This document shows, piece after piece, positions 1 through 35,678 of a stretch of 35,678 nucleotides of DNA. The stretch lies in the NCBI GenBank assembly GCA_945921235.1, contig CAMEKH010000007.1:1-35678 (forward strand). Direction: 5' to 3'. This DNA is from an uncultured Prevotellaceae bacterium. GTDB lineage: Bacteria; Bacteroidota; Bacteroidia; Bacteroidales; Muribaculaceae. Position numbers and translations under genes: made by a program. The notes beneath the pieces are model-generated. The model saw nothing but the letters and a program-made list of their open reading frames with translations. It had not been told where the DNA came from and ran no database searches. The first letter of the stretch is position 1. Every line of letters begins with the position of its first letter.

Positions 1-729
1 CTCAAGGGTGACCTTCTCAACTTTAACAAAGCGATTATTGATGCTACGGCTCAATATGCCGTAGCCTATAAACCTAACCTCGCTTTCTATGAAGCTTTGG
101 GAACAAAAGGCTATGAAATGTTTGAACTCACGGTAAAATACATTCAAGAAAAATATCCCGAGATTTTCATTATCGCCGATGCCAAGCGCGGCGACATTGG
201 TAACACCTCGCGAATGTATGCCCACAGCTTCTTCGAGGTGATGAATATCGATGCCGTGACGGTAGCTCCTTATATGGGTGAGGACAGCGTGACTCCTTTC
301 CTCGGCTTCGACGGCAAATGGGTGATTGTGCTCGGTTTGACGTCAAACAAAGGCTCTCACGACTTCCAGCTGACTACCGACGCCACCGGAACACCGCTTT
401 TTGAAACCGTGATGCGCCGTGCCGCATCGTGGGGAAATGAGGGTAACACAATGTTTGTGGTTGGTGCCACACAGGGTAAAATGTTTGCCGATGTGCGTCG
501 CATCGTTCCACACCACTTCCTGCTCGTACCGGGCGTGGGAGCGCAAGGCGGAAGCCTGAGCGAAGTGGCTAAATATGGCATGACCGATGAATGTGGTTTG
601 CTCGTCAACTCATCGCGAGGTATCATTCACGCCTCTAATGACAGCGATTTTGCCGAAGTTGCAGGCCAAAAAGCTCGCGAATTACAGCAAGAAATGGAAA
701 AACTCCTCGCTGAAAAGGGCGTAATATAA
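1..729 (+). CDS. pyrF: Orotidine 5'-phosphate decarboxylase, 3' part
   Basis: This enzyme decarboxylates OMP to UMP, the last step of de novo pyrimidine synthesis, in the cytoplasm. The frame is open from base 1 and codes family residues ahead of the first possible internal start (TTG at 97), so the true start lies left of the window and the gene is cut by the edge. The stretch [10 protein letters not shown] followed by [11 protein letters not shown] carries the catalytic Lys/Asp signature of the type-2 OMP decarboxylase subfamily, in place of the DLKxHDIPNT form of type 1. Further on, the [10 protein letters not shown] and VNSSRGI segments match the phosphate-binding part. It ends 72 bp before pgk, with a promoter-like box between them, so pgk probably has its own start of transcription. 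The identification is firm. Confidence 0.93.
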
Positions 730-739
730 AAAATTGCAC

Positions 740-747
740 TATATTTG
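740..747 (+). promoter_or_regulatory. Bacteroidetes -7 box upstream of pgk
   Basis: TATATTTG matches the TAnnTTTG -7 consensus of Bacteroidetes housekeeping promoters and lies 54 bp before the pgk ATG. I see no convincing TTG at the usual 19-21 bp spacing upstream, so the call rests on one box. Confidence 0.45.
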
Positions 748-801
748 CATAAATGTAATTACATAATCAAAAATTTATATATCATTCTAATTTTTATTGA
801 T

Positions 802-2055
802 ATGCAAAACATTGATAATTTTAATTTTGCTGGCAAAAAAGCAATCGTCCGCGTAGACTTCAACGTACCTTTAGATGAAAACGGGAAAATCACCGACGAT
901 ACCCGTATCCGCGGTGCACTCCCCACTTTGAAGAAAATCCTTGCCGATGGTGGTGCCCTTATCATCATGTCGCACATGGGCAAGCCTAAAGGTAAAGTTA
1001 ACCCCAAAATGTCGCTCGGTCAAATCGCCGACGCCGTAGCTGAGAAGCTTGGTGCTCCGGTTCAATTCGCTCCCGACTGCGCTAAAGCTGCCGACGCTGC
1101 CGCTGCTTTGAAACCGGGCGAAGTGTTGCTACTTGAGAACCTCCGTTTCTATCCCGAAGAAGAGGGCAAGCCCGTAGGTATCGAAAAAACCGACCCGGCT
1201 TACGATGAAGCCAAGAAAGAAATGAAGGCTCGCCAAAAAGAGTTTGCAAAAACGCTTGCAAGCTATGCCGATGTATATGTTAACGACGCTTTCGGTACTG
1301 CTCACCGCAAGCATGCCTCAACTGCTGTTATAGCCGACTATTTCGATGCCGACAGCAAGATGCTCGGCTACTTGATGGAAAAAGAAGTGAAAGCCGTCGA
1401 CAACATTCTCAGCAACATCAAGCGTCCGTTCACTGCTATTATGGGTGGCTCTAAGGTTTCTACAAAAATCGGTATCATTGAGAACCTTATGGACAAGGTC
1501 GACAACCTTATCCTTTGCGGTGGTATGACTTATACTTTCGCTAAAGCTCAAGGTGGCAATGTCGGTAAATCTATTTGCGAAGAGGATAAGCTACAGCTTG
1601 CTCTCGACATCATCGCTAAAGCTAAGGCTAAAGGTGTGAACCTTGTGCTTGGCACTGATTGCGTGGCTGCCGATGATTTCAGCAACGATGCACACACTCA
1701 AATCGTTCCTGCAAACAACATTCCTGATGGTTGGGAAGGTCTTGATGCCGGTCCTGAAACCCGCAAGGCTTTTGCCGATGCTATCAGAGGAGCAAAGACT
1801 ATCCTCTGGAATGGTCCTGCCGGAGTATTTGAGTTCGACAACTTCACCGCAGGCTCTCGCGCTATTGCCGATGCAATCGTTGAAGCTACTGCCAATGGAG
1901 CCTTCTCGCTCGTAGGTGGAGGCGACTCTGTGGCTTGCGTGAACAAATTTGGCGTTGCCGATAAGGTGTCTTACGTTTCAACCGGTGGTGGTGCACTCCT
2001 CGAGGCTATCGAAGGTAAAGTTCTCCCGGGTGTTGCTGCTATCAAGGGTGAATAA
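802..2055 (+). CDS. pgk: Phosphoglycerate kinase
   Basis: This kinase interconverts 1,3-bisphosphoglycerate plus ADP and 3-phosphoglycerate plus ATP in glycolysis and gluconeogenesis. The protein of 417 residues is normal for the family. It opens with the N-terminal substrate-binding signature [20 protein letters not shown] and SHMGKPKG. It later has the nucleotide-binding GGSKVSTKI, and ends with the GGGDS and STGGGA loops that close the active site. An in-frame start at 745 would add 19 residues ([11 protein letters not shown]...) unlike the family and would fall inside the promoter box, so I chose ATG 802. The gene is followed by a strong terminator and is probably monocistronic. Confidence 0.95.
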
Positions 2056-2082
2056 TCCGATTGTAAATAATCTTCAAATAAC

Positions 2083-2117
2083 AAGGTGTGCCCTCTTTTT
2101 GCGGGCATACCTTTTTT
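2083..2117 (+). terminator. Rho-independent terminator of pgk
   Basis: An 11-bp stem (2083-2093 with 2103-2113, one G-U pair) closes a 9-base loop and runs into a T tract. It lies 28 bp after the pgk stop. Confidence 0.85.
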
Positions 2118-2185
2118 ACTCATTTTTGCGGTCGCTGTAATTTATCAATTCCAACCGACCGTAATATTAAATCCATAATATCTCA

Positions 2186-3016
2186 ATGACCGGAATAGGC
2201 AAAATCAACAGCCTTGAAATAGCCCGCCGAACTGAGCAGGGTTTTTATCTCATCGACGAAAACGGCAACGAAGTGTTGCTACCTAATCGTTACATTACCG
2301 CCGATATGAATATCGGCGACACTATCGATGTATTTGTCTACAATGACTCGGAGGACCGCCCTATTGCTACTACCGAAACGCCCTACGCTCAAGTGGGCGA
2401 ATTTGCATTGCTGAGAGTGAAAGCGGTGAATAGCATCGGTGCATTTCTCGACTGGGGTCTTATGAAGGATTTGCTTGTGCCTTTCCGTGAACAGAGAATG
2501 CGAATGATTGCCGGTCGCTCATATATCGTATATGTGTACGTCGACGACGAAAGCAAGCGTATTGTGGCTTCGGCTAAACTCGATAAGTTCCTCGACAATA
2601 AAATTCCTGAATATAAATTCCGCAAAAAAGCCGATATTCTCGTTGTGAAACGCACCGACTTGGGATTTAAGGTAATTGTCGACAATCTCTTCTCGGGAAT
2701 GATTTACCACGATGAAATTTATCAAGATATCAACATCGGCGAGCACTACACGGCTTTCATCAAGAATGTGCGCCCCGATGGAAAAATCGACTTGAAGCTC
2801 GGCGACCGTGAAGTGAAGCGAGTGAAGGGGCTTGCCGATGTTATCATGGACTACATAAAGGCCAATGGCGGCTCTATGCAAATCACCGACTCTTCTTCTC
2901 CCGAAATGATTCGAGCCGTGTTCAATTGCAGCAAAAAAGACTTTAAAAAGACTCTCGGGTTCCTTTATAAAGCTAAAAAAATCATCATTACGCCATCGGA
3001 GGTAAAAAAAGCATAA
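2186..3016 (+). CDS. cvfB: CvfB/YitL-family S1-domain RNA-binding protein
   Basis: A 276-residue protein with the family layout: N-terminal S1-like OB-fold segments (GKINSLEIARRTEQGFYL, then a segment with the motif VNSIGAFLDWGLMKDLLVP), a middle S1-type repeat (GFKVIVDNLFSGMIYHDEI), and a C-terminal winged-helix-like part from about residue 215 (GSMQITDSSSPE). In firmicutes CvfB binds RNA and affects virulence gene expression. The role in Bacteroidales is not known to me. The protein has no signal peptide and is cytoplasmic by inference. It lies between two terminators and appears to be transcribed alone. I see no clear promoter in the 68 bp after the pgk terminator. Confidence 0.85.
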   Translation: MTGIGKINSLEIARRTEQGFYLIDENGNEVLLPNRYITADMNIGDTIDVFVYNDSEDRPIATTETPYAQVGEFALLRVKAVNSIGAFLDWGLMKDLLVPFREQRMRMIAGRSYIVYVYVDDESKRIVASAKLDKFLDNKIPEYKFRKKADILVVKRTDLGFKVIVDNLFSGMIYHDEIYQDINIGEHYTAFIKNVRPDGKIDLKLGDREVKRVKGLADVIMDYIKANGGSMQITDSSSPEMIRAVFNCSKKDFKKTLGFLYKAKKIIITPSEVKKA

Positions 3017-3060
3017 AAAAACGGGCGGTGCACTTAAAATCGGTGCACCGCCCTGTTTCT
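3017..3060. terminator. Bidirectional terminator between convergent genes
   Basis: A perfect 11-bp GC-rich stem (3023-3033 with 3043-3053) is flanked by an A run on the left and a T-rich run on the right. It can therefore stop transcription from the S1 protein gene (+) and from the thioredoxin operon (-). Confidence 0.85.
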
Positions 3061-3107
3061 TTTATGCAGTATTTCAAACTATCGCACGATAATCGACTAT
3101 CGGTATG

Positions 3108-3584
3108 TCATAACTTGAACAAATAGTCAATTAATTTCAAATATTCATCTTTAGGATAAAGTCCCGTTATTACCGTCGGCTTGCCCTCCATCGGACAGAA
3201 AAGCACCATCGGCACAGAGCTTACGCCATAAGCTGCCGACAATTCTTGGCATTTGTCGACATCGACTTTATAGAAATCTATTTTCCCGCTGTAAGTCACT
3301 GCAAGCTCGTCAAGAATGGGAGCCAGACGCCTGCACGGTCCACACCATGTGGCAGTGAAATCGACTATCGCCGGACGCTTCCCTTTAAAAGACCACGCTT
3401 TTTGCGTGTAATCGCTCACTTTTGCCTTGAATTCCGTCTGGCTAAGCTCTCGCACCTTGCCCGACTCAGCCTTCGCCACACTATTGACTTTAGCCGACGG
3501 TGGCACACCACACATCTCCACTGCCGCAAATGCAACTATGGCACACACCGTGAGCAATATCGTTATCTTCTTGCGCATAAGCAT
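3108..3584 (-). CDS. Exported thioredoxin-fold protein
   Basis: A 158-residue thioredoxin-like protein with an N-terminal signal segment (MRKK followed by a hydrophobic run to about residue 25). The redox site WCGPC has its cysteines at residues 81 and 84. The cis-proline loop is SSVPM and a typical DVDKCQEL helix follows. The signal places it in the periplasm, where such proteins reduce or exchange disulfides in exported proteins. The second Met (start 3578, MRKK) fits a signal peptide better than the first. The gene starts 3-9 bp after the DUF4301 stop and is surely cotranscribed with it. The substrate cannot be read from the sequence. Confidence 0.85.
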   Translation of the reverse strand: MLMRKKITILLTVCAIVAFAAVEMCGVPPSAKVNSVAKAESGKVRELSQTEFKAKVSDYTQKAWSFKGKRPAIVDFTATWCGPCRRLAPILDELAVTYSGKIDFYKVDVDKCQELSAAYGVSSVPMVLFCPMEGKPTVITGLYPKDEYLKLIDYLFKL

Positions 3585-3587
3585 CTT

Positions 3588-5108
3588 TTATCCTTGATGT
3601 TGCTTGCGCAACAAGTCGTTAACAGTCTTCACCGGATTAAATGTAGTTATTGGCACTTCCACAAACACCGTGTTCCAGTCGCTCATCGAGCCATTCCACA
3701 ATCCCGGCAACTCAAGTGCCTTGATTGTAACTCCCGACTTCGATTTCTCTGAAATCAATCCGGTATCTTTATCCACATATTTCTTAAGGTCGAATTTATT
3801 GCCATCGACGTCCTTAATGTAGCATACCAAATCTACAGGATTGAAATGACTGCCGCTCTTAATAAGTTCCACCGACTCGGGTTTACTCTTGTCGAATTGC
3901 GCACTCTCAAGAATCTGTGGCGAAGTAGTGCCATCGGCATTATAGGCTATATACGGACCTCCACCGGGTTCCCCGTCGTTCTTTACCACTCCGCACACAC
4001 GAATAGGGCGATTCAACTTGCCAAGCACATAAATTGCGAGTTCCGAATCATCGAGATTCTTTGTCGACTCATTGCGAATATTCAGCGTGTCGTGCAAGAA
4101 TTTCACCATAATTCTCAAATCATCAATAGTGTACTTGCCGCTGCGAAGCATCTCCACATATTTCTTTATCTGCTTCTGCACTTTCACAAGATAGCCGCCT
4201 ATCACTTTCTTGTATTTCACAGTGTCGGCTCGCAAACCTGCCGGAACCACATTGTCGATATTCTTCACAAACACCACATCGGCATCAATGTCATTGAGAT
4301 TCTCTATCAGTGCCCCATGACCTGCCGGACGGAACAGCAACGTGCCGTTCTCGCGATAAGGCTCGTTGTCCATAGTCACTGCCACAGTGTCGGTCGATGA
4401 CTTTTGCTCCGATAACGACACCGAATATTTCACTCCCCACTTTGCCTCCATTGCCGGAGCTTTCTCCTCTATCAGTGCCTCAAATGCGCTGCGATGCTCG
4501 GGCGATACCGTGAAGTGTATATTCACGTTCTTACCTTTGTCGGTGGCATATTGCGCTCCCTCTTCAAGATGTTCCTCAAGCGGTGTGTGCACCTCATCTC
4601 CTACTTTATGGAATTGGAGCAAGCCCTTTGGCATGCCGCCATAGTTCATTCCATCGGCTGTAATAAGGCATTTCACCACTTCCACACACTTGCCATCGGC
4701 TATCAGGGCTTTCACCCCTTTTCCATAAGTTGCCACACATGCTGCATCGAGTGCCTTGAAAAAGGCAAAATTCTCAATCCCGGCAAAAAACGACTTCATA
4801 AAATCGGTGGTAGGCTCTTCTTTACCCGCTGTCACAAATTCAAACAGATTTTTGAACATACGGCTCGCCGCACCCGATGCCGGCACGAATTTTTCCACTT
4901 TGCCACCTCCGCTTAGGAATTCATTCCATGCTTCCTCACACGATGTTTCCTCAGCCGCATCAAGTTTCATAATGCCATCGCCTACAGTGGCTACCGACTT
5001 AATTTTCAAGTAAGGGAAACCGGTCTTAAAGCGATTCAACTGCTCCTCCAGTGCCTGTTCAGAGATGCCTTTGGCGGCAATCTCCTTTAAATCTTCTGGT
5101 TTCAACAT
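3588..5108 (-). CDS. DUF4301 family protein
   Basis: A 506-residue protein that I recognise as the DUF4301 family, common in Bacteroidetes and of unknown function. The segment PASGAASRMFKNL (near residue 80) resembles the glycine-rich nucleotide-binding loop of sugar nucleotidyltransferases. GEPGGGPYIAYNADG and ESAQFDKSKPE further on are other strongly patterned stretches. There is no signal peptide or membrane segment, so it is probably cytoplasmic. It is the first gene of a two-gene operon with the exported thioredoxin, behind a good TTG-N20-TAAATTTG promoter. A nucleotidyltransferase-like activity is inference from one loop only. Confidence 0.8.
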   Translation of the reverse strand: MLKPEDLKEIAAKGISEQALEEQLNRFKTGFPYLKIKSVATVGDGIMKLDAAEETSCEEAWNEFLSGGGKVEKFVPASGAASRMFKNLFEFVTAGKEEPTTDFMKSFFAGIENFAFFKALDAACVATYGKGVKALIADGKCVEVVKCLITADGMNYGGMPKGLLQFHKVGDEVHTPLEEHLEEGAQYATDKGKNVNIHFTVSPEHRSAFEALIEEKAPAMEAKWGVKYSVSLSEQKSSTDTVAVTMDNEPYRENGTLLFRPAGHGALIENLNDIDADVVFVKNIDNVVPAGLRADTVKYKKVIGGYLVKVQKQIKKYVEMLRSGKYTIDDLRIMVKFLHDTLNIRNESTKNLDDSELAIYVLGKLNRPIRVCGVVKNDGEPGGGPYIAYNADGTTSPQILESAQFDKSKPESVELIKSGSHFNPVDLVCYIKDVDGNKFDLKKYVDKDTGLISEKSKSGVTIKALELPGLWNGSMSDWNTVFVEVPITTFNPVKTVNDLLRKQHQG

Positions 5109-5135
5109 ATCATCGAATATTTAGAAAGTTTATTT

Positions 5136-5159
5136 GTTCATTAGTTCATTAGTTCATAA
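5136..5159. repeat. Short tandem 8-bp repeat
   Basis: Two exact copies of GTTCATTA (5136-5143, 5144-5151) are followed by a near copy ending AA (5152-5159). They sit in the leader of the DUF4301 gene, between its promoter and start codon. Confidence 0.7.
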
Positions 5160-5167
5160 TTATGTTT

Positions 5168-5198
5168 CAAATTTACTCTTTTATAATCACACTTCCAA
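5168..5198 (-). promoter_or_regulatory. Promoter of the DUF4301-thioredoxin operon
   Basis: Read on the minus strand, TTG (5198-5196) is followed after 20 bp by TAAATTTG (5175-5168), matching the Bacteroidetes -33/-7 pattern. The predicted leader is about 50 nt and contains the 8-bp tandem repeat. Confidence 0.65.
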
Positions 5199-5319
5199 AT
5201 ATTTCCTCACAAAAAACATCAGCACACTCAGCGCACTTGCTTCCTTAAAAGACCCGGAGAATAAAGTGGCAAACGGACAATTTTTGGTGAAGGTTATAAT
5301 TATTTTTTTCTCTCTACTT

Positions 5320-5327
5320 TATATTTG
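5320..5327 (+). promoter_or_regulatory. -7 box upstream of the RelA/SpoT homologue
   Basis: TATATTTG lies 53 bp before the RSH start codon, in the divergent spacer. I see no -33 TTG at good spacing. Confidence 0.4.
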
Positions 5328-5379
5328 AATAAATTATTACTAATTTTGAACCTGATTTTTATAACAAGACAACTATACT

Positions 5380-7584
5380 ATGATGAGTGAAGGATATTTC
5401 AACATTCAGGAAAAGAGTATTGTGACAAGTTTATGCAAAGAGCTGATTCGCAAAAATCTCGGTCAGCTTTCTTCTGCCGACATCAACAATGTACACGCAA
5501 TTATAAAAGAAGGCATCAAGCAAAATCACTACAACCGCGACAAATATGGCATAAACCCTACTATTCGCAACTTGAACACCGCTCTCCTCCTCACCGAGAA
5601 TATCGGTGCCGACCGTAACATGATTATCGCAATTATGCTTTATAATCTGTGCCGCTCGGAGTTTATTCCCGAACAAAAATTGCGCGAAATTTTCGGCGAC
5701 GACACTGCCAACCTCATCAACGGGCTTATGAAAGTGTCGAGCCTCTACAAAAAACAGGCGGCTGTGGAAAGCGACAATTTCCACAAGCTGTTGCTGACAT
5801 TTGCCGAGGATATTCGAGTTATCATCATTATGATTGTCGACCGATTGGCTATTATGCGTGCCATTAATCATCACCCTAATGAGAAATTCGTGCACGACAT
5901 CGCCAACGAGGCTAAATATCTCTACGCACCGCTTGCCCACAGGCTGGGGCTTTATAAAATCAAATCTGAACTTGAGGACCTCTCTTTCAAGTACACCAAC
6001 CGCGAAACTTTCACTCAGATTGCCCAAAAGCTGAATGAGACAAAAGTGGAACGCGACAAATATATCGCCGACTTCATTGCTCCGGTGAAAGCAGCTCTCG
6101 AAAAGGAAGGTTTGAAATTCGACATCAAGGGGCGCACTAAGTCTATCAGCTCTATTTGGAACAAAATGGTGAAGCAAAATGCCGATGTGAACGACATTTT
6201 CGACCTTTTTGCCATTAGAATCATTCTCGACACTCCTTTGGAGCGCGAAAAGGCTGAATGCTGGAATGCCTACTCAATAGTCACCGCAATGTACACTGCA
6301 AATACTTCGCGCCTTAAAGATTGGCTTACTATTCCTAAATCAAACGGTTACGAGTCGTTGCACATCACAGTGAATGGTCCAGGCAACAAATGGGTGGAGG
6401 TGCAAATTCGCACCCGACGCATGGACGAAATTGCCGAGCGCGGTCTTGCCGCTCACTGGAAATACAAAGGAATAAAAAGCGAAGGTGGTCTCGACGAGTG
6501 GATGAACAATGTGCGCGATATGCTTGAATCGGGCAACGGCCCTGCCGAACTCATGAAAAATGCCTCAATGCACATCTACGACAAGGAGGTGTTTGTATTC
6601 ACTCCTAAGGGCGACCTCTATAAGCTCCCCGCAGGTGCTACCCTGCTCGATTTTGCATTCCACATTCACTCGAAAGTGGGCAGCAGCTGCATTGGCGGAA
6701 AAGTCGACGGGAAAAACCAAAAAATCACTTATAAGCTGAAAAGTGGCGACACCATTGAAGTGCTCACTTCTTCCACTCAGACTCCGAAACTCGACTGGCT
6801 GAACATTGTGGTCACTTCTAAAGCCAAGAACAAAATCAAGCAATCGGTCAATGAGCTGAAAGCCAAGTCAGCCGACCTCGGGAAGGAGCTGATGCAACGC
6901 CGCTTTAAAAACAAAAAAATCGACGTCGATGAAGCCACGCTGATGAAAGTTATCAAGAAATCGGGTTATAAAAACGTGAACGACTTCTACTATGATATAT
7001 CGAAAGACATTCTCAACCCAAACAACGTCATCGATGCTTACATAGCCTTTGAAAACAAGGAGAGCGAGGCAAGCCACCCCGAAACTGCCGAGAATTTCAT
7101 TCTTCAGCACACCAAGGAGGAAACATCGCAAACCTCCGATACTTTGATTATCGGCGAAAATATCAAGGGTATAAACTACAAGCTATCGAAATGCTGTAAC
7201 CCGATTTTCGGCGATGAAATTGTGGGATTCATTGCAAGCGACGGGGCAATTAAGATTCACCGCGCCGATTGCGGCAATGCCGTACACCTCATCAAGCGTT
7301 ATCCCTATCGTCGCATCAATGCGGCTTGGTCGGGCAAAATGGGCTCGCAATATGCCGTCACTCTGCGCATTCTCGGACACGACGACATCGGCATAGTCAC
7401 AAACATTACCTCTGTGATTACTAAAGAGAAGGACACCTCGCTGCGAAACATCTCTATCGACTCGCACGACGGTCTTTTCCAAGGCTACCTCGTGATAGGT
7501 ATCGCCGACACTCAAGCCCTCGACAATCTTATCAGCAAAATTAAAAACATTAAAGGAGTAAAAGATGTTCAACGTAGCAATTAA
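5380..7584 (+). CDS. relA: RelA/SpoT homologue, synthetase-competent, hydrolase site lost
   Basis: A long RSH protein (734 residues) that makes the alarmone (p)ppGpp in the stringent response. The order is a HD-like domain (about 20-200), synthetase (about 245-365), TGS (about 402-465), a helical part, a Cys-rich segment (SKCCNPIFGDEIV, later RADCGN) and a C-terminal ACT domain. In the HD domain the metal-binding residues are gone: the usual HD is Tyr88-Asn89, the following ED is Arg92-Ser93, and the IIHP His is absent. The synthetase looks intact: GRTKSISSIW, RLKDWLTIPKSNGYESLH (RxKD at 311-314), VQIRTRRM and AAHWKYK. I therefore expect a RelA-like synthetase without hydrolase activity. The lipoprotein gene begins inside its last codons. 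It may start at 5380 or at the adjacent ATG 5383. Confidence 0.92.
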   Translation: MMSEGYFNIQEKSIVTSLCKELIRKNLGQLSSADINNVHAIIKEGIKQNHYNRDKYGINPTIRNLNTALLLTENIGADRNMIIAIMLYNLCRSEFIPEQKLREIFGDDTANLINGLMKVSSLYKKQAAVESDNFHKLLLTFAEDIRVIIIMIVDRLAIMRAINHHPNEKFVHDIANEAKYLYAPLAHRLGLYKIKSELEDLSFKYTNRETFTQIAQKLNETKVERDKYIADFIAPVKAALEKEGLKFDIKGRTKSISSIWNKMVKQNADVNDIFDLFAIRIILDTPLEREKAECWNAYSIVTAMYTANTSRLKDWLTIPKSNGYESLHITVNGPGNKWVEVQIRTRRMDEIAERGLAAHWKYKGIKSEGGLDEWMNNVRDMLESGNGPAELMKNASMHIYDKEVFVFTPKGDLYKLPAGATLLDFAFHIHSKVGSSCIGGKVDGKNQKITYKLKSGDTIEVLTSSTQTPKLDWLNIVVTSKAKNKIKQSVNELKAKSADLGKELMQRRFKNKKIDVDEATLMKVIKKSGYKNVNDFYYDISKDILNPNNVIDAYIAFENKESEASHPETAENFILQHTKEETSQTSDTLIIGENIKGINYKLSKCCNPIFGDEIVGFIASDGAIKIHRADCGNAVHLIKRYPYRRINAAWSGKMGSQYAVTLRILGHDDIGIVTNITSVITKEKDTSLRNISIDSHDGLFQGYLVIGIADTQALDNLISKIKNIKGVKDVQRSN

Positions 7585-8425
7585 GCACTTTTCGGTGGTT
7601 GCCTTAGCCACCCTCATCGCCTCAGGCTCTTGCGGAAACTCGGGGAAAGGCTCTCCCGAAGCTCTCGCCATGCTCGAAGAGGCTCGCAATCTCAGTGAAA
7701 CAGCTCTCTTCGATAGCTCGATAGTAATTATCGACTCTCTTTGCAAGTCATTTCCCGCCGAAACCGACATTGTGAAAGAGGCTATGCACCTCAAAGCATT
7801 GACTATGGAAAAATCATTCACCGCTCAGCTCAGTGAAGCCGAACAGGTGATTGCCGATAATGCTCCTATAGTGCAGGAAATAGGTGCGGATTTTACCACA
7901 GTGAAAACGCCCGATATGGTCGAAGGTTATAGGATTTTAAAATCAATATCAGGAAAGGAACTTATCAACCGAACCGATATTGAGCCTCGAATCGACGATG
8001 GTGGCAACCTCTACATCGTTTCACTCCTCAACGGACACGCCGTGGAGCATAACCGACTGAGGGCTTCGATTAAAGGCGGTGAGGCTGCCGAAACGGCTGC
8101 TATCCCCTACGACAAATACCAAAATTATCGATTTAGCGACAATGGCGTGACAAACGAAATGGTGACTTTCCACTACGATGAATGTGCCGACTTCTGCCGC
8201 TTCATTGCCGCAAATGCCGATGCCGACATCACACTTTCATTCGTGGGAAAATCCACATTCTCCATGCCGCTGTCACCGAGCTTAAAGCATGCCATTGCTA
8301 AGTCGTTCAAGTATTCTACCGCTATTAGAGCCGGACTTGACGCCGAAAAAGCAAAATTGCTTCTCTCGAAAAAAATCGAAATTGCAAAGCGCCAAATAGA
8401 GCGGACAAAGCCACAAGAAGATTAG
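7565..8425 (+). CDS. Hypothetical lipoprotein
   Basis: A 286-residue protein that I do not recognise. It begins with a lipoprotein signal: a basic start, a hydrophobic run and a lipobox-like IASGSC with Cys23. This suggests anchoring in the envelope. The region after it (SPEALAMLEEARNLSETALFDSSI) looks like a short tetratricopeptide-like helical stretch. The rest is mixed alpha/beta, with a Lys/Arg-rich C-terminal helix. It overlaps the end of the RSH gene by 20 bp in another frame, so the two are translationally linked. Its stop shares bases with the stop of the convergent M14 gene. There is no sequence evidence tying its function to ppGpp. Confidence 0.75.
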   Translation: MFNVAIKHFSVVALATLIASGSCGNSGKGSPEALAMLEEARNLSETALFDSSIVIIDSLCKSFPAETDIVKEAMHLKALTMEKSFTAQLSEAEQVIADNAPIVQEIGADFTTVKTPDMVEGYRILKSISGKELINRTDIEPRIDDGGNLYIVSLLNGHAVEHNRLRASIKGGEAAETAAIPYDKYQNYRFSDNGVTNEMVTFHYDECADFCRFIAANADADITLSFVGKSTFSMPLSPSLKHAIAKSFKYSTAIRAGLDAEKAKLLLSKKIEIAKRQIERTKPQED

Positions 8426-8438
8426 AGCGCGTTCCTTA
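8422..8438. repeat. 17-bp exact repeat, copy 1
   Basis: TTAGAGCGCGTTCCTTA occurs here and again at 24207-24223 in the same orientation. This copy contains both convergent stop codons and the last codons of the M14 gene. Confidence 0.6.
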
Positions 8439-9447
8439 AATTTTTGCCCACTTTTTTGTCGCCATGCGCATCGTCACCGATAAGCGTGTCGGCAACTATG
8501 GGCAGCACATATTGAGCAGGCTCCCAAATCTCATAAAAACGACTCTCATCGAAAGGACGAGGACCTATGTAGGGACATAATTCCACACAAGCATAGAACA
8601 CGCCGAAATGATGGTCGACAAAATCCTGAAAAGAGCCGTATGGCTCATCGATAGGTTGCGGAGCAAACTTCGTGGAACGTATCACCCTATCGGCAATGCG
8701 TTTTGCCTTGTCATCGGGGGTCGACAAATATAGCATTTCACCCTGAGTGTGCATTGCAACCACAGCCTCAGGCTTTATCCGCTTGGCAAAATCGGCAAGT
8801 GCTTTCGACTCCGGCTCACTTAAAGGACGGAATCCTTTGAATCCGCTCGATGCCGGAAGGCTGTCAGTGAGACAATTTTCCCACCCGAAGTCGAAATTGC
8901 GATTAATATCCACCCCGTTGGCATTGGCTTTCCATGAGCGATGCACAGGCTCTTCATAATTGCGAAAGCACATTTTCCGCAACGTATCGCAATGTGCCGA
9001 TGCCTCCATGCCACACTGCACTATGTTCACTCCATCTGGATTCACCATAGGCACCACATAGAACGATGCATTATCGAGCAGTCGCTGCACATCAAAATCG
9101 CCTACAGCTTTATGCGAAGCGTAGGCCTCGGCATATTTTTCGAGAAAATACATCAGGTAATTGGTAGTAATATGCTCTCGGGCGTGAAGTGCGGCACACA
9201 CCAGAATCTTGTGGCTACCTCGCCCGAGCCTCACGGCCGGAATCTTGCGCCCCTCCACCGAGGTGCCAATGTGCCCGCCGGTCATTATTAGGGAGTAGCG
9301 CGACTTCAGCTTCTCCAAATCATCGACCATTCTGTCGTAAGAATAAACCCTGTCGGGCACCACAATTGCGCTATAAGCATTTTCCGAAACACCCTGCGCA
9401 CACACGCATGAAAACACTGCCATAATCGACAAAACAAAGCGTAACAC
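8422..9447 (-). CDS. Exported M14-family zinc carboxypeptidase
   Basis: A 341-residue M14 metallopeptidase with a signal peptide ending near ...CVCAQG. The zinc ligands are visible as HARE (His88, Glu91) and the His233 of AMHTQGE. The substrate-binding stretches NPDGVN and INRNFDFGW are present. The catalytic Glu is likely Glu289 in ACVELCPY. Such proteins cleave C-terminal residues of peptides, or gamma-D-Glu-diaminopimelate links in peptidoglycan. The sequence does not decide between these, but periplasmic location and the compact single domain would fit muropeptide or peptide trimming. It converges on the lipoprotein gene, with stop codons sharing bases 8423-8424. It reads divergently from rpsF. 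Confidence 0.88.
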   Translation of the reverse strand: MLRFVLSIMAVFSCVCAQGVSENAYSAIVVPDRVYSYDRMVDDLEKLKSRYSLIMTGGHIGTSVEGRKIPAVRLGRGSHKILVCAALHAREHITTNYLMYFLEKYAEAYASHKAVGDFDVQRLLDNASFYVVPMVNPDGVNIVQCGMEASAHCDTLRKMCFRNYEEPVHRSWKANANGVDINRNFDFGWENCLTDSLPASSGFKGFRPLSEPESKALADFAKRIKPEAVVAMHTQGEMLYLSTPDDKAKRIADRVIRSTKFAPQPIDEPYGSFQDFVDHHFGVFYACVELCPYIGPRPFDESRFYEIWEPAQYVLPIVADTLIGDDAHGDKKVGKNLRNAL

Positions 9448-9472
9448 GATAGTTAATTATAAATTTACAGCA

Positions 9473-9480
9473 CAAATTTA
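9473..9480 (-). promoter_or_regulatory. -7 box for the M14 peptidase gene
   Basis: On the minus strand TAAATTTG lies 26 bp before the start codon. No -33 box is seen at normal spacing. Confidence 0.35.
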
Positions 9481-9520
9481 CAAAAAATTCTCAAAAGTGA
9501 CGCTCCGATGCCCTCAACTC

Positions 9521-9551
9521 TTGCATATTATGCAAAAAGTCAGTATATTTG
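9521..9551 (+). promoter_or_regulatory. Promoter of rpsF-rpsR-rplI
   Basis: TTG (9521-9523), 20 bp, then TATATTTG (9544-9551) is a full Bacteroidetes promoter. It also argues against an rpsF start at 9549, which would lie inside the -7 box. Confidence 0.75.
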
Positions 9552-9596
9552 CACCGCTTTTTCAAGCACTTATATTTTATAACTAAATTTTTTAAT

Positions 9597-9965
9597 ATGA
9601 ATCATTACGAAACCGTTTTCATTTTGACTCCCGTTTTGTCTGATGCACAGATGAAGGAAACGGTAGATAAATTCAAAGCAGTTCTCACCGAGAACGGCTC
9701 ATCTATCGTCAACGAGGAGAACTGGGGTTTGCGCAAGCTCGCTTATCCTATCCAGCACAAATCGACAGGATTCTACACATTGATTGAATTCGATGCAGAG
9801 CCTAAAGTAATCAAGAAACTTGAAATCGCTTTCCGTCGCGATGAGAAAGTTCTTCGATTCCTCACTTTCCGTCTGGACAAATATGCTGCCGAATATGCAG
9901 CCAAGAGAAGAAGCCTTAAAGGCGCTAAAGTCAACACTACTAACGAAGAGGTTAAGGAGGATTAA
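9597..9965 (+). CDS. rpsF: 30S ribosomal protein S6
   Basis: A 122-residue S6 protein of the small ribosomal subunit, which binds next to S18 on the 16S rRNA platform. [14 protein letters not shown] at the start, the [19 protein letters not shown] core and [13 protein letters not shown] are standard S6 signatures. I set the start at ATG 9597 because the protein family begins here and the upstream codons overlap the promoter. It is the first gene of the conserved S6-S18-L9 operon, and rpsR starts 2 bp after its stop. Confidence 0.95.
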
Positions 9966-9967
9966 TT

Positions 9968-10237
9968 ATGGCACAGACACAATCAGAAATCAGATATCTT
10001 ACTCCGCTTTCAGTGGACGTTAAAAAGAAGAAATATTGCCGTTTCAAAAGAAGCGGTATCAAATATATCGACTATAAAGACCCTGAGTTCCTCAAGAAAT
10101 TCCTCAACGAGCAGGGAAAAATCCTTCCTCGTCGCATCACAGGAACTTCTCTTAAGTTCCAAAGAAGAGTAGCACAGGCAGTGAAGCGTGCCCGCCACCT
10201 CGCTCTTCTTCCCTACGTCACCGACTTAATGAAATAA
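9968..10237 (+). CDS. rpsR: 30S ribosomal protein S18
   Basis: An 89-residue S18 protein that pairs with S6 on the small subunit. The signature [20 protein letters not shown] followed by [31 protein letters not shown] is diagnostic. [12 protein letters not shown] near the start keeps a single Cys rather than a zinc-binding set. It sits between rpsF and rplI, as in most bacteria. Confidence 0.96.
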
Positions 10238-10261
10238 TTAAAGAATCAGGAGGAAAGTTTT

Positions 10262-10705
10262 ATGAAATTAATATTAAAAGAAGATATAGCAAACCTTGGT
10301 TACAAGGACGATGTAGTTGATGTTAAGAGCGGTTACGGTCGTAACTACCTTATCCCGCAGAAGAAAGCTGTCATCGCCACTCCTTCAGCTCTCAAGCAAT
10401 TGGCTGAAGACCAGAAGCAACGCGCTCACAAACTTGCACAAATCAAGGCCGATGCCGAGGCTGCTGCCGCCGCTTTGGAAGGCGTTACTCTCACAATCGG
10501 TGCCAAGACAAGTTCTACCGGAACTATTTTCGGCTCTGTCAACAACATTCAAATCGCTGAAGCTCTTGAAAAACTCGGACACAACGTTGACCGCAAGTTA
10601 ATCTACATCAAAGATTCTATCAAGGAAGTTGGCAGCTACAAAGCTACAATCAAGTTCCACAAAGAAGTTTCCGTCGAAATTCCTTTTGAAGTTGTTTCTG
10701 AGTAA
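10262..10705 (+). CDS. rplI: 50S ribosomal protein L9
   Basis: A 147-residue L9 protein with the N-terminal domain MKLILKEDIANLGYKDDVVD and GYGRNYLIPQKKA, the long connecting helix (residues about 40-75, Ala/Lys/Glu-rich) and the C-terminal rRNA-binding domain. L9 binds domain V of 23S rRNA at the base of the L1 stalk. An AGGAGG-like stretch (AGGAGGAAAG, 10249-10258) precedes the start, an unusually clear Shine-Dalgarno for this window. A strong terminator ends the operon. Confidence 0.96.
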   Translation: MKLILKEDIANLGYKDDVVDVKSGYGRNYLIPQKKAVIATPSALKQLAEDQKQRAHKLAQIKADAEAAAAALEGVTLTIGAKTSSTGTIFGSVNNIQIAEALEKLGHNVDRKLIYIKDSIKEVGSYKATIKFHKEVSVEIPFEVVSE

Positions 10706-10725
10706 TTTCCGATAGTTATAACCAC

Positions 10726-10767
10726 AAAAGTGGCATATTCTCAATTCGAGATATGCCACTTTTTTTG
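10726..10767 (+). terminator. Terminator of the rpsF operon
   Basis: A long stem (10726-10738 with 10751-10763, extended inward with one bulged base) ends in a T run. It starts 21 bp after the rplI stop. Confidence 0.88.
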
Positions 10768-10798
10768 CTTTTAACCCCTGAAACTCAACTTTTTTTTA

Positions 10799-10806
10799 TA
10801 CATTTG
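10799..10806 (+). promoter_or_regulatory. -7 box upstream of the large M16 protease
   Basis: TACATTTG fits TAnnTTTG. It would give an A/T-rich leader of about 175 nt before ATG 10988. I see no -33 element at normal spacing. The rest of 10768-10987 holds no gene that I can support. Confidence 0.35.
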
Positions 10807-10987
10807 TAAGTTTAAAAGCTATTACTCTGCCGTTTAACATCTATAAACGCGAGAACTATGTTAAATTTGAGTTAAATATTGATATGTATGTAACATTTCA
10901 TCGCATACCAACGTCTAACGAAAAAAATTTTTCGCAAATCAACAAAATAAACAAAATATAAACAAACATTCAAAAAAAACAGTAGAA

Positions 10988-13810
10988 ATGAAAAAAGTAA
11001 CTATTCTGTTTTCATTGCTCATCGCTTTCTTCATAGCTATGCCGGCTGTGGCTCAATCGCCCGAAGATATGATGATGCAACAACTCCCTATCGACAAAGA
11101 CGTACGTTTCGGAGTTCTTCCTAACGGATTAACCTACTACATTCGTCACAACGAAGAGCCTAAAAACCGTGCAGAATTTCACATTGCACAAAAAGTAGGC
11201 TCTATTCTCGAAGAAGACAATCAGCGCGGTCTCGCTCACTTCCTCGAGCACATGGCTTTCAACGGACTTGAGCACTATCCGGGCAAAGCTATGCTTGAGT
11301 ATTTCCAAAACATCGGATTGACTTTCGGTGGCGATATCAATGCCTACACCGGCTTCGACGAAACTGTCTATCGCCTCTCAAATGTACCCACCGAGCGCGA
11401 AACGGTGCTCGACTCGGCTCTGCTCGTGCTCCACGACTGGGCGTGCGCAATTTCACTCGAAGAGAAAGAAATCGACGCTGAGCGCGGTGTGATTCACGAA
11501 GAATGGCGCACTCGCGGCGATGCTTCTATGCGCCTCTTTGAAGCAGTGTTGCCTATTATCTTCAAAGACAGCAAATATGCCTACCGCATGCCTATTGGAA
11601 CTATGGACGTGGTGATGAACTTCAAGCCGCAAGAACTACGCGACTACTATCACCGCTGGTATCGCCCCGACCAACAAGGTATCATCGTTATCGGCGATTT
11701 CGACGCTGCTAAAATGGAGCAGAAAGTGAAAGACTTGTTCTCTCCTATAAAAATGCCTGAAAATGCCGCAAAACGCGAATATTTCCCCGTGCCCGACCAC
11801 AAAGGCATAGATTATGCTCTTTATACCGACCCCGAAAGCACCAACTCTATTCTTTACTTATTCTTCCAGCACCCCACTACTCCGCGCGAAGCGAAGAACA
11901 CTTTGGGATATATGCTCCAAAAGACTATCACCAGCTTGGCTAACACTATGCTTAACGACCGCTTCAACGAAATTACTCAATCGCCCGATGCTCCTTGGGC
12001 GTATGCCTACAATTACGATGGTAATTTCTTCGTTGCTGCAACTAAAGATGCCTACACTTTCCTCGGTGTCGCCAAGGAAGGCAAAGTGCTCGACACTTAC
12101 AAGCAGATTCTCACCGAAGCTCAGCGCGTGAACTTGCACGGATTCACACTCACAGAGCTTGACCGCGCTAAAGCCGAGCTGCTTTCGCAATATGAAAAAT
12201 CTTTCAATGAGCGCAACAAACGCAAAAACATTGCTTTCGCTCAAGAATATATCAATCACTTCACCGATGGCGGTTATATTCCGGGTATTGAAGCCGAATA
12301 CCAAATTATCCAAGCCATTCTCCCAAGCATTCCGCTTGAAGCTGTCAACGAATATGCTAAATCTGTGATTTCGGAAGACAACGTGAGCCTTATCATCAAT
12401 GGCCCGAAGAAAGAAGGTGCCGTTTATCCCACTAAAGAAGAAATCGAGCAGAATTTCAAGACCATATTCTCTCAAGACGTGGAGGCTTATAAAGACAACG
12501 TTTCTACCGAGCCTTTACTTGCCAATGAGCCTGTTCCGGGTAAAATCGAGAGTGAATCGACCGATGAGGCTACCGGTATCGTGACTATGAAACTCTCTAA
12601 CGGCGCTACAGTGCTACTTAAGCCTACTACTTTCAAGAACGATGAAATAATGATGCAGGCTCGCAGCAAGGGTGGTTACTGGAGCTACAAAGGACAATGT
12701 TCTCCCGACATTATGATGCTCGAAGACGCTGTGAATAACAGTGCTCTCGGTAGCTACACGGCGAAAGACCTCAGAAAATACCTCGCAGGTAAGCAGGTTA
12801 ACGTAAACTTCTCTATGTCTGACGATAGCGAATTCTTCGAAGGCAACAGCGTCAAGAAGGACCTCGAAACTATGTTCCAGATGACTTACCTCATGTTTAC
12901 CGACTTGCGTAAGGACGATAGCACTTTTGAAGCTATGCGAAACACTCTCGTTTCACAACTTGCTAACATCAAGAACAACCCTCGCATAGTATTCCACGAT
13001 TCTATCAACTCTACAATTTATCTGCACAATCCGCTCAAACTTACACCGTCGGTCGACGCTGTAAAGGCGGTAAACTACGATAACTGCTTGAAACTCTATC
13101 GTGAACGCGTGGCTAATGCCGGCGACTTCACTTTCAACTTCGTTGGTAGCTTCGACTTGGATTCTATACGTCCGTTCATTGAGAAATACATCGCTTCGCT
13201 CCCCGACAATGGTGTTCGCGAAACTTACTCTTATCGTTTCCCCACCGCTAAAGGAAAAGTGAACAACTCATTTGAATTGCCTATGGAGAATCCTAAAGTT
13301 TCAGTTCGATGCAACATCTCGGGCAATATCGATTTCAATGTGAAGAACCGCACTATGATTAGCTTGCTGTCGGAGGTTATGGACATCGTCTACACTCGTA
13401 GCATTCGCGAGGAAGAGGGTGGCACCTACGGCGTAGGAACTAATTCACAAATCGCTTATTCTACGGGTGAATATACATTCCTATTCCAATTCGACACTAA
13501 TATCGAGCAGAGCAAGCATCTCACAGAGCGTGCACTAAAAGAGCTGACAAATGTCATCAAGAAGGGCGCAAAAGCCGAAGATTTCCAGAAGGTAAAAGAG
13601 GCTGCACTGAAGCAATATCAAGATAACTTGCGTGAAAACTCATTCTGGTTGAACATTCTCTCTTACCGAGCTATAGGTGCCGACACTTACACCGGACTTG
13701 GTGACATTTTGAACAACATTACCCTCAAAGAATTCAATGCTTTCTTGAAAAAGAACGTGAAATTGGATAATCAAGTTATTGTAGTAATGAATGGTGTTGC
13801 AAAAAAATAA
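10988..13810 (+). CDS. Exported two-domain M16 zinc protease (PqqL/pitrilysin-like)
   Basis: A 940-residue M16 protease with a clear signal peptide (MKKVTILFSLLIAFF to AVAQS). The inverted zinc motif HxxEH is HFLEH (His84, Glu87, His88), and the third ligand lies in the ERGVIHEEW region near 165-172. The protein has the usual pair of M16 halves. The second half (from about 510) lacks the zinc motif and keeps a fold-type signature ending in EEEGGTYGVGTNSQ. M16 proteases enclose and degrade unfolded peptides in a clamshell, here probably in the periplasm. Length and layout match the Bacteroidetes 'insulinase family' proteins. It is flanked by terminators on both sides and so is probably monocistronic. 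Confidence 0.93.
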   Translation: MKKVTILFSLLIAFFIAMPAVAQSPEDMMMQQLPIDKDVRFGVLPNGLTYYIRHNEEPKNRAEFHIAQKVGSILEEDNQRGLAHFLEHMAFNGLEHYPGKAMLEYFQNIGLTFGGDINAYTGFDETVYRLSNVPTERETVLDSALLVLHDWACAISLEEKEIDAERGVIHEEWRTRGDASMRLFEAVLPIIFKDSKYAYRMPIGTMDVVMNFKPQELRDYYHRWYRPDQQGIIVIGDFDAAKMEQKVKDLFSPIKMPENAAKREYFPVPDHKGIDYALYTDPESTNSILYLFFQHPTTPREAKNTLGYMLQKTITSLANTMLNDRFNEITQSPDAPWAYAYNYDGNFFVAATKDAYTFLGVAKEGKVLDTYKQILTEAQRVNLHGFTLTELDRAKAELLSQYEKSFNERNKRKNIAFAQEYINHFTDGGYIPGIEAEYQIIQAILPSIPLEAVNEYAKSVISEDNVSLIINGPKKEGAVYPTKEEIEQNFKTIFSQDVEAYKDNVSTEPLLANEPVPGKIESESTDEATGIVTMKLSNGATVLLKPTTFKNDEIMMQARSKGGYWSYKGQCSPDIMMLEDAVNNSALGSYTAKDLRKYLAGKQVNVNFSMSDDSEFFEGNSVKKDLETMFQMTYLMFTDLRKDDSTFEAMRNTLVSQLANIKNNPRIVFHDSINSTIYLHNPLKLTPSVDAVKAVNYDNCLKLYRERVANAGDFTFNFVGSFDLDSIRPFIEKYIASLPDNGVRETYSYRFPTAKGKVNNSFELPMENPKVSVRCNISGNIDFNVKNRTMISLLSEVMDIVYTRSIREEEGGTYGVGTNSQIAYSTGEYTFLFQFDTNIEQSKHLTERALKELTNVIKKGAKAEDFQKVKEAALKQYQDNLRENSFWLNILSYRAIGADTYTGLGDILNNITLKEFNAFLKKNVKLDNQVIVVMNGVAKK

Positions 13811-13858
13811 AAAGTTGCACAACGATTCATTGTAGCAAATAACTATTCATAGAAAATC

Positions 13859-13909
13859 GGCGGAGGCTATGTCTTGATGATTCAAGCATAGCCTCCGCCC
13901 CTATTTATT
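13859..13909 (+). terminator. Terminator of the large M16 protease gene
   Basis: A 13-bp GC-rich stem (13859-13871 with 13887-13899) is extended by five more pairs (13873-13877 with 13882-13886) past one bulged base. It is followed by a T-rich tract. The near-perfect stem covers about 40 nt. Confidence 0.8.
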
Positions 13910-13913
13910 TTGT

Positions 13914-14087
13914 TTAAACAGCAAGCATTAACACAATATTCTGCCGTCTACCGGCGAGTGGAGCGGGCATCGCCTCTGAGAGGCGTGATTGTGGTAGCGA
14001 TTTTGTCTTACTGCAACCTGCCGGAAAATCAAACTCTTTAGAGCCAATCGAAGAGGCGTCGTCGATAAGAATTTTTTCTCTTTCGCA
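13914..14087 (-). pseudogene. Start-less 58-codon open stretch, possible gene remnant or conserved repeat
   Basis: On the minus strand this segment stays open for 57 codons plus a stop between TAA at 14090-14088 and TAA at 13916-13914. It has no ATG near its beginning. The translation is protein-like in composition, with segments such as GSKEFDFPAGCSKTKSLP and LSEAMPAPLAGRRQN. It contains a perfect 15-base palindrome and is more GC-rich than its surroundings. I do not recognise it. It could be the tail of a lost gene, a clade-specific intergenic repeat, or chance. No promoter box is visible on either strand. Confidence 0.3.
13971..13985. repeat. Perfect palindrome CGCCTC-TGA-GAGGCG
   Basis: Six-base arms flank a 3-base centre. 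It has no T run on either side, so it is not an obvious terminator. It lies inside the open stretch at 13914-14087. Confidence 0.6.
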
Positions 14088-14277
14088 TTACTAAACTTTA
14101 CGCCTACCCAAACTAAATAACTATTGTGCCCTACAATACCTTATTGTCAAACGCCAAAATTCTACTCCACCCTAATAAACTCACTATTAATTCTCTTAAT
14201 GAATTCAAATGACGTTTCAATTATCGCTCTCCCACTGATATTCTGCTATCGCCACAAAATCCGCTATTGTGCAATAC

Positions 14278-14322
14278 AAAAAAATGCGAAGAGGTTGTGA
14301 AAATGCCTCACAACCTCTTTGC
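14278..14322 (-). terminator. Terminator of the PFOR gene
   Basis: Read on the minus strand, an 11-bp stem (14318-14308 with 14300-14290), extendable to about 15 pairs with a wobble, is followed by TCGCA and then a T run (14284-14278). Confidence 0.85.
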
Positions 14323-14367
14323 TTTTATAATAACTGAAATATCTTCAGCCTAAATCAATTTCAGTGC

Positions 14368-17300
14368 TTACTTCACAGCATCAGGGTCCTGACCCCACTG
14401 CTGACGAGCAAGGCGACGATAGTTATTATAGCGCCATTGAGCATTCTCCTTAGCTGCACGGAACAATTCTTCAGCCTCAGCAGGATATTGCTTCATCACT
14501 GATGCATAGCGAACCTCGCCTTTGAGGAAGTTCTCGAAGTTGTCCCAATTCGGCTCTTTACTATCGAGAGTGAACGGATTCTTTCCTTCCTTTTCAAGCT
14601 CGGGATTGTAGCGCCACAAGTGCCAGTATCCACATTCCACAGCCTTAGCCTCTTCAGCCTGAGCCTTACCCATACCGGCTTTCAAGCCGTGGTTGATACA
14701 AGGAGCATAAGCGATGATAATAGAAGGACCATCGTAAGCCTCAGCCTCGCGGATAGCCTTGAGAGTTTGAGCATTGTCGGCACCCATAGCCACTTGAGCT
14801 GCATATACATATCCATAAGTCGATGCAATCAAGCCAAGGTCTTTCTTGCGAATACGCTTACCCGATGCAGCAAATTTGGCAATTGCTCCGAGCGGAGTAG
14901 CCTTCGAAGCCTGACCTCCGGTGTTCGAGTAAACCTCAGTGTCGAGCACAAGGATATTTACATTCTTGCCCGAAGCAAGCACATGGTCAAGACCTCCGAA
15001 ACCGATATCATAGGAAGCTCCGTCACCACCGATAATCCACTGCGAGCGTTTTACCAAATAGTGGCTGAGTTCCATAATCTTCTTAGCCTCGGGCTTATCG
15101 CAATCTTTCACAAGGTCGATAATCTTATCGGCAAGCTCACGGCTCTTATCGGCATCGTCCTTATTTTCGAGCCATTGGTTGAACAGCTCTTTTGTTTCGG
15201 CAGGAGCGCAATCGCACATCGAAGCCTGACGAATCACCGTCTCCAGACGTGCACGCATCTTCTCATTGGCAAGAACCATACCCAAACCGAATTCGCAGAA
15301 ATCCTCAAAGAGTGAATTAGCCCATGCCGGACCTTGACCTCTCTCGTTGGTAGTGTAAGGAGTAGAAGGAACTGAGCCTGAATAGATTGAGCTACAGCCT
15401 GTTGCATTTGCCACCATCTCACGGTCGCCGAAGAGTTGAGAAATCAGCTTCACATAAGGCGTTTCACCGCAACCCGAGCATGCGCCCGAGAATTCAAACA
15501 TAGGAGTAGCGAACTGTGAGTTCTTCACATTAGCTTTCACGTCTACAAGTTTCTGCTTGCTTGTCACATGGTTAATGCAATAATCCCACTTAGCTTGTGC
15601 TCCAACTTCAGTTTGAAGCGGCTTCATCTCAAGAGCCTTAACACCCTTCTTGCCCGGGCAGACGTCAACGCAGTTGCCGCAACCAAGACAGTCGAGGTCA
15701 TCGACCACTTGCACAAATGCCATGCCGGCAAACGACTTGCCAATTGCCGGAAGCGAACCGCCGTCCTTGAAAGGCGATGCAGCAAGCTCATCAGCAGTCA
15801 TCACAAACGGACGAATTGCAGCGTGAGGACAAACGTAAGCGCACTTGTTACACTGAATACAATTCTCTGAATTCCATTCGGGAACGAATGCCGAAACACC
15901 GCGTTTCTCATATTTTGCTGTTCCCTGCTCCCATGTTCCATCGGGATTCTTCGTAAATGCCGATACCGGAAGCAAGTCGCCATCTTGAGCATTGATTGGA
16001 CGCACAATCTCTTGGATAAATTCGGGTGCATCGTCAATTGCAGTCGTAGCCACCTCAAGCGACGACCATGCAGGGTCTACAGTAAGTTTATTGTATTCAC
16101 CGCCGCGGTCGACTGCTGCATAGTTCTTGTTCACCACATCTTCACCCTTCTTTCCGTAGGACTTCACGATGAATTTCTTCATCTGCTCTACTGCAAGGTC
16201 AACGGGGATAACCTCGGTGATGCGGAAGAATGCCGATTGAAGAATTGTGTTGGTGCGATTGCCAAGACCGATTTCCTGTGCTATCTTTGTAGCGTTGATA
16301 TAATATACGGTGATATTATTGTCGGCAAAATATTTTTTAACCTTGTTAGGCAAGTTGGCAGCAAGCTCATCGCCCTCCCAAATGGTGTTGAGAAGGAATG
16401 TACCATTCTTCTGCAATCCGCGAGTCACATCATACATATTCAAATATGCCTGCACGTGGCATGCCACAAAGTTAGGCGTAGTCACCAAATATGTAGAGCG
16501 GATAGGCTCATCACCGAAGCGCAGATGCGAGCAAGTGAAACCGCCCGACTTCTTAGAGTCGTAGGCGAAATATGCTTGGCAATATTTATTAGTGTTATCA
16601 CCGATAATCTTCACCGAGTTCTTGTTTGCTCCCACAGTACCATCGGCACCAAGTCCGTAGAACTTAGCCTGGAACATGCCTGCACCACCGAGAGCCACCT
16701 CTTCCTTCAGCGGAAGTGAAGTGAATGTCACGTCATCGTTGATACCGAGAGTGAAGTGGTCTTTAGGCATCGGCAATGCCAAATTCTCATATACTGAGAG
16801 AATTTGTGCCGGCGTAGTGTCCTTAGAGCCAAGTCCGAAGCGTCCGCCCACTATTACCGGAGCATTCTCCTTGCCATAGAAGCATTCTTTTACGTCGAGA
16901 TACAGAGGCTCGCCGTTTGCTCCCGGTTCTTTTGTGCGGTCGAGCACGGCAATGCGCTTTGCTGTTGCCGGAACGGCTGCAAGGAAGTGCTTTGCCGAGA
17001 ACGGACGATATAGATGCACCGACACCAATCCCACTTTCTCGCCTTGAGCAGTGAGGTGGTCAATTGTTTCACGGATTGCCTCAGTAACCGAACCCATAGC
17101 GATAATCACACGGTCGGCATCGGCTGCGCCATAGTAGTCGAACAGATGATACTGACGACCTGTGATTTCAGCTATCTTATTCATATATTCCTCTACAATT
17201 CCGGGAACGGCATCATAATAATTGTTGCACGATTCACGATGCTGGAAGAATACATCGGGGTTCTCTGCTGTTCCGCGAGTAACCGGGTGCTCAGGACTGA

Positions 17301-17928
17301 TGGCACGACGACGGAAATCCGACAACGCCTCTTGGTCGATAAGCGGGGCAAGGTCTTCTTGCTCTATTGCTTCGATTTTCTGAATCTCATGTGATGTGCG
17401 GAATCCGTCGAAAAAGTTCACAAACGGAACTTTCGCCTTAATAGTCGACAAGTGTGCTACACCTGCCAAGTCCATCACCTCCTGTACAGAGCCTTCGCAA
17501 AGCATTGCAAAGCCTGTCTGGCGAGTAGAAAGCACGTCTTGATGGTCACCGAAGATACACAACGCATGCGATGCCAACGTACGTGCCGACACATGGAACA
17601 CGCATGGCAACAGCTCTCCGGCAATCTTATACATGTTAGGAATCATAAGGAGCAGACCTTGTGATGCAGTATAGGTAGTGGTCAACGCACCTGCTTGAAG
17701 CGAGCCGTGAACCGCTCCGGCTGCTCCACCCTCCGATTGCATCTCCTGAACCAACACTGTCTCTCCAAAGATGTTCTTTCTTCCGGCAGCAGCCCACTCA
17801 TCTACGTGTTCTGCCATTGTCGACGACGGAGTAATCGGGTAGATTGCAGCTACTTCAGTGAACATATAGCTCACATGAGCCGCAGCTTGATTACCATCGC
17901 ACGTCAAGAATTTCTTTTCTTTACCCAT
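14368..17928 (-). CDS. nifJ: Pyruvate:ferredoxin (flavodoxin) oxidoreductase
   Basis: A single-chain PFOR (1186 residues) that converts pyruvate and CoA to acetyl-CoA and CO2 and passes electrons to ferredoxin, the normal route in anaerobes. The N-terminal domain has EVAAIYPITPSSTMAEH (pyruvate side). Two 4Fe-4S motifs follow as CIQCNKCAYVCPHA and CLGCGNCVDVCPG. The thiamine-diphosphate site is GDGASYDIGFGGLDHVL with DTEVYSNTGGQASK. A further cysteine pair, SGACSGCGETPY, marks the third cluster region. The family start is MGKEKKFLTCDGNQAA. An in-frame ATG at 17982 would add 18 unrelated residues, so I start at 17928. It is convergent with the M16 gene and probably monocistronic. Confidence 0.96.
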   Translation of the reverse strand: MGKEKKFLTCDGNQAAAHVSYMFTEVAAIYPITPSSTMAEHVDEWAAAGRKNIFGETVLVQEMQSEGGAAGAVHGSLQAGALTTTYTASQGLLLMIPNMYKIAGELLPCVFHVSARTLASHALCIFGDHQDVLSTRQTGFAMLCEGSVQEVMDLAGVAHLSTIKAKVPFVNFFDGFRTSHEIQKIEAIEQEDLAPLIDQEALSDFRRRAISPEHPVTRGTAENPDVFFQHRESCNNYYDAVPGIVEEYMNKIAEITGRQYHLFDYYGAADADRVIIAMGSVTEAIRETIDHLTAQGEKVGLVSVHLYRPFSAKHFLAAVPATAKRIAVLDRTKEPGANGEPLYLDVKECFYGKENAPVIVGGRFGLGSKDTTPAQILSVYENLALPMPKDHFTLGINDDVTFTSLPLKEEVALGGAGMFQAKFYGLGADGTVGANKNSVKIIGDNTNKYCQAYFAYDSKKSGGFTCSHLRFGDEPIRSTYLVTTPNFVACHVQAYLNMYDVTRGLQKNGTFLLNTIWEGDELAANLPNKVKKYFADNNITVYYINATKIAQEIGLGNRTNTILQSAFFRITEVIPVDLAVEQMKKFIVKSYGKKGEDVVNKNYAAVDRGGEYNKLTVDPAWSSLEVATTAIDDAPEFIQEIVRPINAQDGDLLPVSAFTKNPDGTWEQGTAKYEKRGVSAFVPEWNSENCIQCNKCAYVCPHAAIRPFVMTADELAASPFKDGGSLPAIGKSFAGMAFVQVVDDLDCLGCGNCVDVCPGKKGVKALEMKPLQTEVGAQAKWDYCINHVTSKQKLVDVKANVKNSQFATPMFEFSGACSGCGETPYVKLISQLFGDREMVANATGCSSIYSGSVPSTPYTTNERGQGPAWANSLFEDFCEFGLGMVLANEKMRARLETVIRQASMCDCAPAETKELFNQWLENKDDADKSRELADKIIDLVKDCDKPEAKKIMELSHYLVKRSQWIIGGDGASYDIGFGGLDHVLASGKNVNILVLDTEVYSNTGGQASKATPLGAIAKFAASGKRIRKKDLGLIASTYGYVYAAQVAMGADNAQTLKAIREAEAYDGPSIIIAYAPCINHGLKAGMGKAQAEEAKAVECGYWHLWRYNPELEKEGKNPFTLDSKEPNWDNFENFLKGEVRYASVMKQYPAEAEELFRAAKENAQWRYNNYRRLARQQWGQDPDAVK

Positions 17929-18062
17929 AATCAAATTATCAATTAAAATAAAATTGTTTCTCGTTTGAAAAAATGCCGCCAAAGCATCTCTGCTATTGCT
18001 AAATGCAACTATTTATTGACTCCACTTTTATCCTGCGAAGTTACTAATTTTTATTCATTATT

Positions 18063-18070
18063 CAAAGATA
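18063..18070 (-). promoter_or_regulatory. Possible -7 box for the PFOR gene
   Basis: On the minus strand TATCTTTG would give a leader of about 125-130 nt. No -33 TTG at good spacing is visible. The rest of the 275-bp spacer 17929-18203 shows nothing else I can support. Confidence 0.25.
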
Positions 18071-18203
18071 TTTTTGGTAATATATCTCGCACTATCATCA
18101 CTTTCTCGCTAAGAAACTTTTGCCCTTTCGCTATAAAACAAAGACGTAAGTTTCACGAAACCTTTTGCTCTATTTCACACCGATGAATTTCATTTCTAAT
18201 TCT

Positions 18204-19448
18204 CTATTCCTTCACCGACGGACCATAATAAAGGCGGGTTTCGTTCTCCCGGCGGAATATTCGGTCTGCTACTCTGTTGATATCTGAAGCCGTGAGATTT
18301 CGATAGTGCTCAAGTTCTTTATTGATATCAGATGCCTTGCCCAATAGCTCATGATAGCACAATTTCGATGCCATCTCAGCATAACTCACATTCTCGAAGC
18401 ACTCCTTCGACTCAAATTTATTGACGAATTTCTCTACTTCATATTGGCTCACACCTTCATCGACGAGAGTCTGCAACTCGGCTTCAACAATATCATTTGC
18501 TTCCTCAAAACTCACCCCATCGCACAAATGCCCGCGCACCACGAGCAATCCGGGGTCAATCGATCCCCATATCGATGCGTCAATATCGGTGAATGCATCG
18601 GTCTTCATCAGCACATTGCGAAAAAACCGAGCTGAATTGCCATTTGCAAGAATATCGCTTATGATGTCACTTGCATGATAGTCGGCATGCAAGCGTCCAC
18701 ACATCTTGTAAGCCTTCACTATGAGATTCTGCGGCGAGTCACGCCTCACGGCTACAAGTCGCTGCTCGGTTTGTGAGGGCTCAACGGGAAGATTCCTCGC
18801 CTTGATTTCCCTATATGGAATGTGCGACATCCACTTCTCACACAGTTCTACCGCATAATCAAACGCTATATTGCCCGACACGCACACTATGGCATTATTC
18901 GGAGCATAGTGACTATAGAAAAAATCGCGAACGGAATCCATTGTAACATTCTCTATGTCCTCTATCTTCTCCCCTACTACAGGCCATCGGTAGGGGTGCT
19001 TCCTGAATGCGGCAGCTCGCACTATGTGCGACACATCGCCGTAGGGTACGTTCAAGCAACGCTGCTTGAATTCTTCTATCACCACATTCTTCTGTGCTTC
19101 AAGGCTCTTCTGCGAAAAGGCAAGTCGGTTCATGCGGTCGCTCTCAAGCCAAAACGCCGTTTCTACATTGTGAGCCGGAATAATGTCGTAAAAGTTGGTC
19201 ACATCATCGCTTGTCCAGGCATTGCTCTCTCCGCCTGCCATCTGCAGTGGAGTGTCGAAATCGGGAATATGCTCCGAACCTCCGAACATAAGATGCTCGA
19301 ATAGATGTGCAAAGCCAGTCATTCCGGGTTCTTCGTCGCGCGCTCCTACATCATAAAGCAGATTCAACGCCACCATTCTCGTGGCGGCGTCGTGATAGTG
19401 CAACAAGCGCAATCCGTTAGCAAGGGTATGAGTATTTACCTCAATCAT
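18204..19448 (-). CDS. M16-family zinc protease, single-domain, no signal peptide
   Basis: A 414-residue M16 protein, about half the length of the exported one at 10988-13810. The inverted zinc motif is HLFEH (His48, Glu51, His52), with the third-ligand region in AQKNVVIEEFKQR. It begins directly with the domain (MIEVNTHTLANGLRLLHYHD), with no leader, so it is probably cytoplasmic, like the processing-peptidase-type M16B proteins. It lies 40 bp after the cyclophilin gene on the same strand, so it is probably the last gene of a three-gene operon. The substrate is unknown. Confidence 0.9.
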   Translation of the reverse strand: MIEVNTHTLANGLRLLHYHDAATRMVALNLLYDVGARDEEPGMTGFAHLFEHLMFGGSEHIPDFDTPLQMAGGESNAWTSDDVTNFYDIIPAHNVETAFWLESDRMNRLAFSQKSLEAQKNVVIEEFKQRCLNVPYGDVSHIVRAAAFRKHPYRWPVVGEKIEDIENVTMDSVRDFFYSHYAPNNAIVCVSGNIAFDYAVELCEKWMSHIPYREIKARNLPVEPSQTEQRLVAVRRDSPQNLIVKAYKMCGRLHADYHASDIISDILANGNSARFFRNVLMKTDAFTDIDASIWGSIDPGLLVVRGHLCDGVSFEEANDIVEAELQTLVDEGVSQYEVEKFVNKFESKECFENVSYAEMASKLCYHELLGKASDINKELEHYRNLTASDINRVADRIFRRENETRLYYGPSVKE

Positions 19449-19488
19449 CAGCGTTTTTTCCTAATACACTTATATGCAACTTATGGTA

Positions 19489-20376
19489 TTACTCCATTAT
19501 TTTCATCGAAATCACCTTCACATCGGTGGTAGGACGATCGGCATCTCCGGTTTCCACATTTTCTATCTTGTCGACCACGTCCATTCCTTTCACTACTTCG
19601 CCAAACACCGTGTACTGCCCATCGAGGTGCGGTGCCCCGCCAAGTGTGGAATAGGCTTCTACTTGTGCCTGCGTGAATTTCACAGGATTCTTTGCCACTT
19701 CCTGCTCGGTGAGTGCTATAAGCTCGTTTTGGAGCTTCATAACTCCGGCAGTATCACCTGCCATACGCATCTTCATAACATCTTTGCGATGTGGAGCGGC
19801 AAGCGACTCAAATACAGATTGCTTCTTCTGCTCATTCATGCGCTCTTCCATCATTTGCAGCGTGCCCTCGGTGAATCGACGCCCGGTGACAATGTAGAAT
19901 TGCGAACCCGACGAACGACGCTCGGGATTCACATTGTCGCCGGTGCGGGCGGCAGCAAGTGCTCCGCGCTTATGGAAGAATTGCGGATACACGATTTCCG
20001 CCTCAATCGTATAACCCGGGTCACCGGTGCCGAGCCGCTGTCCGGCAGTGGCATTCTTCGACTTCGGGTCGCCGGTTTGAATCATAAAATCCTTTATCAC
20101 ACGGTGAAAAAGCACGCCATCGTAGTAGCCCTCTTTCACTAATTTCACCATGTTGTCGCGATGCTTGGGCGTTTCATCATAAAGTTCTATCACTATTTCG
20201 CCAAGCGACGTATTCATAAGCACTTTTGTGCGATTTTCAGCTTTTGCATTCATTGAATTGTCATTATTCTGTTGTTCCACATTAGTAGTGTCGCCTTCAC
20301 GTTCTCTTCCTCCAGCCGAGCCGCACGAAGCCACGGCAAGCACCGACACCACAAATATTAATAGAGCCTTTTTCAT
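19489..20376 (-). CDS. Lipoprotein peptidyl-prolyl cis-trans isomerase, cyclophilin type
   Basis: This protein speeds proline isomerisation during folding of exported proteins. From ATG 20376 it has a lipoprotein signal with lipobox AVASC (Cys18), followed by an Asn/Gln-rich linker. The cyclophilin core includes FHRVIKDFMIQTGDP (catalytic Arg), GSQFYIVTGR and LDGQYTVFGEVV. About 80 residues are inserted between the last two segments (RFTEGTLQMM to YSTLGGAP), rich in charged helix. This insertion makes it longer than a standard cyclophilin. The usual Trp before LDG is His here. An upstream ATG at 20382 (MIMKK) is possible. It is the middle gene of the operon, and the next gene starts 40 bp on. 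Confidence 0.9.
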   Translation of the reverse strand: MKKALLIFVVSVLAVASCGSAGGREREGDTTNVEQQNNDNSMNAKAENRTKVLMNTSLGEIVIELYDETPKHRDNMVKLVKEGYYDGVLFHRVIKDFMIQTGDPKSKNATAGQRLGTGDPGYTIEAEIVYPQFFHKRGALAAARTGDNVNPERRSSGSQFYIVTGRRFTEGTLQMMEERMNEQKKQSVFESLAAPHRKDVMKMRMAGDTAGVMKLQNELIALTEQEVAKNPVKFTQAQVEAYSTLGGAPHLDGQYTVFGEVVKGMDVVDKIENVETGDADRPTTDVKVISMKIME

Positions 20377-20408
20377 AATCATTCACCGATTTTCAGCATC
20401 TTTATCCA

Positions 20409-20786
20409 TTATATTCCCATAGCAGGATAAAGGCGCTTGTAGATGCGCCTGAAATTATCATCACTCGCACTGAGTTCTTCGGCATGTTCTTTGTAGTCGG
20501 CACCCCACAATGCTGCTATCAGGTCGGGAAGATAGCAACGCTCACGGTCCTTGTCGATTGCGGCTTTCACCAAAGTATCAATCGAATCGGCATACTTCTC
20601 GGCATCAATAGCATGCAGATATCTTGCCGTGCTCGCCACAAATTGCCCCGTGCTGTCAACGTTTATCATATTTTGCACCAATTCGGGCATAATTTCATCA
20701 ACATTATCTATATTGTTGGCTATATACTCATAGGTCAACAACCCGTTGGAATCTCTGCTTAGTTTCTTTTTCAAGTCTTCGTTCAT
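20409..20786 (-). CDS. Small helical hypothetical protein
   Basis: A 125-residue soluble protein that I do not recognise. I chose the ATG at 20786 (MNEDLKKKLSRDSN) because further upstream the frame crosses the divergent promoter region and the start of the opposite gene and looks non-coding. The sequence is acidic and helix-rich (YEYIANNIDNVDEIMPEL, YLHAIDAEKYADSIDTLVKA). It has no signal peptide and no Cys or His metal motif. It ends 32 bp before the cyclophilin gene and is probably the first gene of that operon. Confidence 0.65.
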   Translation of the reverse strand: MNEDLKKKLSRDSNGLLTYEYIANNIDNVDEIMPELVQNMINVDSTGQFVASTARYLHAIDAEKYADSIDTLVKAAIDKDRERCYLPDLIAALWGADYKEHAEELSASDDNFRRIYKRLYPAMGI

Positions 20787-20830
20787 CGCATGTAATTTAT
20801 GTGAATGAAATCTTTTTTCAAAATGATTGG

Positions 20831-20838
20831 CAAATATA
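20831..20838 (-). promoter_or_regulatory. -7 box for the hypothetical-cyclophilin-M16 operon
   Basis: On the minus strand TATATTTG lies 44 bp before the start at 20786. No clear -33 box is seen. It is divergent to the promoter at 20860-20890. Confidence 0.4.
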
Positions 20839-20859
20839 CAATTTTTTGCCCAAACATTA

Positions 20860-20890
20860 TTGCTATTGCCAACAATCTTTAGTATATTTG
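20860..20890 (+). promoter_or_regulatory. Promoter of the cytidylate kinase-like gene
   Basis: TTG (20860-20862), 20 bp, then TATATTTG (20883-20890) gives a full -33/-7 pair. The leader would be about 38 nt to ATG 20935. Confidence 0.65.
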
Positions 20891-20934
20891 GAAATAATTT
20901 TTTCGACAAAACTATTTTCAGACACCCCATATAT

Positions 20935-21576
20935 ATGGAATCGCATAATATTAATTTTGTTATCACCATCGGCCGCCAATATGGTAGCGGTGGCAGGGAA
21001 ATCGGGCGACTCGTTGCCGATGCTCTCAATGTGAAATACTACGACAAGGAGCTTCTCACCGAGGCTGCCAAGGCTTCGGGCGTGAAACCTGAAATTTTCG
21101 AAGCTGCCGATGAACGCTCGCCCTCGTTCTTTTCCAATCTGTGGTCGTTCAATCTCGGACTAAATTCCGGCTCTTTCTTCATTGGCAATTCTCCGGTCTC
21201 CGATGAAAGGATTTACGCCGCTCAGAGTGCCGTGATGAAGGAGCTTGCCGGTCGCTCATCGTGCGTTATTGTGGGACGCAGTGCCGACTATGTGCTACGC
21301 AATCACCCCGGACTGATTAGTGTGTTCATTCACTCCTCCATCGAGAAGAGAATATTGAGGATTATGAACCGAACCGACATCGACTCGGCTGAAAAGGCTC
21401 GGGAAACAGCGGATAAAAAGGATAAGATTCGTGCAAGCTACTACAATTTCTACACCGACAAGACTTGGGGTGATGCAGCTTCCTACGATTTGTCGATTGA
21501 CTCTTCCAAGTTGTCGACCGACACCGTGGCTCGCATAATAGTTGATTACGTCAAGGCTCGCATTGCGACGATGTAA
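20935..21576 (+). CDS. Cytidylate kinase-like family protein
   Basis: A 213-residue P-loop protein of the cytidylate-kinase-like family (AAA_26 type). The nucleotide-binding loop is ITIGRQYGSGGREIG near residues 10-24. VKYYDKELLTEAAKASG follows, typical of the family, then CVIVGRSADYVL and a lid-like ISVFIHSSIEKRILRIM. It may phosphorylate a nucleoside monophosphate, but this family is distinct from true Cmk and its substrate is not established to my knowledge. The ATG at 20935 is chosen because the upstream in-frame codons cross the promoter. Its 3' end overlaps the convergent AlbA-like gene by 26 bp. Confidence 0.82.
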   Translation: MESHNINFVITIGRQYGSGGREIGRLVADALNVKYYDKELLTEAAKASGVKPEIFEAADERSPSFFSNLWSFNLGLNSGSFFIGNSPVSDERIYAAQSAVMKELAGRSSCVIVGRSADYVLRNHPGLISVFIHSSIEKRILRIMNRTDIDSAEKARETADKKDKIRASYYNFYTDKTWGDAASYDLSIDSSKLSTDTVARIIVDYVKARIATM

Positions 21577-22240
21577 TCAGGCACTGCCCGTTATTGTATT
21601 TCAGCTTCAGCACACCCGTAGCACACAAATTCACCACCGACTCCTCGGCTGTAGCTTTGGTGATATGTGCCAATTTCATGTATTCGTGCAAAGTGATAGA
21701 ACCATTTGCGTCGATATATGCTATCAGTGTGCGCTCGCTCTCGGTCATAGCAAACGAAGTTGGCGTTTCACAGCCTGAGCGCCTCCATATCTTCACATGT
21801 AGCGCACTTGCCAGCACATTTTCATCAGCCACACGATAGTAGGCTCGCCAATGCTTGGCATCGTCCTGCGCCATTACCGGTGGAGTTTCGCTCTTCTGAA
21901 TGTCGACTTTCAGCACAGCTTTCCCCTCCACACGATACACCGTGCACTTCACCTGCTGCGATGGGCGGCAATACATCTCGGCGGCTTGCTCTACCATGTA
22001 TATTTCCTCCTCGCTGCTTATCCCGGCTATCTTGCCATTATCTTTCACACCCACAAGTAAATGCCCGCCTTCGTTATTGGCAAATGCCGATATGCTTCGA
22101 GCTATTTTCCTTGCATCGGAAATCTGAAATTTGAAATCCTGATGAACGTGTTCACCCTCTTCAATCAAATTTTGCAAGTAGTGCCGACTTCTTAATTCCT
22201 TAAGTTGCTGCGATTCTCCCATCTTCAATTGACTTTCCAA
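21551..22240 (-). CDS. AlbA/Schlafen-like domain protein with C-terminal helical part
   Basis: A 229-residue protein. The N-terminal half carries the AlbA_2 (Schlafen AlbA-like) signature FKFQISDARKIARSISAFAN and NEGGHLLVGVKDNGKIAG. These domains are found in putative nucleic-acid-binding or ATP-binding regulators. The C-terminal part (about 165-229) looks like a winged helix (MTESERTLIAYID, ITLHEYMKLAHITKATAEES). This layout would fit a DNA-binding regulator, but that is inference. A start at 22222 (MGESQQ) is also possible. It lies 34 bp after the SGNH gene on the same strand, and its 3' end overlaps the convergent kinase gene. Confidence 0.75.
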   Translation of the reverse strand: MESQLKMGESQQLKELRSRHYLQNLIEEGEHVHQDFKFQISDARKIARSISAFANNEGGHLLVGVKDNGKIAGISSEEEIYMVEQAAEMYCRPSQQVKCTVYRVEGKAVLKVDIQKSETPPVMAQDDAKHWRAYYRVADENVLASALHVKIWRRSGCETPTSFAMTESERTLIAYIDANGSITLHEYMKLAHITKATAEESVVNLCATGVLKLKYNNGQCLITSSQCEP

Positions 22241-22274
22241 TATCTAATCAATACATTCCCCCATGACGCCGTCT

Positions 22275-23390
22275 TTATTCAATAAGCGGCTTTAATACCG
22301 GTATCAAGCGGTCGGCATAATGGCGAAAACCAAGGTCGGTGAGGTGAATACCATCGACGGTTCCCTCATGGTCGGGACCATCGAGGTCTTCACACGTCAC
22401 ATAGTATATATTGCGAGGATTATCCTTGCGCAGTAGCTCATAATTCTTGCGGAATGCCTCATTTTTCTCCGGCAGATAACCGGCAAAGAAGGAATCGAAG
22501 CGCGAGTAGGGATACAGCGGTCCTTCAACCATCACTATAGGCACCTCAGGGCGCATAGTGCGCAGAATTTTCACGAAATTATACGTCAACGTGTCGCACA
22601 TCATCTTTGTGCAATTGGGCACCGGGTCAATGACAAACGCACTCACCCCGGGGATAGTAGCCATGGCTCGAGCCATGCAATAATCCATCTTTCCCTCACC
22701 GCTTATGCCGATGTTCACACACTCGCAATTCAGCTCGCGCTGTATGATGCTCGTCGACACCATTCCGGTGCGCGAGGCGCACCCACCCTGCATTATGCTT
22801 GTCCCATAGAAAACAATCTTCCTCGAAGCTCGAGGATTATCGACACGAGGCTTTGAAATCTCGGCATCGGCGTCAACTCCCACTTCAAGCCAATTGATGC
22901 CATCGTAGAGCGGCAGATAAATCATATATTCGCGCATATCGCCGGCAAGATTCTCTACATACACTTTCGATTGTATTGAATCCGACTTCGAGGGGCGGTT
23001 TGTATTGACATATTGCCACACTCCATCGTCACTGAGGCGATAGAGGTCGGTTCCCTTAAGCCCTGTATCGGCCATGTGTGCCATGTGTGTGTTCCAAAGC
23101 AGATTGTAGCGCACTCCCACGCGTGTGGAATTGGTAGCAAAGCGCACAGCTATTCCGCTGCTACAACGCGAACGCTCCCACAAGTCGTGCCGCACGCTAT
23201 CCTTCAGATATGCGGGAATACGTGTATATGGCGTGAGCGAATTGTCAAACCCCTTGTTTATCAATTTCAATTCAAGTGCATTGACGTATTTCATGGGCTT
23301 TACTTCCTTATCGGCTGATATGGCTGCAAACGATGTGCACAATGCGGCTAAAGCCACAGCAATCGACTTAATCATAGAGAATGTTTTCAT
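22275..23390 (-). CDS. Exported SGNH/GDSL hydrolase with GxDLY-type N-terminal domain
   Basis: A 371-residue exported esterase-like protein. The signal peptide runs to about AAISA. An N-terminal beta-rich domain includes KGTDLYRL, the GxDLY motif that marks this SGNH subfamily. The hydrolase domain follows: VFYGTSIMQGG with nucleophile Ser198, a Gly block in NIGISGEG, an Asp/Asn block in IDPVPNC, and the Asp-x-x-His pair DGIHL (Asp346, His349). Members hydrolyse esters, often acetyl groups on glycans. The substrate here cannot be told. It starts 18 bp after the OmpA-like lipoprotein gene and is probably in an operon with it. Confidence 0.88.
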   Translation of the reverse strand: MKTFSMIKSIAVALAALCTSFAAISADKEVKPMKYVNALELKLINKGFDNSLTPYTRIPAYLKDSVRHDLWERSRCSSGIAVRFATNSTRVGVRYNLLWNTHMAHMADTGLKGTDLYRLSDDGVWQYVNTNRPSKSDSIQSKVYVENLAGDMREYMIYLPLYDGINWLEVGVDADAEISKPRVDNPRASRKIVFYGTSIMQGGCASRTGMVSTSIIQRELNCECVNIGISGEGKMDYCMARAMATIPGVSAFVIDPVPNCTKMMCDTLTYNFVKILRTMRPEVPIVMVEGPLYPYSRFDSFFAGYLPEKNEAFRKNYELLRKDNPRNIYYVTCEDLDGPDHEGTVDGIHLTDLGFRHYADRLIPVLKPLIE

Positions 23391-23408
23391 TGTTTTATAG
23401 TGTAATTA

Positions 23409-24089
23409 TTATTTATCGGTATTAATAATGTAAACTTCCACACACCTGTTTTTTGCACGACCATCGAAAGTGGAATTATCGGCAATTGGATACTCACTGC
23501 CAAGTCCTACCGCTGAAATCAGCTTTGCATTGAAACCTATAGCTTGAAAATACTCTGCCACCACATCGGCTCGCTCCTGCGACAGCTCCATGCTGTAGTC
23601 GCGGCTCTCTGTATCGTCGGTGCTTCCATAAATCACTATTCCGGCAAAAGGAGTTTTATTGAGAAGTGCCGTGATTTTCAATATCTGCTTGCACGCTGCC
23701 CCATTTAGTTCGCAACTGCGCGAATCGAATAGTATGGAATTATCTTCTGAAACTTTCGTGTAGTAAAGTCCTGTGGAATCGTCGAAATAGGTGTTATCAT
23801 CATTTGCCAATTCTGCCACTGCCGCACGCTGAGCCGCCTTTGCCTCTTTCTCATCTTTCTCTGCTCCGGCAGAAGCACCTGCCACACCTCCAACCATCAT
23901 TCCGAGATTTGCGCCCACATCGGCACCATAGTCACCTCCGACCAATGCGCCAAGTCCGGCTCCAAGCACTGTGCCTCCCACCGAACCGGCTATAAACCCT
24001 TTGGACGTATTGCTCATCGAATCGCACGACGTCATAGCCAATGAACATGCCATAGCCAGCACTACGGCGGTATTAACACACTTTCTCAT
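23409..24089 (-). CDS. OmpA-family lipoprotein with glycine zipper (divergent copy)
   Basis: A 226-residue lipoprotein: lipobox MTSC (Cys22), a Gly/Ala-rich zipper (about 30-75) that may insert in or span a membrane, and a C-terminal OmpA-like peptidoglycan-binding domain. The domain diverges from consensus. GHTD is GSTD and NRRVE is NRCVE, while the Asp and the Arg of LSQERA that usually contact diaminopimelate are retained. It shares its layout with the next upstream gene (24354-25040), so the two look like an old duplication. It has its own TTG-N20-TAATTTTG promoter and leads into the SGNH and AlbA-like genes. Confidence 0.87.
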   Translation of the reverse strand: MRKCVNTAVVLAMACSLAMTSCDSMSNTSKGFIAGSVGGTVLGAGLGALVGGDYGADVGANLGMMVGGVAGASAGAEKDEKEAKAAQRAAVAELANDDNTYFDDSTGLYYTKVSEDNSILFDSRSCELNGAACKQILKITALLNKTPFAGIVIYGSTDDTESRDYSMELSQERADVVAEYFQAIGFNAKLISAVGLGSEYPIADNSTFDGRAKNRCVEVYIINTDK

Positions 24090-24115
24090 ATCTTTCTCAA
24101 ATTAATACGTTATGA

Positions 24116-24146
24116 CAAAATTAATGATAAAATCAATATTTGGCAA
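24116..24146 (-). promoter_or_regulatory. Promoter of the OmpA-SGNH-AlbA operon
   Basis: Read on the minus strand, TTG (24146-24144) is followed after 20 bp by TAATTTTG (24123-24116), 26 bp before the start codon at 24089. Confidence 0.65.
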
Positions 24147-24206
24147 AATCTACATATTAAAAACAGACAAGCAGTGTCAAAAACTCTTTACTTTGTTCTA
24201 CCTTAT

Positions 24207-24223
24207 TTAGAGCGCGTTCCTTA
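24207..24223. repeat. 17-bp exact repeat, copy 2
   Basis: TTAGAGCGCGTTCCTTA is identical to 8422-8438 and in the same orientation. This copy lies in the spacer between the two OmpA genes, just upstream of the promoter at 24116-24146. Confidence 0.6.
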
Positions 24224-24252
24224 TCTGTATTTTGCGAGTGCTGATAGCAAAT

Positions 24253-24293
24253 GAGATGGTGTATTAAAAATCATGTTTTTTAACACACCATCT
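24253..24293 (-). terminator. Long hairpin after the second OmpA gene
   Basis: A stem of about 18 bp (24253-24270 with 24275-24293, nearly perfect) lies 60 bp downstream of the stop at 24354 on the minus strand. Its inner part is A/T-rich, but no T run follows on the minus strand, so it may act as an mRNA end or processing structure and not as a classic terminator. Confidence 0.55.
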
Positions 24294-24353
24294 CCATTAT
24301 TTCGCCCCGAGGTTCATTCTCGAGGATTCAATGATTTTTCTCAATTAGTTATC

Positions 24354-25040
24354 TTATTTCAAAGTGCCATTTTCGGCATCCTGCACCATCTGGGCATTAG
24401 CTGTAATGTAGATTTCCACACGGCGGTTCTGTGCACGTCCCTCCGGTGTGTCGTTTGAAGCTATCGGGCAATCATAAGCCAATCCGTTGGTAGTCATACG
24501 TGCCGATGGAACGCCCTTGCCTATGAGGTAGTTTGCCACTGCCTGAGCACGCTCTTTAGAGAGTTTCTCATTGATTGCACGGCTACCGGTGCTGTCGGTA
24601 TGACCATTGATTGTTACATCAGTTTGAGGATTCTCAAGCAAAGAAGTAGCAAAATCATTTAGAGCATTCTGCGAAGCAGTGCTCAGATTGCTCTTCCCGG
24701 TCTTGAAAAGAATACCCTCATCGAAAGTCACTTTGATGGCTTGAAGATTGTTTTGGTCGGTCACGGTTTCCACCTTCGCACCTTCAATTTGAGCAAGTTG
24801 CTGCTTCTGCTTGTCCATCTTGCGGCCAATGAGCGTTCCGGCTCCGGCTCCCACAGCGGTTCCTATGGCAGCACCTATAGCGGCACCTTTGCCTCCACCG
24901 AATATTGCTCCAAGTCCTGCTCCGGCAGCTGCACCGCTTCCGGCACCAATCAGGGCACCTTTACCTGTGTTATTCATGTTACAACCTGTAGAACCGAGCA
25001 ACAATACTCCGCTCAGCATAACGCATAAAATCTTTTTCAT
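24354..25040 (-). CDS. OmpA-family lipoprotein with glycine zipper (canonical copy)
   Basis: A 228-residue lipoprotein: signal and lipobox GSTGC (Cys20), then a long Gly-zipper (GKGALIGAGSGAAAGAG, through about residue 75), a short charged linker and an OmpA-like C-terminal domain. That domain has NGHTDSTGSRAINEKLSKER and NRRVEIYI, the full peptidoglycan-binding pattern. It probably tethers the outer membrane to the cell wall. The ATG at 25040 (MKKILC) is chosen because the 21 codons before it overlap the promoter and are unlike a signal peptide. It has its own promoter and a downstream hairpin, so it is likely a single transcript. Confidence 0.9.
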   Translation of the reverse strand: MKKILCVMLSGVLLLGSTGCNMNNTGKGALIGAGSGAAAGAGLGAIFGGGKGAAIGAAIGTAVGAGAGTLIGRKMDKQKQQLAQIEGAKVETVTDQNNLQAIKVTFDEGILFKTGKSNLSTASQNALNDFATSLLENPQTDVTINGHTDSTGSRAINEKLSKERAQAVANYLIGKGVPSARMTTNGLAYDCPIASNDTPEGRAQNRRVEIYITANAQMVQDAENGTLK

Positions 25041-25092
25041 CTTTTTTCTTCGTGTTTTTTGTGTTGTTAACTTAAATATTTCTTTGCAAGTG

Positions 25093-25122
25093 CAAAAATA
25101 CAATTTTCTGCGTTTTTCTCAA
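25093..25122 (-). promoter_or_regulatory. Promoter of the canonical OmpA lipoprotein gene
   Basis: On the minus strand TTG (25122-25120), 19 bp, then TATTTTTG (25100-25093). The leader is about 45 nt to the start at 25040. Confidence 0.6.
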
Positions 25123-25129
25123 AATAATT

Positions 25130-25855
25130 TTAATTTACCGGCACAATAGTCCAATAAAGCGGCATCATGCGGCTACAATCATCGTCATTTTGCCATTTTT
25201 TAGGAATTACAACAATCTTATCCTCATTTTTGTTCAGCCATGCTCCCCACCAGCTCTGATAAGTATTGCACAGTATGTTGTGGCTTGCGTGGCTCAATGC
25301 CGCAAATATTAATCGATGTTGCCGCGTAGGCAAGCTCACCCACTCCACTTCGGCATCGGCAAATTGCAGATAGCGACGTGCCGTGCGCTCATCGTCGGTC
25401 ACCACCACAAATCGGGGATTCTCAAGCCACGTCCGCATTCCCGCAATAGCCCAATTATAGTAATCGGGCGTACATGTGCACGATTTTTTTGTTGGCGACT
25501 GCACATGCACTGCCACCGTATCTCGCCGACTTAGTTTTTCTATCAATGATGCATACTCATCGGGGAGCAAATCGCTGTTTATTGCAAAATATTCATGCAC
25601 GCTATTTCCAAGTGATTCCACGCAGGAATAATTTCTCCACTCGTGTGGCTTTACTTCATCACATCGCTTGCCAAGAATGCGGTCCACAAATCTACTTCTC
25701 CGCTCAACACACTCGGGCAAAGCAGGGAAAATTTCTTTCAATGCATCGTTATGCGATACTACACCCACAATATCATCGCCCGTGCGATGTGCTAAAGCGT
25801 AGGCATATCGCATCATCTGCTCCCCCAAATCGCCCGAAAGTTCTATCCACCTCAT
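25130..25855 (-). CDS. GT11-like (alpha-1,2-fucosyltransferase family) protein, divergent
   Basis: A 241-residue protein that follows the GT11 pattern from end to end: LGEQMMRYAYAL (family G-L-G-N-Q-M-F-x-Y-A), CTPDYYNWAI, VVTDDERTARRYL, and SHASHNILCNTYQSWWGAWLN followed by VIPKKW. The hallmark HxRRGDY motif, which binds GDP-fucose, is not kept: residues 117-123 read HVQSPTK. It is also shorter than the usual 280-300 residues. It may use another donor, or be inactive. No signal peptide is visible. It sits upstream of the OmpA gene on the same strand, and no other surface-sugar gene is nearby. Confidence 0.75.
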   Translation of the reverse strand: MRWIELSGDLGEQMMRYAYALAHRTGDDIVGVVSHNDALKEIFPALPECVERRSRFVDRILGKRCDEVKPHEWRNYSCVESLGNSVHEYFAINSDLLPDEYASLIEKLSRRDTVAVHVQSPTKKSCTCTPDYYNWAIAGMRTWLENPRFVVVTDDERTARRYLQFADAEVEWVSLPTRQHRLIFAALSHASHNILCNTYQSWWGAWLNKNEDKIVVIPKKWQNDDDCSRMMPLYWTIVPVN

Positions 25856-25892
25856 TATTCCTTTACCTTATTTCTTTATTTATTTATAACTA

Positions 25893-25900
25893 CAAAAATA
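25893..25900 (-). promoter_or_regulatory. -7 box for the GT11-like gene
   Basis: On the minus strand TATTTTTG lies 38 bp before the start at 25855. There is no -33 TTG at normal spacing. Confidence 0.3.
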
Positions 25901-25922
25901 CCGTTTTTTGAGAATTATTCCG

Positions 25923-25930
25923 TAAATTTG
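25923..25930 (+). promoter_or_regulatory. -7 box for the C1 peptidase gene
   Basis: TAAATTTG lies 30 bp before the start codon. A TTTG at 25907-25910 is only 12 bp away, too close for a normal -33 element. Confidence 0.4.
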
Positions 25931-25959
25931 CACTATAATTTTAACTATTTATTATGATA

Positions 25960-27165
25960 ATGAAATTTAAATATCTATTTAGCCTGCTTTTGGCTACATT
26001 CGTTGGATTATCGGTAAGTGCCGCCGACGATGGTGTGATAATCCCCGACAGCACAGGGTTTAAGTTCACCGATGTGAAAGTTGTGAAATGCACCTCGGTC
26101 AAGGACCAGAACAAATCGGGCACCTGCTGGTGCTTCTCGGCAAATTCTTTCTTGGAAAATGAATTGCTGCGAATCACAGGCAAAGAATACGACCTCTCCG
26201 AGATGTACATTGTGCGCAAATGCTACGAAGAGAAAGCCAAGAAATTCATTCGAATGAATGGTCAAATAAATTTTGCCGAGGGCGGTAGTTTCCTCGATGT
26301 TCCTTATGTGATGAGCCACTTCGGTGCTATGCCTGAAGAGGCTTATAAAGGAATTGAATACGGCGAAGAAAAGCACAATCACAAAGAATTATCTAAAGCC
26401 TTGAATGCTTATCTACGAGCTATCGTAACCGTGCCAAACAAAAAGCTATCGAAATCTTGGTTCGAAGGTTATTTAGGCATTCTTGATGCTTACTTCGGCA
26501 AACTTCCCGAAAATTTCAAATTCGAGGGAAAGAATTACACTGCCAAGAGCTTTGAGCAATCGCTCGGACTCACCCTAAATGCCTACATGGCTTTCACGTC
26601 GTTCACTCACCACCCATTCTACAAGCCTTTTGCCCTTGAAGTTGCCGACAACTGGATTTGGGGTACGCATGAGAATGTAAAACTCGATGAACTTCAAAAA
26701 ATCGTGGACAATGCCATCGACAACGGCTACTCCGTTGGCTGGGCTGCCGACGTGAGCGAGAAAGGATTCAAGTGGCGCAAGGGATATGCCGTGCTACCTA
26801 AGGCTCGCGAAGAAAAAGACCTCGACGGAACTGAACTATCCAAATGGGTTCAGGTGTCGGACTCCGAGCGCGAAAACATGAAATACAAAATCAAAGGTCC
26901 GTGCGAAGAAATGAAAGTGACTCAGGAATTGCGACAAGAGATGTTCGACAACCAAGAAACTACCGACGACCATGGTATGGTTATCGTTGGCTCGGCTGTC
27001 GACCAAAAGGGCAATAAATATTACAAGGTAAAAAATTCATGGGACACTAACCAAATCTACAATGGTTACTTCTATGTGTCGATGCCTTATTTCCTTGCCA
27101 AAACACTCGGCATCTACGTTCACCGCGATGCCGTGCCTGCATCTATCCTCAACAAGCTGAAATAA
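25960..27165 (+). CDS. Exported C1-family cysteine peptidase (aminopeptidase C/bleomycin hydrolase type)
   Basis: A papain-fold peptidase of about 400 residues with a signal peptide (MKFKYLFSLLLATF to SVSAA). Numbering from the ATG at 25954, the catalytic set is complete: oxyanion Gln52 and nucleophile Cys58 in DQNKSGTCWCFS, His340 in DDHGMVIVG and Asn361 in KVKNSWDTN. A GGSFLDVPYVMSHFG stretch after the active-site helix is typical of the PepC/bleomycin-hydrolase group. Those enzymes are usually cytoplasmic aminopeptidases, but this one is exported, as is common in Bacteroidetes. It likely degrades peptides in the periplasm. Start 25954 (MIM) is an alternative. The neighbour converges 34 bp away. 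Confidence 0.9.
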   Translation: MKFKYLFSLLLATFVGLSVSAADDGVIIPDSTGFKFTDVKVVKCTSVKDQNKSGTCWCFSANSFLENELLRITGKEYDLSEMYIVRKCYEEKAKKFIRMNGQINFAEGGSFLDVPYVMSHFGAMPEEAYKGIEYGEEKHNHKELSKALNAYLRAIVTVPNKKLSKSWFEGYLGILDAYFGKLPENFKFEGKNYTAKSFEQSLGLTLNAYMAFTSFTHHPFYKPFALEVADNWIWGTHENVKLDELQKIVDNAIDNGYSVGWAADVSEKGFKWRKGYAVLPKAREEKDLDGTELSKWVQVSDSERENMKYKIKGPCEEMKVTQELRQEMFDNQETTDDHGMVIVGSAVDQKGNKYYKVKNSWDTNQIYNGYFYVSMPYFLAKTLGIYVHRDAVPASILNKLK

Positions 27166-27199
27166 GCCACTGCCTTTTTCACGGCTTAACCGCATATCT

Positions 27200-27787
27200 T
27201 CACGCCGCTCCGACCGAAGTTTCTCTTCGCGACTTGCGGCGTGAATCTATATATTCAAGCAGCGATGCAAGCGAAATGCACATCAGCGAAATGCCGGTAA
27301 TGAGATTCACCCACTTCTCCACCGTGCGCACGTCGGTAATTAGCAGCACAAAGCCTGCCACTGCCACAAGTAGCGGCAATAGATAGAGCCACAACGACAC
27401 CCCCACCTTGCGCGACGTAATAAATAGTACCACTATGTGATACACTCCGCCAAGCAATAGCACGGCAGCAAATATATACGACAAAATCTCCACAAACAGC
27501 AACGGACGAAGAATGAGCGACAACCCGAAGCAGATGCCTCCAAGCAACGGCAGCACTCCGCCATTTCCTATGCCTGCTCGAGGCTCATCGGCATACTCCC
27601 CTGCTACCGTCTTCGATGCCTGAGCCATCATCAGCACAAGTGCTATCACCGAGGGCACAAGAAACATAACCCCTGCCACTATCACCACACTTTCCATCAA
27701 CCGGGCTTCATCGTAAAGCAAGGTCAACAACAATCCTGCCAAAAACACAAAGGTGTTGACAAGAAATCCCGAACTCCTTTTTATCAT
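27200..27787 (-). CDS. DUF308/HdeD-like multi-pass membrane protein
   Basis: A 195-residue integral membrane protein with about six hydrophobic segments arranged in pairs (NTFVFLAGLLLTLLYD, VVIVAGVMFLVPSVIALVL, LLGGICFGLSLILRPLLFV, AVLLLGGVYHIVVLFI, LWLYLLPLLVAVAGFVLLI, and ITGISLMCISLASLLEY). The C-terminal tail is basic (SRRKSRRE). The repeated two-helix pattern resembles the DUF308/HdeD family, whose function in most bacteria is unknown. It is convergent with the C1 peptidase and divergent from the lipid kinase. I see no clear -7 box for it. Confidence 0.62.
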   Translation of the reverse strand: MIKRSSGFLVNTFVFLAGLLLTLLYDEARLMESVVIVAGVMFLVPSVIALVLMMAQASKTVAGEYADEPRAGIGNGGVLPLLGGICFGLSLILRPLLFVEILSYIFAAVLLLGGVYHIVVLFITSRKVGVSLWLYLLPLLVAVAGFVLLITDVRTVEKWVNLITGISLMCISLASLLEYIDSRRKSRRETSVGAA

Positions 27788-27897
27788 ATCTTCTTTATTT
27801 TTATTATTTTTCCTCTTTCCGTGTTATTTTCACGGTCGTTTTCTCTTTTACAACAACGAAATTAGTCATTAAAGTTTATTATCCCACTATTTTTTAC

Positions 27898-27905
27898 TAT
27901 TTTTG
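27898..27905 (+). promoter_or_regulatory. -7 box for the lipid kinase gene
   Basis: TATTTTTG lies 29 bp before the TTG start. A -33 TTG is not obvious at normal spacing. Confidence 0.4.
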
Positions 27906-27934
27906 TAGTCCGTACTCACTCAAAACGCAAAAAA

Positions 27935-28909
27935 TTGGCTGAGAAAAAGAAAATATTGGCAGTCATAAACCCTATTTCGGGCACTTCGAAGAAGGAATAC
28001 TTCCCCGAAATAATTGCTCGTTGTATCGACAGCTCTAAATTCGATGTAACCGTGAGGTTCACACAGCATGCCTCACACGCCACTACCCTCACTCAGGAAG
28101 CTATCGACAACGATTTCTACGGCGTTATTGCTGTGGGTGGCGATGGCACTATTAATGAGGTGGCGGCTGCCCTGCGCGACTCGCACACCGCCCTCGGCAT
28201 CATTCCTTGTGGCTCGGGCAACGGATTGGCTCGACACCTCGGCATCTCGCTCAACATCGACAAGGCTTTGGATGTAATCAATAAGGACAACATCAGCGCC
28301 CTCGACTATTGCACTGCCAACGAACGTCCGTTCTTCTGCACCTGCGGCGTAGGCTTCGACGCTCACGTCAGCCGCAAATTCGCCGAAGCTAAGAAACGGG
28401 GTCCATTGAGCTACATTCAAAAAACTCTTGTGGAATATCTAAAATATCGAAGCCAAATCTACAGCATCGAAACTGCCGACAAGGTTATCACCGAAAAGGC
28501 TTTCGTTATTGCCTGCGGAAACGCTTCGCAATATGGCAACAACGCTTTCATAACACCTCAAGCAAGTATGAACGACGGACTTATCGATGTGACTGTGATT
28601 CTGCCGTTCACTCCGCTCGACACTGCTTTGATGGGAGTGTTGCTTTTCACTCGCCACATCGACCAAGATACTAACATTCAATCTTTTCGCACTCCCGAAT
28701 TAATAATCCACCGCCCAAGCCCCGACATAATGCACATCGACGGAGAACCCGTAATGATGCCTGCCGACATTCACATAAAATGCCACAAATCGGGCATCAG
28801 AATTTTCCTGCCCGACTCGTCGCCCGACGACCGCAAATCACTCTTCGCTCCTATCGAAAATGGCTTTTGGGATTTTGTGAACACTATTCGCTCCGAATTA
28901 AACATTTAA
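27935..28909 (+). CDS. YegS/DgkB-type lipid kinase
   Basis: A 324-residue member of the diacylglycerol/sphingosine kinase catalytic family, which phosphorylates the hydroxyl of a lipid with ATP. The nucleotide motif GGDGTINEV (residues 68-76) and the PCGSGNGLARHLG loop are intact. NPISGTSKKEYF opens the domain. GEPVMMPADIHIKCHKSGI closes it. It has no signal peptide and is probably bound to the inner face of the membrane. The start is TTG at 27935, and no ATG or GTG is near in frame. A sphingolipid-synthesis gene (serine palmitoyltransferase) lies 5 kb downstream, so a sphingoid substrate is conceivable but not shown. Confidence 0.87.
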   Translation: MAEKKKILAVINPISGTSKKEYFPEIIARCIDSSKFDVTVRFTQHASHATTLTQEAIDNDFYGVIAVGGDGTINEVAAALRDSHTALGIIPCGSGNGLARHLGISLNIDKALDVINKDNISALDYCTANERPFFCTCGVGFDAHVSRKFAEAKKRGPLSYIQKTLVEYLKYRSQIYSIETADKVITEKAFVIACGNASQYGNNAFITPQASMNDGLIDVTVILPFTPLDTALMGVLLFTRHIDQDTNIQSFRTPELIIHRPSPDIMHIDGEPVMMPADIHIKCHKSGIRIFLPDSSPDDRKSLFAPIENGFWDFVNTIRSELNI

Positions 28910-28916
28910 CAAACTA

Positions 28917-28953
28917 AGCGTTTTAACAAAATTTAATATCCTAAAACGCTCTT
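28917..28953 (+). terminator. Weak terminator after the lipid kinase gene
   Basis: A 9-bp stem (28917-28925 with 28942-28950) with a 16-base loop is followed only by CTTTCTCC, so the T tract is poor. Confidence 0.4.
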
Positions 28954-28988
28954 TCTCCAACAAAATAGTTCAAAAACACATTTTTTTA

Positions 28989-29020
28989 TTTGTTTTTTGT
29001 AGGTAATAGCCGTAAATTCG
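28989..29020 (+). promoter_or_regulatory. Possible promoter of the alpha-glucan operon
   Basis: TTTG (28989-28992), 20 bp, then TAAATTCG (29013-29020), one base off the TAnnTTTG consensus. The leader to ATG 29077 would be about 50 nt. Confidence 0.35.
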
Positions 29021-29076
29021 TATCGAAACAATTAAGTTTCTATTTTTACCATACTAATAACCTAAAATCACTCATA

Positions 29077-31023
29077 ATGAGCTATTTAAAATTTGATAAA
29101 AGCCTGATGATTAATCTGGAGCAATCTCTCCCCAAGGAGATGTTGCGCACCAATCAGTCAGGAGCCTATCATTGTACAACTATTGTCGGGTGCAACACTC
29201 GCAAGCAGCACGGATTGCTCGTAATTCCTATCCCCGAGATGGATGACGACAATCACGTTTTGCTTTCTTCACTCGATGAAACCGTGATTCAGCACGGCGC
29301 TCCATTCAATCTGGGGCTTCACAAGTACAATGGTTCATGCTTTAGCCCCAACGGGCATAAGTATATCCGCGAATACGACTGCGAAACAGTGCCTCGAACC
29401 ACATACCGCGTGGGCGGCGTGATTCTCACTAAAGAGAAAATCTTCATTTCGCACGAGAACCGAATCCTTATCCGCTACACGCTCGTCGATGCCCACTCGC
29501 AGACGACTCTGCAATTCCGTCCTTTCCTCGCCTTCCGAAATGCCAACGACCTGTGCATGGAAAATGGCGTGGCAAATCGCGATTACACAGAGGTGAAAAA
29601 TGGTATTGCCACTTGTATGTACACCGGATATCCTACCCTCTACATGCAGTGTAGCCACAAGCCGGAATTCATTTTCCAGCCTAATTGGTACAAAGGCATC
29701 GAGTACATCAAGGACCAAGAACGAGGAATCCCTTACCGCGAAGACTTATATGTGCCGGGATATTTCCAACTTAACATTAAGAAAGGTGAAAGCATCATCT
29801 TCTCGGCAGGAATCTCAGAAGTAAGTCCGCGTAACCTTGCAAAAATGTACGACGAGGAAATTAAAACGCGTACTCCCCGCACAAGTTTCTATAACTGCAT
29901 GAAGAATTGCGCCAAGCAATTCTATGTGAAACGCACCGAGGGTAAATACCTACTCGCCGGATACCCATGGTTCAAAATTCGTGCACGCGACGAGTTTATC
30001 GCACTCCCGGGTACCACCCTGTCGGTTCACCACCGCGCTGACTTTGAGGAAATTATGGACACTGCACAAAAGTCGCTCCTCGAGTTTATGGCAACCGGCA
30101 AAGCCGATGCAGTGATGCAGGGAATCGACCTCCCCGACGTCCCGCTATGGGCTATTTGGGCTATTCAGCAATACTACAAAGAAGCCGGCGAAACCGAAAC
30201 CCGCAAGCGCTATGGCGCTCTCGTCAAGGAGATTATAAGCTATATCTTAAGCAACAAACATCCTAATCTCGAGTTCAACGAATCGGGTCTTATTTCCACC
30301 AACGGACGCACTTATCCTGTTTCGTGGATGGACTCTTCAAACCCCGACGGAACACCAATTGTGGCTCGAACAGGTTTCCTCGTTGAGTTCAACGCTCTTT
30401 GGTACAATGCGCTGATGTTTGCTCACGCTCTGTTTGCTACCGATGAGGCTGAACGCGAGAACACCATGAAGTGGGAAAGCATTGCCACCCTGTGCAAAGA
30501 CTCGTTCACCGATACGTTCATGAACGACTTCGGTTATCTCTACGACTATGTCACCGGATTGTTCACCGACCTTAGTGTGCGCCCGAACATGATTATCGCT
30601 GCCGGTCTTGACTATTCACCTCTCGACCGACGTCAGCGCAAATCGGTGCTCGATGTAGTGACACGAGAACTATTGACTCCTAAGGGTTTGCGAACTTTAA
30701 GCCCGAAGAGCTACGGATACTCTCCGATTTATCTCGGAAACCCGTCGGAACGCGAATACGCCTACTATCAGGGTCCTGCTCGCCCTTGGCTCATGGGATT
30801 CTATGCCGATGCCTACATCAAAGTCTTCGGCTTGAGCGGTGTGTCATTCATTGAGCGCATGATGATAGGTTTCGAAGACGAAATGACACAAGGTTGCATC
30901 GGTTCGCTCTCTGAACTCTACGACGGAAACCCACCATTCACCGGTCGAGGAGCTGTGAGCTTCGCCACTAATGTGGGTGGTGTGCTCAGAGTACTGCGAC
31001 TCTTGAAAAATTTAAACTTATAA
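29077..31023 (+). CDS. Glycogen debranching enzyme, bacterial/archaeal GDE type (GH133-like)
   Basis: A 648-residue cytoplasmic debranching enzyme (amylo-alpha-1,6-glucosidase), removing branch stubs from glycogen. The N-terminal beta domain starts LEQSLPKEMLRTNQSGAY and GCNTRKQHGLLV, typical of this family. The (alpha/alpha)6 catalytic domain includes DLPDVPLWAIWAIQQYY, YPVSWMDSSNPDG (likely acid Asp in WMD) and VEFNALWYNAL, near EYAYYQGPARPWLMGFY. An in-frame ATG at 28990 would add 29 residues across the leader and is rejected. It is the first of three genes (spacings 29 and 79 bp) for alpha-glucan turnover. This trio recurs in Bacteroidales, to my knowledge. Confidence 0.9.
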   Translation: MSYLKFDKSLMINLEQSLPKEMLRTNQSGAYHCTTIVGCNTRKQHGLLVIPIPEMDDDNHVLLSSLDETVIQHGAPFNLGLHKYNGSCFSPNGHKYIREYDCETVPRTTYRVGGVILTKEKIFISHENRILIRYTLVDAHSQTTLQFRPFLAFRNANDLCMENGVANRDYTEVKNGIATCMYTGYPTLYMQCSHKPEFIFQPNWYKGIEYIKDQERGIPYREDLYVPGYFQLNIKKGESIIFSAGISEVSPRNLAKMYDEEIKTRTPRTSFYNCMKNCAKQFYVKRTEGKYLLAGYPWFKIRARDEFIALPGTTLSVHHRADFEEIMDTAQKSLLEFMATGKADAVMQGIDLPDVPLWAIWAIQQYYKEAGETETRKRYGALVKEIISYILSNKHPNLEFNESGLISTNGRTYPVSWMDSSNPDGTPIVARTGFLVEFNALWYNALMFAHALFATDEAERENTMKWESIATLCKDSFTDTFMNDFGYLYDYVTGLFTDLSVRPNMIIAAGLDYSPLDRRQRKSVLDVVTRELLTPKGLRTLSPKSYGYSPIYLGNPSEREYAYYQGPARPWLMGFYADAYIKVFGLSGVSFIERMMIGFEDEMTQGCIGSLSELYDGNPPFTGRGAVSFATNVGGVLRVLRLLKNLNL

Positions 31024-31052
31024 TTGAGAAATAAATTGCATCATTACCATAT

Positions 31053-32312
31053 ATGAAAGCTTTAATGTTCGGGTGGGAATTCCCACCTCATATCCTCGGA
31101 GGACTTGGAACTGCCAGCTATGGTTTGACAAAGGGAATGTATGATAATGGCGATATGGACATCACATTCGTCATTCCTAAGCCTTGGGGCGACGAAGAGC
31201 GTAGCTTCGCTCGTATCGTCGGCGCCAACTCTGTCCCCGTAGCTTGGAGAGATGTAAGCTGGGATTACGTGCAAAGCCGCATTGGAAACGTCATGGACCC
31301 ACAGCTCTATTTCGACCTTCGCGACCACATCTATGCCGACTTCAACTACATGGGCACAAACGACCTCGGTTGTATTGAATTTTCGGGACGCTATCCCGAT
31401 AACCTGCTTGAGGAAATCAACAACTACTCAATCATGGCAGGAGTTATTGCCCGCACCGTGCCGTGCGATGTGATTCACTCTCACGATTGGCTTACCTACC
31501 CTGCCGGTATACACGCCAAGCAGGTCACCGGAAAGCCCCTCGTAATCCATGTGCATGCCACCGACTTCGACCGTAGCCGTGGCAATGTGAACCCCACGGT
31601 GTTTGCTATCGAGAAGGACGGTATGAACAATGCCGACCACATCATCACCGTGAGCAACCTCACTCGCCAGACGGTTATCGAAAAATATGGCATTAACCCC
31701 GAAAAGGTTACTACCGTGCACAATGCTGTGGAACCTCTCAGCGAGGAAATTCGCAACATCAAGATGAAGAAAGGTAAAGACAAGGTGGTGACATTCCTCG
31801 GCCGTATCACTATGCAAAAAGGTCCGGAATACTTCGTTGAAGCTGCTTCAAGAGTGCTCCAAAAAACTCACAACGTGCGCTTCGTGATGGCAGGTAGCGG
31901 CGATATGATGGAAAAAATGATTCGTCTTGCCGCCGACCGCGACATTGCCGACCGCTTCCACTTCACGGGATTCCTAAAGGGCCGTCAAGTCTACGAAATG
32001 CTCGCTGCAAGCGATGTCTACATCATGCCTTCGGTGTCGGAGCCTTTCGGCATTTCGCCTCTTGAAGCTATGCAGATGGGTGTACCTTCTATCATCTCTA
32101 AGCAGTCGGGCTGCGCCGAAATCCTTGAAAACGTGATAAAAATCGACTATTGGGACATTAATGCTATGGCTGATTCTATCTACGCCATTATCAAGTATCC
32201 GGCTCTTTATAATCACCTTCGCGACCGCGGACTTGCCGAAATCGATACTATACAGTGGAAAAAAGCAGGTGCCAAGGTTATCGACATCTATCATAAAGTG
32301 ATAGGTCACTAA
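31053..32312 (+). CDS. Glycosyltransferase (GT4/GT5-like), probable glycogen synthase
   Basis: A 419-residue GT-B glycosyltransferase. The N-terminal donor/acceptor loop FPPHILGGLGTASYGL resembles the glycogen-synthase opening with its Gly-Gly-Leu. HSHDWLTYPAGI and VHNAVE follow. The C-terminal nucleotide-sugar motif is SEPFGISPLEAMQMG with the paired Glu residues of the family. Being between a debranching enzyme and a GH57 protein, it is most likely the chain-elongating enzyme of glycogen synthesis, using ADP- or UDP-glucose. The donor cannot be read from the sequence. It has no signal peptide. Confidence 0.85.
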   Translation: MKALMFGWEFPPHILGGLGTASYGLTKGMYDNGDMDITFVIPKPWGDEERSFARIVGANSVPVAWRDVSWDYVQSRIGNVMDPQLYFDLRDHIYADFNYMGTNDLGCIEFSGRYPDNLLEEINNYSIMAGVIARTVPCDVIHSHDWLTYPAGIHAKQVTGKPLVIHVHATDFDRSRGNVNPTVFAIEKDGMNNADHIITVSNLTRQTVIEKYGINPEKVTTVHNAVEPLSEEIRNIKMKKGKDKVVTFLGRITMQKGPEYFVEAASRVLQKTHNVRFVMAGSGDMMEKMIRLAADRDIADRFHFTGFLKGRQVYEMLAASDVYIMPSVSEPFGISPLEAMQMGVPSIISKQSGCAEILENVIKIDYWDINAMADSIYAIIKYPALYNHLRDRGLAEIDTIQWKKAGAKVIDIYHKVIGH

Positions 32313-32391
32313 CTCTCGTCGCGGCTAAAGTGCGACAAAATAAAAATTTATTAAGCAAACGTTTAATTACCAACGAATTTAATCAAATAAA

Positions 32392-33810
32392 ATGAAAGCC
32401 ATTTGTTTTTATTTTCAAATACATCAGCCGTTCCGTTTAAAGACTTATCGCTTCTTTGATATCGGTAACGACCATTACTATTACGACGATTTCGCTAACG
32501 ATGAAATCATCACTCGCATTGCTCAGCGCTCTTATCTCCCTGCCAACGCAATGCTTCTCGATATGATTAAGGAGTCGGGGAAAAAGTTCAAAGTAGCTTT
32601 CTCTATCACGGGAACCGCTCTCGAACAATTGGAACAGTACGTTCCTGAATTTATCGACTCTATGAAAGAGCTGGCAGCAACAGGTTGCGTGGAATTCCTC
32701 TCCGAAACCTACGCTCACTCTCTTGCTTCTCTTGGCGACCCCGATGAATTCGTCGCTCAGGTGAAAGCTCACGATGAAAAGATTTTCCAACTCTTCGGGC
32801 AAAAACCTAAAGTGTTTAGAAACACCGAGCTGATTTATAGCGATGACATTGCATCAATGGTGGCTGCAATGGGATTCAAAGGCGCTATTACCGATGGAGC
32901 AAAGCATATCCTCGGCTGGAAATCGCCTAACTACGTCTACGCCTCGGCTGCTGCTCCTAAGCTAAAACTCTTGCTCAAAAACTCTAAGCTTAGCGACGAT
33001 ATCTCTTTCTTGTTCAGCAACCCCGAGTGGGAGTCTTATCCTCTCACTGCCGATAAATACATCGACTGGATTGCCGCACTTCCGCAAGAGGAACAAATAG
33101 TGAACCTATTCATGAACTACGAAACTTTCGGCGAACTCCAAGCTCGCGAAACGGGTATTTTTGAATTCATGAAGGCGCTTCCTCGTTTCGCTAAAGAAAA
33201 AGATATCACTTTCTGGACTCCAAGCGAAACTCTATCTAAACTGAAATCTGTGGGCGAACTTTCAGTTCCTTATCCAATGTCTTGGGCAGATGAAGCTCGC
33301 GACACCAGCGCATGGCTCGGTAATGACTTGCAGAACGAAGCATTCAAGAAACTATATTCTATCGCTGAGCGCGTACGCCTGTGCGACGACCGACGCTTGA
33401 AGCAGGACTGGAACTACCTACAGACATCTGACCACTTCTTCTATATGTGCACTAAGCACCGCAACGATGGCGCCGTTCACTCGCACTATAGCCCCTACGA
33501 AACTCCGTTCCAAGCATTTATGAACTATATGAACGTGCTTTCCGACTTCATTGTGCGTGTGGAAGAGCAATATCCTCTCTCTATTGAGAACGAAGAACTT
33601 AACGCTCTGCTCACCACTATCCGCAACCAAGCCAAGGAAATTGAAGTGCTGAACCGAGAGGTTACTCTAATGCGTAACAACATCATCAAAGCCGAAGAGG
33701 GCGATATGGAACCTGTGGTAGAAGACAAACCGGCTGAGCCGGCTAAAAAAACCGCAAAAAAACCTGCGGCTAAAAAAACTACTAAGAAAGTCGCAAAAAA
33801 TGCCGAGTAA
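32392..33810 (+). CDS. GH57 alpha-amylase-like protein with a lysine-rich tail
   Basis: A 472-residue member of GH57, third gene of the alpha-glucan operon. Conserved regions are visible in order: HQPFR (11-15), SITGTALEQL, FRNTELIYSDD with the nucleophile Glu146, MNYETFGE at 241-248 and TPSETLSKL. In motif 4 the family pattern D-Y-E-T-F-G has Asn242 in place of the catalytic Asp, and the residue after GE is Leu, not His. This suggests weak or absent hydrolysis. After a likely coiled coil (about 398-435), the last 28 residues are Lys/Ala/Pro-rich like histone H1 repeats. The substrate may be bound rather than cut. A strong terminator follows the gene. Confidence 0.88.
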   Translation: MKAICFYFQIHQPFRLKTYRFFDIGNDHYYYDDFANDEIITRIAQRSYLPANAMLLDMIKESGKKFKVAFSITGTALEQLEQYVPEFIDSMKELAATGCVEFLSETYAHSLASLGDPDEFVAQVKAHDEKIFQLFGQKPKVFRNTELIYSDDIASMVAAMGFKGAITDGAKHILGWKSPNYVYASAAAPKLKLLLKNSKLSDDISFLFSNPEWESYPLTADKYIDWIAALPQEEQIVNLFMNYETFGELQARETGIFEFMKALPRFAKEKDITFWTPSETLSKLKSVGELSVPYPMSWADEARDTSAWLGNDLQNEAFKKLYSIAERVRLCDDRRLKQDWNYLQTSDHFFYMCTKHRNDGAVHSHYSPYETPFQAFMNYMNVLSDFIVRVEEQYPLSIENEELNALLTTIRNQAKEIEVLNREVTLMRNNIIKAEEGDMEPVVEDKPAEPAKKTAKKPAAKKTTKKVAKNAE

Positions 33811-34133
33811 AATAACAACTTTATTTTTACCCGCATCTATAATAGCGACTTTATAGCTCAATTCCCCTCCACTAACGAGCAGTTTATGCTCTAATGAAAA
33901 AGGGACTTTGCCTGATTGATTGGCAAAGTCCCTTTTCTATAAATCAACGTTTCCGCAAAAAATTACCCATTATTCTTGGGAAAACCATTATGCAAAAAAC
34001 GCCGTCCCCCCGATTATCCATCATATATAAGCTTCATAAAAGCAGAAAACCGTGCAGCAAATATTCTTTACCACACAGTTCCCCGTTTTTTTATGCTATG
34101 TTCTACCGAACTATATCACAAGCTAATGTATTA
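33811..34133. other. 323-bp gene-free stretch between convergent genes
   Basis: It holds the terminator at 33897-33940. From there to 34133 it is A/T-rich with no gene, hairpin or promoter box that I can support. An open frame from 33894 starts inside the terminator stem and runs antisense to the next gene, so it is not counted. Confidence 0.6.
33897..33940. terminator. Strong terminator after the GH57 gene, bidirectional
   Basis: A perfect stem of about 14-15 bp (33898-33912 with 33922-33936) has an A run on its left and a T-rich run on its right. It can serve the + operon and possibly the minus-strand gene at 34134. Confidence 0.85.
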
Positions 34134-35321
34134 TCAATCGATAAGCTCATAACGACGGAACACCTTTTGAATCTTCTCAAGTGCCGTTGTCACCTGCTCC
34201 TTAGTGTGCGTAGCCATAAGACTGAAGCGAATAAGAGTGTCATGTGGCGCTACAGCCGGCGACACCACAGGATTCACAAAAATTCCCTCCTCAAGCAAAT
34301 CACGCGTGATAGTGAACGTCTTGTAATTATCACGTATGTAAAGAGGTATAATAGGTGTTTCCGTATGTCCTATCTCACAACCCATATTGCGGAATCCCTC
34401 AAGTGCATAATTCGTCAGTGCCCACAAGTTCTCTTGACGTTCAGGCTCACTAAGCATAATATCAAGAGCGGCATTCGCTGCTGCTGTCGACGCCGGTGTG
34501 ATACTTGCCGTGAATATATATGAACGCGAATGATGACGAAGGAAATTGGTTATTTCCTTATCGGTAGCTATAAATCCTCCCAACGACGCAAAAGATTTGC
34601 TGAACGTTCCCATTATCAAGTCTACATCATCTGTCACACCAAAGTGATTACATGTGCCTCGTCCTTGCTTTCCGAATACGCCTATACCATGCGCCTCATC
34701 GACCATCACTGTTGCATCATATTTCTTTGCAAGCTCTACAATCTTAGGCAACTTTGCAACATCACCTTCCATCGAGAACACACCATCAGTAACAATAAGC
34801 TTCACCTTATCAGGATTACACTTCTGCAACTGCTCCTCAAGCGACACCATATCATTGTGCTTGTATTTTAGCGGAGTCGAGAACGACAAGCGACGACCTT
34901 CAATTATAGAAGCATGGTCCTGCTCATCAAGTATTACATAATCTTCACGACCTGTAACGCACGATACAACACCCAAATTTACCTCAAAACCGGTTGAATA
35001 TATCATTGCGTCCTCTTTGCCCACAAACTCTGCCAAACGAGCCTCGAGCTGCTTATGTATATCAAGTGTACCATTAAGAAATGGCGAACCGGCACAACCC
35101 GTTCCATATTTACGCGTTGCTTCAATCGCTGCTTCCTTCACCTTAGGATGATTTGTCAACCCCATGTAACTATTCGAGCCGAACATCAGCACCTTCTTAC
35201 CATTCATAATCACTTCAGTGTCCTGCTCGCTCGATATTGCACGAAAATAGGGATATATACCTGCTGCCTTGGCCTTTTGAGGCTCCTGATACTTTGATAA
35301 TTTAGCTTGTAATAGCTTCAT
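34134..35321 (-). CDS. spt: Serine palmitoyltransferase-type alpha-oxoamine synthase
   Basis: A 395-residue PLP enzyme that joins serine and a long-chain acyl-CoA to form 3-ketodihydrosphingosine, the first step of sphingolipid synthesis, a Bacteroidetes trait. Key residues are visible: PLP-stacking His136 in DEQDHASI, Asp208 and His211 in VDEAHG, and the PLP Lys242 in GTFSKSFASLGG. The last form matches serine palmitoyltransferases better than 2-amino-3-ketobutyrate CoA ligase (usually a GTxGKALGG-type loop). The N-terminal MFGSNSYMGLTNHPK and GTGCAGSPFLNGT are family hallmarks. A KBL-type assignment remains possible without a phylogeny. Two -7 boxes lie upstream. Confidence 0.82.
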   Translation of the reverse strand: MKLLQAKLSKYQEPQKAKAAGIYPYFRAISSEQDTEVIMNGKKVLMFGSNSYMGLTNHPKVKEAAIEATRKYGTGCAGSPFLNGTLDIHKQLEARLAEFVGKEDAMIYSTGFEVNLGVVSCVTGREDYVILDEQDHASIIEGRRLSFSTPLKYKHNDMVSLEEQLQKCNPDKVKLIVTDGVFSMEGDVAKLPKIVELAKKYDATVMVDEAHGIGVFGKQGRGTCNHFGVTDDVDLIMGTFSKSFASLGGFIATDKEITNFLRHHSRSYIFTASITPASTAAANAALDIMLSEPERQENLWALTNYALEGFRNMGCEIGHTETPIIPLYIRDNYKTFTITRDLLEEGIFVNPVVSPAVAPHDTLIRFSLMATHTKEQVTTALEKIQKVFRRYELID

Positions 35322-35387
35322 AGTTTATTTATTATTATCTTTTTTATTATTATAAACTATCTACACCTGCTTAAGTTATGCTTAATT

Positions 35388-35408
35388 CAAATATAGGCTA
35401 CAAATTTA
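35388..35408 (-). promoter_or_regulatory. Two candidate -7 boxes for serine palmitoyltransferase
   Basis: On the minus strand TATATTTG (35395-35388) and TAAATTTG (35408-35401) lie 67 and 80 bp before the start at 35321. Neither has a TTG at exactly 19-21 bp, so the choice between them is open. Confidence 0.4.
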
Positions 35409-35678
35409 CGAAAATAATCTTAAAACCAGTAACAATTTTCTCAGAAAATGGCACATTTTTTCAAAATAGTGCAAATTGTAGAGTCCAACAGCATGCAGAA
35501 ATGATGTTTTATTAAGCGTTTTGGGGTCTAACATTTTGTTATTTCAAAAATTAGATATAGTAAGGGATTGACGATATGTGGGGGGGGAATCGGTATATAG
35601 AAGGGAGGGATCGGAATGAGGGAGGGGGAAAATGATGAGAGCCGGGCAATTCTTTTGCTCGGCTCTCTTAGGGGGCGG
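35409..35678. other. Gene-free right edge with G-tracts
   Basis: I find no gene here. Bases 35581-35629 form a purine-rich stretch with a run of eight or more G and several GGG runs on the + strand. A hairpin follows at 35637-35667. The next gene presumably lies beyond the window. Confidence 0.5.
35637..35667. terminator. Hairpin at the right edge
   Basis: A 13-bp GC-rich stem (35637-35649 with 35655-35667, one G-T pair) has a 5-base loop. No T run follows on the + strand. On the minus strand it is followed by TCATCATTTTCCCC. It may be the terminator of a minus-strand gene outside the window. Confidence 0.45.

Follow-up and report, generated by a model that had tools for sequence, protein, structure and literature searches.

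A probable synthetase-only RelA/SpoT homologue with a degenerate hydrolase domain, and its putatively hydrolase-competent partner, in a Bacteroidales genome

The RSH gene of the window

The window, by which we mean the whole stretch of 35,678 nucleotides analyzed (contig CAMEKH010000007.1 of assembly GCA_945921235.1, from an uncultured Prevotellaceae bacterium), contains a gene for a long RelA/SpoT homologue (RSH), here called P0001. The open reading frame has no internal stop codon, and the Pfam matches on its product follow each other in the order HD_4, RelA_SpoT, TGS, RelA_AH_RIS and ACT_4 (Table 1), which is the complete HD-SYNTH-TGS-RIS-ACT architecture of long RSHs. In an alignment with other RSHs, the SYNTH domain was found to retain D275, R311, Y324, E340, Q342 and R344. 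Also retained are the conserved His of the TGS domain, presumably the residue that contacts the tRNA end, and the zinc-finger residues C605, C606 and H627, as well as C631 just past the Pfam match.

A DUF4301 gene lies just upstream in divergent orientation (window 3588-5108, reverse strand), and a tblastn match to it was observed near the RSH gene in 46 of 70 loci examined, on the upstream side in nearly all of them. The 3' end of the RSH gene is overlapped by 20 bases by a reading frame of 286 amino acids (7565-8425, forward strand) that has no Pfam match and an N-terminus resembling a lipoprotein signal. It has a match downstream of the RSH gene in 18 of the 70 loci, mostly in closer relatives. 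A scan of the window with Rfam models at gathering scores detected no RNA elements. Near the P0001 gene, 10 promoter-like sites (versus 7.1 in shuffles) and 10 terminator-like sites (versus 5.2) were counted, on which no conclusion was based.

Table 1. Features of the P0001 gene (window coordinates; residues in P0001 numbering) and loci with neighboring RSH genes in other genomes.
Feature	Position	Strand	Evidence
Long RelA/SpoT homologue P0001, 734 aa	5380..7584	+	ORF translation, Pfam
Putative pseudo-hydrolase HD_4 domain, residues 57-191	5548..5952	+	Pfam, AlphaFold2
R63 replacing IIHP metal-ligand His	5566..5568	+	alignment
Y88 N89 replacing HD pair	5641..5646	+	alignment
R92 S93 replacing catalytic ED pair	5653..5658	+	alignment
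D154, sole core HD residue kept of seven	5839..5841	+	alignment
I158 replacing essential Asn (of DRLHNM)	5851..5853	+	alignment
Synthetase RelA_SpoT domain, residues 251-364	6130..6471	+	Pfam
RLKD motif, residues 311-314	6310..6321	+	translation, alignment
TGS domain, residues 404-463, conserved His kept	6589..6768	+	Pfam, alignment
Helical/RIS (zinc-finger) region (RelA_AH_RIS), residues 475-627	6802..7260	+	Pfam
ACT domain (ACT_4), residues 656-732	7345..7575	+	Pfam
Tandem or nearby Hs and hS genes: L253, L254, L276, L285, L282, L257	G252, G247, G291 loci		

Hydrolase pocket of P0001 and the second RSH of the genome

The HD columns were read from an alignment of P0001 with the second RSH of its own genome (L002) and 259 other RSHs. 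The column assignment agrees with the E. coli proteins, SpoT having HHDEDDN and RVKD in these positions and RelA having EFDD at the loop motif. The substitutions named in the original prediction, Tyr88-Asn89 at the HD pair, Arg92-Ser93 at the ED pair and the absent His of IIHP, were all seen in the alignment, and the Asn of DRLHNM is replaced as well. The wider statement that all HD signature residues are lost applies to six of the seven core residues scored; the seventh, the Asp of DRLHNM, is retained as D154.

The consequences of such changes are known from Acinetobacter SpoT, the residues of which were mapped onto P0001 by motif spacing. Excerpts of the study (PMC9974481) report that substitution of Y51, E82, D83 or N147 yields a hydrolase-inactive protein and that Mn binding is abolished in an H54A/H78A double mutant. 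Since all six positions are changed in P0001, loss of hydrolysis is strongly indicated. Outside the residues named in the original prediction, changes were observed at the equivalents of R45, Y51, K140 and T150, which are D54, P60, M151 and A161 in P0001, and the equivalent of R144 is kept as R155. We also searched for an intact site elsewhere in the protein. The pattern HDxxED occurs nowhere in P0001, and the dipeptides HD at 172-173 and ED at 143-144 and 199-200 are located in other places and out of register, so this possibility was rejected. Thus, with six core residues gone, (p)ppGpp hydrolysis by P0001 appears very unlikely, as originally proposed.

That proposal also implied a second enzyme able to remove ppGpp, and a candidate is present in the genome (2.46 Mb in 226 contigs, 93% complete), so that absence of a second RSH could be rejected. 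The partner, encoded on contig C36, is 748 amino acids long and 34% identical to P0001. Its HDVVED and DRLHNM motifs are intact, and because it keeps the synthetase residues scored it reads as an HS protein. In the following, HS denotes copies with both domains intact, hS copies with a dead HD and an intact SYNTH domain, and Hs copies with an intact HD and a damaged SYNTH domain. Searches of the genome with the Pfam HD_4 and RelA_SpoT models returned P0001 and the C36 partner only, up to E 10, and no small alarmone hydrolase or synthetase was detected as a further match to PF13328 or PF04607 up to the same limit; this count is to be read with caution, because the assembly may lack about 7% of the genome.

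History and constraint of the dead-HD clade

In trees built without the HD domain, the main group of dead-HD copies forms a single clade. All 28 of its 28 rows grouped together with an SH-aLRT support of 100 on SYNTH-ACT columns; the support was also 100 on TGS-ACT columns and 99 after addition of E. coli RelA and SpoT, all from quick trees without bootstrap. In the FastTree analysis, the main clade comprised 94 genomes with one copy each (support 1.0). We examined the residues in a clade of 121 rows, in 119 of which one or more core HD residues are missing, the other two having no data. The synthetase residues R241, D244, D264, Y308, E323, Q325 and R327 (RelSeq numbering) are present in 121 of 121 rows. 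The degenerate pocket of P0001 is therefore neither an artefact nor a chance feature of this one sequence. Of 40 HD positions with at least 95% conservation in other RSHs, 34 fall below that level in the clade.

The number of core HD residues kept varied widely among the 121 rows. With seven residues scored and gaps counted as mismatches, 23 rows keep none, 59 one, 14 two, 14 three, ten four and one six, the last being L153 from genome G242. The loss thus looks graded and to have proceeded lineage by lineage rather than as one clean ancestral event. Since L153 keeps six residues and ten rows keep four, some members of the clade could retain weak hydrolysis.

To what extent the domain is constrained could be estimated from one of nine pairs, L004-L005, for which dS was usable throughout; the other eight were saturated at synonymous sites in at least one domain. 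The dN/dS ratio was at most 0.055 in all five domains, with 0.045 for HD versus 0.016 for SYNTH, and the HD codons of this pair are by this measure under purifying selection. In a separate pair, L007 and L041, synonymous divergence drops from 2.2 in HD to 0.49 in SYNTH and to less than 0.1 over the remainder of the RSH gene, a step suggestive of a recombination breakpoint within it. The HD fold of P0001 is predicted with confidence by AlphaFold2, with a pLDDT of about 80-93 per ten residues except for residues 121-140. It aligns with structures of SpoT and of the N-terminal part of Rel; for one of the latter, 7oiw_B, Z was 32.7 and the rmsd 2.4 over 323 residues. We read the HD domain of P0001 as a kept pseudo-enzyme, by analogy with E. 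coli RelA, for the HD domain of which this has been argued (PMC8012599, in part). Of 98 hS rows, with one gene counted twice, 93 have the TGS His; for each of the zinc-finger ligands the number is 95.

Two other readings of these data were considered. First, the changed residues might support new chemistry in a conserved pocket, so that the HD domain would still hydrolyze (p)ppGpp or another nucleotide. The purifying selection on its codons, the retention of D154 and R155 in P0001 and the recurrence of R63 and Y88 in the clade (R in 52 and Y in 70 of 121 rows) would fit such a role. However, three of the four metal ligands and both catalytic acids are gone from P0001, which has no alternative HDxxED, and a single clade-specific position in the HD region is at least 90% conserved (L142 in the stop-to-stop numbering of L002), so that no new active site stands out. 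We therefore consider this reading very improbable. Second, P0001 could be a decaying pseudogene losing its function with the HD domain first, as the weaker constraint on HD than on SYNTH in the L004-L005 pair might suggest. One main-group match does contain an in-frame TAA (L324, G226:C73:17990-20146). Yet no internal stop was seen among the matches listed in the first searches of the order and the later re-search, and the low dN/dS in all five domains of the L004-L005 pair and the synthetase residues kept in 121 of 121 rows leave gene decay a very low probability. The reading of the HD domain as a kept pseudo-enzyme is preferred over both.

We also compared the loop motif that in P0001 reads RLKD. 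The own partner on C36 has RTRD at this position, and RxRD was found in 93 of 103 HD-intact RSHs of the order. As an outgroup we read the 29 Rels that match P0001 best in the 197 genomes from the rest of the phylum, which makes them a biased pick; all 29 had RxRD and an intact HD domain. RxKD was present in 14 of the 86 dead-HD copies sampled from the order, and among close relatives retrieved by a P0001 query it was found in 41 of 41. Lys is found at this place in 54 of 121 rows of the dead clade versus 2 of 139 other rows, a comparison in which Lys is over-counted in the dead clade because 41 of the 54 rows came from the P0001 query. Most simply, RxKD would be a derived state inside the dead-HD clade. 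The expectation that RxKD marks bifunctional RSHs was thus not supported, since nearly all of the HD-intact RSHs read have RxRD and RxKD occurs almost exclusively in the dead-HD clade, and its combination with a dead hydrolase is no paradox. To judge from these alignments, the usual case in Bacteroidales is a dead HD domain combined with a basic RxK/RD loop, and RxKD versus ExDD would be no marker of bifunctional versus synthetase-only enzymes in this order.

Related enzymes and a probable division of activities in Bacteroidales

A two-enzyme arrangement with a dead-HD copy is already in print. Atkinson et al. 2011 (PMC3153485) report RshB from Bacteroides, Porphyromonas and Parabacteroides; in their account it is a duplicate of Rel whose HD domain has diverged. 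Kim and Davey 2020 (PMC6994654) describe the hydrolase domains of Porphyromonas gingivalis Rel (PGN_0465) and of BT_0700 as being without many key residues. According to a 2023 mBio paper (PMC10746209), the Bacteroides thetaiotaomicron pair consists of a bifunctional enzyme and a monofunctional synthase and arose by duplication and hydrolase loss; BT3998 is credited with both activities or domains (PMC6994654, PMC10746209). In a 2026 EMBO J paper, BT0700 and BT3998 are called sequelogs of RelA and SpoT. Like P0001, BT0700 and PGN_0465 are second long RSHs described as synthase only and accompanied by an intact-HD partner, and by this likeness in published descriptions and features P0001 is a further member of the BT0700/RshB class. 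The intact H..HD..ED..D..N site of bifunctional Rel/SpoT enzymes is absent from it. Atkinson et al. write RshB[HS], whereas residues of the P0001 type argue for [hS]. The name RshB itself looks to have been swapped between papers, as it seems to denote the diverged-HD copy in one (PMC3153485) and the bifunctional paralogue in another (PMC6994654).

P0001 shares with E. coli RelA a pseudo-HD domain, intact SYNTH residues, the TGS, RIS and ACT parts and a hydrolase-competent paralogue. This synthetase-only design raises the question of whether P0001 is a RelA of the beta/gammaproteobacterial type, acquired perhaps by transfer. The best sequence match in the PDB, which holds few full-length RSHs, is indeed ribosome-bound RelA (5iqr), and the AU test did not reject a tree in which E. 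coli RelA was constrained to join the dead clade (p-AU 0.357, log-likelihood 9.6 lower). In the free tree, in which E. coli RelA and SpoT alone represent other phyla, these two proteins instead pair with each other (SH-aLRT 91), and the pair joins three Bacteroidota outgroup rows (99) apart from the dead clade. In addition, the ExDD motif of the RelA family is absent from P0001, which has RLKD in the columns of EFDD. The lengthened alpha6-alpha7 loop taken as a RelA hallmark was not found either, with 18 residues in P0001 and 19 in its partner, as compared to 25 in E. coli RelA and 19 in E. coli SpoT; the medians are 18 for hS copies (range 17-48), 19 for HS and 18 for Hs. We consider membership in the RelA family very improbable. 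From the free tree and the nesting of RshB within Bacteroidetes Rel with 98% bootstrap (PMC3153485, in part), loss of hydrolysis in the dead clade separately from E. coli RelA is favored.

Taken together, P0001 is very probably the synthetase-only member of a Bacteroidales two-enzyme stringent-response pair of the BT0700/RshB type. It would have originated by duplication of a bifunctional Rel and would make (p)ppGpp from ATP and GTP or GDP when uncharged tRNA sits on a starved ribosome, as E. coli RelA does. The pseudo-HD domain may have been retained for structural and regulatory roles, and the C36 partner would be the enzyme that removes the alarmone. Most of the ppGpp need not come from the dead-HD copy, since a P. 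gingivalis mutant in the bifunctional copy is reported to have lost more ppGpp than one in the synthetase-only copy (PMC6994654, in part).

To estimate how common the arrangement is, we sampled 119 genomes of the order, the own genome included, with P0001 and its partner as queries, and scored seven HD and four SYNTH residues in each match fetched. Genomes with copies not all listed were searched again; elsewhere the census covers the matches listed. The final tally was 232 RSH genes or fragments, divided into 104 hS, 98 HS, 20 Hs, one damaged in both domains and nine incomplete, with residue calls uncertain in detail for the most diverged copies (e.g. in G228, G247, G275 and G286). A single RSH was found in 22 of the 119 genomes, and each of the 22 is HS with an intact HD domain. 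Exactly one HS and one hS copy, as in the own genome, were present in 70 genomes, and a dead-HD copy in 96. An intact HD domain was identified in 117 genomes, in G249 on a fragment of 238 residues; the remaining two genomes, G208 and G277, have a partner gene truncated by the end of a contig. Outside the order, a single RSH match was obtained in 193 of the 197 genomes from the phylum, G109 and G160 had two, G196 had three and G133 none at E 1e-20. The RSH duplication looks confined to the order. The two or three matches in G109, G160 and G196, all of family f32 outside the order, had weaker scores.

Hs copies, that is long RSHs with an intact HD domain and a damaged synthetase, were present in 20 of the 119 genomes, all of which also have an hS copy. 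In 18 of the 20, the Hs copy carries the only intact HD domain found, with no fully intact HS copy found there. Eleven genomes have two dead-HD copies and one hydrolase-only copy. Ten of these eleven Hs copies were aligned, and R55, H64, H89, D90, E93, D94, D156 and N160 (L254 numbering) are invariant. In the synthetase of the same ten, NGY is changed to NGF in 10 of 10 and Asp to Asn in 9 of 10; across the eleven genomes the SYNTH changes are mostly D to N, Y to F and R to S or K. The main-group pattern is strong. The catalytic Asp is kept in five of the 20 calls (G248, G282, G288, G290 and G303). The G248 copy has three other SYNTH changes, and the remaining four are weaker calls that rest on the R249- or E-equivalent, with Y or Q at the VQIR position as well in G282 and G303.

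The tree position of the Hs copies, which have long branches, is uncertain. Support for a ten-member Hs clade was 99 with SYNTH columns and 57 without, and larger versions of the clade obtained FastTree supports of 0.78, 0.44 and 0.68. In G252 (C77:57475-62295) and G247 (C44:17555-21478), the Hs gene lies upstream of the second hS gene on the same strand, 0.3-0.5 kb apart, and in G291 (C149:8994-15603) the two genes are divergent and 2.3 kb apart. Short hydrolase-only RSHs of about 635 amino acids were identified in G221 (L337), G312 (L338) and G298 (L290) and form one group in the TGS-ACT FastTree (support 1.0); those of G221 and G312 accompany a complete pair of HS and hS copies.

These patterns suggest that the Bacteroidales probably split the activities of long RSHs more than once, in some lineages completely, and that the partner lost its synthetase residues in several lineages. 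Acinetobacter baumannii SpoT[Hs], as described in excerpts of PMC9974481, is a model for the 20 Hs copies, whereas the partner of P0001 keeps the synthetase residues scored. The Bacteroidales copies would have arisen separately from it. Hydrolase-only long RSHs of Bacteroidales did not appear to be reported in the open-licence PMC literature searched, which is a weak indication of novelty.

The gene in the window would confirm and broaden an arrangement already described, in which a RelA-like synthetase is accompanied by a hydrolase-competent partner, and the comparison points to conflicting use of the name RshB in print. If the proposed splits are true, ppGpp synthesis and hydrolysis would be fully separated in a second phylum besides that of the Moraxellaceae, where such a separation is known, in places with dedicated tandem genes. 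The Hs and hS copies of the census offer many natural cases in which to test the control that an inactive domain exerts on the one still active.
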